From: a virus
Virus record (IMG/VR): IMGVR_UViG_3300027848_000054
Location: 1-36,960 of that record
Direction: 5' to 3' (one strand)
DNA: 36,960 nt
Below are positions 1-36,960 of the stretch, one piece after another. The notes under the pieces were generated by a model. That model did not search any database. It was not told the origin of the DNA and saw only the letters and a program-made list of their open reading frames with translations. A program made the translations under genes and the position numbers. Positions within the stretch are counted from its first letter, which is position 1, and every line of letters begins with the position of its first letter.

Positions 1-12
1 GTTCTCTTCCAT
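1..12 (-). CDS. Start of a leftward gene that leaves the window (first codons M-E-E-N)
   Basis: Only the first four codons (Met-Glu-Glu-Asn) are visible, reading leftward from an ATG at 12-10, so no function can be given. The reason to call a start here is its upstream region: TTGACT at 47-42, a 17-bp A-rich spacer and TTTAGT at 24-19. This nearly copies the region upstream of the leftward clamp gene at 4617. The ATG lies 6 bases past the TTTAGT box. It would be another leftward gene set among rightward head genes, between terminase and portal. Confidence 0.4.
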
Positions 13-18
13 GCCTAA

Positions 19-47
19 ACTAAAACCATTTTCCATTTAGCAGTCAA
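19..47 (-). promoter_or_regulatory. Putative leftward promoter, TTGACT-17-TTTAGT
   Basis: On the minus strand TTGACT (47-42) is followed by the 17-bp spacer gctaaatggaaaatggt and TTTAGT (24-19). The spacer closely matches that of the promoter at 4654-4626. The predicted transcription start falls at or within a few bases of the ATG at 12. Confidence 0.5.
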
Positions 48-104
48 CTCCCTTTCCTGAAAAAAGTTGCATTTAATCGGGAAAACCTGCTTTTTGACGT
101 GTAA

Positions 105-1571
105 ATGCCAAATGTCGCTTACACTCGTTCCGAGGTTATCAAAAACTTTCCCAAGTGGGAACAGACACGGGATTGTCTGGAGGGTGAGCTTGCGATCAAG
201 GCAGCGGGCGTTAAATACCTCCCGGAACCGCAACTTTCCGGCGAAGATAAAAAAGAACGCTACAAGTCTTACAAAAAGCGGGCGGTGTTTTACAACGTAA
301 CCGGGCGGACTGCCCAAGGGCTAGTCGGGCAGGTCTTTTCAAAGGACCCTACAATCGAACTTCCCCCCGGCACAGAGTTTTTTGAAGGGGACGTTGACGG
401 CGCGGGGAATACCTTGGAGCAGCAATCAAAGGGGCTTGTCTCAGACATCCTCTCCACCGGCCGGGCCGGGCTCTTGGCGGATTTTCCGACTTTGGCCCCC
501 GGACAGGTCGCCACCAAAGCGGATATAGAGGCGGGCCGGATTCGCCCCCGGATTATCCCTTACACAGCGGAACAGATCATAAACTGGCGTGAATCTAATG
601 TGGGCGGGGAAACCCTCTTGACTCTTTTGGTCCTCTCGGAAAATGCCGTGGTCATGGATGACGGGTTTGAGTTTGGCACGGAACCCCGATGGCGCGTGAT
701 GCGTTTGGAGAATCCAGAAGACCGGGCCATATCATTTGTCCAAGCGGAATCTTGGCGCAAAAAGGACAGACCTGAAAACAAAGACGATATTTACGAAATC
801 GCGGAAGGGCCATTCACAATCTTGGATCACCGGGGCCAACCATTGAAGAAAATCCCGTTTACTTTTGTTGGCTCAACCAACAATGACGCGGACGTTGACG
901 AGGCTCCGCTTTACGACATTTCGACGCTCAATTTAGCACACTACCGCAACTCGGCGGATGTCGAAGAAAGCTCTTTCCTGGTCGGTCAACCTACTTTGGT
1001 TTTGGCCGGTCTGACGCAAGATTGGGTTGACAAGAACATGGCCGGCGGAATCGCGTTTGGCTCCCGGTCGGCAATTATGCTGAACGCCGGGGCGGATGCT
1101 TCATTGCTCCAATCCGAGTCGAACAATTTACCCAAAGAATTGATGCTCCAAAAGGAGGACCAAATGAAGGCACTAGGCGCCAAACTGATTGAGCCAAAAA
1201 AGGTCCAGTCCACGGCAACAGAAGCGGCTATTGCGGAAACATCCGAGGCGTCCGTCCTTTCATCGTTGGCCAAGAATGTTTCTCAAGCGTATGAAAAAGC
1301 GTTGGCATTTGCGGGGAATTTCCTTGGCGAATACGACCCCGAAAAATTTATTTACGAACTGAATACCGATTTCAGCATTGCCAAAATGAACGCCCAAGAG
1401 CGTCAACAACTGATCGCAGAATGGCAAAGCGAACTCATCACTTGGAGCGAAGCACGGGAAGGGTTACGCAAAGCCGGGGTTGCTTACGAGAAAGACGAAG
1501 ACGCCCGGAGGCTGATTGACTCAGAAGCAGCGGCGCGGGGTGGATTCAAAGAGGACCCTCAAGGCGTTTAA
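105..1571 (+). CDS. Portal protein, DUF4055 family
   Basis: 488 residues, the usual length for a siphovirus portal. The portal forms the dodecameric ring at one capsid vertex through which terminase packs DNA and to which the neck attaches. The N-terminal third carries the DUF4055-type pattern: YNVTGRTAQGLVGQVFSKDP near residues 64-83, then a DVDGAG segment and a TGRAGLLADFP segment. The C-terminal part is acidic and helical. The ATG at 105 has no Shine-Dalgarno. A weak box pair (TTGCAT at 67 and CTTTTTG at 90) sits just upstream in the geometry seen at other genes here. It is followed 4 bases later by the DUF1353 gene and then the MuF-like gene, a standard head-gene order. Confidence 0.88.
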   Translation: MPNVAYTRSEVIKNFPKWEQTRDCLEGELAIKAAGVKYLPEPQLSGEDKKERYKSYKKRAVFYNVTGRTAQGLVGQVFSKDPTIELPPGTEFFEGDVDGAGNTLEQQSKGLVSDILSTGRAGLLADFPTLAPGQVATKADIEAGRIRPRIIPYTAEQIINWRESNVGGETLLTLLVLSENAVVMDDGFEFGTEPRWRVMRLENPEDRAISFVQAESWRKKDRPENKDDIYEIAEGPFTILDHRGQPLKKIPFTFVGSTNNDADVDEAPLYDISTLNLAHYRNSADVEESSFLVGQPTLVLAGLTQDWVDKNMAGGIAFGSRSAIMLNAGADASLLQSESNNLPKELMLQKEDQMKALGAKLIEPKKVQSTATEAAIAETSEASVLSSLAKNVSQAYEKALAFAGNFLGEYDPEKFIYELNTDFSIAKMNAQERQQLIAEWQSELITWSEAREGLRKAGVAYEKDEDARRLIDSEAAARGGFKEDPQGV

Positions 1572-1575
1572 GGAA

Positions 1576-1971
1576 ATGAAGAATTTCCCCGACCGGCTTT
1601 TGCATGAGGACTTGACCCATGAGACGGGCAAGTTGCGGCTGCTCATTCTGGCCACGTTCCGTTACTTTGTGGGCGGTGAAGGTTCCGGCATTGTCCTGAC
1701 AGTCCCGGCGGGTTTCGTGACTGACCTTGCGAGCGTCCCCCGGCTTCTTTGGTGGGTGTTGCCACCGTTCGGACGTTACACGCGGGCGGCAGTTGTCCAC
1801 GATTTTCTTTATTCCGGCCAAGGTCTTTCCCGGGCAATTGCGGACGCAATCTTTCTTGAAGCGATGACGGATTTGGGCGTCAAGCGGTGGAAGCGTTGGG
1901 TGATGTATTTCGGCGTCCGCATTGGCGGTTGGTGGTCATTTAAGAAAGCGACCCGAACCGTCCGGGGTTAG
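1576..1971 (+). CDS. DUF1353 family protein
   Basis: 131 residues from the ATG at 1576, four bases after the portal stop. An in-frame upstream start at 1516 would overlap portal coding and add 20 residues that do not belong to the family. Family hallmarks are visible: TDLASVPRLLWWVLPP near residues 49-64, then AAVVHDFLYSGQ. The D-x-A-S-x-P-R and H-D-x-L-Y signatures are typical of DUF1353. The biochemical role of the family is not established; members are common in phages, often near structural or lysis genes. The strong His-Asp motif would suit a metal-dependent or hydrolase-like activity, but that is inference. Confidence 0.82.
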   Translation: MKNFPDRLLHEDLTHETGKLRLLILATFRYFVGGEGSGIVLTVPAGFVTDLASVPRLLWWVLPPFGRYTRAAVVHDFLYSGQGLSRAIADAIFLEAMTDLGVKRWKRWVMYFGVRIGGWWSFKKATRTVRG

Positions 1972-1972
1972 C

Positions 1973-2000
1973 TTGAAAAAATCTAAAAATAGTTTTTGCT
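1973..2000 (+). promoter_or_regulatory. Putative rightward promoter, TTGAAA-16-TTTGCT
   Basis: TTGAAA at 1973-1978, an A-rich 16-bp spacer containing ctaaaaatagtt, and TTTGCT at 1995-2000, six bases before the ATG of the MuF-like gene at 2007. It matches the arrangement upstream of 8066, 34869 and several leftward genes, and implies a nearly leaderless message. Confidence 0.4.
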
Positions 2001-2006
2001 CCCGCT

Positions 2007-3947
2007 ATGTCTTCCCCACTTTTAGACCTAGCAGTTCGGCGGCAAGTTTTGCTTGAGCGTCTCAAGTCTGGGCAAGTCCGGTCGTTTGAAAAAGCATTTC
2101 GCGAAATTGAACGGATCGTAAAGCTCGCATTTGGTGCGACCGGCGACGATCTGAACAACCAAGGGCGGAGATATTTAGCCGGGTTCCTCCGGGACCTCAA
2201 ACGGGATTTGGCGAAACCCTTGGCAACCGAAATCAAACTCTACACTCTTGAACTCGAAAAGACAGCGGGTTTGTACGCCTCGGCGGAAGCCTTTGACTTG
2301 AAGAAAACCGTTGCAGGTGTTGGGACGCTGAAAGTCCCCGACGCGGCCAAAGCTTTCAAGCGGGCGTTAGATCTCCCGATGTCCCATTCGGGCGAACTGT
2401 TGACCGACTTTATCAAGAGCTTTTCAGGCCGCGAAACTGCCCGCGTGGTTGACCGGGTGCGTCAGGGAGTGGCGCAAGGGCGAACCAATCAAGAACTTGT
2501 CAGGTCAGTGGTTGGGACAAAAGGGCGCAACTTCCGAGACGGCATTTTGGCCACCTCCAGGCGCAACGCGCAATCCATGATCCGGACGGCAACCCAACAC
2601 GTTGCAAGCTCCGCCCGGCTTGACGTTTGGGAGGCAAATCCAGACGTGGTCAAAAAATACCAATGGATCTCGACGTTAGATCGGCGCACATCTTCAGTTT
2701 GTTTCACAGGTTTAACCACCCCTCGTCCCATCGGGCAAATTTTGAACATGTTCCGTCGCACCTATCAAGGGCAAGTTTTCATCATCGCAACAGCCGCAGG
2801 CGAGCAATTCCGAGCCACGCCAAACCACCCGATATTGACGGCGGATGGTTGGAGAGCGGCCAAGGAAATCACACCAAGCGATAAGGTCTTGGACTTCACT
2901 TTTAGCGAGTTTGTCCCGGAAGGCGACTGCATAGAAATGCAACCCAGCTTTTCCGCAATCGCGGATGCGCTTTTCCATCCATCCGTTAGCGATATTGTTT
3001 CTGTAAGTCCCACGCCCGCAGATTTCCACGGCGACGGACAGAGTGGGCAAAACAAGGTCAATACTGCCAAACCCAAGCCTGAACTGGGGCGTGGTTTCAA
3101 CCCCTTCCCGATTGAGGATACCAGACACAAAACGCTCATTTGGTTGCATGATGCCGGATTTTTCACGGCTCACAGCGGCTTTGGTTCGTTGGACATCACT
3201 GGGCTTCCACCCATCCAACCCCCTAAGATCGTGCCCATGTCGCTTCAGAGCGGCGAACAAACCAGAACGACTGACCCCCAAGCGGGACAGGATTTCCGAG
3301 GGTCTGGCCCCACTTTGGAAGAGCCCAACAGCTTTGAGAGTTCGGGGGTGTTCTTGGCCCCTCGGGACGTGCTCCAAGACGCTAAGGCGCTTCAGAAAGG
3401 TGGTGACTGTGGTTGTGGTTGCGCCGAATTGCCTCCCAATTTGGTTGGCCGGGGTGCCATCGCGCCAAAGTTTCAAAATGTCATTAGTGTGGGGAGTGAG
3501 TTTGTTTCTTGCCATGTTTATAACTTTGAGACTAGTTCAGGATACTACATGGTGGGTCGTGCGCTTGTCAAGAACTGTCAGAGTTTGGACCAAAGAGACT
3601 TTGAGGTCGGGAAGGGACCAACCCCGCCAATCCATGTTCGGTGCCGGAGCACAACAATCGCGGTTATCTCTGAAGAATTCGATTTCCTGAAAGGGGGCCG
3701 GACACGCTCGGCAGAGTTCGGCCCGGTCAAAGGTGACAAATCATATTTCGATTGGCTAAAGCGCCAAAATAAAAGCGTCCAATCAGAAGCACTTGGCCCG
3801 ACCCGAGCCAAGCTATTTTCTGAGGGGGGACTTTCAGCGGAGAAATTTTCGGCTCTTCAGTTGGACAAAAATTTTGCACCTCTCACCTTGGACGAAATGC
3901 AAGCCCTTGAACCTTTGGCATTCAAGAAAGCGGGTCTATCGGGTTAA
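2007..3947 (+). CDS. MuF-like head morphogenesis protein interrupted by an intein
   Basis: The precursor is 646 residues: an N-extein of 231, an intein of 292 (residues 232-523) and a C-extein of 123. Splicing would give a 354-residue protein. The joined extein reads WISTLDRRTSSV-CQSLDQRDF, followed by PPIHVRCRSTT, the C-terminal signature of Mu gpF/SPP1 gp7-like minor head proteins (D-x-R-T-S, then P-P-x-H-x-x-C-R). These proteins associate with the portal and take part in head assembly or DNA release. The intein sits exactly before the conserved cysteine of this motif, which serves as the +1 nucleophile. The ATG at 2007 follows a TTGAAA/TTTGCT promoter-like pair. The 3' end overlaps the convergent clamp gene by 26 bases. 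Confidence 0.9.
   Translation: MSSPLLDLAVRRQVLLERLKSGQVRSFEKAFREIERIVKLAFGATGDDLNNQGRRYLAGFLRDLKRDLAKPLATEIKLYTLELEKTAGLYASAEAFDLKKTVAGVGTLKVPDAAKAFKRALDLPMSHSGELLTDFIKSFSGRETARVVDRVRQGVAQGRTNQELVRSVVGTKGRNFRDGILATSRRNAQSMIRTATQHVASSARLDVWEANPDVVKKYQWISTLDRRTSSVCFTGLTTPRPIGQILNMFRRTYQGQVFIIATAAGEQFRATPNHPILTADGWRAAKEITPSDKVLDFTFSEFVPEGDCIEMQPSFSAIADALFHPSVSDIVSVSPTPADFHGDGQSGQNKVNTAKPKPELGRGFNPFPIEDTRHKTLIWLHDAGFFTAHSGFGSLDITGLPPIQPPKIVPMSLQSGEQTRTTDPQAGQDFRGSGPTLEEPNSFESSGVFLAPRDVLQDAKALQKGGDCGCGCAELPPNLVGRGAIAPKFQNVISVGSEFVSCHVYNFETSSGYYMVGRALVKNCQSLDQRDFEVGKGPTPPIHVRCRSTTIAVISEEFDFLKGGRTRSAEFGPVKGDKSYFDWLKRQNKSVQSEALGPTRAKLFSEGGLSAEKFSALQLDKNFAPLTLDEMQALEPLAFKKAGLSG
2700..3575 (+). other. 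Intein in the MuF-like protein (292 residues), split by an antisense nuclease gene
   Basis: Protein-splicing element. Block A is CFTGLTTPRPIGQ with nucleophile Cys1. Block B is ATPNHPILTADGW, including the T-x-x-H motif. Block F is VYNFETSSGYYM. Block G is ALVKN followed by +1 Cys. The usual penultimate His of block G is Lys here. The splicing segments occupy about 80 residues at the N end and 30 at the C end. Between them lies a linker of about 180 residues with no LAGLIDADG or HNH motif and little recognisable fold in the sense direction. That linker lies opposite the leftward nuclease gene at 3515-2712. It carries a DFHGDG motif (residues 339-344 of the precursor) directly opposite the nuclease active-site glutamate. 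Confidence 0.88.
2712..3515 (-). CDS. Putative antisense homing endonuclease inside the intein (two HTH segments plus Vsr/DUF559-like nuclease)
   Basis: 267 residues on the strand opposite the intein. Residues 11-46 and 60-95 each look like a helix-turn-helix; the cores are ANQIGRQFGATTTTVTTFLKR and PSEILSRLGVSRSGLFAALKR. Residues 125-215 resemble the PD-(D/E)XK/EDxHD fold of Vsr and DUF559 proteins: NERF with Glu127, PQF with Gln144, GSIDLVLP with Asp153, and SVAVEICG with Glu164, then a basic helix (KRIRDCGKAGLHFYAV). This is the organisation expected of a DNA-binding nicking or cleaving homing enzyme. The last 70 or so residues lie opposite the splicing N-domain and may be partly non-functional read-through. 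The ATG at 3515 has no Shine-Dalgarno, like its neighbours. Codons are in exact complementary register with the sense frame. Upstream on the same strand is the clamp gene, 407 bases away, with no visible terminator between. A long antisense frame alone would prove nothing; the call rests on the domain content. Confidence 0.78.
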   Translation of the reverse strand: MARNKLTPHTNDILKLWRDGTPANQIGRQFGATTTTVTTFLKRLSVLEHVPRGQEHPRTLKAVGLFQSGARPSEILSRLGVSRSGLFAALKRHGHDLRGLDGWKPSDVQRTKAAVSREKSGIMQPNERFVSGILNREGVETTPQFRLGFGSIDLVLPTLSVAVEICGRGTYRNNIANGWMEKRIRDCGKAGLHFYAVAFRDKLAKSEVQDLIAWCDFLGRSPTIRRQYRVVWRGSELLACGCCDDENLPLIGATEHVQNLPDGTRGG

Positions 3948-4617
3948 TTTCCCGGGCTTTCTCAACGAGGTTTGCCAGCATCCCGGCCCCTATTTCGCCC
4001 GCGTCAGGGTTGAGTTTCGCGACCATCTGTGCCAACTCTTCCAAGGCTTGGAGTTTGTCATGCCTTTGCTCCTGGGGTGACTTCTCGCCCTCCTTGACTT
4101 TGACAGGCATAATCACGCCATGCCCAACGGCGACAGCTGTCTTCAGACCGTGAGGGGCCACTCGCAGCCCCGAAGAACCTTTCAGGGTCTCAATTTTCAC
4201 CACCGCCGTGCCCAAACTTTTTGCAAGTTTGGCGAGCAATTCAGCGTTGATGCAAATCGAGGCTGCGACTTCTGAGTCCTCTGCGGGAATCACCATGCGC
4301 CAATTTGGGAATTGGGTGTCAGCGCGGGGGAAGGTTCTGCCGTCTGAAAGTGTCACTTTGGCACTGTCAGAGCAATCCAGTGTGAGGTTGTCCTCGCGCT
4401 TGGCCAACTTACGGGCTTCTTTCAGGGCAGCAATGGGGATTAGCCCGGCGGTGTCCTCTTTTCCCAGATCCACCGGGGTGACCGAAATAACATGTCCACT
4501 AGTGGACACCACATTCCCAACCCCCTTTGTGATATCGAGGTATGGAGCCTCAAGGGATGGTCGGTTTTGTTTTACCGAGCAGGCAAGTTCGGTGATGTGG
4601 TCTTTGGGTAGTTTCAT
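3922..4617 (-). CDS. DnaN-like sliding clamp (shortened)
   Basis: 231 residues from the ATG at 4617; a GTG three codons upstream (4626) overlaps the promoter. Clamps encircle DNA and tether the polymerase. Two features resemble bacterial beta clamps: FPNWRMVIP near residue 104, like the FP-D-x-R-x-V-I-P segment, and GVIMPVKV near residue 168, like the V-V-M-P-M-R end. With roughly 180 folded residues plus a charged helical tail of about 50, it is much shorter than the three-domain beta clamp (about 366), so it probably has two domains and might assemble as a trimer. It is separated from the other replication genes and lies leftward between MuF and scaffold, with its own promoter. Its end overlaps MuF by 26 bases, and the antisense nuclease gene lies downstream on the same strand. 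Confidence 0.68.
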   Translation of the reverse strand: MKLPKDHITELACSVKQNRPSLEAPYLDITKGVGNVVSTSGHVISVTPVDLGKEDTAGLIPIAALKEARKLAKREDNLTLDCSDSAKVTLSDGRTFPRADTQFPNWRMVIPAEDSEVAASICINAELLAKLAKSLGTAVVKIETLKGSSGLRVAPHGLKTAVAVGHGVIMPVKVKEGEKSPQEQRHDKLQALEELAQMVAKLNPDAGEIGAGMLANLVEKAREINPIDPLS

Positions 4618-4625
4618 GGCCCGCA

Positions 4626-4654
4626 CTTAAAAACGGTTTACATTTAGCTGTCAA
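4626..4654 (-). promoter_or_regulatory. Putative leftward promoter, TTGACA-17-TTTAAG
   Basis: TTGACA (4654-4649), spacer gctaaatgtaaaccgtt, TTTAAG (4631-4626), then the clamp ATG at 4617. It would give an almost leaderless clamp message, and by read-through could supply the antisense nuclease at 3515. It is back to back with a rightward box pair at 4662-4689. Confidence 0.6.
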
Positions 4655-4661
4655 ACCTTTC

Positions 4662-4689
4662 TTGCAATAGATACAAAAAAAGTTTTTCG
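4662..4689 (+). promoter_or_regulatory. Putative rightward promoter, TTGCAA-16-TTTTCG
   Basis: TTGCAA at 4662-4667, A-rich spacer, AGTTTTTCG at 4681-4689, about 45 bases before the scaffold ATG. It shares the A-rich/GTTTT core with other promoter candidates here and diverges from the clamp promoter. A TATAAA at 4722-4727, six bases before the scaffold ATG, is an alternative. Confidence 0.35.
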
Positions 4690-4732
4690 TGCTGGTCTTA
4701 ATACCGGACGGTGTCCGCAACTATAAAAACTC

Positions 4733-5446
4733 ATGAAATATATTATTGATTCAGATTCTCACGCCAAACTCTCCGATGAGGCCAAGGGGGAATACACGGA
4801 AAAGGACGACAAATTTGTCCTGACCCTCGAAGGCCACGAGGAGACTTTTGTCCCAAAAGTGAAACGGGACATCGAAATCGAACACCGTAAAACGGCGGAA
4901 AAAAATCTTTCCGACGCCCAAGCCCGGGAAACCAAATTGATTGCGGACCTCGAAAAAGCCGGGGGTTCCAAAACCGAAATCGAAGCAATCCGCAAACAGC
5001 ACGTTGTCGAAGTGGACAGAATCAAAGCGGAGTATGCCGAAAAGGAGAAAGTGACAAAAGCGGAAGTTCACAAGTCAATGATCCGTGAAGAATCCAACAA
5101 GTTTTCCGGCGAAAAATTCACGGTTCCATCTGCAATTTCCCGCCTCTACCAAGACCGCCTGACTGTTGAAGAGGTTGACGGCGTCCCGGTGATCCGGGTT
5201 TTGGAGGCTGACGGCAAACCCTCGGTGAAGTCTCTGGGGGATTTACAAAAAGAATTCCTTGAAAATAAGGAATTCGCGATCATTGTAAAAGCCACAGAAG
5301 CCAATGGCGGCGGTGCTAACAGAGGCAAACGGGACGGCGGTGCTGGTTCCAAAAGAACAATCTCCAAGGATGAGCTTGCAGGAATGTCCCAAGAGGAACG
5401 CACACAGGCGTTCGTGAAGGATGGCGCAAGAATGTCCGAGGAATAA
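4733..5446 (+). CDS. Capsid scaffolding protein
   Basis: 237 residues, highly charged. A short N-terminal domain (about 45 residues) is followed by a long Lys/Glu/Ala-rich coiled coil (about residues 45-120), a small globular part with FTVPSAISRLYQDR, and a Gly/Arg/Lys-rich segment (GGGANRGKRDGGAGSKR) before the acidic C-terminus. This layout and the position directly before the coat gene fit phage scaffolding proteins, which bind coat subunits during procapsid assembly and leave before DNA fills the head. No protease domain is visible, so exit rather than cleavage is likelier. The family assignment rests on organisation more than on conserved residues. Confidence 0.75.
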   Translation: MKYIIDSDSHAKLSDEAKGEYTEKDDKFVLTLEGHEETFVPKVKRDIEIEHRKTAEKNLSDAQARETKLIADLEKAGGSKTEIEAIRKQHVVEVDRIKAEYAEKEKVTKAEVHKSMIREESNKFSGEKFTVPSAISRLYQDRLTVEEVDGVPVIRVLEADGKPSVKSLGDLQKEFLENKEFAIIVKATEANGGGANRGKRDGGAGSKRTISKDELAGMSQEERTQAFVKDGARMSEE

Positions 5447-5479
5447 ACTCAAAACCTCAATTAGGATTTAGAAAACATC

Positions 5480-6649
5480 ATGGCAAATTCTGTCACCCTC
5501 ACAAACCTCGCCCCCGAAATCTACAAGGCAATGGACACGGTTTCCCGTGAAATTGTCGGTGCAATTCCGGGCGCAATGCTCAACACCGCCGATTCAAACG
5601 GTGTAAACGCCGCCTCTTTTGGCGACAAAGTGAAGTCCATGCGGACGCCCAAGACCACCCCGACCAGTTCGTTCACCCCGGCCATGACGCCGTCTGATGC
5701 GACGGATAAAAACGCCACGTTTGACGAGTTCGCGTTGGACCAAATCGCGAAAGACGATTTGCCCCTTTTGGGTGAGACGGTTCGCCGTCTCAACCAAGCG
5801 GGCGGACAAGCTGAAACATTCCGGACGGACACTTTTGCGCAAATCATGCGCGGTGTGGTCAACCAGATGGAGGGCTACCTTGCGGGTGTCCTCTACAAGG
5901 GTGCTTCCCGCGCTGTCGGAACCGCCGGGACCGCTCCTTTTGCGTCCAACCTGACCGTTCTGACCGCCGCCAAGAAAGCCCTTTTGGACAACGGCGCGCC
6001 CCAAGATAATCAGTATTCCTTTGTGATGGATACGACTGCCGGAATGAATTTCCGCAACTTGACCAATCTCCAAAAGGTCAACGAGGCCGGGACGGCGGAT
6101 CTGCTCCGCAACGGATCGCTGATGAACACATTGGGGTTCTTCCTGCGTGAATCTGCGGGCATTGCATCCCACACCAAGGGCACGGGCACGCTCTACGATG
6201 CTAATGGTGCCGTTGCAGTTGGTGATACCACTATCACCCTTGACGGCGGAACCGTAGGGGCTACCGGCATCACAGCCGGTGATGTGGTCACGTTTGCCGG
6301 TGATGACAACAATTACGTTGTCGGAACTGGTCTGGCTGCTGGTGGTGGTGACATTGTTCTCAATCGCCCCGGCGCTCAGGAAATCGTTGCTGACACCACG
6401 GAATTGACCATTGGTGATAGCTTCGCGGCCAACGTCGCGTTCCACCGTTCGGCCGTTGAGTTCGCCGCCCGTTCCGCCGATATGGGCCAGGACGCAGCGG
6501 TTGAAGTGTTGGATGTCATTGACCCGGTCTCGGGAATCCCCTTCCAATTCCGCCGTTACGCGGGCGAGGGCATGAGCAAAATCATGGTCGTGATTTACTA
6601 CGGGGCCAAGGTTTGGAAAAGTGAAAACGTGGTTTTGGCCATGGGATAA
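5480..6649 (+). CDS. Major capsid protein, P22 coat-like
   Basis: 389 residues, starting ATG at 5480 after aaaacatc. It looks like the P22 gp5 type of HK97-fold coat. The N-terminal part runs from MANSVTLTNLAPEIYKAMD through an ETVRRLNQAG segment. A helical middle contains MEGYLAGVLYKGASRAVG. A glycine- and threonine-rich insertion domain follows at about residues 235-310 (DTTITLDGG, GDVVTFAGDDNNYVV), as in P22, where this domain decorates the capsid surface. The C-terminal part (FRRYAGEGMSKIMVVIYYGAKVW) returns to the core. A strong terminator follows at once, so the coat gene ends a transcription unit with the scaffold. The Ala/Gly-rich composition and uniform codons suit a highly expressed protein. 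Confidence 0.9.
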   Translation: MANSVTLTNLAPEIYKAMDTVSREIVGAIPGAMLNTADSNGVNAASFGDKVKSMRTPKTTPTSSFTPAMTPSDATDKNATFDEFALDQIAKDDLPLLGETVRRLNQAGGQAETFRTDTFAQIMRGVVNQMEGYLAGVLYKGASRAVGTAGTAPFASNLTVLTAAKKALLDNGAPQDNQYSFVMDTTAGMNFRNLTNLQKVNEAGTADLLRNGSLMNTLGFFLRESAGIASHTKGTGTLYDANGAVAVGDTTITLDGGTVGATGITAGDVVTFAGDDNNYVVGTGLAAGGGDIVLNRPGAQEIVADTTELTIGDSFAANVAFHRSAVEFAARSADMGQDAAVEVLDVIDPVSGIPFQFRRYAGEGMSKIMVVIYYGAKVWKSENVVLAMG

Positions 6650-6679
6650 ACCAAAGGGTTACCGCTCAAAAGTCTTGCA

Positions 6680-6709
6680 CCCTGACCGTTTATTCGGTCA
6701 GGGTTTTTT
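6680..6709 (+). terminator. Intrinsic terminator after the coat gene
   Basis: A perfect 9-bp stem ccctgaccg / cggtcaggg (6680-6688 and 6695-6703), loop tttatt, then six T (6704-6709). It lies 31 bases after the coat stop. Confidence 0.9.
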
Positions 6710-6736
6710 GTTCCCGAGTTACAACCCACAAATACC

Positions 6737-6994
6737 ATGAAAATCAAAGTTACTGAAGCCGGATTTGTTGCCGGTGCTTACCACGAAAAAGACGAAGTTT
6801 TGGAAGTGTCACAACGTCAGGCCGATACCGCCATTCGCCGGGGCCGCGCTGAAATCACAATGGTGAAACCAGAGCCAACCAAGGAAAATTTGAAAGCTAC
6901 GCTTGACGCGGCTGGAATCAGCTACCGGGACAACGCATCACTTGAATCTCTGCAAAAGCTCGTTGGCGAAGCCGAAGCAGACCCAACCCTTTAA
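6737..6994 (+). CDS. Small head-region protein with a HeH/LEM-like C-terminus
   Basis: 85 residues. The N-terminal half (KIKVTEAGFVAGAYHEKDEV) is a short beta-rich segment like those of small phage proteins found after the coat gene. The C-terminal half (TKENLKATLDAAGISYRDNA, then SLESLQKLV) resembles the helix-extended-helix module, which often binds nucleic acid or protein. It sits between the coat and the connector protein, so a role in head completion is likely; the precise role is unknown. Confidence 0.6.
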   Translation: MKIKVTEAGFVAGAYHEKDEVLEVSQRQADTAIRRGRAEITMVKPEPTKENLKATLDAAGISYRDNASLESLQKLVGEAEADPTL

Positions 6995-7005
6995 CCCTTT
7001 AACCC

Positions 7006-7500
7006 ATGGCCCTCACCCTTGAAGATGGAACAGGTATTGCGGCGGCGGATTCATTTGTAAGCGTTGCCGAAGCCAACGCGTTTGCAACGGCGCGGGGTCG
7101 GACCCTCCCGGGAACGGTCGGGGCGGTGGAAATCCTCTTACGTAAAGCAGCGGATTTTCTGCTCGGCATGGAAGACCGCTTCAAAGGGTCAAGATCATAC
7201 TCCGCGCAACGTCTCCCATTTCCGCGGTATGGTGTCACCACTTCCGGGGGATACCCGCTCAATTCAAATGCAGTTCCGGATTGCCTGAAACAGGGACAAA
7301 TCCAACTTGCCATCGATTCGCAAACAACCGCCCTGCGCTCCGTGGGAACCGGTCGGGAAGTGATTGAGGAAAATGTTGGTGCGCTGGGTAAAAAATATAA
7401 TCCAACCGGCGGCAACTCGATCAACCCCGTGTTCAACGCGGCGCTTGACCTTCTGAGCCCAGTTTTAAAAGCTTCCCGTGGTTCAGTTTTTCGTGGCTGA
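7006..7500 (+). CDS. Head-tail connector, DnaT-like family
   Basis: 164 residues. The pattern ADSFVSVAEANAFATARG at the N-terminus, then a helical LLRKAADFLLG segment, YSAQRLPFPRYGV and a later helix LKQGQIQLAIDSQTTAL matches a phage family annotated as DnaT-like. By position and fold, members are head-completion or adaptor proteins binding below the portal. It follows the small 6737 gene after an 11-base gap and is closed by a terminator 20 bases downstream. The alternative of true DNA binding, as in DnaT, is less likely in this context. Confidence 0.72.
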   Translation: MALTLEDGTGIAAADSFVSVAEANAFATARGRTLPGTVGAVEILLRKAADFLLGMEDRFKGSRSYSAQRLPFPRYGVTTSGGYPLNSNAVPDCLKQGQIQLAIDSQTTALRSVGTGREVIEENVGALGKKYNPTGGNSINPVFNAALDLLSPVLKASRGSVFRG

Positions 7501-7520
7501 ACTTTTGGTTGAAAATGGGG

Positions 7521-7553
7521 AGCCCCGCTCCTTTATTGGGGCGGGGCTTTTTA
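7521..7553. terminator. Intrinsic terminator between convergent genes
   Basis: Stem agccccgctcc / ggggcggggct around a tttatt loop (7521-7548), followed by T on the plus strand (7548-7553). It lies between the rightward connector gene and the leftward gene at 7558. It is almost a copy of the terminator at 10530. Confidence 0.85.
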
Positions 7554-7557
7554 TTGG

Positions 7558-7941
7558 TCACAAGCCGCGCCGCGCAAACTCTAGCCGAATTTGGTCGTCG
7601 GAAAACTCGCTAAGTGGATTTTCTTTGGGGGTGGCAGGCCTCACGGTTTGGAAGTGCTGATAAGCCTCTACTTTGGATACATCTTCGAGCGATCCATCGG
7701 ACTGCACAATTGCATATTCCGGTGCTGAGTTACGCATGTTGCGATTGTCACGCTGGCCTTTCATAACTACGTCGCCGGGGTCTACTTCGATGGTTAGCAG
7801 GCCAGAGGTGCCGTTGCGCGAATCCCCAACCCAGTTGCCCCAAGTGGGCTCGCCTTTGTTGTCCTCAAAGATGATAGATGCAATATAGGGTTTCCCGTAG
7901 CGGCGTTCATTATATGCGGATGTTTCAATTTCGATTTTCAT
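7558..7941 (-). CDS. Orphan leftward gene in the structural block, function unknown
   Basis: 127 residues from the ATG at 7941; an upstream in-frame start at 8022 would run through the promoter. It begins KIEIETSAYNERRYGKPYIA and contains an aromatic WGNWVGD segment, then LLTIEVDPGDVVMKGQRDNR. This looks like a compact beta-rich domain. The C-terminus has a short acidic helix (LSEFSDDQIRLEFARRGL). No catalytic pattern is evident. It has its own promoter-like region and is bounded by a terminator, the arrangement of a separately expressed accessory (moron-like) gene. I do not recognise a characterised family. Confidence 0.7.
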   Translation of the reverse strand: MKIEIETSAYNERRYGKPYIASIIFEDNKGEPTWGNWVGDSRNGTSGLLTIEVDPGDVVMKGQRDNRNMRNSAPEYAIVQSDGSLEDVSKVEAYQHFQTVRPATPKENPLSEFSDDQIRLEFARRGL

Positions 7942-7993
7942 TTTAGTTTTTGTTTTAGGTTTGTTTCTTAGGCTTTGCGCCTCCGATATGCAT

Positions 7994-8022
7994 ACCAAAA
8001 CCGTTTTTCGTTTTGTTGTCAA
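7994..8022 (-). promoter_or_regulatory. Putative leftward promoter, TTGACA-17-TTTGGT
   Basis: TTGACA (8022-8017), spacer acaaaacgaaaaacggt, TTTGGT (7999-7994). It would produce a leader of about 50 bases before the ATG at 7941. A rightward box pair begins eight bases to its right. Confidence 0.55.
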
Positions 8023-8029
8023 CCCATGA

Positions 8030-8057
8030 TTGCACTTTTCTGAAAATAGTTTTTTCT
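8030..8057 (+). promoter_or_regulatory. Putative rightward promoter, TTGCAC-16-TTTTCT
   Basis: TTGCAC (8030-8035), spacer with ctgaaaatag, AGTTTTTTCTT (8048-8058), then the ATG at 8066. It has the same geometry as 1973-2000 and would drive the neck and tail-tube genes after the terminator at 7521. Confidence 0.4.
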
Positions 8058-8065
8058 TCCCCCTT

Positions 8066-8479
8066 ATGGCTTTTGATTATTCCGCCGCCCAGCAAACCGC
8101 TTTAGACTTAATCACAGAGTTTGGTCAAGTGGTCCCCATGGTTAGGCGGGCTGGTGGGGCGTTCGACCCAGCAACCGGGGCAATCTCAACCGAGACAGAG
8201 ACAACCCAAAACGTCACCTTGGTTTCCCTCCCGGCTTCCGGGCAGTCTGTCACAGCGTTTGATGATAGGTTGCGCGAGGATTTAATCAAAGGCCGGTTAC
8301 GATTTTTCATCGTGTCCGCAATTTTGGCGGACGGTTCGGCAATCACTTTCGAACCCAAGGCCGGGGATTTAGTCTCTTTTGAAAGCAAGGAATGGGAGAT
8401 TGCCGGGGCAACGCCACTCAACCCAGCAGGGGTCGCCGTTGTCTTTAATATCGCGGCACGGGAAGGCGGGCGGGTATGA
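8066..8479 (+). CDS. Head-tail joining (neck) protein, probable stopper
   Basis: 137 residues from the ATG at 8066; an upstream TTG at 8030 is part of the promoter. The N-terminal helix ALDLITEFGQ is followed by VPMVRRAGGAFDPATGAI, then beta segments including DDRLREDLIKGRLRFFIVSA and KEWEIAGATPL. This is typical of small beta-barrel stoppers that close the neck after packaging. It overlaps the next gene by four bases. The assignment rests on position and pattern; sequence conservation in this class is low. Confidence 0.66.
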   Translation: MAFDYSAAQQTALDLITEFGQVVPMVRRAGGAFDPATGAISTETETTQNVTLVSLPASGQSVTAFDDRLREDLIKGRLRFFIVSAILADGSAITFEPKAGDLVSFESKEWEIAGATPLNPAGVAVVFNIAAREGGRV

Positions 8480-8871
8480 GGTTTGAAGCTGGCATTACAA
8501 AGTGGGTAGGCAAAACCCTGAGGGGGACAGAAGAGATCCGTAAAAACATAATCCTTGAATTGTTTTCGTCCGTGATTCTCGACACGCCGGTTCTTGAAGG
8601 TCGGTTGCGGGGCAACTGGCAGATTTCGAGCGGCTCTGCTAAATCCGGAACCATTGAAGTTACAGACCCTACCGGGGCAACCACGGTCAAGAAAGTTGAG
8701 GCTTTCACAAAAGGGTTAAGCCCGGAAAAGTCAGCAGTTTTTTTGACAAACAATTTGCCCTACGCCCACCGCATAGAATATGACGGATGGAGTCATACCA
8801 AGGCCCCGGCGGGCATGGTTCGCAAAAACTTTATCCGTGTATCTCAAAACCTAAAAAACAAGTATGGCTGA
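8476..8871 (+). CDS. Neck/tail-completion protein, HK97 gp10-like
   Basis: 131 residues. Early helices are followed by DTPVLEGRLRGNWQ near residue 36 and VFLTNNLPYAHRIEYDGWSH near residues 91-110, the two most conserved segments of the HK97 gp10-like family, ending with a C-terminal helix. These proteins help join the tail to the head. The ATG overlaps the stop of 8066-8479 and its end overlaps the start of the tail-terminator gene by eight bases, so the three neck genes are probably translationally coupled. Confidence 0.8.
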   Translation: MRFEAGITKWVGKTLRGTEEIRKNIILELFSSVILDTPVLEGRLRGNWQISSGSAKSGTIEVTDPTGATTVKKVEAFTKGLSPEKSAVFLTNNLPYAHRIEYDGWSHTKAPAGMVRKNFIRVSQNLKNKYG

Positions 8872-9304
8872 AGCAGATACACAAGGCGCAATCTCGGCGG
8901 CGGTCTATGATTTCCTGACCGCTGGTTCCCCGTCTGTTGCGGCGGCGGATATTGCTTGGGAAAATATCCATTTTGACCCCGCTGGGAAAGCTGTTTGGGC
9001 AAGGGTGAGTTTTGTCCCGAACCAGCCGGGGGTTATCACCTTGGGGTCCCGGGGGTTAGACCGAGGAAACGGATTTTTCCAGATCGATTTGAACATTCCC
9101 ACCGGGACCGGTGACGCCGTGTTGCGGGCTTGGTATGATGCGGCCCGGGCTTACTTTATCGCAGGCCGGGTGTTCACCCAATCCGCGCAATCTGTTGTCA
9201 TTTTATCGTGCGGCGAAACGCCCGGACGGGTGGTTGACAATTGGTATCGTAAGTCTATCACAGTGTTTTATCGCTCCGACTTTCAGAGAAACTTAATCCC
9301 TTAA
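8864..9304 (+). CDS. Tail terminator, DUF4128-like
   Basis: 146 residues. An N-terminal helix (TQGAISAAVYDFLTAG) leads into IAWENIHFDP, WARVSFVPNQ, RGLDRGNGFFQIDLNIPTG and a helix before the final strands with WYRKSITVFYRSDFQ. This alpha/beta order fits the lambda gpU/DUF4128 class, which forms a hexameric ring that stops tail-tube growth and joins the head. It sits immediately before the tail-tube gene, the usual position. Confidence 0.78.
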   Translation: MAEADTQGAISAAVYDFLTAGSPSVAAADIAWENIHFDPAGKAVWARVSFVPNQPGVITLGSRGLDRGNGFFQIDLNIPTGTGDAVLRAWYDAARAYFIAGRVFTQSAQSVVILSCGETPGRVVDNWYRKSITVFYRSDFQRNLIP

Positions 9305-9311
9305 AAACATC

Positions 9312-10502
9312 ATGGCAGACTCAGCACGGCACAATTTACTTATCATTGAGGAGTCCACACGTGGGATCACCCCGGCAGCTTCGCCCGCGTTGCTTGATCT
9401 CCGCCACACCTCTTGCAGCCTCAAGGTCGCCAAGGGGTCAAACAAGTCCGCCGAACTCCACCAAGACGGGGAAATCCGAGACCTCAGACACGGGACCAAA
9501 CAGGTTAACGGGGAAGTGGGGGTTGAATTTTCTTATGGCTCTTTCGACGACATCTTAGAAGCGGCTTTCGGTGGCACTTGGGCGCCAAAAGCGACCATTA
9601 CCGCAGCCACCCTTGCCGCCGTAGCCGTTGACAACACCTTCGCCGATTCAGGCAGCGGGTTTGTCACAGCGGGTTTTGAAGTGGGCGACCGCGTGACCGT
9701 AACTGGATTCACCGGGGACCTTGCCAACAACCTTGTTGCCGGTGTTTTGACCGCCGTGGCCGCCGGAACCCTCACGATTGGCGGGACTGACGGGGATGTA
9801 ATTGTTGATGACGCCGCCGGTGAAAGTGTCACAATTGTGACGACCAAAACCGTCCTAAAAGTGGGCACGGCCCGCCGGTTCTTCACCATGATTCGCCATT
9901 TCTCGGATTTGGATTCAGGCGACAAACCCTACCACTTTTTCACTGGTTGCGAGTTTACCGGATTCAATATTTCGATCCCCGCTGAGGGCATGGTCACAGG
10001 TGCCTTTCCGGCCCTTGGCATCAACCAAACCCTAGCAGAAGATTTGACAGACCTGACCACCCCAACTATTGGGGAGCCAACCACGACCAAGCCTTTTGAC
10101 TCCTTCACTGGGACGTTGACCGAGGGCGGCGGGGCGTTGGCCATCGTCACAGAAATCTCCCTCACCTTGGCTAAGTCACAAGCCCCCCGGTTTGTGGTTG
10201 GCTCCGCAACGGCGGACCTTAAACCCACCGTTGGCCAAGCTGACGTGACCGGCACACTGACCGCCTACTTTGAGAATTCGACGTTGCTGGAAAAGTTTCT
10301 CAACGAAACAGATTCTTCAATCGCGGTAACCATTACCGACCTTGCGGGCAATAGCTACATTCTGACCCTCCCCTTGGTCAAATACACTGACGCCCCCACG
10401 GACGTTTCCGGTGAAGGTTCGGTGACGGTCGCCCTACCATTTCAGGCCTTGCGCGATGCAACGGAAGGAACCACGCTTAAACTGACAAAAGTTCCCGCTT
10501 AA
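9312..10502 (+). CDS. Major tail tube protein
   Basis: 396 residues, in the large tail-tube protein class. The N-terminus (HNLLIIEESTRGITPAASP, then CSLKVAKGSNKSAELHQDG and GEVGVEFSYGSFDDILEAAF) is characteristic. A threonine- and valine-rich insertion at about residues 95-180 resembles an added immunoglobulin-like or beta domain on the tube surface. The core resumes with FSDLDSGDKPYHFFTGCEFT. The protein stacks in hexameric rings to form the tail tube. It is followed by a strong terminator at 10530, and the chaperone gene then begins a new unit. Confidence 0.85.
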   Translation: MADSARHNLLIIEESTRGITPAASPALLDLRHTSCSLKVAKGSNKSAELHQDGEIRDLRHGTKQVNGEVGVEFSYGSFDDILEAAFGGTWAPKATITAATLAAVAVDNTFADSGSGFVTAGFEVGDRVTVTGFTGDLANNLVAGVLTAVAAGTLTIGGTDGDVIVDDAAGESVTIVTTKTVLKVGTARRFFTMIRHFSDLDSGDKPYHFFTGCEFTGFNISIPAEGMVTGAFPALGINQTLAEDLTDLTTPTIGEPTTTKPFDSFTGTLTEGGGALAIVTEISLTLAKSQAPRFVVGSATADLKPTVGQADVTGTLTAYFENSTLLEKFLNETDSSIAVTITDLAGNSYILTLPLVKYTDAPTDVSGEGSVTVALPFQALRDATEGTTLKLTKVPA

Positions 10503-10529
10503 ATTTCGCCGGCATTGATTAACACGGGA

Positions 10530-10562
10530 AACCCCGCCTCCTTTATTGGGGCGGGGTTTTTT
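10530..10562 (+). terminator. Intrinsic terminator after the tail-tube gene
   Basis: Stem aaccccgcctcc / ggggcggggtt around a tttatt loop (10530-10557), then six T (10557-10562). Loop and stem nearly copy the terminator at 7521-7553. Confidence 0.88.
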
Positions 10563-10600
10563 GTTGCCATTGCGGCCGGAAAACAGTTTCCCTTTCAGCC

Positions 10601-11017
10601 ATGACCAAACCAAAAGCCAAGGGCAAGACACACACAATTGAAGATTTTTTCACACTCCCCCAAAGTGAGGCCGGGGTTGTTGTCCCCCTCATTTTGCCGG
10701 ATGGGGGTAAGACAGAGCATTGGTTTAAGGTCCTGGGGGTTGACTCCGAGACTTTCCGCAAGGGAACCGTCAGGATCCACCAAAAGTTTTTGAAGCAAGT
10801 GGGGAAGGAGTTGCCGCTTGAAGAACGGATGGTTGAGAAGCGGGAAAAAGACCTTTTGTTTATCTCTCTTTTGATTTCAGAATGGTCTTTTGACATGCCC
10901 TGTAATGAGGAAAACAAAGTCCGCATTTTACGCAACGCCCCGGCATTGACTGAAACGGTGGACGCGTTCTCGAACAACAGGTCGAATTTTTTCAAGAAGC
11001 CGTCGCCCAGCTCGTAA
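10601..11017 (+). CDS. Tail assembly chaperone, short form (G)
   Basis: 138 residues in the normal frame. It begins with a Lys-rich segment and TIEDFFTLPQSEAGVVVPLI, then a helix-rich body (LGVDSETFRKGTVRIHQKFL, KEKDLLFISLLISEWSF). Its place between tube and tape measure, and the slippery heptamer near its 3' end, identify it as the lambda gpG equivalent. It coats the tape measure during tail assembly and is absent from the virion. Most ribosomes would finish at the TAA at 11015. Confidence 0.82.
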   Translation: MTKPKAKGKTHTIEDFFTLPQSEAGVVVPLILPDGGKTEHWFKVLGVDSETFRKGTVRIHQKFLKQVGKELPLEERMVEKREKDLLFISLLISEWSFDMPCNEENKVRILRNAPALTETVDAFSNNRSNFFKKPSPSS

Positions 11018-11337
11018 AGTTCGGGCGGCGGCAAGCATGGCTGTCAACTAAAGTTAATGGGGGCAATAGCTCAAACCGGGCGTCTCTGTCACAGGTGGAG
11101 AAAACAAAAAAGCTTCCCCCCGGCACACTCTTGGAGATTCCCGAGTTGGACCCCCACATTGAATATCTTTGGGGGTATTTCTTGGAGGTTTATTCCGGTG
11201 CGGAATTAACTTTCCAAGAGGTCGCCGCATGGTCTAGCCTCACGGGCAAGACGCTCAACCCTGACGAAGTAAAAACGCTTCGTCTTTTGGCTGTTGAAAT
11301 TTTAGACGAGAAGAATAAAAACTCACGGAATGACTGA
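10601..11337 (+). CDS. Tail assembly chaperone, frameshifted long form (GT)
   Basis: A -1 shift at TTTTTTC (10987-10993) joins the first 131 residues of G to 114 residues of the next frame, giving about 245 residues. The -1 frame is open from 10954 to the TGA at 11335. After the slip it reads QEAVAQLVKFGRRQAWLSTK and continues through LPPGTLLEIPELDPHIEYLW. The T part has no good independent start: its only candidate is a GTG at 11095, well inside the open frame. The lambda gpGT fusion recruits tail-tube subunits to the tape measure. The T end overlaps the tape-measure start at 11330 by eight bases. Confidence 0.82.
10987..10993 (+). promoter_or_regulatory. Programmed -1 ribosomal frameshift site, T TTT TTC
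   Basis: In the G frame the codons are AAT TTT TTC, which gives the canonical slippery order X XXY YYZ. It is followed by 21 further bases of G coding and the stop at 11015. I did not identify a definite stimulatory hairpin. Confidence 0.82.
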
Positions 11338-13885
11338 TGTTTCAAAACTAGTTCTAAAGGTTGATTCCCGCCAAGTTCGCCGGGCGCGGGGAGACTTGGG
11401 CGGGTTGAGTAAGACCGGCACGGTCGCTCAAAAATCAATTGGTGGGGTTACTAAGTCCGCGATCAAAGCAGGGGTGGCGATGCTTGGTTTTGCTACAGCG
11501 GCGGCGGCGGCATTCAAGGGGGTTTCAGCTTTTATCAAAGTCAACGCGGGCTTTGAACAGTCGCTTGCAAATGTAAAAGCAGTCACCCGGGCAACGGGTG
11601 AGGAAATGCAAGACCTCGAAAACACGGCCCGAAAGCTTGGCGCGTCAACGATTTTTTCAGCTAGTCAAGCGGCTGATGGAATGAAATTTCTAGGTATGGC
11701 TGGTTTCAGTACCAACCAAATCATTCAAGCGATGCCGGGACTGTTGGACCTTGCAGCGGCTTCGGGAATGGGGTTGGCGGAAACGGCGGACATTGCTTCA
11801 AACATTCTGACCGGCTTTAATATGCGGGCCAGCGAATCCGGGCGGGTTGCCGATGTGCTGGCGGCGGCGGCTTCCTCATCCAATACAAGCGTTCAGCAGT
11901 TGGGCGAGGCAATGAAATTTGCCGCCCCGGTTGCGGCTTCTTTGGGATTGGACATTGAGGACGCAGCGGCGGCAATCGGTGTCTTGTCCAACGCGGGTAT
12001 TCAGGGGAGCATGGCGGGAACTGCTTTGCGCTTGATGCTGGCAAAACTGGTTGACCCTTCAGACAAAGCAAAAGCGGCTTTGAAAAAATACCGGATTGAA
12101 ATTGAAGAGGTAAATCCAGCCACCAACAAATTCACCGACATTCTTGGGACCTTGGCGGAAGCCGGGGTAGGCGTTGCGGATATGTTCAAAATCTTCGAGA
12201 TTCGAGGTGCGGCGTCTGGTCTTGCCCTGGCAGGTAACGCGGACATGGTGGAAAAACTTGGCAATGCATTCAGGGACGCCAAAGGGCGGGCGGCTGAAAT
12301 GGCCGCAGTGATGAATGACACCTTGATTGGGGATGTTAAAATTTTTGGAAGTGCTGCCCAAGAACTTGCCCTTTCGCTAAATGACGAAACCGGGGTGACC
12401 GAATCGCTCCGTGAGGCCACCCAAGCGGCGACGGAATTTGTTAAGTCTATAGATGCGGAAGTAATATCCGCCCAACTTGACGCAATCCTTTTTAAGTTTT
12501 CCGCTCTCACCACCGGCTTTGATAATGCGCTCGCAAACATAGAGCACTCTTGGGAGCTGACGATGGGCTTTATGACCACCACCGGCGAAGTGGGGGCTAA
12601 TAGTATTACCAACGCATTTTTGGACATGCCCGAAAATATCCGTGCACTAGTTCAACTGACCGGGGCTGAAATTGGTTTTTTGGTCGAATTTGGCAGGGCG
12701 GCGGGCAAGGGAATTGTCACTGTAATTTCCGCCGAACTTTTGAGGCTCGTTGCAAAGGCTAAAGTTTTTGGTGAGAAAATCGGGGACTTCCTCAACCCAT
12801 TTAGCACGGGTAATTTTGACTTAAACGCTGAACTCGCTGCTGTCGATGCGTTTTACACGGAAATCCAAGTCACGGCTTTTGACCTATCAGCGGCGCAAAT
12901 CGCGGCGGCTGGAGAAGCCCGAATTTCCGTAATAACTGACATCCTTGACGAGCGTGACGTTGCGCTTGCATCTTATGCGGAACGGATAGCGGCGGCAAAA
13001 GCTTTGCGGGCCGCAAACAGGGCAGCGCGTGACTTACCCCCAGAAGATGGTGGAGAGGAGGACGGCCCGACTGGAAAGCCAAAGACTACTGGCCTTGGTG
13101 GTATCCCCGAAACTGATACCGCCTTGGAACGTATCCGACTAGGTCTGAGAACAGAAGAGGAAGCCGTCCAAGAATCCTATGACAATCGGAAGGCAATCAT
13201 TGAAGCCTCAACTACTGACACCGGGGACTTGATGGCGCGTCTGAACGCCGAGCGGGATGACCAAGAGAAGGCAGCGAACATAGCGAAATGGGAAGGGGCC
13301 CTGTCCGAGTTTGGTGATTTTCAAAACAACATGTTGATAATTTCCAAGACTGGAAACACAGCACTTGGCAAGGTTTTTAAGGCGGCGGCAATAGCACGGG
13401 CAGTCATAACTATGCACGAAGGTGCGACAAAATCTTATACAGCAATGGCCGACATCCCCGTTGTTGGGCCAGCTTTGGCATTTGCAGCCAAGGCGTCGGC
13501 AATCGTGGCAGGTCTTGCCAGCATCCAAGCGATCTCGGCGCAACCAATTGGTGGATTTGCGCAAGGTGGCATCATCCCGGGGAGCAGCCCAACCGGGGAC
13601 AACTTGACCGCAAACGTCAATTCCGGGGAAATGATTTTGAACATGTCCCAGCAGAGACAACTTTTTGAGCAATCAAACGGACGGGGAAACGACGGTGGTG
13701 GTTCGGTTGTCAAAATTTTCAACCTGCCCGGCCAAGAAGCGGAAACGCGGAAAGATGACTCTGGAAACATTGAGGTCTTTATCAAGCGGGCTGTCCAAGC
13801 GGTGGCAAGTGGTCTGGCAAGTGGGGATGGCCCCGTTGACCGTGCTCTGTCACCGGCTCTTGCACGGCGGGGGGTATTGCGATAA
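11330..13885 (+). CDS. Tail tape measure protein
   Basis: 851 residues. It sets tail length; at about 0.15 nm per residue this predicts a tail near 125 nm. The N-terminal segment starts DVSKLVLKVDSRQVRRARGD and is followed by an Ala-rich hydrophobic stretch (about residues 43-70). The TP901-type tape-measure core then begins: GFEQSLANVKAVTRATGEEM, ASTIFSASQAADGMKFLGMA and LSNAGIQGSMAGTALRLMLA. More hydrophobic segments, long helices and a C-terminal region with FAQGGIIPGSSPTGDNLTAN follow; this Gly-rich motif is common near tape-measure ends. The ATG at 11330 overlaps the GT stop. Confidence 0.93.
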   Translation: MTDVSKLVLKVDSRQVRRARGDLGGLSKTGTVAQKSIGGVTKSAIKAGVAMLGFATAAAAAFKGVSAFIKVNAGFEQSLANVKAVTRATGEEMQDLENTARKLGASTIFSASQAADGMKFLGMAGFSTNQIIQAMPGLLDLAAASGMGLAETADIASNILTGFNMRASESGRVADVLAAAASSSNTSVQQLGEAMKFAAPVAASLGLDIEDAAAAIGVLSNAGIQGSMAGTALRLMLAKLVDPSDKAKAALKKYRIEIEEVNPATNKFTDILGTLAEAGVGVADMFKIFEIRGAASGLALAGNADMVEKLGNAFRDAKGRAAEMAAVMNDTLIGDVKIFGSAAQELALSLNDETGVTESLREATQAATEFVKSIDAEVISAQLDAILFKFSALTTGFDNALANIEHSWELTMGFMTTTGEVGANSITNAFLDMPENIRALVQLTGAEIGFLVEFGRAAGKGIVTVISAELLRLVAKAKVFGEKIGDFLNPFSTGNFDLNAELAAVDAFYTEIQVTAFDLSAAQIAAAGEARISVITDILDERDVALASYAERIAAAKALRAANRAARDLPPEDGGEEDGPTGKPKTTGLGGIPETDTALERIRLGLRTEEEAVQESYDNRKAIIEASTTDTGDLMARLNAERDDQEKAANIAKWEGALSEFGDFQNNMLIISKTGNTALGKVFKAAAIARAVITMHEGATKSYTAMADIPVVGPALAFAAKASAIVAGLASIQAISAQPIGGFAQGGIIPGSSPTGDNLTANVNSGEMILNMSQQRQLFEQSNGRGNDGGGSVVKIFNLPGQEAETRKDDSGNIEVFIKRAVQAVASGLASGDGPVDRALSPALARRGVLR

Positions 13886-14250
13886 TGCCTATTGTCTGGC
13901 CAGAAACATCTTTTGGGAAACCTGACGCTGGGTTAAACGCATCCCCAGACCCTTCAAGCGTTCCGGTGAAAATGGATTCCGGGGAATACCGGCAACGCCA
14001 TGATCGGCGGGGGCGCCGGGAAGTCTTTCAAATTGTGGTTCGTTTGCAGTCTGCCCGCATGGCCATGTTTTCCGCGTGGTTCAAACACAAAATCGGACAT
14101 GGCAAGGAATTTTTTGAAATGGATTTGCCGGATGGGCAAGGCGGGTTCACAACTCGGACAGTCCGGCTCACGAAATCCGCTTATAAAGCGGTGATTGTGC
14201 AGCTCCCTTTGTTGTGGTCAGTGTCTTTTGAAGTTGAATCCTTTTCATAA
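13885..14250 (+). CDS. Distal tail protein, small, unassigned family
   Basis: 121 residues, beginning MPIVWPETSFGKPDAGLNAS. Segments such as REVFQIVVRLQSARMAMFSA and EFFEMDLPDGQGGFTTRTVR followed by WSVSFEVESFS resemble small tail-tip proteins that decorate the distal tube. It overlaps the tape-measure stop by one base and the next start by one base. No catalytic residues are seen. A distal-tail or tail-tip role is inferred from position. Confidence 0.65.
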   Translation: MPIVWPETSFGKPDAGLNASPDPSSVPVKMDSGEYRQRHDRRGRREVFQIVVRLQSARMAMFSAWFKHKIGHGKEFFEMDLPDGQGGFTTRTVRLTKSAYKAVIVQLPLLWSVSFEVESFS

Positions 14251-14732
14251 TGGCATCCCAAACTTGGCCCGCAACCCTTCCTTCCCCTTCCCCAGCCTAT
14301 GGCTTTGATGTAACCGGGCGGGCGATCTACGGGACGGGCAACCGTGTCCTCAATAAAAGCCGAACCCGCGACGGTGATATTGTTTATTTGTTCGGCGTAA
14401 ACTGGGAAATGCTGGATGCTGAATTCGCCATTTTTAAAACGTTCTTCCAAGCCACGCTCGCTGACGGGGCATTGCCTTTTAATGTGGACTTGGCACTTGG
14501 GGACACGTCTTCCGAGACAGTCGAGGTATTTTTTATGTCTGGGTCTTACTCCGTCGGAACCAGCGCGGGTTTGCGCCAAGATGTTTCTGCCCAGCTTGTT
14601 TGCCACTCACCCGCATTCCTGACCGAGGCCAGCCTCGACACCCTCTTGGCTTTAGATGGGGATTTGGGATTTGTGGATTTCGTTGACGATTTGAACGAAC
14701 TTGTTGAAGTAACTTTACCAGCCAATTTGTAA
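14250..14732 (+). CDS. Distal tail protein, unassigned family
   Basis: 160 residues, starting at the ATG that overlaps the preceding stop. The N-terminus (ASQTWPATLPSPSPAYGFDV) recalls small tail proteins that begin with a WPATLP-type segment. The middle (EMLDAEFAIFKTFFQATLAD, then LPFNVDLALGD) resembles the preceding gene product in size and style, so the two could be related tail-tip parts. The C-terminus is acidic. Exact role unknown. Confidence 0.62.
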   Translation: MASQTWPATLPSPSPAYGFDVTGRAIYGTGNRVLNKSRTRDGDIVYLFGVNWEMLDAEFAIFKTFFQATLADGALPFNVDLALGDTSSETVEVFFMSGSYSVGTSAGLRQDVSAQLVCHSPAFLTEASLDTLLALDGDLGFVDFVDDLNELVEVTLPANL

Positions 14733-14734
14733 AA

Positions 14735-15274
14735 ATGAGCATCCAAACAGACATTGCGTCCCTCGCGGAAAACACTCTTGCGATCAACCAAGTTGTCGAG
14801 GGTGACAACACCACCACCGTCACAACGCCGGAGGGGAACAGCATTAAGAGCGTCGCCAAGACCATCTTGGAAGGTTCTGACGCCATGGCGGCGGCGGTTG
14901 TCACCATGGAGAATGATGGGGCTGGGGCGGTTGCCTTGGCCGAAGCTGAAAAAGATGCGGCCATTGTTGCAAAAGATGCGGCGGAAACCGCCCAAGCAGG
15001 CGCGGAAGCTGCACAAGCGGCGGTGTCAATTCTTAGTTATCCGAGCGTGACTGCTCTTACCGGCGGGGGTGCCACCGCACTTGATGGACAGTCAACCTTT
15101 GCTTTAGGCTCTCCCGTAATTGTCACCAGCACCATTGTGGTTCTCACCTATGGCCGGGTCGGTCAATGGTGGAAACTTATCGCCGGGACCGACGCCGAAA
15201 GCACCGGCACCGGAGTTGTCCGGCCCGATGATTATGACGCCTCAACCAATGCCCGTATCTGGGTCCAACTCTAA
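14735..15274 (+). CDS. Tail appendage protein with Ala-rich coiled coil
   Basis: 179 residues. The N-terminal half has low-complexity segments and then a long Ala/Glu-rich helix (about residues 47-97, for example AVALAEAEKDAAIVAKDAAE) that is probably a trimeric coiled coil. The C-terminal half is beta-rich (TALTGGGATALDGQ, TIVVLTYGRVGQWWKLIAGT), resembling the last domain of short fibre proteins that read out Trp-rich beta modules. It lies next to the long fibre gene. A connecting or auxiliary fibre role is inferred. Confidence 0.6.
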   Translation: MSIQTDIASLAENTLAINQVVEGDNTTTVTTPEGNSIKSVAKTILEGSDAMAAAVVTMENDGAGAVALAEAEKDAAIVAKDAAETAQAGAEAAQAAVSILSYPSVTALTGGGATALDGQSTFALGSPVIVTSTIVVLTYGRVGQWWKLIAGTDAESTGTGVVRPDDYDASTNARIWVQL

Positions 15275-15281
15275 AAATCTT

Positions 15282-17222
15282 ATGAAGCGTTTCCTAGCCC
15301 TTTTCCTCCTTTCTGCCCCCTTCCTACTTGGGCAGAATATCAATGTCCAAGCAGATGCGTCCACCGGCCTCCTTTGGCGGCCCGCCGCGATATTCTCGGG
15401 CAACGATATTCCCACGGAGACAACGATTGACGGGTGGTTTGCCGATCCCTCAACCAACGCCTCCTTTGTCGCCTCCGCTTGGCGCACCGATCTTGGGCTC
15501 GTGATCGGCACCGACGTGCAGGCCTACGCCGCAGTCCTCGCCGGGACGACAGCGAGTTACACCTCGGCGGAAGAAACTAAACTCTCCGGGATCGAAACCG
15601 CCGCCGACGTTACTGACACGGCCAACGTCACAGCAGCAGGAGCATTAATGGACAGCGAAGTGGATGCGGATTTGAAAACCCTTTCGCTCCCCGCGACCAC
15701 GACTATCTCCGCATTCGGCGCGACGATTATTGATGATGCAGCAGCCACCAACGTCCGGGCTACTCTCGGCGTTGACGCCGCAGGAACAGACAACTCGACA
15801 GATGTTACCTTGGCGGGAACAGGCACTTATTTATCGCTTGCGGGACAAGCTCTTACAGTCGATCCGATCACCGAATCAGACATCTCTGACCTCACACACA
15901 CCACGCAGGCAACCCGCGCCAGCCTCGGCCTCGACACGACAGACACAGTTGGTTTCAGCAACTTATCAGGCACTAACACGGGCGATCAAAATGCCGCCGG
16001 TGTATCGGTAGCAGCAACGCCCTCAGATTACACGGCAGCCAGTGCTAATGTTGAATCGCACCTCGCCGGGATTGATACAGCGCTAGGCTCTATCACATCG
16101 GGCGTGCCGGATGGAGACAAGGGCGATATTACCGTTTCATCTTCAGGCACTGTTTGGACTTTGGACGATTCCTTTCAGCCACTTGATTCTGCCCTTACAA
16201 ACACCACAGCGAGCTACACCACCGCCGAGGAGACCAAACTATCAGGGATCGAAACCGCCGCCGACGTTACTGACACGGCTAACGTCACAGCAGCGGGCGC
16301 TTTAATGGATTCCGAAGTGGATGCGGATATAAAGACACTTACAATTGCAGCCAGCTCCTCCATATCCGGCACAAACACGGGCGATCAGACTACAGTTACA
16401 GGCAACGCTGGGACGGCGACGACTCTCCAAACGGCACGCACAATCGGAGGGTCTTCTTTTGATGGCAGTGCAAATGTAACCAGCTTCCCAGCTCCTGGAG
16501 CAATCGGTGGAACAACTCCAAGCACGGGTGACTTTACTACGCTGAGTGCAACTGGTGACACTACTATTAGCGGTAACGTGGGTATCGGCCGCGATCCTAT
16601 CGTTGATCAAACAGTGGTGATACAGGCAACATCGGGGGATAATGCGCTCAATGTTACCAATTCGACTGCCACTGTTAATTGGCTAAAGATCGATGGGACC
16701 GGTAAGGTGGTTATGAATGGGGATGATGTTAGTATCGGCAATGATCTCTTCGTCACTGGCGCACTATCCAAAGGCTCGGGATCATTTAGGATCGCACATC
16801 CATTAGAGGCCAAAAAGGCCACTCACAAATTGGTCCACAGTTTTATCGAGGGGCCTCGGGCCGACCTGATCTATCGGGGCAAAGTTAGTTTGGTTAATGG
16901 CACGGCGTCGGTAAACATTGATGAGGCCGCCACAATGACCGAGGGCACGTTCCAGGTGTTGTGCCGCGATGTGCAGTCCTTTACAAGTAATGAGAGCGAC
17001 TTTGGCGCGGTGCGCGGGTCTGTAAGCGGGAATATCCTTACGGTCACCGCTGAGGACAACCAAAGCACCGCCGTTATCTCTTGGATGGTTATTGGCGAGC
17101 GCCAAGATCCGCATATCAAGGCAACGGGATGGACGGATGAAGACGGTCACGTGATCGTCGAACCCCTTAACGATGCCCTAGACGCCAGAGTCAAAACCCT
17201 CAAAATCCTCGAAGCCAAATAA
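15282..17222 (+). CDS. Tail fibre-like protein with an N-terminal signal-peptide-like segment
   Basis: 646 residues from the ATG at 15282, which begins after the preceding stop; longer upstream starts overlap that gene in another frame. Residues 1-16 (MKRFLALFLLSAPFLL) look like a Sec signal: basic, then hydrophobic. The next part reads NINVQADASTGLLWRPA, followed by Thr/Ala/Ser/Asp-rich repeats, including two near-identical copies of about 46 residues around SGIETAADVTDTANVTAAGA, and Gly-Thr-Asn-Thr-Gly-Asp segments. The C-terminal domain (SGSFRIAHPLEAKKATHKLV, YRGKVSLVNGTASVN, ISWMVIGERQDPHI) is common at the ends of environmental phage fibres. It probably binds host receptors. A signal peptide on a virion protein is unusual; see findings. 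Confidence 0.78.
   Translation: MKRFLALFLLSAPFLLGQNINVQADASTGLLWRPAAIFSGNDIPTETTIDGWFADPSTNASFVASAWRTDLGLVIGTDVQAYAAVLAGTTASYTSAEETKLSGIETAADVTDTANVTAAGALMDSEVDADLKTLSLPATTTISAFGATIIDDAAATNVRATLGVDAAGTDNSTDVTLAGTGTYLSLAGQALTVDPITESDISDLTHTTQATRASLGLDTTDTVGFSNLSGTNTGDQNAAGVSVAATPSDYTAASANVESHLAGIDTALGSITSGVPDGDKGDITVSSSGTVWTLDDSFQPLDSALTNTTASYTTAEETKLSGIETAADVTDTANVTAAGALMDSEVDADIKTLTIAASSSISGTNTGDQTTVTGNAGTATTLQTARTIGGSSFDGSANVTSFPAPGAIGGTTPSTGDFTTLSATGDTTISGNVGIGRDPIVDQTVVIQATSGDNALNVTNSTATVNWLKIDGTGKVVMNGDDVSIGNDLFVTGALSKGSGSFRIAHPLEAKKATHKLVHSFIEGPRADLIYRGKVSLVNGTASVNIDEAATMTEGTFQVLCRDVQSFTSNESDFGAVRGSVSGNILTVTAEDNQSTAVISWMVIGERQDPHIKATGWTDEDGHVIVEPLNDALDARVKTLKILEAK
15546..16340 (+). repeat. 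Two direct repeats within the fibre gene
   Basis: Copies at about 15546-15683 and 16203-16340 (138 bp each) encode almost the same 46 residues. They share an exact 35-bp stretch beginning gggatcgaaaccgccgccga. The high DNA identity between them suggests recent duplication or recombination between copies. Confidence 0.8.
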
Positions 17223-17227
17223 TTCCC

Positions 17228-17701
17228 ATGAAAAAAATAATGTTACTTGCGGCCATGTTTGCCGTCTTTTTTACTGGTTGCCAATCGGTAAACCCAACGG
17301 CGAAAGCCGTTTTCCGTCTCGGTCTTCGCGCCGCTGTTTACGCGGTGGTTTCCAACAACCCTCAGATGAAACCCTATGTCTCAACCCTTGGGGCGGTGTT
17401 CGCGGCCCCGGAAGAGGCCACAAGCCCCGCGCGGGTAGAGGCTAGAGTCCTAGCTGCGCTAGATAATGTTGGGGGACTAGACGCCACACAGCGGGCAATG
17501 ATTGCTCCTTTGGTGACTGAGGCTCTGACCTTTTACGCGGAAGTTTATGAAGCCAACCTGAACAACCTTGCTGATTCCGACTACCGGGCAATTTTGGTCC
17601 AGATTGGCGAGACTATGGAAGCGGCGGTTGCCTTCAGTGTTGACGGGCCAGCGGACGTTTTTGTTTTGCAAACTCCCGCTGGTATTGTGCAAATTGAATA
17701 G
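17228..17701 (+). CDS. Phage lipoprotein, function unknown
   Basis: 157 residues. The N-terminus KKIMLLAAMFAVFFTGC is a lipoprotein signal peptide with lipobox F-T-G-C (Cys18). The mature part is helical and Ala-rich, with no recognised domain. It starts five bases after the fibre stop and is followed by the MOA-like protein without a gap, in a small cluster of exported proteins. Possible roles are lysis, outer-membrane disruption, or blocking of superinfection. The sequence does not decide between these. Confidence 0.8.
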   Translation: MKKIMLLAAMFAVFFTGCQSVNPTAKAVFRLGLRAAVYAVVSNNPQMKPYVSTLGAVFAAPEEATSPARVEARVLAALDNVGGLDATQRAMIAPLVTEALTFYAEVYEANLNNLADSDYRAILVQIGETMEAAVAFSVDGPADVFVLQTPAGIVQIE

Positions 17702-18145
17702 ATGGAAAAGCTTACTAACCTTGGGCTTAGAGCAGCAGTCAAAATGGTTGCACCCAATGCTAAAGTTTACGCTCCTGACCGGGACTATTCTTTGCCGACC
17801 CTGCATTGGCTCCTAAAGGTTTTTTTCCCGTGGTTCCAAGCGGAGATGTTTCGCATTGTGGCTAATAAATGGGACAAGCGTTTTGATTGTGACAACTTCG
17901 CTCAATTCTTTTCAGCTTGGGCAGCGGTGTCCCATTGGTCGGCGGATAAACAACCCGGGCACCCCGAAGGCTTGGCGGTTGGGGAATGTTGGTATAAGTT
18001 AGATTCAGGCGGGGGTCACGCGATCAATGTCATCGTGACTGAGGAGGACGGGGAGCAAGTGGTTGTCCCCATTGAGCCCCAGAATGGGAAACGGCTTGAA
18101 CTTTCTCAAACGGAACTCCATTCCATATGGCTGGTGAAATTCTAA
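17702..18145 (+). CDS. Papain-like cysteine peptidase-like protein (MOA C-terminal domain type)
   Basis: 147 residues. Residues 57-65 include KRFDCDNFAQFF, with Cys in the D-C-D-N-F-A motif. A later GGGHAINVIV gives a His, and VVVPIEPQNGKRL gives the I-E-P-Q motif. Cys, then His, then Glu/Asn in this spacing recalls the cysteine-protease-like domain of Marasmius oreades agglutinin and related phage proteins. The N-terminus has an amphipathic segment (LPTLHWLLKVFFPWFQAEMF). By neighbourhood (lipoprotein before, small lipoprotein and membrane protein after) it could be the lysis enzyme, but the substrate is unknown. No signal peptide is seen. Confidence 0.6.
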   Translation: MEKLTNLGLRAAVKMVAPNAKVYAPDRDYSLPTLHWLLKVFFPWFQAEMFRIVANKWDKRFDCDNFAQFFSAWAAVSHWSADKQPGHPEGLAVGECWYKLDSGGGHAINVIVTEEDGEQVVVPIEPQNGKRLELSQTELHSIWLVKF

Positions 18146-18146
18146 C

Positions 18147-18245
18147 ATGAAACGCTTTTTACAAATCCTCGTTGTGTGTATTGCAATATCGTTAACTGGT
18201 TGCGCTACTACCAACACACCCCCACCGCCCGAATATGTCCAATGA
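18147..18245 (+). CDS. Very small lipoprotein, probable outer-membrane spanin
   Basis: 32 residues: signal peptide KRFLQILVVCIAISLTGC with lipobox L-T-G-C (Cys19), leaving a mature lipopeptide of only 14 residues that contains four consecutive Pro. The Pro-rich lipidated tail resembles Rz1-type o-spanins, though it is much shorter than typical ones. The stop TGA overlaps the ATG of the next gene (ATGA). The downstream membrane coiled-coil protein would be its inner-membrane partner. Confidence 0.65.
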   Translation: MKRFLQILVVCIAISLTGCATTNTPPPPEYVQ

Positions 18246-18694
18246 ACACAGCAACCAATAATGATAGGGTGTCGTGGACGGCGGTTGGTGTCATCATTGC
18301 GGTTTTGGCCCTCTGCGTTACAATCGGCGGTTTCGGGTTAACCGTGATAAGTGGTATCCGTAGTTCAGAGTTTTCGCTGTCGAAAAAGATCACAGATGGG
18401 GACGCGGTATTGACCGAAAAAATCAATGTGATCCAAAACCAATTGGGAATTGTGATGTCTTCACAAATTCGAGACTTGCCGCAAAGAATTGCATTACTTG
18501 AGCAAGCCTCCGATCAAAAATATAAGCAGTCCGATGCCGATTCGCGGCAAATGGTGGAGTCCGCCGAGTTCAAGGCAATTTGGAAAGAGATTGAGCGTTT
18601 GAGGGCAATGGAGGAATTGGGACACGCTGAAATAAAAGCTTGGCTTCAAAGGGTGCGGGATGATTTCGCAATACGCGTCAAGGAGGCGGGCTAA
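18242..18694 (+). CDS. Membrane protein with periplasmic coiled coil, probable i-spanin or holin-like
   Basis: 150 residues from the ATG at 18242. One transmembrane segment lies at residues 11-35 (WTAVGVIIAVLALCVTIGGF and onward), followed by about 110 residues of helix with heptad-like hydrophobics (KITDGDAVLTEKINVIQNQ, then FKAIWKEIERLRAMEELGH). One N-terminal membrane helix plus a long coiled coil is the i-spanin design, and the overlapping lipoprotein upstream would be its partner. In lambda the order is i-spanin then o-spanin, so the order here is reversed. A holin role cannot be excluded. Confidence 0.6.
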   Translation: MNTATNNDRVSWTAVGVIIAVLALCVTIGGFGLTVISGIRSSEFSLSKKITDGDAVLTEKINVIQNQLGIVMSSQIRDLPQRIALLEQASDQKYKQSDADSRQMVESAEFKAIWKEIERLRAMEELGHAEIKAWLQRVRDDFAIRVKEAG

Positions 18695-18697
18695 TTT

Positions 18698-19210
18698 ATG
18701 TCTGTCACTTCCCCATATTCTGAGGCCTATAAAGAGGCTCTTGCGAGCGTCACAAAAAACAACCCAATTGTCGAAACGCTGGCCATTACCCATGCGGACG
18801 AATCACCGATTTACATTGTCAACGGCTTTGATGATTTTACAGCATTTCTTGAAGACGGCGTAACAGAGGTGACTTTCTTAGCTGGTCATTTCAGTTTGCG
18901 CTTCCCCTCCAAGGATTCCGGCGGTGTCCCGCAGCTATCAATTGCAATCAGCAATGCCGACAACTTGGTTGGTGAGTATATTGAGCGGGTCAAGTATTCG
19001 CAAAAAGCGATCTCATTGGTGTTCCGCCCTTACCTTTCGGATGACACCACCGAGCCTCAAATGGATCCACCTTTGACCCTGCAAATGCGGGACGTTGAGT
19101 TGTCATTATTCCAAGCGACTGGCCGGGCAGTTTTTGCCCGCGACTTACGAAACACAATGGTCCCGAAAGAAAAATACACGCGGACGCGGTTCTCTTCCTT
19201 GGGCGAATGA
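18698..19210 (+). CDS. Minor tail protein, DUF1833 family
   Basis: 170 residues. The N-terminus SPYSEAYKEALAS and the beta-rich body (ETLAITHADESPIYIVNGFD, then VPQLSIAISNADN and LVFRPYLSDD) match DUF1833, a phage family found next to the lambda K-like peptidase and J-like hub. It is likely a tail-tip component equivalent to lambda gpM/gpL. It is encoded just after the membrane coiled-coil gene and overlaps the peptidase gene by four bases, so the lysis-like cluster was inserted within the tail operon. Confidence 0.8.
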   Translation: MSVTSPYSEAYKEALASVTKNNPIVETLAITHADESPIYIVNGFDDFTAFLEDGVTEVTFLAGHFSLRFPSKDSGGVPQLSIAISNADNLVGEYIERVKYSQKAISLVFRPYLSDDTTEPQMDPPLTLQMRDVELSLFQATGRAVFARDLRNTMVPKEKYTRTRFSSLGE

Positions 19211-19620
19211 AACCGGGTGAATGGGTGGTTGACGTGTTGGGTAAACCTTGGGTTCCGGGTGGGCGCGGCCCGGATGAATTTGATTGCTACGGGCTTTTAT
19301 GGTGGGTTCAAAAGAAATATTTTGGGCAAACCCTTCCAGACTTCGCCGGGGTAAACCCAGTTTCAATGGGCGGATTGAAGGATGAGTTTGAGGCGGGCTT
19401 GGGTGAGTGGGAGCCAATCCCCGAACCAATTGAGGGTTGCGGGGTGGCCTTGTCCCGCAAATGGCGGTTCGTCCACCATTGCGGGGTTTACACAACCGCC
19501 AATCGTGGGTTGGTAGTAGATGCACCGGATGGCGGGAGAGTAAATGCCCAAACACTTCAAAGCTTGCGGGTGATGGGTTGGAAACGCATAGAATACTTTG
19601 TTCACAAGCCAAAACCATGA
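19207..19620 (+). CDS. NlpC/P60-like tail peptidase (lambda gpK type)
   Basis: 137 residues. The N-terminal GPDEFDCYGLLWWVQ carries the catalytic Cys in a D-C-x-G-L motif, and FVHHCGVYT carries the His. With VVDAPDGGRV downstream, this is the NlpC/P60 fold. In tails this enzyme degrades peptidoglycan at entry or processes the tip. The ATG overlaps the DUF1833 stop, and its own stop overlaps the start of the J-like gene (ATGA). Confidence 0.85.
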   Translation: MKPGEWVVDVLGKPWVPGGRGPDEFDCYGLLWWVQKKYFGQTLPDFAGVNPVSMGGLKDEFEAGLGEWEPIPEPIEGCGVALSRKWRFVHHCGVYTTANRGLVVDAPDGGRVNAQTLQSLRVMGWKRIEYFVHKPKP

Positions 19621-22600
19621 TTTCAATTGTCTATTCTCTTAACCCATTTGACCCGGAAGCGCGGGAGCATTCCGAGATGGAAGCTGGGAAATCCATTTTA
19701 GATTGGGTGGGGTCACGGTTCCCGGAAGATTTAAACTTCCCTTTGCCCACGGTGGCGCTTGTGAACGGGGAACCATGGTTGCGGGAAAGTTGGGTCAAGC
19801 CTTTACCCGACAACGCCAAAGTCGAATTCATCTCCCAATCAGGTTGGGCCATTGCCATACGGATTGTGGTAGCGTTAGTTGTGGGGGCGGTTGCCACGGT
19901 TTTGCTCACGCCCTCAATCCCCGAAGCACCGCAAACCCCCGGAACCATTGGCGACCCAGACCCGGTCTACTCAATCACCGGCCAAAGAAATAAAATCCGG
20001 CTCAACTCTGTGATCGAAGACCCCTATGGGCTAAATCGCCTTTGGCCCTCCAAAGCGGCTCGCGAATACACTAAATTTATAGATAATGAACAAGAGATTT
20101 ATATCCTGCTTTGTCTTGGCCAAGGGTATTATGATTTAGCCAGCGCGGTTGTCCAAATTGAAGATACTTTGATTTCGAGTTTTGAGGATATAGAATACGA
20201 ATTTTATGAGCCGGGCGAAGATGTCACCCTATTCCCGGACAATGTCGTCACATCCGGGGAAGTTTCAAACACCACACTTTTCGGAACAAATGAGCCAGAA
20301 TTTGGTGACTGGATTGGGCCATTTGCGGCCAATGGTTCCGGGACGGACGCGGTCAAAATTGAAGTGGATTTGGTCTTTCCAAGCGGGCTCTATACCACAG
20401 ATGACGACGGCGGGCTATCCACCATCAATGTCACAGTGTCGGTTGAGTATCGGGAAATCACTGACGCTGGGGTGCCCGCTGGCGCGGGGGCTTGGTCAAC
20501 GCTTTCCTCCTTTTCCAAGACCCTGAAAACAAACACCCCGCAGCGGTTTACGGTCTCGGCTACAGTTTCGGCGGCACGGTATGAGGTAAGGGCCAAGAGG
20601 ACAAACACAGCCAACATTGGGGACGATGCCCACCGCTATGTCGAGACGGTCAAATGGGTAGGCTTGCGGGCGTTCCTGCCGTCAACCCGTGACTATGGAG
20701 ACATCACATTGCTTGCAGTCAAAGCGCGGGCGTCAAACAATCTCAATGGCAATAGTTCAAACCGGATCAATGTCATTGCGAAACGTAATTTGCCAGTGTG
20801 GAACGGCTCCGCTTGGTCAACCGCTCCCTTCACGCCAACGCGGTCTGTTGTTTGGGCTTTTTGTAATGCGTTCAGGGCCGAATACAACGGGGACTTGGCT
20901 GACTCATTCTTACCCCTCGCAGACCTGTTGAGCCTAAACACCGAACTCGAAAATGCAGGGCTCTATTTTGACCATGTTTTTGATTCCACATTGTCTCTTT
21001 GGGACATGGCAACAGTGATTGCTAAAGCTGGCCTTTGTATCCCGCTCCCCGTTGGGGCGCAGGTCACTTTGGTCAAGGATGAGGAGCAAACCACACCCGT
21101 TGCGATTTTCACCAAGGAAAACATGGTTGAGGGGTCCTTTTCGATCTCATATCGGCTTTACACCGAAGACGAATTTGACGGGGTTGAAGTCGAGTATATT
21201 GACCCAACCACCTACAACAAGGAAGTGGTTGTCTACCCAGATAACACACCCACCAATCCCAAGCAAATCAAAGCGATTGGCGTGCACGACCGGACACGGT
21301 CTTGGCGGATTGGGGGGAGAGAATTTGAGATGACCCAACGCCGCCGGGCGGTGGTTTCATTCCGAACTGGCAAAGAGGGGGACATTCCCAATTTTAACTC
21401 CTTGATTTTGGTCAACCATGACATTTTACCCTCCGGTCAGTCCGGCCGGGTCATGTCCATTTCGGGGACCACCATCACCACCAACACAATTTTTGATTTT
21501 TCCGCTGGGGGTGGTCACTCAATTGCTTTCAGGAGTGCCACGGGTGACGAAGTGGGACCTTTTGTAGTCACGGCGGGCACAGAGTCCAATCAAGTTGAGT
21601 TACCCGGGTTATTGACCGCACCACAAGCCGCCGCCAAACTCCTCGCCCGTTTGCCGAGTGGTGACACCCAAGAAAAAACCATTTTTGCCTTTGGCCCAAC
21701 CGCAACCTATACCCGCCGGTGCAAGGTGTCTCGGATTGCCCCAAGCAATGGCGAAGAATTTGAGGTTGAGGCCATTGAAGAGGACGCAACAATCTATTCC
21801 CACGACGCGGAAGCCCCCTCAGCGGCGGGGGTAAATTCACTTCCGGGCAAAGCCCCTGATTTGCCAATTGTCACAGGGTTGGACATGCGGGATATCCCCG
21901 CCCGGACAACGCTGACCCAAGCCTTCTGGAACGCTGCCCTCGGGGCTAAGTATTATGTTGTCCAAGGGTCATCGGACAATATACAGTGGGCATTGCTCGG
22001 GACAACAACAGACACCTATTTCAATTTTACTAGCATCCCCGGAACATATTACATCCGAGTTGCTGGGGTCAACGTGGGCCAGGGACCTTGGATTTATGAT
22101 TCGGCAACCGTGGGAGACACCGCGGGAATTGATACTTCGGGAGCTTTGATTAACTCCACCGGCAATTTTACCGATTACCGATTTAAGCGTGCCGCCACTA
22201 TACCCACAACCCCAACCGGGAACACTCCAGCCGGTTGGACCGATGCGCCACCCGCCGCCGATGGCAACCCGTTGTGGGTGATTAAAGGACTCAAATCAAG
22301 CGCGGGTGTGCTCCAAGGTGTTTGGTCAACCCCCATCCAACTCGATGGCACCGATGGCAACTACCTTGACTATATTTTCAGACGATCGGCCACTATACCT
22401 ACCACCCCAACGGGAAACGGCTTGCCCTCCGGTTGGATCGGCGCACCCCCCGCCGCCGATGGCAACCCGCTCTGGTTCAGCACGGGGACAAAGACTACCG
22501 CCGACGTTTTGGTCGGTGCATGGTCAACCCCCGTCCAGCTTGACGGGATTGATGGGGTAGACGGGGACTCAGCTGACGTGGAGTACTCGGTTGATGGCTC

Positions 22601-23108
22601 CACACTCTGGCACGCCACCTTCGCGGGGGGATCCGACATTTATATGCGCGTGCGTATCGGCACCGGCACATGGAGCGACGCAATTCGCATTGTTGGCGAG
22701 GCGGGCGCAACGGGCGCAGCGGGTGACTCAATCACCGTGGAGTACTCGGTTGATGGCTCCACGAGCTGGCATACAACCTTTACAAGTGGGGATCTCTACA
22801 TGCGTCAAAAGGTTGGGGCAGGCGCGTGGAGTGCAGCGATCCGTATTGTCGGGGAGACGGGCGCAACCGGCCCAGCTCTCACCTACTCCCTTACGATCAA
22901 TTGGCACCCTAGTGGTCTGGGCACGGGCACCGGTGCCGGTAGCGGCCTCAACCCCGGGTCTTGGCGTGACATCGAAGCCCCGGCGACCGTGAGCGTCGAT
23001 AATTTCTTGCAATGGTCGGGTGATACCCCGCAACTCGAAGATGTAGCCACCGCCCGAGTAAACCGCGTGCTTATGGGTGGCAACCTCACCCTCACCGCCG
23101 ATTACTAA
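19617..23108 (+). CDS. Fused tail-tip protein: gpI-like N-domain plus gpJ-like host-specificity hub
   Basis: 1,163 residues from the ATG at 19617; an upstream in-frame start at 19437 lies inside the peptidase gene and is rejected. Residues 1-75 look like a ubiquitin-like beta-grasp domain (KSILDWVGSRFPEDLNFPLP, then VALVNGEPWL), followed by a hydrophobic Gly/Val stretch at 76-97. That is the layout of lambda gpI, here joined to the J protein. The J part has its usual N-core (NKIRLNSVIEDPYGLNRLWP), then VEVEYIDPTTYN-type repeats and fibronectin-like segments (AFWNAALGAKYYVVQGSSDN). The C-terminal 300 residues contain tandem repeats (PPAADGNPLW, WSTPIQLDG) and VEYSVDGST modules. This hub binds the host receptor. 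Confidence 0.88.
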   Translation: MISIVYSLNPFDPEAREHSEMEAGKSILDWVGSRFPEDLNFPLPTVALVNGEPWLRESWVKPLPDNAKVEFISQSGWAIAIRIVVALVVGAVATVLLTPSIPEAPQTPGTIGDPDPVYSITGQRNKIRLNSVIEDPYGLNRLWPSKAAREYTKFIDNEQEIYILLCLGQGYYDLASAVVQIEDTLISSFEDIEYEFYEPGEDVTLFPDNVVTSGEVSNTTLFGTNEPEFGDWIGPFAANGSGTDAVKIEVDLVFPSGLYTTDDDGGLSTINVTVSVEYREITDAGVPAGAGAWSTLSSFSKTLKTNTPQRFTVSATVSAARYEVRAKRTNTANIGDDAHRYVETVKWVGLRAFLPSTRDYGDITLLAVKARASNNLNGNSSNRINVIAKRNLPVWNGSAWSTAPFTPTRSVVWAFCNAFRAEYNGDLADSFLPLADLLSLNTELENAGLYFDHVFDSTLSLWDMATVIAKAGLCIPLPVGAQVTLVKDEEQTTPVAIFTKENMVEGSFSISYRLYTEDEFDGVEVEYIDPTTYNKEVVVYPDNTPTNPKQIKAIGVHDRTRSWRIGGREFEMTQRRRAVVSFRTGKEGDIPNFNSLILVNHDILPSGQSGRVMSISGTTITTNTIFDFSAGGGHSIAFRSATGDEVGPFVVTAGTESNQVELPGLLTAPQAAAKLLARLPSGDTQEKTIFAFGPTATYTRRCKVSRIAPSNGEEFEVEAIEEDATIYSHDAEAPSAAGVNSLPGKAPDLPIVTGLDMRDIPARTTLTQAFWNAALGAKYYVVQGSSDNIQWALLGTTTDTYFNFTSIPGTYYIRVAGVNVGQGPWIYDSATVGDTAGIDTSGALINSTGNFTDYRFKRAATIPTTPTGNTPAGWTDAPPAADGNPLWVIKGLKSSAGVLQGVWSTPIQLDGTDGNYLDYIFRRSATIPTTPTGNGLPSGWIGAPPAADGNPLWFSTGTKTTADVLVGAWSTPVQLDGIDGVDGDSADVEYSVDGSTLWHATFAGGSDIYMRVRIGTGTWSDAIRIVGEAGATGAAGDSITVEYSVDGSTSWHTTFTSGDLYMRQKVGAGAWSAAIRIVGETGATGPALTYSLTINWHPSGLGTGTGAGSGLNPGSWRDIEAPATVSVDNFLQWSGDTPQLEDVATARVNRVLMGGNLTLTADY
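22173..22880 (+). repeat. Tandem modules at the C-terminal end of the J-like gene
   Basis: Two copies of a 60-residue module start at 22173 and 22368 (both include PTTPTG and APPAADGNPLW). Two copies of a 50-residue module follow at about 22563 and 22719 (both include VEYSVDGST). An identical 26-bp stretch occurs at 22578 and 22737. Confidence 0.75.
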
Positions 23109-23109
23109 A

Positions 23110-23376
23110 ATGGAATATATTAACCTCGCCACGGGTCGCATAATTGATGCGGACGCCGATTCTAAAACAATTCCAAAGGTGGGCGAAGCTCTCTTTGATC
23201 CTGCTACCCAAGAATACAATGCCACGCGCCAAGAGGTGCGTAAGAAGTCGCCCAATCTTGACCACACCCTCCCTTACAAGCTGGCACGGCTGGAAGCTAA
23301 GGTGGCTGTGCAAGCCGCCGAAATTGCCGTCCTCAGAGCAGAATTCGCAAAGCTGAAACCCAAGGGTATCAGCTAG
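23110..23376 (+). CDS. Small coiled-coil tail protein, function unknown
   Basis: 88 residues from the ATG at 23110, directly after the J-like gene. The N-terminal part (YINLATGRIIDADADSKTIP) is compact; the C-terminal 45 residues form a helix (KLARLEAKVAVQAAEIAVLR) with a heptad pattern. It is the last gene of the rightward block. Its stop TAG (23374) lies inside a hairpin together with the stop of the convergent helicase. Probably a small virion or tail-associated protein. Confidence 0.65.
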   Translation: MEYINLATGRIIDADADSKTIPKVGEALFDPATQEYNATRQEVRKKSPNLDHTLPYKLARLEAKVAVQAAEIAVLRAEFAKLKPKGIS

Positions 23377-23384
23377 CCTGATAC
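23366..23384. terminator. Hairpin containing both stop codons of convergent genes
   Basis: A perfect 7-bp stem gtatcag / ctgatac with loop ctagc covers 23366-23384, including the TAG of the rightward gene and the TGA of the leftward helicase. There is no clean T run, so termination strength is uncertain. Confidence 0.35.
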
Positions 23385-24784
23385 AGTTCTTGGAGGTTTT
23401 TCAAAGTAGTCAAAAAATCGCTTTGCCCTTCGCCCTTTCCGTGGAGTGTTTCGGCAACCGCGTCATCAATTGTCCCTGAAACAATTAGCCGGAAAATCTT
23501 GGTTTCTTCGGTCTGGCCGGTTCGCGCAAGTCGGGCGTTCATCTGATCGTAAAGTTCCCGTGACCACGACAGGGTAAACCACACGATCCTTGACCCACCA
23601 TCTTGGAGATTAAGCCCGTGACCGATGCTCTTAGGGTGCGCGACAAGGTATTTTATTTCCCCTCGATTCCAACGCGCAAGGCTTTCTTCCGTCCACTCTT
23701 CAGCTTCCGGGATGGTTTCTAGGATTCGCCGGACTTCGTGTTTGTATTGAGTCGCAACGATTAGAGGTTTGCCCCCCTGGTCCCTGAAAAGCTTCTTCAG
23801 GGCGTCAAGTTTGGCGGTGTGTATTGTCTCAACCTTCCGGGCAACTGGCCTTCCATTTTCACCGAGAGGCGGTGTATCATATACCGCTCCGCCTGTGATT
23901 TGGAGTAGTTTCCCAGCCAATACAGCGGCATTGATTGCGGCAACCTCAAAGTCATCCCCAATCTCCAGCAGCAATTCATTTTCAAGCTTCTTGTAAGCTT
24001 TCTTCGCGTCAGCCGGTAGTGTGACAGGTATGTCCTCAACCGTGACGGGCGGGATCTTTAGCCAATCTTCCGAACGCAAGGTCAGCACAATGTCGGAGAT
24101 TTTTCTCTCAATCACTTTCTCTTTCCCCTCACGGATTTTGAATTTCGGGTATTGAGAAAACACATTCACTGGCTCAAAAAATGCCTGTTTGAAATGCAGG
24201 TAGGATTTGCCCAACCGCTGGCCATTATCTAACAACCGGATTTGTGCGAAAATATCAAGCAAGCCGTTCGGGGTGGGGGTCCCGGTCAAGCCCCAAACCC
24301 GTTTAAACTTTGTCTCACCCTTCCCGAACGCACATTTCCTGAACGTGTTTATCCGTTTTGAGGAATGGCTTTTTGCATTCGAGAGCTCATCGAAAATCAC
24401 GGTATCGACCGGCAACTCCTCAGCCTTTTTGCCCTGGATTAAATCCGCGCAAACCTTGGGTATGGACTCATAGTTTACGGTAAAAATCTCACCCTCACCT
24501 TTAGCCCAAGCTTCCCGGCCCTCCTTGGTCCGCAGAGAGTAAACACGCCACTGGTGAAACTGTATCCACTTTTTCACTTCATGCGGCCAAGTCAGGACGG
24601 AAACGCGGAGCGGCGCCACAATCAAGGCCCCCTTGCATTCCCCGTCACTAAAAAGATATTCCAGCGCAGACAAGACGGCGGCGGATTTACCCAGACCCAT
24701 TCCGGCAAACAGCGCGGCAATGTTCCGCTCTTTCAAAAAGGGGATGGCAAGTTTCTGGTGAGCCAGCGGTTCAAAACGCTTCAC
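23369..24784 (-). CDS. SNF2-type DNA helicase/ATPase
   Basis: 471 residues from a GTG at 24784 that overlaps the VRR-NUC stop (GTGA). Motif I is FAGMGLGKS (residues 27-34), motif II is IFDELSNAKS (about 130-139), motif III is WGLTGTPTPNG (about 164-174) and motif VI is ARLARTGQTEETKIFRL, near the C-terminus. This is the SF2 Snf2-family core seen in phage replication modules, often with a VRR-NUC nuclease and a family A polymerase. It likely remodels or unwinds DNA during replication or recombination. It is the last gene of the leftward block. Confidence 0.9.
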   Translation of the reverse strand: MKRFEPLAHQKLAIPFLKERNIAALFAGMGLGKSAAVLSALEYLFSDGECKGALIVAPLRVSVLTWPHEVKKWIQFHQWRVYSLRTKEGREAWAKGEGEIFTVNYESIPKVCADLIQGKKAEELPVDTVIFDELSNAKSHSSKRINTFRKCAFGKGETKFKRVWGLTGTPTPNGLLDIFAQIRLLDNGQRLGKSYLHFKQAFFEPVNVFSQYPKFKIREGKEKVIERKISDIVLTLRSEDWLKIPPVTVEDIPVTLPADAKKAYKKLENELLLEIGDDFEVAAINAAVLAGKLLQITGGAVYDTPPLGENGRPVARKVETIHTAKLDALKKLFRDQGGKPLIVATQYKHEVRRILETIPEAEEWTEESLARWNRGEIKYLVAHPKSIGHGLNLQDGGSRIVWFTLSWSRELYDQMNARLARTGQTEETKIFRLIVSGTIDDAVAETLHGKGEGQSDFLTTLKNLQELYQAS

Positions 24785-25065
24785 TGTAGACAGTGGATTT
24801 CGATTAACTTTTTCCCGCCTTCAATTCCAGCAGACCAATCAGCATGGCAACCGTTGGCCCGCAAGATTTTGATCTCCCGTTCCTGAAGGGCCGTTGGCAC
24901 GCCACCGGGGGCTTTCAATTCGAGAAACAGTGTTCCACCCCTTGGCCCTATGACTAGGCGGTCGGGGACACCCCGGCGGGCGGGTGAGGAAAACTTGTAA
25001 TATAAGCAGCCCCGTGACTTCGCCCAAATGCCAAGTTTCTTTTCAATCTCTGCTTCAGCGGCCAT
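24781..25065 (-). CDS. VRR-NUC domain nuclease
   Basis: 94 residues, a stand-alone VRR-NUC (PD-(D/E)XK) domain. PARRGVPDRLVIGPRG gives the first catalytic Asp (35), LFLELKAPG gives E49-x-K51, and Gln61 follows. Stand-alone VRR-NUC proteins in phages sit next to Snf2 helicases and are structure-selective nucleases, possibly resolvases. It follows the 91-residue gene after 3 bases and overlaps the helicase start. Both could act on branched or packaged DNA. Confidence 0.88.
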   Translation of the reverse strand: MAAEAEIEKKLGIWAKSRGCLYYKFSSPARRGVPDRLVIGPRGGTLFLELKAPGGVPTALQEREIKILRANGCHADWSAGIEGGKKLIEIHCLQ

Positions 25066-25068
25066 TGT

Positions 25069-25344
25069 TCAGATGTTAGAGAGGTTGGGGCGAATGGTCC
25101 TGATTGCCCTGCGTATTTCGTCACGTTCGCGTTTTTGAATTTGCACAATCAGCTTTTCAAGAATGGGGCGGCGGGTGGATTCACTTTCGAGTTCCATCAT
25201 CACAAGCCGCTTCAAGTCATTTTCGCTCGGCTTGCTTTCATGCAACAGTTTCACGAGCTTGTTCCAGCCATCCAGGTAACCGGCGGCGGTTAAGCGCTCA
25301 ATGTCAGTTTTGGTCAGGGAAACGGGTTTGCGGAAGATATTCAT
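25069..25344 (-). CDS. Small helical protein, function unknown
   Basis: 91 residues, ATG at 25344, nine bases beyond a TTTACC promoter-like box. It is rich in charged residues; the C-terminal half (RRPILEKLIVQIQKRERDEI, then RRAIRTIRP) is a basic helix that could bind nucleic acid. It lies directly before the VRR-NUC gene, so it probably serves replication or recombination. No family recognised. Confidence 0.7.
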   Translation of the reverse strand: MNIFRKPVSLTKTDIERLTAAGYLDGWNKLVKLLHESKPSENDLKRLVMMELESESTRRPILEKLIVQIQKRERDEIRRAIRTIRPNLSNI

Positions 25345-25351
25345 TTGGTTA

Positions 25352-25379
25352 GGTAAAACGGTTTATGTTTATGTTGCAA
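25352..25379 (-). promoter_or_regulatory. Putative leftward promoter, TTGCAA-16-TTTACC
   Basis: TTGCAA (25379-25374), spacer cataaacataaaccgt, TTTACC (25357-25352), ATG at 25344. The spacer and A-rich/CCGTTTT core resemble those at 4626 and 7994. It would drive the small helical, VRR-NUC and helicase genes independently of the polymerase. Confidence 0.5.
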
Positions 25380-25382
25380 TAA

Positions 25383-27518
25383 CTATTTGAGGTAGTAGGG
25401 GACAACCGCCCCCTCTGCTTCGATTGGCAGACCGTCGGCCCAAGCGGGCAAGTCGCAAAGGCATTTGCAGAACAGTTCGATTGACAGGTCAGGGTTGTAT
25501 GTCGCAAGGGCTTGATCGTGGACAACCATGCAGACTTCAAAACCCGCTTTTTCGGCGATCAATAACCCATTGGTCAAAATGTCTCCGGCGGTCGCTTGGC
25601 AGGCATTTTCGAGAAATTTTCCGCCATAGGAAGACACCCAACCCCACTTGTTTGACTGGCCCGGCAACTTACCCCAAAACTGGACCTCCTCGCCATGGGA
25701 AACACTCAATCCAGGGTCAGGCTTCCCGGCGCGGAGTATCCGCCCGGACTCATCCCGCGCAAATTGCTCGGCCTTTCTTTGGTCATAAAATTTGTGCATC
25801 TTCCGCCCAACGAAAACTGAGAAGACAGGTTTCAAAAATGCTCGGGGATAAATCAATTTGTGGCCGGATGGCAACAGCATGGCCAGGGCGGAAAACCCTC
25901 CTTTTTTTGTCATGCCGAAGCGTATCCGGTTTGTCGTTACACCTGAAAAAGTTTTGCCGGGGTTCTTGATTGCATCTTTCGCCGCCCGGTCAATGGACTT
26001 CCAAGCTGACACGATGATGGGGTTGGACTTGCGCCAAATGGCAACGGCTTTTTCAGCCAACTCTTGGGAAATGTTTTGCCCGTAGCCTTCACAGGTTGCT
26101 TTGAATTTGTCGGCACCCATATTATATCCGCAACCGAGTTCGGATGTTTTGCCGACGAACCTTTCAATCGACCTTGACCCAATTTCTGAAACCAGTTTTT
26201 GGAAAATCCGGGATGCCATATTTTCGTAAATCGGCTCTTTGCGGCGGAAGGCTTCCAGCTTGTCCTCTTGACCGCACAACCATGGATTGATGCGGGCTTC
26301 GATGGCTGAATAGTCCGCGTCGAATGCTGGCCCCATAACAAAATGCCGGATGCAACTAGCAACGGTTTCAAGGGTCGGCCCAAACAACGCTTCAAGCGTT
26401 TCCGAGTCGGTTCCTCGGGACAAAAGTTTGAACGCAAGTCCTGTTTGCGGGACGGTGGGACGGCGGAAGTTTTGGGGCTGGATGATTCGCCCGGCGGTTC
26501 GGTGGGTGCGTTCGGCCCCCGACCACATAAAAGCCCCCCTGACGCGGGAGTCGGGACAGGCGGCCCCCAGCATGGTTGGGATCTTTTTCAACGCGGCAAA
26601 GCCAACTTGGTTTTTGATTACGAGGGCTTTGAATGCTTCCGCCGTCATACCATAGGCTTCCGGGCCATTGTCCAAAACGTCTTGCACGGTGGCGGCGGTC
26701 ATATCCTTGCCGGGGTATCCTCTTTCATTCAGCCAACCCAAAACCTTTTCCCTTTGTGATGGGTTCAGCCCGGTCATGGCCCGGAACTCCTCCACCTTTT
26801 GGGCCTCAAATTCCTCAACCAAAATTTGCGTTTTTTCCATGGCAGGGATGTTCACCAAAACGCCCCGGTTATTCATTCGCATATCAAATTGGAAACTTTC
26901 AAGGTCAACCCCCTTTAGTTCAAAGGCGGCAAGTTCCCGGTGGACAAGTTTTTCAACTACTACGTCCTTTTTGCAGTATTCACCGAACGCTCTGAACGCT
27001 CTGAACGCTTCCGGGTCTTCGTGGGGCTCAACAAATTCTCCCTTGCGCTTTCCCGACTTGGCCGGGATTGAGAACTTTTGGATCAGTGCCTTGCCCGTCT
27101 TGTCCTTGGTGGTAGTCAGTCCGAGAAACTCACCCACCCCGTCAAGGCTTGAAGGAATAGCGGCGCGTCTTGCCATTGCAGCGGTGCAACGCCATTGCTC
27201 AAGTTTGGGGTTGGGCGCACCCAGCATGTCAAAAAACTGGCCTGTAATGGCCGCTTCAAAGGCGGCGTTGTGCGCGTAGATTGACCACCCATTCCCAAAT
27301 GCGTTGCCAATCAGGGGCAACGCTTCCGGGTCGCTTTCGACAACCCCGGGGATTTCAAACTTGGGATTGACCCAAAGGAAGACCGGCGCGTCAGGTTTGT
27401 CCTCAGAAACGGCGGCAAAGAAAACTTCAGTGGTGGGGTCAACCGCGTAGCGATGCCCGCCAAACTTGCGAATGTCCGCCCGTGACCGGGTTTCATAATC
27501 TAAGTGAATAGCTTTCAA
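25383..27518 (-). CDS. Family A DNA polymerase with 3'-5' exonuclease
   Basis: 711 residues. The N-terminal exonuclease has HLDYET (Asp7, Glu9), HNAAFE near residue 83 and YCKKD (Asp185). Polymerase motif A is ADYSAIEAR (Asp402), motif B is RFVGKTSELGCGYNMG (Arg453, Lys457, Tyr465) and motif C is VVHDQ (His667, Asp668, Gln669). The residue matching E. coli Pol I Phe762 is Leu461, and motif C has Gln where Pol I has Glu. The start is a TTG at 27518 overlapping the stop of the 54-residue gene (TTGA). A triple tctgaacgc repeat at 26987 encodes part of FRAFRAFGEY. This is the main replicative polymerase of the phage. Confidence 0.92.
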   Translation of the reverse strand: MKAIHLDYETRSRADIRKFGGHRYAVDPTTEVFFAAVSEDKPDAPVFLWVNPKFEIPGVVESDPEALPLIGNAFGNGWSIYAHNAAFEAAITGQFFDMLGAPNPKLEQWRCTAAMARRAAIPSSLDGVGEFLGLTTTKDKTGKALIQKFSIPAKSGKRKGEFVEPHEDPEAFRAFRAFGEYCKKDVVVEKLVHRELAAFELKGVDLESFQFDMRMNNRGVLVNIPAMEKTQILVEEFEAQKVEEFRAMTGLNPSQREKVLGWLNERGYPGKDMTAATVQDVLDNGPEAYGMTAEAFKALVIKNQVGFAALKKIPTMLGAACPDSRVRGAFMWSGAERTHRTAGRIIQPQNFRRPTVPQTGLAFKLLSRGTDSETLEALFGPTLETVASCIRHFVMGPAFDADYSAIEARINPWLCGQEDKLEAFRRKEPIYENMASRIFQKLVSEIGSRSIERFVGKTSELGCGYNMGADKFKATCEGYGQNISQELAEKAVAIWRKSNPIIVSAWKSIDRAAKDAIKNPGKTFSGVTTNRIRFGMTKKGGFSALAMLLPSGHKLIYPRAFLKPVFSVFVGRKMHKFYDQRKAEQFARDESGRILRAGKPDPGLSVSHGEEVQFWGKLPGQSNKWGWVSSYGGKFLENACQATAGDILTNGLLIAEKAGFEVCMVVHDQALATYNPDLSIELFCKCLCDLPAWADGLPIEAEGAVVPYYLK

Positions 27519-27679
27519 AATGGGTCTTCGTTTCGGTCATATTCAACCGGTTTGGTCTGGAGGGCTTCGACTTGTTCAAGTATCTTGGCGGCTTCCTTTT
27601 TGTAAATGTAAAAACGGTTTTCATCCCCATTATATGCTTTAGCCAAAGCGCGGGCAATGGGTTCTGCTGGGTCACCCAT
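27515..27679 (-). CDS. Very small acidic-basic protein preceding the polymerase
   Basis: 54 residues, ATG at 27679 inside the last codons of the preceding gene, stop at 27515. It reads GDPAEPIARALAKAYNGDEN, then FYIYKKEAAKILEQVEALQ, and is probably one helical hairpin. Both overlaps (eight bases upstream, TTGA downstream) suggest translational coupling within the operon. A longer 60-residue frame over the same DNA lacks this fit. Function unknown. Confidence 0.68.
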   Translation of the reverse strand: MGDPAEPIARALAKAYNGDENRFYIYKKEAAKILEQVEALQTKPVEYDRNEDPF

Positions 27680-27989
27680 TTTGGCCCCCAGCTACACCCT
27701 TGAAAATGTCCTCAGCAGTAAAAGCCTTGTTCAGGGCGCTGAAAATGTCCCTGTCCTCAGCTTGCTCGAATAGGAGGACCAACAATTCCTCCACATTTCC
27801 CCACCGGTCAAAAATTTCAAAAATTTCGTCAGGGCTAAAGTTATCTAGGGTTTGCCCGCGGGGCATGTAGGGCAGGTGTCGGCCAAGGTCCAAAACCTCC
27901 ATCAGCCTTTCGGGTTTGATGTGTTCTTTAACTCGTCGGGCTTCGATTGGGTCTCTGTCTAAAAATTCTGCAATAGATTCGTGGTTCAT
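27672..27989 (-). CDS. Replication-module protein, function unknown
   Basis: 105 residues from the ATG at 27989 (MNHESIAEFLDRDPIEARRV). A GTG at 28052 would add 21 residues but lies in a hairpin, so it is not preferred. The protein is acidic and helical (FSPDEIFEIFDRWGNVEELL). It lies between the single-strand-binding protein gene and the polymerase. No family recognised. Confidence 0.68.
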   Translation of the reverse strand: MNHESIAEFLDRDPIEARRVKEHIKPERLMEVLDLGRHLPYMPRGQTLDNFSPDEIFEIFDRWGNVEELLVLLFEQAEDRDIFSALNKAFTAEDIFKGVAGGQNG

Positions 27990-28035
27990 AAAATGGGTCT
28001 CGGTTTGAGGGTTCGGGCTTTTGTTGCCCGTTTTT

Positions 28036-28063
28036 GGGTCCAAGTTTTTCACAACTTGGACCC
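28036..28063. repeat. Perfect 11-bp hairpin between replication genes
   Basis: gggtccaagtt (28036-28046), six-base loop, aacttggaccc (28053-28063). It lies between the DUF2815 gene and the 105-residue gene. It has no T run on the transcribed side, so it looks more like an RNA-stability or regulatory structure than a terminator. A smaller stem cgggc/gcccg lies at 28014-28030. Confidence 0.6.
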
Positions 28064-28082
28064 ATGTTAAACGGCTTGGGTG

Positions 28083-28646
28083 TTAGGCAAGCGGGTCTTC
28101 ACTTCCGCCTTCGTCGGCTTCATTCTCAAAAGCTTCGGTCGCGTTCGTGATGGATTCCCCGAACGGCTCCCCGTCCTTGAGGAACTGGACCGCAAGAATG
28201 TTGGCGTTTACACGCTTCCCAAACTTGTTGTCCTGCACCCAGAGCGAAATCATGGCGTTGACGTAGCAACCCGCATATGGTTTCCCGTCAGCTTCCACGA
28301 GGGGAATTGATGGGTCACGGTCAACCACTTGCGGGCGTCTCTCAGATGAGGCGGAGACGAACATCACGTCCTCCCCATATCCGTCTTTGTCTCCTTTTTC
28401 GGAACCGTCGCGGAGGCAAACGCCCTTGAGCGTTGGGACGGTCTTTCCGAAGAATGACTTGGCCGCTTCGTCGATCTTAGCTTGGAGGGCTTTGATGATT
28501 GGGGCATGGGTATCCTTGCCCAAAATCAATTGGCAGTTATACTTGGCTTTCTGGCCCTCTTCAAACGCCTTCGCGGTGAAAATGGCAGGGTAAGACAAGC
28601 GGACATTGCGGAGCTTGATTTGGCTAGTTTCTGATTTATCGGACAT
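28083..28646 (-). CDS. DUF2815 family, Enc34-type single-strand DNA-binding protein
   Basis: 187 residues from the ATG at 28646. The N-terminus (IKLRNVRLSYPAIFTAKAF) and the segments KAKYNCQLILGKDT and YGEDVMFVSASSERRPQVVD are typical of the DUF2815 family, whose Enc34 member is an OB-fold single-strand-binding protein. The C-terminus is acidic (NEADEGGSEDPLA), as in many such proteins that recruit partners. It coats single-stranded DNA during replication. A 139-bp gap with GC-rich hairpins (28683-28729) separates it from the DUF2800 gene. Confidence 0.88.
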   Translation of the reverse strand: MSDKSETSQIKLRNVRLSYPAIFTAKAFEEGQKAKYNCQLILGKDTHAPIIKALQAKIDEAAKSFFGKTVPTLKGVCLRDGSEKGDKDGYGEDVMFVSASSERRPQVVDRDPSIPLVEADGKPYAGCYVNAMISLWVQDNKFGKRVNANILAVQFLKDGEPFGESITNATEAFENEADEGGSEDPLA

Positions 28647-28785
28647 ATTGTTTTAATCGTTTTATTGTTTATGTTCTATGATGGGGCAGATTGCCCCAAA
28701 GTTTTAGCCCCGCAGCAATTGCCGGGGCAATGAGGCTAAGGACACCAACCAAAAGGAGGCGCGGCTTGTGAGGGTGGCAATCATT

Positions 28786-30069
28786 TTAGGCCAAAGGGTT
28801 CCCAACAGATTCATCTTCAAAGGTGTCGGTCGCTTTAACGGTGATGCTTGGGCGTTCGTCTGTTTCGAGGGTGAGGACATGCTTGCCGGTGGGACGGGTG
28901 ATGAGTTCGAGGAGTCGGTTTCTGAACCGGGTTGAAAAATCTGCTTTGTGCGGGTTAAGTTGCTTTTCCATTTGGGCAACAGAGAGCAATTTCTTCGTGT
29001 AACGATCTTTAGCGGGGACAAATTTTGCAACCAACTTGTCGGCGGCGGTGGCGTCACTCCAAGCCCGGTTACCCTCCTTACCCAAAACCACTTTCAACCC
29101 GGCAATCCCAACCCCCGACTCAATGCGGTCTTGTGAGTCTGTTTCAAGGCTGTTCAGCCAAGCGATGATTTCCTTTTTGCGGGTGATGAGTTGGACCAAT
29201 TGCGAATCTTCGAGGCACTCAAAAGCATTATCCGCAACGTCCTCATCGGTGAAGGTCCCCAGCACGTCAAAGGGGATTGGCTCGGCCATATACTCGGCAC
29301 GGTTGCCACAAATCCCCTTGGCCAAGCAGAACTGGCACGTCTTATCCCCGGGGGCGAATTCAACCGGGTATTTTTCAGGCTCCACCATGTGCCCGGCGAT
29401 TGTTTGCGCGGTGGCCGCGATGGGGTCTGTAAAGTCGTAGAGTTCTTTGACGGTCAGAGCCCAAATCTTGGTGGTGAGTTCGCCCCGGTCGCCAATTCGC
29501 GGTTGGTGGATTGTCAGGACTACCAGCATTTCTTCGGGGAAATCGTGAATGCCTGAACCGCGCAAATCCTCAATCACAGAGCGGGCATAAATTGCCAACT
29601 GTTTGTTTTGTTTGGCTTCGACAATTACGCCCCGGCCGTATTTCAAATCAAGGACTTGGAGGCGCTTTTCAGAAACCAAGACCCGGTCAAGGGTTCCCAT
29701 ATCTTCCGGCAGGTAAAAAATCGGTGCTTTGTATTCAGTCCCCACGAAAAAATCTTCGGGGGTCTTCAAGCGTTGGGCAAGTTCGACATAGCCGCCGACA
29801 CATTCCCGCATTTCAGCGGCAAGGTCTTCGGTGAGGTCAAATTTGGTGCCATCCGTCTCATGGGTACCGGCTTGGATGTCCGAAATCTTGGCTTTGCCAT
29901 CTAAAATTTTAGCGGCCCAATCGTGGGCAACGGCCCCCTCATTGGCCCAAAAAGAGGAACTTTTTTTGATCTTACCTTGGGCGGTCAGAGAATCAATCAG
30001 CGGGACGGATGCGGAGCATTCGGACCAACGGGACGCCCCCGAGGGGGCAAGTTTTGAGTGTGCGGACAT
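28786..30069 (-). CDS. DUF2800 family, Cas4/RecB-like nuclease
   Basis: 427 residues, ATG at 30069. The N-terminus has PSGASRWSECSASVPLIDS, then EGAVAHDWAA. The nuclease core includes MGTLDRVLVSEKRLQVLDLK (D-x-K-type PD-(D/E)XK motif) and VEAKQNKQLAIYA. A cysteine cluster (CQFCLAKGICGNRAEY) with the early Cys could bind iron-sulfur, as in Cas4 and AddB. DUF2800 proteins stand beside DUF2815 and family A polymerase in many phages and probably process DNA ends for recombination-dependent replication. Confidence 0.88.
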   Translation of the reverse strand: MSAHSKLAPSGASRWSECSASVPLIDSLTAQGKIKKSSSFWANEGAVAHDWAAKILDGKAKISDIQAGTHETDGTKFDLTEDLAAEMRECVGGYVELAQRLKTPEDFFVGTEYKAPIFYLPEDMGTLDRVLVSEKRLQVLDLKYGRGVIVEAKQNKQLAIYARSVIEDLRGSGIHDFPEEMLVVLTIHQPRIGDRGELTTKIWALTVKELYDFTDPIAATAQTIAGHMVEPEKYPVEFAPGDKTCQFCLAKGICGNRAEYMAEPIPFDVLGTFTDEDVADNAFECLEDSQLVQLITRKKEIIAWLNSLETDSQDRIESGVGIAGLKVVLGKEGNRAWSDATAADKLVAKFVPAKDRYTKKLLSVAQMEKQLNPHKADFSTRFRNRLLELITRPTGKHVLTLETDERPSITVKATDTFEDESVGNPLA

Positions 30070-30191
30070 GGTTTTGGAAAATGGGTTGTGGGTGGAAAAT
30101 TGTCCCGGTTACAGATTCCGGGGGACTAATCAAACCGGGGAACTCCCGTTTGTCCTGATTTATTGTTTGCGCGGTTGGCGCATTCAAAGTT

Positions 30192-30620
30192 TTAGTCGGC
30201 AATTTCGGAAAGCTTGCTCCCCAAAATGTTTTCAAGTTCGGGCAGAATCACGTCAATTTCGTGATCCATTAAAGCGGAGATATTCGCGGCCCCATATTTT
30301 TTCAAGACTGCGAGGAACTCAGTTTTCTTGCCGCCTGAAACGAGGGCTGTTCCCAGCTTCCGCAGGTCTGCTCTTGTGGCCGTGTTGGTGGGCTCCTCAG
30401 CCTTGGCCTTGGCCGGTTCTGGTTCCTCGGCCTTGGCCTTGGCCGGTTCTGGTTCCTCGGCCTTGGCTTTGCGTTCGCGCTTTTTGGCGGGTTCGTTGAC
30501 AGGCTCCCCGATGGCGACTGTCGGCTCAGCGGTTCTGGTTTCGTGTTTTTCCGCAATGACCGTCAGCGCAGCGGCGATGGCGGCAAGATGGGAAAGCAAT
30601 GTTTCCATATATTTTGTCAT
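30192..30620 (-). CDS. Repeat-bearing protein of the replication block
   Basis: 142 residues. The N-terminal helix (TKYMETLLSHLAAIAAALTV) is followed by three short repeats of KAKAEEPEPA (about residues 51-77), a flexible linker. The C-terminal domain (ATRADLRKLGTALVSGGKKT, then FLAVLKKYGAANISALM) resembles a small helical DNA- or protein-binding domain. It may tether or recruit another replication protein. It is separated from the primase by a promoter-like region. Confidence 0.68.
   Translation of the reverse strand: MTKYMETLLSHLAAIAAALTVIAEKHETRTAEPTVAIGEPVNEPAKKRERKAKAEEPEPAKAKAEEPEPAKAKAEEPTNTATRADLRKLGTALVSGGKKTEFLAVLKKYGAANISALMDHEIDVILPELENILGSKLSEIAD
30404..30475. repeat. Tandem 30-bp repeats encoding a KAEEPEPA linker
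   Basis: Two full copies and one partial copy of a 30-bp unit (ttctggttcctcggccttgg and ten more bases) within the 30192-30620 gene. Length variation by slippage is likely; it is not a CRISPR array. Confidence 0.75.
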
Positions 30621-30667
30621 TTTGTTTTGTGGTTTGGATTAATGGGAGACTGGTTAATTAGAATTAA

Positions 30668-30696
30668 AACAAAAAACCTTTTTCGTTCAGGGTCAA
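30668..30696 (-). promoter_or_regulatory. Putative leftward promoter, TTGACC-17-TTTGTT
   Basis: TTGACC (30696-30691), spacer ctgaacgaaaaaggttt, TTTGTT (30673-30668). It is set 48 bases before the ATG at 30620, so this copy would give a leader, unlike most others. Confidence 0.5.
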
Positions 30697-30736
30697 CTTT
30701 TATTTGCAAAAAAGTTTATTCGGTCGGTGAGTGCAA

Positions 30737-33406
30737 TCATTTGTCCCCCTCATTTTCGAACATCTTGTCAGCTTCGCTTGCCGCGTAACTGGCGAGGAGT
30801 TTGGCGGCGATCTTTGCGAGGTCTAACCCGTCGAGGCCGCTCTCGACGTGTGCCCATAGCACATGGCGTTGCCCGTCAATGCTGACCCGATCCGCCCGGT
30901 TGTAACCAAGGGAGCGGAGCACAGCGGTCAGTTGTTGGGGGGTGCTTTTGGTGAGCCCCTCTTGAGCTAAAAGCGATTGGAGCACACCCACCGAAATCAA
31001 GTCTTCAGAGACCAATGGATGATCTTTGGATGCCAACAGGGCTTCGATGGTATAGTTCAATTCCGGCGCGGTGTCTTCCGTCATTTCCCCGAGGTATTTT
31101 GTCACGGGGGCCGGACCGTCAACCGGGAAGTCAGCGGAAATTTCATAGTCCTCAAACCATGATCGAAGCCCGCCTGCGTGGGTTTTGAGCATCCCAAAGA
31201 TTTTATCAAAGTGCCCCTTGTCCCGCAATTCCTGAAGCTGGCTTTTCCTCTGTAGTGGTGACTTCACTACAAAATATCTTCGTTCGTCTTCCTCAATCGC
31301 GATGGCGTCGTGAAAATTCGTGAACATCATATAGTTCACGAGGTTTTCAACTTCTCGGTGGTCACGGAATCGTTGTTGAATTGAAATCCAATCATCAGAA
31401 ACGGGCTCTTTAAGCTTATTCATTATGTCAAACCGGGAGTGCCCTTTTACGCGGATTTCGTTCAGGACGGTCAATTGTGTCCCATAGGCCCAATCAGTCC
31501 AATCTTTGAAGAGGGTGCCGGGGTCAACCCGCTTGACTTGTTCGCCACCAAGGACAGTCCGCATGACTGTTTCGATAAAGCCTTTGCCTGCCCCCTTTAC
31601 GCTCTGAATCAGGGGAGCCCAGCGGATTTTCTGGCCAGGGTTCTGGACAAGGAACGCCAAGAAATCCAAAAAGGTTTTGCGGTGCTCAGGCTCGGCAATT
31701 AGTAAGTCGATATGACCGGAAAAAATCTCTCCTGCTTCCTTGGCCAAAGTGGGGTCTGGTTCCGGGTGGGTCGCGTGATAGGTGTTTACGTAGAGCCTCC
31801 CCTGACTGGTCACGAATTGATCGTCAGGACAGCGCGGGTCATAAAGGTAATCATAAGCCGTCCGAACTTTGAGCAGGTTCAAAATGAAATCACGCGGGCG
31901 GACAACCGGCTTGGACGCGGCGGCGGGGCTGTTGGCTTGGCCGGATGCTTCAAGAGCTTCTTTCGATGGTAGGAGAAATCGGCTATATGCAGAGTCAAGA
32001 GGTTCAGGACCCAACGCGGCCCGGTTTGAGAATCGGTAAAACTCATTGATCTTTTCGACATAGCAAAGCCCCATGGCCCAAGGTGGGGCGGGGGTGTCTT
32101 TCTCCTTTTCGATTTTTCGAGTGGCCTCGATATTTGCTTTCTTCCGCTTCAGGTCTTTTTTCAGCGTTGGAAGGTTAGTCCGGTGCTCAAACTTTTCCTT
32201 GGCGTGGCGTAAAATCTCATAGAGTAGCCCCTCCTCTTCTGACGCGGACAACAGGGGCGTTGTGATGATCCGGTCTAGGGCGTCACTCAGCAACCCGGTT
32301 AACGTGGTGGTCGCTCGGATAAACTCCCGGGTTGAGTTGTAACCACGTTGCTTTGCTTCCGCATTGTTCCAACCTGATTCAGTTGCTCGGCGGAAGAGGG
32401 AACGGATCGTCACCGGAACCCGGCCAACCGGCGAAGGCCGGAATGAATCCCATTTGGCTTGGGTGTCCTCCTGCCCTTTGTATTTCTCGCCCTCAGCGCT
32501 CCAAGTGTCAAAGAGTTCAAGCGCGGCGTCTGATTCTTTGCCCCTTGGGAATTGGTGCTTCAGTCCGGCCGCAATTTCCAACCACGCGCGATACTCTATA
32601 TCAGCATCGATGTGTAAGAGGGCATCCTTGCAGTCATCTAATGTCACCCCCTCAACCGGCGGGCGTAGGAACTCCAGAGCGTCCCCGCTTGTGTCCTCAT
32701 TGGAAGTGCGGGCGGCAGTGGTCTTCCCGGCTGTTGGGGTGGTGTTGTCAGCCCCGGCAAAGTCTTCAGCGGTCAAGGGCGAGGCGTCAGCCCGCCAAGC
32801 GATCAAAGGATGCTCTTTTTCGTGGTTGGTGTCCGAAAACGAGGTTGGCCGGAACATGGCTTGAACCACCACGCCGCTTTCTGAGGTGACAAATGGAAGC
32901 CCGATCAGCTTGGCCACATGAGACACGGCTTGCCGGTAGAGTTCCGGGGCGAACCCTGACCCCTCCACCATGACGCGGATGCGGGGTGCCCCCGGCTGAC
33001 TTTGGGCGGTGTGATACACGGCGTAATTCAGACCGTCCAATTGGCGGGCCAAGATTTGCGGGTCTTTTATGTAAGGTGCGGCGGGGTAACTGATCTCCTT
33101 GCCGGACTTATCCTTTTCCGGGTCAATGTCCAAAAAGATCAAAGAGACGCCCTGAGCGTTCGCGGTGAGGCGCTTTGATGGGGACTCACGAAAGGATGCG
33201 GGGACAAGATAGGGGACACGTTTTGCAAGGTCTCTTGGGCTGTTAGCGTGGCCGCCCTCAAGGGCGAAAAACTGGGTGCGGGTCAGGTTGAGTTGGACGG
33301 GCGCGTTGAGGTATTGCTCAACTAACCCTTGGAAATCGCGGGGTGGAAGTTCGCGGACAAGCCCCAAATTGGAAGCTTCCCCGCCAAAGAATTTTTGGTT
33401 TCGCAT
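30737..33406 (-). CDS. Primase-helicase (AEP-like N-domain, PriCT-2, DUF5906 SF3 helicase)
   Basis: 889 residues. The N-terminal region has IFLDIDPEKD (about 110-120) and a later SQPGAPRIRVMVEG, consistent with a divergent archaeo-eukaryotic primase fold. A PriCT-2-like segment follows (DALLHIDADIEYRAWLEIAA, then YKGQEDTQAKWDSF). The C-terminal half is a DUF5906-type SF3 helicase: Walker A QSVKGAGKGFIE, then LTVLNEIR as Walker B, WISIQQRFRDHRE and MMFTNFHDAIAI. It would prime and unwind at the origin. The gene starts 11 bases after the HNH gene, close to the palindromic region. Confidence 0.88.
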   Translation of the reverse strand: MRNQKFFGGEASNLGLVRELPPRDFQGLVEQYLNAPVQLNLTRTQFFALEGGHANSPRDLAKRVPYLVPASFRESPSKRLTANAQGVSLIFLDIDPEKDKSGKEISYPAAPYIKDPQILARQLDGLNYAVYHTAQSQPGAPRIRVMVEGSGFAPELYRQAVSHVAKLIGLPFVTSESGVVVQAMFRPTSFSDTNHEKEHPLIAWRADASPLTAEDFAGADNTTPTAGKTTAARTSNEDTSGDALEFLRPPVEGVTLDDCKDALLHIDADIEYRAWLEIAAGLKHQFPRGKESDAALELFDTWSAEGEKYKGQEDTQAKWDSFRPSPVGRVPVTIRSLFRRATESGWNNAEAKQRGYNSTREFIRATTTLTGLLSDALDRIITTPLLSASEEEGLLYEILRHAKEKFEHRTNLPTLKKDLKRKKANIEATRKIEKEKDTPAPPWAMGLCYVEKINEFYRFSNRAALGPEPLDSAYSRFLLPSKEALEASGQANSPAAASKPVVRPRDFILNLLKVRTAYDYLYDPRCPDDQFVTSQGRLYVNTYHATHPEPDPTLAKEAGEIFSGHIDLLIAEPEHRKTFLDFLAFLVQNPGQKIRWAPLIQSVKGAGKGFIETVMRTVLGGEQVKRVDPGTLFKDWTDWAYGTQLTVLNEIRVKGHSRFDIMNKLKEPVSDDWISIQQRFRDHREVENLVNYMMFTNFHDAIAIEEDERRYFVVKSPLQRKSQLQELRDKGHFDKIFGMLKTHAGGLRSWFEDYEISADFPVDGPAPVTKYLGEMTEDTAPELNYTIEALLASKDHPLVSEDLISVGVLQSLLAQEGLTKSTPQQLTAVLRSLGYNRADRVSIDGQRHVLWAHVESGLDGLDLAKIAAKLLASYAASEADKMFENEGDK

Positions 33407-33417
33407 GGTGGGTGGGT

Positions 33418-33771
33418 TCAGCGGGGTAGAGTGTGGGACACCTCAACGAGGTTGGACGGGAGGTTGTTCAGCTTGTTGCCATCGCGGTGGATTATCTTAT
33501 GATCCGGCAACGGGTGCCGCCCCTTAGTGATCGTGAAGACAATGTCCTCAGCATGGATTAGTATCCCTTTAAAGGAGACTTTAACCCCATTCAGGTACAT
33601 CCCCCTTTTATGGTAGGTTGGGCAACCGGCCAACTGTCCTCGGGTCCGCCTGCTCGCCTTTGGTGGGTTGTCCCAAGTCAACCGCCCAACTTGGTTGACG
33701 CTGAATGTTTCTTGCAGCACAGCAACCGGGAAGGCTGTTACCCTGCAAAGTTTACGGGTTTTTTGTCTCAT
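33418..33771 (-). CDS. HNH endonuclease
   Basis: 117 residues. The C-terminal GRHPLPDHKIIHRDGNKLNN followed by LPSNLVEVSH is the HNH core (H-x-I-x-H-x-D-G-x-x-x-N-N, then N-L) of phage homing-type HNH enzymes. The N-terminal half contains QVGRLTWDNPPKASRRTRGQ. It is the first gene of the leftward replication operon, with TTGACA/AAATTC ahead of it. It might be a selfish stand-alone homing endonuclease or serve DNA processing beside the origin-like region. Confidence 0.82.
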   Translation of the reverse strand: MRQKTRKLCRVTAFPVAVLQETFSVNQVGRLTWDNPPKASRRTRGQLAGCPTYHKRGMYLNGVKVSFKGILIHAEDIVFTITKGRHPLPDHKIIHRDGNKLNNLPSNLVEVSHTLPR

Positions 33772-33779
33772 GGAATTCG

Positions 33780-33808
33780 GAATTTGGTGGCTTGATGGTT
33801 TGTGTCAA
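33780..33808 (-). promoter_or_regulatory. Putative leftward promoter, TTGACA-17-AAATTC
   Basis: TTGACA (33808-33803) and AAATTC (33785-33780), eight bases before the ATG at 33771. The -10 is weak and lacks the GTTTT core, but the geometry matches other copies. It would drive the replication operon. Confidence 0.4.
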
Positions 33809-33881
33809 TAATTATCTACACATATTTTATTTCCCCGAAAAAATGGAAATAAACGTTTACAAAAACCCGATTGGGTGAATC

Positions 33882-34160
33882 CCTGCCTGACCCCTGCCTG
33901 ATTAAATTTAATCGGGTTATTGTAAGTTGTTGACCCGACAGATTTTTACATAAGCAAACCTGATTACCTGATAACATCCCATTAACGCGTGTGAGGAGGA
34001 AGTGGGTAAAGGGTAGAGTTTAGCAGTGGGTGGATGCGCGCGCAGCCCCCAGACAGGGGTTGGGATGTCTTCAGGTAATCAGGCAGCAGAATGGAAGTAT
34101 GTTGAACACTAGGGGTTTACAACAACCTGATTAAATTTAATCAGGCAGGGGTCAGGCAGG
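33882..34160. repeat. 279-bp symmetric palindromic region of CCTGATTA elements; candidate origin
   Basis: Outer arms 33882-33923 and 34119-34160 are inverted copies (40 of 42 bases). Inner arms 33959-33981 and 34061-34083 are inverted copies (21 of 23). Both pairs centre on 34021. Each outer arm contains a 20-bp palindrome; the right one is perfect (CCTGATTAAATTTAATCAGG, 34126-34145) and the left has one mismatch. CCTGAT(T/A)A elements thus occur about nine times in both orientations. The centre includes ggatgcgcgcgcagccccc. This suggests dimeric initiator or repressor binding; an origin of replication is the likeliest role. Confidence 0.85.
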
Positions 34161-34293
34161 CACCAGGTTTATCAGGTTAACCGGGTTTGCTACCTTTTGA
34201 CTTGGGGAACCAGCTTGGCGTCTGGTTTAACCCGCAACAATGGCAAACCGATTCGACTTGCAATAGGGGGCCAAAAGTGTGTCCTTTTGTCTC

Positions 34294-34836
34294 ATGGCAC
34301 TTTCAGCCCAACAAATAAAGTATTGTCAGCTAAGAGCAGGCGGCGACATTTCGCGGCAAGCGGCCTATGGTCAGTGCTACCCAAAAGCCAACCATAATTC
34401 CGCCGGGACTAAAGGCTCGGTGATGGAACTAAAGCCCAAAATCATTGCCGAAATCAAACGGCTACAGGCGGACAGTGAAACAACGACCACGCTGACCCGC
34501 CAAGAGAAGCGGGAATTTTTGGCAAGAGTTGTCCGGATGGACATTAGCACCTTGGAAAAGGGCGGCTCGGATAATCGAGACTTGCTTGACTCAATTGTCC
34601 GCAGTTTTGACAAAAGAAGCAACGAGATAAAAACGACTTATAAGATGCCGGGCAAGGCGCAGTGCATCGAGATTGATAACAAGATGGCCGGTCACAACGA
34701 ACCGGAGGAGCATAAGCACACAATTGAGACCGGCGTGATGGTGATTAAAGACATTGGGGCAACTCTCAATGATTGGGAAAAACAAGCGGCCCAACAGCAA
34801 ATGAGGCTGAAAGAGGAAGCCCAAGAAAAGGATTGA
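34294..34836 (+). CDS. Terminase small subunit
   Basis: 180 residues from the ATG at 34294; a GTG at 34279 is less likely. The N-terminus ALSAQQIKYCQLRAGGDISR followed by QAAYGQCYP is the helix-turn-helix of small terminases (A-Q-x-A-Y-x-x-G-Y type). Helices and a central coiled region follow (LTRQEKREFLARVVRMDIST). It recognises the packaging site and forms a ring that feeds the large subunit. The binding site could lie in the adjacent repeat region. Confidence 0.78.
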   Translation: MALSAQQIKYCQLRAGGDISRQAAYGQCYPKANHNSAGTKGSVMELKPKIIAEIKRLQADSETTTTLTRQEKREFLARVVRMDISTLEKGGSDNRDLLDSIVRSFDKRSNEIKTTYKMPGKAQCIEIDNKMAGHNEPEEHKHTIETGVMVIKDIGATLNDWEKQAAQQQMRLKEEAQEKD

Positions 34837-34860
34837 GTTAGGCCACAAAACGGTTTTAGT
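34833..34860 (+). promoter_or_regulatory. Putative rightward promoter, TTGAGT-16-TTTAGT
   Basis: TTGAGT (34833-34838) overlaps the end of the small terminase gene. The spacer ends ccacaaaacggt and TTTAGT is at 34855-34860, eight bases before the ATG at 34869. It shares CGGTTTTAGT with the leftward promoters. Confidence 0.5.
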
Positions 34861-34868
34861 TTGTGCCC

Positions 34869-35090
34869 ATGAAGCTTTTCATTTTTTGGCTATTGTTTGC
34901 GCTGGTGTCCGTGGTTCTCAGCCCGCTCCTAGTTGTTGGGGCGCTGGCGGCTTACCTGCAATGGCAGGCTTACAAACTGGCATTCCCGGTGCACTATCAG
35001 CCGGGTGCAGTTAAGAGGAGCGTGGACAGGTTCGCGGGTAGAGTCTCCGGCGGATATGCCAACAGCCCAAGAAATCACGGGCAAAACTGA
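34869..35090 (+). CDS. Small membrane protein between the terminase genes
   Basis: 73 residues from the ATG at 34869. An N-terminal hydrophobic stretch (KLFIFWLLFALVSVVLSPLL, then VVGALAAYLQW) spans about residues 2-33, followed by a basic soluble tail. The stop overlaps the large terminase start (TGATG). Unusual in this place; perhaps a lysis or exclusion protein, but no family recognised. Confidence 0.7.
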   Translation: MKLFIFWLLFALVSVVLSPLLVVGALAAYLQWQAYKLAFPVHYQPGAVKRSVDRFAGRVSGGYANSPRNHGQN

Positions 35091-36960
35091 TGGGTCAAAA
35101 GCTCGTTTGGACTCCCTTGCCCGGTTCGCAGGAATTGGCAATGACCGCTCCGGTCTCCCACATTCTGCACGAAGGAAGCCGGGGGCCGGGTAAGACTGAT
35201 GGCCAATTGATGCGGTTCCGCAAAACCGTTGGTCAAGGATACGGCGCGTTTTGGCGCGGGATTATCTTTGACAAAAGATACAAGAATTTGGACGACATAG
35301 TTGCTAAGTCCAAGCGGTGGTTCCCCCAAATTGGGCAGGGCGCGAAGTGGTTGTCCTCAAAATCAGATTACAAATGGGTTTGGCCAACTGGTGAGGAATT
35401 GCTTTTCCGTCACATGGAAAAAGAAAGTGATTATGACCAATATCACGGCCACGAATATCCATATATTGCTTTTAACGAGCTGACTAAATGGCCCACGTCC
35501 GCTTGTTATGACAAGATGATGTCCTGCAACCGTTCGCCCTTTGTCCCGTCGGAACACTCGCCGGATCTTAAAAACCCTCTGCCGGAAATCCCGTTGACGG
35601 TGTATTCAACGACCAATCCGCACGGGGTGGGACATAATTGGGTCAAGCGGCGGTTCATCGACCCCGCCCCGGCTGGCCAAGTGGTCCGGAAAACGACGCG
35701 GGTTTTCAATCCACGGACCCAAAAAGAGCAGGACATTGTCAAAACCCAAGTCCGCCTTTTCGGGTCGTATCGGGAAAACAAATACCTTCCCCCTGAATAC
35801 ATTGCGGACTTGATGGGGATTTCCGACCCCAATTTACGGGCCGCGTGGCTCGAAGGGAATTGGGACATTACCGCCGGAGGCGCCTTAGATGATCTATGGA
35901 AGCAGGACGTGCATGTCTTGCCCCGGTTCGTGGTGCCCAAGAATTGGCGGGTCACAAGGTCATTCGACTGGGGCTCAACCCACCCTTTTAGCGTTGGATT
36001 CTGGGCAATCGCCAACGGCGAGGAAGTCGAATTTGAAGACGGTAAAACCCGGACGTTTGTGAGAGGCTCACGAATCCGCATTGACGAAATCTACGGTGCC
36101 AGAATCCTTGCCGGTGAGCAGTTCGGACACAACCAAGGGCGCAAACTGAGCGCGCGGAAAGTTGCCCTTGAAATCAAAGAGAGGGAGTCAGATTTGAAAT
36201 TGATGGGGTATATCCAGACCACCCCAGAACCGGGACCGGCGGACAATCAAATTTCCAACGTCAACGAAGACGAAACCGCGTCTATTGCATCAATAATGGC
36301 CAAGGAGGGCATCACTTGGACCAAGTCGGACAAGTCAGCGGGCTCCCGGAAGATGGGCTTGGAGTTAGTCCGCAACGCCCTCGAGGCCTCGCTGGACGGG
36401 GAAGGTCCGGGGCTTTATGTCACAAAAAACTGCAAAGCATTTATCGAGACTGTGCCAACCCTCCCACGGGATGAGGATAACCCCGAGGATGTTGCGACCG
36501 AATCCGAAGATCACTGCTTTGTTGCCGGGACGATGGTCAAAACCCCAAATGGTGACACACCAATAGAGCAATTATCAGAGGGGGATTTGGTCTTGACGCG
36601 GCAAGGATTCAAGTTCATTACCGAAACCCACAAGACAAAACCAGTCCCGGTGTTCGGAGTGGAAACCGGATCCGGTCGCCTAGTCGGGACAGGGAACCAC
36701 CCGGTTTATGTTGCGGGGCGCGGCTGGAAAAGGGTTGACCTTTTGGTGAAAGGTGACTCGCTGATGACAGCTGCGAGCAATCCAACTTGCGTCATAGACG
36801 TAAAACCAGCGGGGTTTGAAGCCGTTTATAATATCACGGTTTCGGACTGCCACGAATACTACGCAAATGGTTTCTTAGTCCACAATTGTTATGACGAAAC
36901 TAGGTATCTGATATTAGACGCCAAGCCGGTCTTTGCAAATTCCGTGAAGGTCAAATTTGC
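35090..36960 (+). CDS. Terminase large subunit with intein (runs off the window)
   Basis: 623 residues visible. The ATG at 35090 overlaps the previous stop; the protein begins MGQKLVWTPLPGSQELAMTA. Walker A is GSRGPGKT (29-36). YPYIAFNELTKW is the Walker B-like segment with Glu130, where the usual Asp-Glu is Asn-Glu. FDWGSTHPF starts the RNase H-like nuclease. The mini-intein interrupts ESEDH-CYDETRY, beside the third acidic residue of the nuclease. After the intein, 24 C-extein residues remain before the edge. This ATPase-nuclease cuts and packs DNA. Confidence 0.93.
   Translation, partial: MGQKLVWTPLPGSQELAMTAPVSHILHEGSRGPGKTDGQLMRFRKTVGQGYGAFWRGIIFDKRYKNLDDIVAKSKRWFPQIGQGAKWLSSKSDYKWVWPTGEELLFRHMEKESDYDQYHGHEYPYIAFNELTKWPTSACYDKMMSCNRSPFVPSEHSPDLKNPLPEIPLTVYSTTNPHGVGHNWVKRRFIDPAPAGQVVRKTTRVFNPRTQKEQDIVKTQVRLFGSYRENKYLPPEYIADLMGISDPNLRAAWLEGNWDITAGGALDDLWKQDVHVLPRFVVPKNWRVTRSFDWGSTHPFSVGFWAIANGEEVEFEDGKTRTFVRGSRIRIDEIYGARILAGEQFGHNQGRKLSARKVALEIKERESDLKLMGYIQTTPEPGPADNQISNVNEDETASIASIMAKEGITWTKSDKSAGSRKMGLELVRNALEASLDGEGPGLYVTKNCKAFIETVPTLPRDEDNPEDVATESEDHCFVAGTMVKTPNGDTPIEQLSEGDLVLTRQGFKFITETHKTKPVPVFGVETGSGRLVGTGNHPVYVAGRGWKRVDLLVKGDSLMTAASNPTCVIDVKPAGFEAVYNITVSDCHEYYANGFLVHNCYDETRYLILDAKPVFANSVKVKF
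36515..36886 (+). other. Mini-intein in the large terminase (124 residues)
   Basis: Block A is CFVAGTMVKTPNGDTPIEQL (Cys1). Block B includes GTGNHPVYV (x-x-N-H-P). Block F/G is VYNITVSDCHEYYANGFLVH followed by Asn and +1 Cys, with the normal His-Asn-Cys end. It has no endonuclease domain. All splicing blocks are intact, so splicing should rebuild the nuclease motif DHCYDETRY. Confidence 0.92.

Follow-up and report, generated by a model that had tools for sequence, protein, structure and literature searches.

A predicted homing endonuclease gene lies antisense, codon on codon, within a phage MuF intein

An intein in a phage head morphogenesis gene appears to share its DNA with its own homing endonuclease, read from the opposite strand. 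In the window (the whole stretch analyzed here, 36,960 nucleotides of viral DNA, IMG/VR record IMGVR_UViG_3300027848_000054), we consider it highly probable that the two are separate opposite-strand genes superimposed codon on codon on the same DNA, with independent expression and with homing by cutting of intein-less MuF genes. Sequence comparison places the antisense frame beyond chance by its conservation pattern, by the near absence of antisense stops across the family, and by nuclease homology. The length of the reading frame was rejected as evidence for a gene, because opposite the capsid gene in the same window, and in the same register, the antisense frame stays open for 351 codons.

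Results and Discussion

An Intein and an Antisense Gene Occupy the Same DNA

The features on which the arrangement rests are as follows.

2007..3947, plus strand: MuF-like head morphogenesis gene, the intein host (phrog_241, Phage_Mu_F)
2700..3575, plus strand: MuF intein, Cys232-Asn523, 292 aa, then Cys+1 (Intein_splicing, TIGR01445; same-site alignment with E. coli phage inteins)
2712..3515, minus strand: predicted homing endonuclease gene of 267 codons, antisense to the intein and with ends close to those of the intein (selection, fold, and profile evidence)
3513..3515, minus strand: ATG start codon, which on the sense strand reads CAT, the block-F His codon
3024..3035, both strands: FHGD in the sense frame (residues 340-343) opposite VAVE in the antisense frame (residues 161-164), the predicted catalytic strand

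The host gene is identified by matches to phrog_241 (E = 2.8e-104) and Phage_Mu_F (1.4e-5). Its insertion carries the N-terminal splicing blocks A and B (nucleophile Cys1 at C232; block B TPNHP at 2817-2831) and the C-terminal blocks F and G (block F HVYNF at 3513-3527; terminus VKN/C), and matches TIGR01445 (2.6e-4) and Intein_splicing (7.5e-6), both slightly below the curated cut-offs. By these blocks the element is an intein, which would be expected to splice. Domain and profile searches of the middle of the intein in the sense frame matched no endonuclease family. Elsewhere in the same phage, the terminase large subunit gene contains a 124-aa mini-intein (Cys476-Asn599, 36515-36886, plus strand) without a substantial antisense ORF, and a 234-aa ORF at 3922-4626 (minus strand), without a Pfam match, lies near the place of the annotated DNA polymerase III sliding clamp of phage Snoke.

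On the opposite strand, the ORF at 2712-3515 starts with an ATG at 3515, ends with a stop at 2712-2714, and has 267 codons for 267 residues, exactly as a reading of the sequence alone had given; that reading's proposal of a separate gene set head-on against its own intein is supported. It runs from the block-F histidine to at most five codons from Cys1, so that both genes are nearly co-terminal. Sense and antisense codons coincide exactly (register 0), which makes sense position 1 the antisense position 3. The VAVE strand holding E164 is the exact reverse complement of the sense motif FHGD, and conserved residues of the sense linker thus mirror the nuclease. A further ORF of 317 aa (5594-6547, minus strand), opposite the major capsid gene, is probably due to chance; for ORF length it provides a negative control.

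The Antisense Product Is a Predicted Vsr-Like Nuclease

The antisense protein divides into four segments.

3384..3503, minus strand: helix-turn-helix unit 1, residues 5-44 (HTH_7/GerE sub-threshold; three helices, 7-43, in the model)
3240..3347, minus strand: helix-turn-helix unit 2, residues 57-92 (HTH_23 above the Pfam cut-off; helices 57-92 in the model)
2856..3143, minus strand: predicted Vsr/DUF559/EDxHD-type nuclease core, residues 125-220, with E127, D153, E164, and R183 (profile, model, Foldseek)
2715..2813, minus strand: low-confidence C-terminal tail, residues 235-267, over intein block A (pLDDT below 50; tail stops in several relatives)

Pfam and NCBIfam searches with the window protein alone returned helix-turn-helix matches only; the nuclease emerged with a family profile. 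This was built from an alignment of 54 relatives (A6); another alignment, A3, had too much diversity for a pattern scan, for which subsets were used. Within A6, D153 and E164 are invariant and E127, A162, and R183 are conserved in at least 90% of members. The profile matches the catalytic domain of I-Bth0305I (3r3p, E = 2.2e-6), a DUF559-type nuclease (3hrl, 1.4e-5), and, in the helix-turn-helix region, 2lvs. Among the individual members, 24/54 match MTES_1575 and 4/54 match DUF559 in Pfam, these nuclease matches lying below curated cut-offs.

Structure prediction points the same way. The AlphaFold2 model of the window protein (m902f78c1e18d; pLDDT 78.8 overall, about 90 in the core) shows two helix-turn-helix units together with an alpha-beta-beta-beta-alpha-beta core, both with high confidence, and 33 low-confidence residues at the end. 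A Foldseek search with the model places Vsr (1cw0) first with probability 1.00 and also lists I-Bth0305I, with weak E-values (best 0.016). Of the EDxHD signature, the window protein keeps E127 and D153; after the strand many members read EVFGGGWH where the window reads EICGRGTY, and the HD appears not to be kept. By sequence and modeled fold, the protein belongs with the Vsr/EDxHD relationship and is a predicted enzyme. The sequence-only reading had described two helix-turn-helix segments and a Vsr/DUF559-like core with E127, D153, and E164. The residues are as described, both segments appear in the model, and the profile search and structure prediction that it had proposed as checks found similarity to nucleases (3r3p, 3hrl, and Vsr 1cw0).

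The Arrangement Is Widespread and Bears Marks of Recent Homing

The same layout recurs in many phages. Inteins of E. coli phages occupy the same insertion site as the window intein, as their alignment indicates, and at a second MuF site (HPN/C...N/CRC) the same antisense gene is found in inteins of Salmonella, Pantoea, Gordonia, Vibrio, Klebsiella, Cronobacter, Edwardsiella, and Aggregatibacter phages. Among IMG/VR loci found by nuclease homology, 103/104 have the gene antisense to an intein (101 with both intein ends, 2 more with the N end), and in 99 of the 104 the intein lies within a single open sense ORF. A further scan found at least 566 relatives. Classification of 80 loci, 79 of them new from that scan together with L236, gave antisense placement in register 0 for every one, some contigs recurring between the two scans. 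The layout extends to cultured phages and prophages. Nine further loci, from four phage records and five bacterial contigs, all agree; one of the nine is of the LAGLIDADG type described below, in another the contig stops before the C end, and the bacterial scan was narrow, with a single usable pattern and 5 loci. Register 0 holds in every intact case; the two departures in the 104-locus set, L029 and L117, have broken sense frames. Nor is the cassette confined to MuF, as the same intein and antisense nuclease split dCMP deaminase at the PCxxC of the active site in L014:2492-3304 (minus strand) and L236:3001-3780 (plus strand). The sequence-only reading had suggested aligning MuF inteins from related phages; these share the antisense layout, with changes at antisense third positions (see below).

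An unrelated enzyme occurs in the same layout. Nine records, from Gordonia phages Lennon, SchottB, and their relatives, have a different intein at a MuF site, and its antisense gene encodes a LAGLIDADG enzyme (I-MsoI match, 1.3e-3; phrog_5046, 2e-15).

L024:2486-3073, minus strand: antisense LAGLIDADG gene of Gordonia phage Lennon, in an unrelated intein at a MuF site

Codon changes in the gene's own frame number 16/6/51, and a search of IMG/VR with the Lennon enzyme found no relatives. Since unrelated Vsr-like and LAGLIDADG enzymes sit in the same layout, sequence comparison suggests that the layout probably arose at least twice.

The distribution of occupied and empty sites suggests mobility. 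In E. coli Kagunavirus phages the window-type site is occupied in only four records, and the site is empty in many relatives that are 89-93% identical; the empty junction was confirmed in vB_VIPECOTPH05A. Between KMB36 and BEU35 the intein differs at 3/894 nt (99.7% identical) and the flanking exteins at 112/1074 (about 10% diverged). Salmonella relatives include empty alleles with up to 96.7% extein identity. These intein-less alleles come from E. coli and Salmonella relatives; for the window's own phage, none was found. A near-identical intein within diverged exteins is the mark of recent homing, in which the intein would have been copied after cleavage, and together with the empty sites in close relatives it gives the nuclease the homing context that had been proposed for it.

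A real nuclease could nevertheless serve chiefly in competition with, or exclusion of, intein-less phages, or in regulating the late operon, homing then being secondary. Homing enzymes can exclude co-infecting phages, and the helix-turn-helix units could bind near the gene's own promoter. There is also a sole exception to the antisense layout, L104:3492-4358 (plus strand), a free-standing nuclease copy that is convergent with a MuF gene free of any intein, its HPGCRC intact, and that overlaps the end of this MuF gene; the copy is possibly an intermediate or a relic. However, near-complete confinement to inteins and the pattern of mobility fit homing best, and exclusion would follow from the same activity. 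We regard a primary role in exclusion or regulation as unlikely, albeit the best placed of the alternatives to homing.

Expression Signals Lie Within Intein Blocks F and G

The start codon of the antisense gene is written in the splicing domain. The block-F His codon is CAT in 63 cases and CAC in 6, compared with 195:290 in the exteins (P = 8e-17), and because sense block F has this CAT, most relatives have an antisense ATG. Four residues past this His, Leu is encoded by CTC in 51/61 cases, compared with 647/2990 (P = 4e-24), and this choice writes the GAG of an antisense ribosome site. Both P values overstate independence, as the sequences are related.

We compared 71 inteins with synonymous shuffles that preserve the sense protein. 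Ribosome-site motifs occur in 51/71 (null 10.7), TATAAT in 29/71 (8.4) and its extended form TGnTATAAT in 14 (1.4), TTGACA in 18/71 (2.6), and the full TTGACA-N16-18-TATAAT in 7 (0.2). The corresponding element in the window is the following.

3542..3571, minus strand: putative sigma-70-type promoter TTGACA-N18-TAGTAT inside block G (above shuffles for the family only)

In the window itself this promoter (10/12) is no better than its own synonymous shuffles, 35/100 of which are equally good, and no clear Shine-Dalgarno sequence was found ahead of the window gene (CTCAAAGTTATAAACATG), its ribosome site being weak. In four conventional inteins that could be parsed, a small and unevenly parsed control set, block F has no His and the antisense frame is interrupted. 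Judged from codon choice, conserved intein codons across the family therefore contain the start and ribosome-site signals, and the promoter may be used.

Both Strands Evolve as Coding Sequence

Comparison of the window with its closest independent relative, L006, indicates which frame is constrained. In the intein middle, differences fall at sense positions 1/2/3 in the numbers 83/24/54, and identity is higher in the antisense frame (0.74) than in the sense frame (0.54). In the N-extein the counts are 106/71/146 and the order of identities is reversed. This pair alone gives P = 3e-5. Over 17 non-overlapping intein pairs, the counts are 1182/446/850 in the intein middle and 1417/1016/2329 in the N-extein (chi-squared P about 4e-54); position 1 exceeds position 3 in the intein middle in 17/17 pairs, the opposite holds for the N-extein in 17/17, and identity in the intein middle over these pairs is 0.61 for sense and 0.72 for antisense. 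Changes in the intein middle thus concentrate at antisense third positions, which argues that the antisense frame is under selection. The sequence-only reading had named synonymous changes concentrated in the antisense frame as evidence against a gene. That pattern is what we find, yet it favors a gene, because the tolerated changes are silent for the antisense protein and not for the sense protein.

In 90 non-redundant inteins, sense codons that would place a stop in the antisense frame (TTA, CTA, TCA) number 8, compared with 565 expected from extein usage; 7 of the 8 come from L079, in which a different intein was the one measured, and the remaining 1 comes from a broken nuclease gene. Sense stops number 0 compared with 390 expected from the nuclease frame, a zero that follows from requiring an open sense ORF. 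On these comparisons both strands of the intein are coding, with both frames under selection.

Two loci, L065:533-1231 and L066:3501-4199, have a stop in the middle of the nuclease frame with the sense intein frame intact, an apparent decay of the nuclease alone. Homing genes decay cyclically, and the gene in the window phage could likewise be a decayed relic, open by chance or by way of the sense frame, as these two loci and the weak ribosome site of the window allow. Its catalytic residues are intact, however, it is better conserved against L006 than the sense frame is, and a separate contig, L005, carries an identical copy. We judge decay improbable, slightly more so than a primary role in exclusion.

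More radically, the antisense ORF could be a by-product of sense coding, produced by the complementary-codon register in a GC-moderate genome, and no gene at all. The chance run opposite the capsid gene is of this kind, and the sense frame here is also kept open. Against this stand the antisense third-position changes in every pair, the deficit of antisense stops, the homology to I-Bth0305I and DUF559, and the enrichment of start, ribosome site, and promoter over synonymous shuffles. These refute a by-product for the family, and for the window the L006 comparison agrees; we give it very little credence. Least credible of all, to the point of being nearly negligible, is the reading as a conventional intein whose endonuclease is in frame and whose antisense signal is secondary. 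Classical intein endonucleases are indeed in frame, but the sense middle matches no endonuclease family and is less conserved than the antisense frame across the 17 pairs.

A Model for Independent Expression and Homing

In the arrangement that we favor, the intein and its antisense homing endonuclease would act as follows. The sense strand would yield a MuF precursor whose intein splices itself out of the capsid protein. The antisense gene would be transcribed from the block-G promoter and translated from the block-F ATG, independently of late MuF transcription. Its product may bind the empty MuF site through the two helix-turn-helix units and cut it with the Vsr-like core, and repair would then copy the intein together with the nuclease gene into the cut allele. 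A plausible advantage is that, with MuF being a late structural gene, a promoter on the antisense strand would make expression of the nuclease independent of both late transcription and the splicing fold.

Such an arrangement would break the textbook rule that an intein homing endonuclease is read together with the splicing protein, and nearly every base of the intein would encode two proteins. It would account for the apparent lack of an endonuclease in MuF inteins and suggests a route by which inteins invade late genes. Hundreds of phage loci with a long, naturally selected sense/antisense overlap could be used to study two proteins in complementary codons. They also serve as a warning that antisense nuclease genes are missed by annotation pipelines.

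Comparison with Known Systems

Classical intein endonucleases (LAGLIDADG, HNH) are read in frame with the splicing protein. The elements described here share with such inteins the Cys1/Asn/Cys+1 splicing blocks, the invasion of conserved sites, and a present/absent distribution. They differ in that the nuclease is a separate gene on the opposite strand, the constrained frame is the antisense one, the sense linker reflects the nuclease, and the block-F His supplies the start codon.

Few nuclease families are linked to inteins, and the EDxHD/Vsr-like homing endonucleases, exemplified by I-Bth0305I, are among them; they belong to the same superfamily as the window protein by profile and fold, with a shared homing context and phage hosts. 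To our knowledge, their known members are sense-strand intron ORFs or free-standing genes between split-intein halves, whereas the present gene lies on the antisense strand, over an intein that is whole and contiguous, and the window protein appears to lack the HD signature. Dassa and colleagues reportedly treated the family in 2009 as one of split-intein loci.

Some rDNA group I introns carry homing endonuclease genes that are likewise antisense to the host gene and inside a splicing element. A group I intron is an RNA splicing element, however, whose host frame need not stay open, and it therefore involves no dual protein coding.

The nearest described idea is the ShiLan insertion, in which an HNH is hidden in the third frame of the same strand without a splicing domain (Arsenault et al. 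2025, PMC11855218). The likeness lies in an insertion that leaves the host frame open, a homing nuclease encoded in a different frame, and recent homing; the present case differs in its opposite strand, full intein, and embedded promoter and ribosome site. For overlapping frames the same paper cites Gosselin et al. (bioRxiv 2025, doi 10.1101/2025.01.02.630785) on actinophage inteins of "non-canonical architecture," a preprint whose scope takes in the Gordonia MuF inteins considered here and which may already describe part of the arrangement. On these phages, PMC11162368 mentions only an intein; the Snoke record has the intein only, and in the PK2 record the antisense ORF is annotated as hypothetical. 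The sequence-only reading had singled out the layout as a candidate for a new genetic arrangement. The open literature we searched holds no earlier report of an antisense endonuclease in an intein, which supports that view, and priority is uncertain given the possible overlap with Gosselin et al. 2025. Set against these known systems, we lean modestly toward the view that the inteins form a widespread, previously undescribed dual-coded class, in which the opposite strand is a complete codon-on-codon nuclease gene with its signals in blocks G and F, with at least two origins and with colonization of late genes thereby enabled.

Follow-up and report, generated by a model that had tools for sequence, protein, structure and literature searches.

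The MuF-like head morphogenesis gene in a viral DNA stretch of 36,960 nucleotides (IMG/VR record IMGVR_UViG_3300027848_000054, positions 1 to 36,960; hereafter the window) very probably contains, judging from sequence comparisons and a predicted structure, a mobile intein with its homing endonuclease encoded by a separate gene on the antisense strand, which overlaps nearly the whole intein. It is likely that this intein belongs to a large and hitherto unrecognised class of mobile inteins with full bidirectional coding, in which a splicing intein and a free homing endonuclease are encoded on opposite strands in register over about 230–300 codons, and which occurs in phages of many hosts, in bacterial contigs of several phyla and in several host genes.

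The intein and the gene opposite it

The features of the window are as follows.

2007..3947, +, MuF-like head morphogenesis gene with an intein inside (646 aa; phrog_241, E = 2.8e-104)
2700..3575, +, intein of 292 codons (motif scan)
2700-2702, 3573-3575 and 3576-3578, +, intein ends: Cys1, Asn292 and Cys+1
2817..2831, +, intein block B, TPNHP (sequence, motif scan)
3513..3527, +, intein block F, HVYNF (sequence)
3021..3041, +, sense motif DFHGDGQ, shadow of antisense LSVAVEI
2712..3515, −, putative antisense endonuclease gene, 267 aa (ATG 3515-3513, stop 2714-2712), in register with the sense frame
3516..3535, −, stretch upstream of the antisense start (weak CAAAG here; GGAG-type ribosome site in most relatives)
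3387..3497, −, predicted first helix-turn-helix, residues 7-43 (HTH_7 match at 5-37 below cut-off; three helices in the model)
3240..3347, −, predicted second helix-turn-helix, residues 57-92 (HTH_23 match at 60-92, E = 1.2e-5, above cut-off; model)
2790..3143, −, predicted Vsr/EDxHD-type nuclease domain, residues 125-242 (model mean pLDDT 87.9)
3135..3137, −, Glu127 codon (E in 89/97 loci)
3057..3059, −, Asp153 codon, opposite sense V351 (D in 97/97 loci)
3024..3026, −, Glu164 codon, opposite sense F340 (E in 97/97 loci; GAA 78, GAG 19)
2967..2969, −, Arg183 codon (R in 96/97 loci)

The intein interrupts the MuF motif DRRTSSV^CQSLDQ at the point marked by the caret, and shows Cys at position 1, the TxxH of block B, a block F and a terminal Asn followed by Cys. 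The residue before the terminal Asn is Lys, not His. In Pfam searches the MuF protein matched PF14890, Intein_splicing (E = 7.5e-6), and PF04233 (E = 1.4e-5), neither of which reached its cut-off, and no in-frame endonuclease domain was found in it at E <= 1, the matches being to intein, Hint and MuF only. The first-pass annotation had suspected that FHGDG-like motifs recur in the Hint linkers of MuF proteins; by its motifs (C1, TPxHP, HVYxL and the terminal N followed by C), the Hint linker of the window protein is the middle of an intein. Nor is the system limited to MuF genes.

The antisense open reading frame (ORF; 2712-3515, −) lies opposite the intein (2700-3575), codon facing codon, and on the evidence of sequence and model it is a real gene, whose product is predicted to contain two helix-turn-helix modules and a Vsr/EDxHD-type nuclease domain. 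At 3021-3059 the MuF frame reads GATTTCCACGGCGACGGACAGAGTGGGCAAAACAAGGTC (= DFHGDGQSGQNKV) and the opposite strand reads DLVLPTLSVAVEI; the pairing that the first-pass annotation had proposed is exact, with F340 (TTC, 3024-3026) facing Glu164 (GAA) and V351 (GTC, 3057-3059) facing Asp153 (GAC). Four E. coli phages have relatives of the antisense ORF that are 35% identical across 99% of its length, a fifth record being weaker, and the identity to another relative (L003) is 75%. Over the middle of the overlap, the window and L003 are 74% identical on the antisense side and 52% on the sense side, and the changes cluster at antisense codon position 3.

Predicted nuclease fold and family

The nuclease domain of the window protein is predicted to adopt a Vsr-like PD-(D/E)XK fold. 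Alignment of the model by VIA gave Z = 10.6 over 111 residues with Vsr (1cw0) and Z = 9.2 over 93 residues with I-Bth0305I (3r3p), and a profile search matched 3r3p, 'Mobile intron protein', with E = 1.5e-5. As Foldseek alone returned nothing at E <= 0.001 for the predicted model, the assignment of the fold is based on VIA-align and the profile search. HMM searches with the window protein's own sequence gave no nuclease family match; among the family members, MTES_1575 was matched in 54/69 and DUF559 in 21/69 (E <= 0.01), the window copy itself matching neither. The helix-turn-helix and D/E motifs anticipated behind FHGDG are present, Asp153 and Glu164 in every locus and HTH_23 in 39/69 members, which points to DNA-binding modules beside the nuclease, as in EDxHD or Vsr-like homing endonucleases. 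By alignment, the window has Tyr171 in a column that is His in 79/97 loci and Leu192 in a column that is Trp in 82/97; because these family residues are absent, the window copy may cut poorly.

Constraint on both strands

Of 301 relatives in IMG/VR, 80 were taken into the analysis, and the constraint on each strand was gauged by codon-position counts in place of dN/dS. Asp153 and Glu164 are invariant in 97 non-redundant loci, and the codon opposite Glu164 is TTC or CTC only, each complementary to one of the two codons for Glu. At Arg183 six different codons for Arg are in use, and the sense residue facing it varies. In 28 disjoint pairs, the changes at antisense positions 1, 2 and 3 numbered 2040, 1458 and 2922, respectively. 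Antisense identity exceeded sense identity in all 151 close non-redundant pairs, a comparison biased toward antisense identity by the recruitment of most loci through antisense similarity; the codon-position patterns and the sense-side scan described below are freer of this bias.

The sense frame is not free either, since antisense codons that would create sense stops were absent among 23,075 codons of 88 loci, against 362 expected. In register, the sense frame is open at 94/94 antisense-found loci, with 2-33 stops in the remaining two sense frames, and the antisense match crosses one stop in six of the 94. Among 96 non-redundant loci, blocks B and F were recognised together in 67, and each block taken by itself in 80. 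The earlier proposal that DFHGDG is the shadow of an overlooked antisense nuclease holds in a refined form, in which the sense frame encodes an intein and has to remain open as well.

Two other explanations of the open antisense frame were rejected. Chance openness is ruled out by the in-register antisense frame, which is open over 150 codons in 85/85 inteins and in 24/85 of their own N-exteins, together with the missing stop-complement codons. A mirror of a conserved sense linker is ruled out by the codon-position patterns, the six Arg183 codons and the restriction to TTC or CTC opposite Glu164.

Sense-side scan for DFHGDG

As the first-pass annotation had suspected, FHGDG-like motifs recur beyond the window: DFHGDG with Phe as TTC was found at at least 119 loci, 50 of those listed lying between intein blocks B and F, whereas with Phe as TTT it was found at 72 loci, one of them between the two blocks, where the nuclease region is apparently deleted. 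When one block was taken to suffice, 87/119 listed TTC loci and 3/72 TTT loci had an intein context, and from this bias the sense Phe can be read as the shadow of the catalytic Glu. TTT at this position would place Lys in the antisense active site. At least two of the scan loci (L198 and L220) are contigs already in the antisense-found set.

The opposite strand, which frequent stops might have closed, carries an antisense ORF that is 200 codons or longer at 50/50 listed TTC loci between the blocks. Such a frame is also present at 20/32 TTC and 14/69 TTT loci among those listed with neither block, so openness alone is weak evidence and the intein context is decisive. Among the first 39 intein-context TTC loci (from 80 of those listed), 34 have YNxD..VAVE and 31 a ribosome-site tetramer. 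The only exception to the TTC rule is the MuF gene of L146, which has two inteins; the second of these, with a short middle and an antisense frame of 28 codons, fits a decayed copy.

Start of the antisense gene

In 80/97 loci the antisense start lies opposite the block F His (66 ATG and 14 GTG), as in the window, where CAT, the codon for this His, is complementary to the antisense ATG. A ribosome-site-like tetramer, usually of the GGAG type, precedes 72 of these 80 starts, and the block F Leu is encoded by CTC in 61/74 cases, with 18.5 expected. A promoter scan of the region directly before the antisense start, made in Snoke only, gave no convincing candidate.

Host genes, distribution and signs of mobility

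The host genes are mostly MuF-like and also include TerL, dCMP deaminase and a metallopeptidase-like gene; an incomplete tally of 95 N-exteins, with categories that may overlap, gave 51 with PF04233, 15 with VG15, three with Phage_min_cap2 and one with dCMP deaminase, and many members match PHROG head families. Genome sweeps (E <= 1e-15, at most six candidates scored per genome) gave matches in 3/400, 2/398 and 7/396 genomes, each count including the centre genome, and at 11/11 genome places the nuclease match lay opposite an open frame of at least 398 codons. In Acinetobacter phage BUCT629 a relative stands free beside an uninterrupted MuF gene, and two genomes (G865 and G973) have free-standing HTH-array proteins outside inteins. 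Among the records viewed, the antisense gene is annotated only in Salmonella phage PK2 and Acinetobacter phages.

Phage KMB36 has an intein at the site corresponding to that of the window, and its relatives K1ind1 and fEg-Eco19 are uninterrupted. Compared with the intein-bearing Snoke, LSPA1 and KMB36, the empty sites of K1ind1 and fEg-Eco19 are exact and scarless. The inteins of Snoke and LSPA1 are 97.4% identical, whereas their exteins are 89.3% and 79.2% identical. The empty sites and the closer similarity of the intein than of its flanks indicate mobility, as read from the sequences of relatives and not of the window's own phage.

Proposed mechanism and alternative explanations

In the mechanism that we propose, the sense strand would give a MuF–intein precursor from which the intein splices itself out, its middle serving mainly as a spacer that must remain free of stops. 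The antisense strand would give a free protein, starting opposite the block F His and usually with its own Shine–Dalgarno sequence. Its two helix-turn-helix modules would bind the uninterrupted target gene, the Vsr/EDxHD domain (E127, D153 and E164) would cut or nick it, and repair from the intein-bearing copy would install the intein and the antisense gene together. Sequence comparison demonstrates that the gene exists and is conserved, that both strands are constrained and that starts and ribosome sites follow a pattern, as well as, in relatives, the exact empty sites and the transfer signature; the fold is predicted, and expression, splicing, cleavage and homing are inferred.

The antisense nuclease might instead be a selected gene whose main job is not homing, for instance attack on competitor phages with the empty allele or other DNA processing. 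Vsr-like nucleases serve in defence too. They also act in repair (1cw0), and the free-standing Acinetobacter relative fits such a role. This reading is nevertheless unlikely, because a long open frame lies opposite the nuclease at all 94 loci and all 11 genome places, with intein blocks in most, and because insertion at conserved protein motifs, exact empty alleles and excess intein similarity are expected of homing; the activity that serves homing could also attack empty alleles as a side effect.

It is very improbable that the Hint module belongs to a MuF effector as a self-cleaving domain and is not a splicing intein, with the antisense ORF as unrelated baggage. Hint domains are known in secreted multi-domain proteins, and the Lys before the terminal Asn would suit this idea; however, Cys1, TPxHP, HVYxL and the terminal N and C are all present, the MuF motif resumes directly past the insert, insert-free relatives align without a scar and the same element occurs in TerL, dCMP deaminase and the metallopeptidase-like gene. 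Least credible, at a negligible probability, is the idea that the antisense ORF yields no product and is open merely because the composition in register is GC-rich and the sense linker is conserved. The overlap does have a median GC content of 61%, in-register antisense frames are open over 150 codons in 24/85 N-exteins, and antisense open frames reach 1335 codons (L068); yet members of 43-45% GC are open too, and the codon-position and codon-choice tests already contradict this origin, with Asp153 and Glu164 each invariant in both of their codons, Arg183 in six codons against a changing sense residue, changes clustered at antisense position 3 and antisense identity higher in every close pair. 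The start and ribosome-site pattern and a confident predicted fold matching Vsr and I-Bth0305I speak against it as well.

Significance

If the reading of a mobile intein with an antisense homing endonuclease is correct, many phage inteins recorded as endonuclease-free would be mobile elements after all, and recurrent phage-protein motifs such as FHGDG would be shadows of enzyme active sites. Such inteins will usually be taken to lack an endonuclease because the antisense gene is rarely annotated in the records viewed. Placing the endonuclease on the opposite strand uncouples splicing from homing, and the free nuclease could have its own timing and level. The roughly one hundred non-redundant loci are also a clear example from nature of long antisense coding in register, one that allows the constraints on two proteins to be weighed against one another, and the system is directly testable, as cultured E. 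coli phages differ by the presence or absence of the element.

Comparison with known systems

The matches listed in the literature search (titles and abstract openings, with most subscription papers outside its coverage) included no paper describing an intein with a homing endonuclease encoded antisense within it, and neither 'antisense' nor 'opposite' occurs in the main text of a survey of mycobacteriophage inteins (PMC5050341). The MuF intein of Snoke, which belongs to the antisense-nuclease family, is noted in the Snoke paper, from whose main text the word endonuclease is absent (PMC6776784), and the MuF intein of a Methylococcus capsulatus Mu-like prophage is said to be without a recognisable endonuclease (PMC517821). 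Canonical inteins of the PI-SceI type (LAGLIDADG) are likewise self-splicing inserts at conserved motifs, with an associated nuclease and optional in close relatives. In these the nuclease is fused in frame with the intein (PMC3943268), whereas here it is a protein of its own, encoded on the opposite strand with its codons facing those of the intein. Among the named families of homing endonucleases is EDxHD (PMC3943268), and I-Bth0305I resembles the present family in having a Vsr-like catalytic domain, here predicted, with DNA-binding modules; however, I-Bth0305I is intron-encoded (a mobile intron protein in its PDB entry), whereas the present family has helix-turn-helix modules and lies antisense to inteins.

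An endonuclease gene antisense to its host element has a parallel in Didymium iridis, where S956-2 is the antisense one of two introns. The homing endonuclease genes of these group I introns, S956-1 and S956-2, are oriented oppositely to each other, and according to a cited title one endonuclease is expressed from the antisense strand of rDNA (PMC13182076). Since the host element there, a group I intron, lies in rDNA, no protein is encoded opposite the endonuclease, whereas the intein here codes for protein. Dassa et al. reportedly described, in 2009, fractured genes with split inteins and a Vsr-like endonuclease between the two halves. Those systems are also reported to tie a Vsr/EDxHD-type nuclease to inteins, whereas in the present family the intein is continuous and the nuclease lies within its frame on the other strand.

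Overlapping genes in the window

The MuF-like gene of the window is interrupted by an intein, opposite which lies an in-register ORF encoding a predicted nuclease.

2007–3947, + strand: MuF-like gene, 646 codons
2700–3575, + strand: intein (Cys1, TPNHP as block B, HVYNF as block F, Asn292 then Cys+1)
2712–3515, − strand: antisense ORF, 267 codons, ATG start

The MuF-like gene matched phrog_241 head morphogenesis (E = 2.8e-104), and the intein, inserted at ...DRRTSSV^CQSLDQ..., gave an Intein_splicing signature under the Pfam cut-off (E = 7.5e-6) and has Lys, not His, as its penultimate residue. The adjoining ORF of 234 amino acids (window 3922–4626, − strand) is weakly similar to the sliding clamp of DNA polymerase III (PF02767, E = 0.01, under the cut-off), and tblastn in phages returned no relative of it; in the E. 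coli phage Snoke an annotated sliding clamp likewise lies near MuF on the opposite strand.

The sense motif facing the catalytic residues

The first-pass annotation had set the sense DFHGDG motif against the antisense catalytic residues at 3021–3059, and translation shows this facing to be exact: the + strand reads DFHGDGQSGQNKV and the − strand DLVLPTLSVAVEI, with sense F340 (TTC) opposite E164 (GAA) and sense V351 (GTC) opposite D153 (GAC). Its further guess, that DFHGDG in other genes likewise mirrors an antisense nuclease that has been overlooked, agrees with a scan of IMG/VR for DFHGDG with Phe as TTT or as TTC. The TTT form occurred at 72 loci, one of them between intein blocks B and F, whereas the TTC form occurred at at least 119, with 50 between the blocks among the matches listed; when either block alone was required, the counts were three and 87, respectively. 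This contrast is expected if the antisense Glu holds the Phe codon. All 50 TTC loci between the blocks have an antisense frame of at least 200 codons, and Gly is GGC in 50/50 and His CAC in 49/50, which the other strand reads as Ala and Val. In the sole TTT case between the blocks (L146) the nuclease region of the intein is apparently gone; this MuF gene contains two inteins, the second of which is short and keeps TDFHGDG with TTT without an antisense nuclease.

Occurrence

With the window protein as query, tblastn found five phage records, and with the relative from Gordonia phage Malisha 144 matches, the enclosing genes of which (60 of 144 listed) are annotated as head morphogenesis, minor capsid, head protein, hypothetical and so on. 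In Salmonella phage PK2 (L115:2411–3220) the antisense gene is annotated as a hypothetical protein (XRA40007.1) within a head morphogenesis gene. A six-sequence alignment as query found 301 relatives in IMG/VR (80 kept) and 13 in bacterial genomes; together with L021, a locus with a terminase host gene, these gave 94 loci, in all of which the in-register sense frame is open across the entire match, the remaining two sense frames containing two to 33 stops. The antisense match crosses one stop in 6/94. Bacterial genome sweeps, in which every count includes the centre genome and no more than six candidates were scored per genome, found the element in 3/400, 2/398 and 7/396 genomes, two of the last seven having HTH arrays outside inteins, which suggests that few bacterial genomes overall carry it. 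Long free-standing HTH-repeat proteins with no intein frame opposite are encoded in the bacterial genomes G865 and G973 (L322, L323 and L326), that of G865 with an additional Vsr-like stretch, VEYDGEHWH.

Selection on the two strands

The 94 loci, the window and 13 more loci of phage or viral origin made up a set of 108, which leaves out the near-identical L002, L005, L007 and L008 and the later L113–L116; 97 are non-redundant at 90%. In these, D153 and E164 are invariant (97/97); 89 loci conserve E127 and 96 conserve R183, the latter using six Arg codons. The Glu164 codon is GAA in 78 and GAG in 19, so that the facing sense residue is always Phe (TTC) or Leu (CTC).

Antisense identity exceeded sense identity in 151/151 close pairs and 4557/4560 of all pairs of non-redundant loci, a comparison biased in this direction because the loci were mostly found through antisense similarity. 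Summed over 28 disjoint close pairs, changes at antisense positions 1/2/3 were 2040/1458/2922, position 3 exceeding position 1 in 27 pairs. Between the window and L003, a relative with 75% antisense identity, changes at sense positions 1/2/3 were 82/24/52 mid-overlap and 102/68/141 and 37/30/73 in the exteins; between Snoke and LSPA1 (Salmonella), changes by codon position were 14/1/6 in the inteins and 9/4/65 and 14/4/47 in the exteins. TTA, CTA and TCA, each of which on the antisense strand would place a stop in the intein frame, were absent from 23,075 codons of 88 loci, against 362 expected from the extein codon usage of each gene, and thus both products seem to matter; of the 297 codons of the free-standing relative from Acinetobacter phage IME285, 12 are of this kind.

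In 80/97 loci (66 ATG and 14 GTG) the antisense start codon lies opposite the block F (HVYxL) His, the motif search having failed in the remaining 17, including the intein-free IME285 locus. A GGAG-, GAGG-, AGGA- or AAGG-type site lies upstream in 72/80, and the sense Leu codon contributing to it is CTC in 61/74 (18.5 expected). The site of the window copy is weak (CAAAG), and a promoter scan of one phage was uninformative.

The predicted nuclease

Pfam detected the HTH modules of the window antisense protein. Among this protein and 68 relatives, MTES_1575 endonuclease matched 54/69 and DUF559 21/69, the window copy matching neither; the family profile of these proteins matched 3r3p, named 'Mobile intron protein' (E = 1.5e-5). 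The AlphaFold2 model of the window protein (pLDDT 87.9, pTM 0.71) comprises two HTH units of three helices each and a nuclease domain, which VIA-align aligned with Vsr (Z = 10.6, 111 residues, 2.7 Å), 3hrl (Z = 9.6) and the I-Bth0305I catalytic domain (Z = 9.2, 93 residues, 2.8 Å). By Foldseek alone Vsr was top-ranked, but with E = 0.057. The His and Trp of most relatives are missing in the window copy (Tyr171 and Leu192 instead) and, by alignment, in L003; judged from sequence, the activity of the window copy itself is therefore less certain than that of the family. Members from Pseudomonas, Pantoea and Snoke (L013, L014 and L017) have, by alignment, one HTH module only, and another locus (L321) apparently three or more, so the length of the DNA-binding part is variable.

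Host genes and mobility

Scanning of 95 N-exteins identified Phage_Mu_F in 51, VG15 in 15, Phage_min_cap2 in three and dCMP deaminase in one. L021 lies in a large-terminase gene (Terminase_3, E = 3.5e-4, slightly under the cut-off) and L105 in a metallopeptidase-like one. In virus Rctr197k (L018:619–2025) an intein of this family interrupts the dCMP deaminase; the gene is annotated as head morphogenesis, which may derive from the intein. One gene has at least two insertion sites, RTST^C (phage KMB36) and HPN^C (Snoke), and K1ind1 and fEg-Eco19 have the same MuF without an insert, aligning scarlessly. The inteins of Snoke and LSPA1 share 97.4% DNA identity, their exteins 89.3% and 79.2%. KMB36 and Ec1-ASingh, whose intein is at RTST^C, have HFGC in place of HPNC at the second site, a change that perhaps blocks a second insertion; HPNC is present in Snoke and the intein-free relatives, and also in fEg-Eco06 and BEU35, which have the same intein.

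Acinetobacter phage BUCT629 has a free-standing relative convergent with MuF, which reads through without an intein, and IME285 has, by annotation, the same layout.

L116:3001–4601 (BUCT629) and L015:455–1348 (IME285): annotated free-standing nuclease gene convergent with MuF

This free-standing nuclease is possibly an ancestral or escaped form.

Comparison with known systems

Judged from its sequence, the element most probably represents a mobile intein whose homing endonuclease is encoded by the other strand. Among the titles and starts of abstracts listed, most subscription papers lying outside this scope, no antisense endonuclease within an intein was found, and intein homing endonucleases are described as in-frame fusions (PMC3943268). 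A group I intron of Didymium also has its endonuclease gene in antisense orientation (PMC13182076), but there, unlike in the intein here, the opposite strand is without protein coding.

Follow-up and report, generated by a model that had tools for sequence, protein, structure and literature searches.

The intergenic region and its array

The window is the whole stretch of DNA that was analysed, the IMG/VR virus record IMGVR_UViG_3300027848_000054 of 36,960 bp, which is classed as linear without end repeats. Two divergent sets of genes are separated within it by a noncoding stretch (Table 1). The leftward operon encodes an HNH_3 protein, a primase-helicase, a DUF2800 exonuclease, an Enc34-type SSB, a PolA-like polymerase and an SNF2-like helicase, and the rightward genes are TerS and then TerL. 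A distance of 118 bp separates the right outer arm of the array from the start of TerS. A preliminary description of this DNA had placed the array between replication and packaging genes, and the gene layout bears this out.

Table 1. Positions of the array elements and the adjoining genes in the window.
Feature	Position	Strand	Basis or content
Primase-helicase, 889 aa, putative origin-binding initiator	30737-33406	-	PriCT_2 and DUF5906, winged-helix-like C terminus (model)
HNH_3 protein, first leftward gene	33418-33771	-	Domain match
Noncoding stretch holding the whole array	33772-34278 (507 bp)	.	ORF layout and families
Outer left arm, with palindrome-like site 33897-33916 inside	33882-33925	.	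Pairing
Inner left arm	33959-33981	.	Tandem 8-bp words CCTGATTA (33959) and CCTGATAA (33967)
Core, 79 bp	33982-34060	.	GC 0.59, purine-rich on + strand, asymmetric
Inner right arm, with CAGGTAATCAGG	34061-34083	.	Pairing and word positions
Outer right arm	34117-34160	.	Perfect 20-bp palindrome at 34126-34145
Extra word copy TTATCAGG, beyond right arm	34169-34176	-	Word scan
Small terminase TerS, first rightward gene	34279-34836	+	Family; relatives

The array consists of two nested pairs of inverted arms that share a centre at 34021. The outer arms are paired at 42 of 44 positions (40 of 42 for 33882-33923 alone) and the inner arms at 21 of 23. These pairs and their common centre had been reported in the preliminary description and are recovered by the pairing of the arms, as is the perfect 20-bp palindrome that it had placed in one arm. 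The palindrome has the sequence CCTGATTAAATTTAATCAGG, its left counterpart is one base off, and the centres of these outer palindromes lie 229 bp apart. When 73,320 centres in the window are ranked by symmetry 34021 comes first, with 81 of 139 positions matching; the next centre has 60, and the mean is 34.7 with a standard deviation of 5.4. The inverted repeat scores 36, whereas the 507-bp region, shuffled 20 times with its dinucleotides preserved, never gave a score above 10. The word CCTGATTA/TAATCAGG has five copies in the 36,960 bp (both strands), every one of them inside the array. Symmetry is confined to the arms; the linkers and core give 18 symmetric matches of 72, which is the chance level. 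The mirror-image array is thereby confirmed as a real feature of the window.

The core is not AT-rich, whereas the left flank (33772-33881) is (0.35). AT-rich melting within the core was considered, and is unsupported at its GC content of 0.59. At an E-value limit of 1, Rfam gives no match for 33400-34400.

Neither a 'phages' DNA search with the 1-kb region of the window nor tblastn with TerS gave a match. Alignment of TerS against genome_contigs gave 91 candidate stretches, and since none was confirmed, that set yielded no prophage copy. Three viral contigs contain the exact palindrome pattern. A scan with a 14-base word gave, among the matches listed, only chance-like ones except in the contigs of the relative G1; contig L206, also among the matches listed, has three words within 400 bp.

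Layout and words in relatives

Relatives were collected by scans with the primase, TerS and TerL of the window. Ten distinct relatives (G1, G2, G3, G4, L010, L012, L245, L247, L257 and L258) share the divergent primase-gap-terminase layout, the terminase side resting on TerL (36-43% identity) in L245, L257 and L258, and, in L245 and L258, visual inspection alone placing TerS between TerL and the gap. An inverted array is present in the gap in nine of the ten, with L010 ambiguous. The preliminary description had named a lack of conserved symmetry in relatives as the result that would tell against it, and these nine arrays are what was found instead.

The words are diverse. The window and G1 have the CCTGATTA-type word, to which a single copy in L012 is related, and G1 is the sole relative that uses it throughout. 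G2 and G3 have GACA repeats, L012 has GGCCAAG, L257 and L258 have GGACTT, L247 has CCAGCAAA and G4 has CTATTACC/CTATCACC, while L245 carries TGACCGTA in tandem, with a perfect 21-bp mirror and a 78-bp spacer. Same-strand words are spaced by 8 bp in the window, G1, L245, L247, L257, L258 and L267, additionally by 12 bp in G1 and L267, by 4 bp in G2 and G3, and by 7 to 13 bp in the remaining arrays; in L012 there is no such spacing within 14 bp. Judged from these sequences, the layout of the inverted array is kept across the relatives and the word is exchanged. Beyond its GACA arms, G3 has a further palindrome-like motif around TTCAAATTTGAAG (L009 4652-4665), and G2 has a site resembling it (L102 4884-4898).

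The spacers between the inner sets of ten other arrays (eight from primase relatives and two from TerL relatives, with bounds set by hand) have GC contents of 0.17-0.35 in loci of 0.42-0.59, and against these AT-rich spacers the core of the window is the exception. Just inside one inner arm is a 14-mer, TAACGCGTGTGAGG (33983-33996), that is common to the window and G3, with a near copy in L247, and ACGCGT occurs in four of 11 regions. In the orientation of the window the best purine run exceeds the best pyrimidine run in nine of the 11 regions, with two ties. Since G1 has its purine run beyond the core, and the regions are related by descent, the purine bias and the shared 14-mer can do no more than hint at an element for asymmetric loading or priming.

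TerS is 45-51% identical to that of the window in the six relatives measured, with same-word G1 among them. G4 has a TerL that is 73% identical to that of the window, a primase that is only 30% identical and a different word, so that these modules have become separated. In G3 the protein at the HNH position (L009 4253-4582, - strand; 23% identity to that of the window) has an HNH motif that looks degenerate, and may retain DNA binding alone.

The primase-helicase

The primase-helicase of the window was modelled from 17 homologues, with a mean pLDDT of 82.2 and a pTM of 0.47. PriCT_2 (E 2.1e-14) follows the primase part, and we take the HBD of NrS-1 to be its counterpart. D93 and D95 are nearly invariant in the 17 homologues, and this acidic pair may be the AEP catalytic motif; Pfam Prim-Pol matches two of the 17, and does not match the protein of the window. 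The best solved match to the model is the C-terminal region of NrS-1 PrimPol, found with E 8.7e-18 in the structure search (6k9c: Z 26.8, rmsd 4.4, 377 residues) and with E 4e-25 by sequence over 518-720. The SaPI5 primase-helicase is also matched (7om0_D: Z 17.9, rmsd 5.1, 345 residues; 7ola: Z 18.0, rmsd 13.7), as is PriRep1 with dsDNA, aligned over 544 to 856 (Z 14.1, rmsd 4.9, 285 residues). Further down, the structure search lists animal-virus helicases, which are fold matches only. As modelled, therefore, the protein resembles NrS-1 PrimPol and the SaPI5 primase-helicase. Its C terminus is winged-helix-like in the model (H782-793, E803-805, H806-815, H823-832, E835-843, E846-853).

Among 45 pairs of proteins, C-terminal identity is greatest in those that share a word, the window with G1 (45%) and G2 with G3 (47%, with the C terminus of G2 incomplete in the contig used), and the next value is 39%. 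G3 and L247 have helicase parts that are 81% identical, C termini that are 39% identical, and different words. This fits a location of word specificity in the C terminus. However, the N-terminal identities likewise place the same two pairs first, and descent therefore also explains the match between C terminus and word.

Arrays with and without the primase

Tiles of 400 bp were scored by their number of inverted 7-mer pairs in a sample of 25 primase-bearing phages (31 loci, with contigs of one phage merged). In 11 of the 25 (the window, G2, G4, L012, L245, L247, L257, L258, L264, L265 and L267) the top tile is an array that adjoins the primase or the HNH gene next to it, and in the three distant contigs L264, L265 and L267 this array lies 3' of the primase. 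The test is a weak one, since it ranks the arrays of G1 and G3 third and fourth in their pieces despite their plain arms, and the lead of the top tile in L257 and L267 is narrow. By this test there is no array near the primase in six of the 25 (L250, L251, L254, L255, L256 and L261). L010 is ambiguous, the top tile of L253 reads as a repeat within a frame, and in L259, L263 and L266 one side is cut by the contig end. L262 has dense AATCGGTAC words on both strands at 11101-11534, 3.2 kb from the primase and at the contig end.

Named phages were sampled at 19 loci, hand-picked from 367 records with the primase. The top tile lies less than 1 kb from the primase in eight (AhaSv, PSTCR9, PhAER-6, Chi, YMC15, AH2, Nazgul and SS2019XI), seven of which were inspected as sequence and PhAER-6 by tile only. 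It lies 1.5-2.4 kb from the primase in PCA1 and R16L (by tile score only) and inside a CDS in PVN06, and the tile test gave no array at the other eight (Carli, P106B, Milano, Susan, AAM22, Mulvp2, KpV52 and ctUhy936).

Arrays also occur where no match to the primase of the window was detected. The 37 TerL-related loci of this kind include 12 with a tile of at least 35, and 11 of these 12 strong tiles sit 1.7-3.3 kb upstream of TerL. On inspection of six such loci, four are clear iteron arrays (L021 5101-5500, L023 1901-2300, L054 5401-5800 and L061 501-900), with AT-rich cores in L021, L023 and L054. The gene 5' of the array in L021 and L023 encodes an ATP-dependent DNA ligase. DUF5906 was not found in any of ten records of TerL relatives without a match to this primase, nor D5_N, VapE, Prim-Pol or DnaB_C in any of nine (L061 was checked for DUF5906 only), though these records may be fragments. 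The arrays are thus not tied to this primase family; the same layout may serve other initiators, or some of these arrays may signal packaging or regulation.

A candidate replication origin

We propose that the array is an iteron replication origin fired by the PrimPol-helicase and working like the origins of PICI and SaPI elements, a reading to which we give a probability of about 60%. It is favored because the layout of the array is kept in nine of ten relatives with differing words, and because the adjoining cluster encodes a protein modelled like self-loading, origin-binding primase-helicases. It is weakened by the GC content of the core, by the six of 25 primase phages that show no array near the primase and by the arrays in TerL relatives. 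The primase-helicase of the phage itself would bind the 8-bp words (CCTGATTA), both tandem and palindromic and arranged as two inverted sets, and its C-terminal winged-helix-like domain is the most likely point of contact. A pair of helicase rings would then assemble face to face over the core of ~80 bp, open the duplex and depart in opposite directions, with the N-terminal primase part priming DNA synthesis on the exposed strands. We infer the binding, melting and priming by the primase-helicase at the array, and the bidirectional start from the symmetry only. The preliminary description had read the locus as either an origin or the target of a dimeric regulator; the first half is strengthened by the kept layout and by the fold of the primase-helicase, and the second is neither strengthened nor refuted.

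The preliminary description had also put forward GC skew as a check, which we ran on the window, G1 and G2. The array of G2 is 399 bp from the cumulative GC minimum and 171 bp from the TA maximum of that genome, distances compatible with an origin. However, the opposite extremes of G2 (25.0-25.8 kb) fall near the convergence of transcription, and not opposite the array. The TA minimum of the window, at 26.3 kb, is also near transcription convergence, and the GC skew of the window and both skews of G1 scatter. Because the extremes coincide with divergence or convergence of transcription, or scatter, the skews are uninformative and cannot be used as evidence on an origin.

Operator, packaging site or another binder

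An operator array, at which a phage regulator (an HNH-like protein, for example, or an unseen repressor) would bind half-sites and palindromes, loop the DNA and switch the divergent operons, is in our view unlikely. The array does lie between divergent operons in the window, and the region of the relatives is likewise between divergent units; the perfect palindrome and the 229-bp distance between the outer palindrome centres would also suit a regulator. Yet the sole promoter-like site in 33400-34400 is at 33476-33503, outside the array, and a single site is the shuffle level for this region, with a sigma-70-like consensus that may not be that of the host. By their frames, L264, L265 and L267 have the array following the primase gene and not between divergent operons, and an operator would not need the AT-rich spacers of ~80 bp found in relatives. 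Nor was a match to the HNH protein found in L245, L257 and L258, all three of which bear arrays, and on this ground the HNH protein is rejected as a universal binder.

We consider it distinctly improbable that the array is a packaging site (cos or pac) recognized by TerS. TerS adjoins the array in the family of the window, and the strong tiles upstream of TerL in 11 of the 37 relatives without this primase would be well placed for such a site. The word, on the other hand, does not track TerS, whose identity is 45-51% in six relatives whatever the word, and the genes listed beside the array in L265 and Chi are not terminase genes. BcepNazgul bears on both sides of the question: its array and annotated cos are in one noncoding region, but the array tile stops ~200 bp before the annotated cos overhang, and that gap shows the two to be separable. 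A cos core of the Casjensviridae type, GCTC[TA]GCGC, is absent from the window, which is uninformative on other types of cos.

It is very improbable that the array is an origin with another specific binder (TerS-like, HNH-like or a host factor) by which the primase-helicase is merely recruited, for although similar-looking arrays occur where DUF5906, D5_N, VapE and Prim-Pol were not detected, the primase-helicase of the window has a winged-helix-like C terminus in its model, and SaPI Rep and Cch2 are described in the available text of PMC7581432 as binding iterons themselves.

Relation to known systems

In the available text of two reports (PMC6092414, PMC7581432), two sets of short iterons flank a core in PICI and SaPI origins, with words that vary between elements and a primase-helicase nearby; the first of these places the origins 3' of the primase, the side on which the arrays of L264, L265 and L267 lie. 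The window is alike in having inverted word sets around a 79-bp core, and its primase-helicase matches that of SaPI5 by fold. It differs in its GC-rich core, in the position of the array 5' of the initiator operon with the HNH gene between, and in belonging to a phage that encodes a PolA-like polymerase and an SSB of its own rather than to a satellite. Since the AT-rich core and 3' position are defining for PICI and SaPI origins and are lacking here, we do not file the array among them.

The part of PMC7581432 available also describes how SaPI Rep recognizes its iteron origin through the C-terminal domain, and how Cch2 uses its C-terminal domain to bind repeats of a putative origin, in the intergenic region beside its own gene. 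SCCmec Cch2 is thus comparable as a D5-type helicase whose C-terminal domain binds repeats next to its gene, and differs, as far as that text goes, in having three 5-nt iterons in direct repeat.

According to the accessible portions of PMC7102993 and PMC8718748, NrS-1 Pol requires an 8-nt site in the template, and GTGG/GTGA works too. The site has two copies in the genome, one per strand, and was suggested as a possible origin (PMC7102993); the motif serves for priming on single-stranded DNA (PMC8718748). NrS-1 is like the window in providing the best structure and sequence match of the helicase part and in its 8-nt recognition site, and unlike it in that those portions describe two single sites, whereas the window has an array.

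The Casjensviridae (Chi, AH2 and BcepNazgul) have related replication genes and inverted word arrays beside the primase. In contrast to the window the array is 3' of the primase, that of BcepNazgul is near the annotated cos, the words are others, and tandem spacings are 7 to 13 bp in the five phages measured. Among the literature matches listed (titles and abstract openings, with few subscription journals), no such arrays are described for the Casjensviridae or for the family of the window. In phage P4, which has ori and crr, the alpha protein unites primase and helicase in one origin-binding protein.

To our knowledge, the origins of most tailed phages are unmapped. A similar layout in phages, including growable Chi-like isolates, would link phage and satellite origins, and if the origin reading is true the origins of such phages would be predictable from sequence. 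We tentatively raise a wider proposal, which we regard as doubtful: many tailed phages with a PrimPol-helicase might carry a modular origin of fixed inverted-iteron layout, with a swappable word matched by a variable C-terminal winged helix, the word acting as an origin-identity code whose diversity would keep rival phages from cross-replication and satellites that have such an origin too (PICI) from hijacking. The specificity of initiator for origin would become testable by exchanging words and C-terminal domains.

TerL and the genome ends

The TerL of the window (35090-36958) has an insertion of ~130 aa with Hint/intein matches (PF13403, PF07591). It begins at a Cys near residue 476, ends in ...VHN-C, is mini-intein-like, and is missing from the 498-aa TerL of G1. 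The gene leaves the contig end (36960) within a few residues of the last position of the TerL of G1. With the following gene starting at 105, the record may represent an almost complete genome with a circular map. The ends of G1 overlap by 117 bp and are bridged at 100% by contig L018; L101 bridges the ends of G2. Both therefore have circular maps of ~38 kb.
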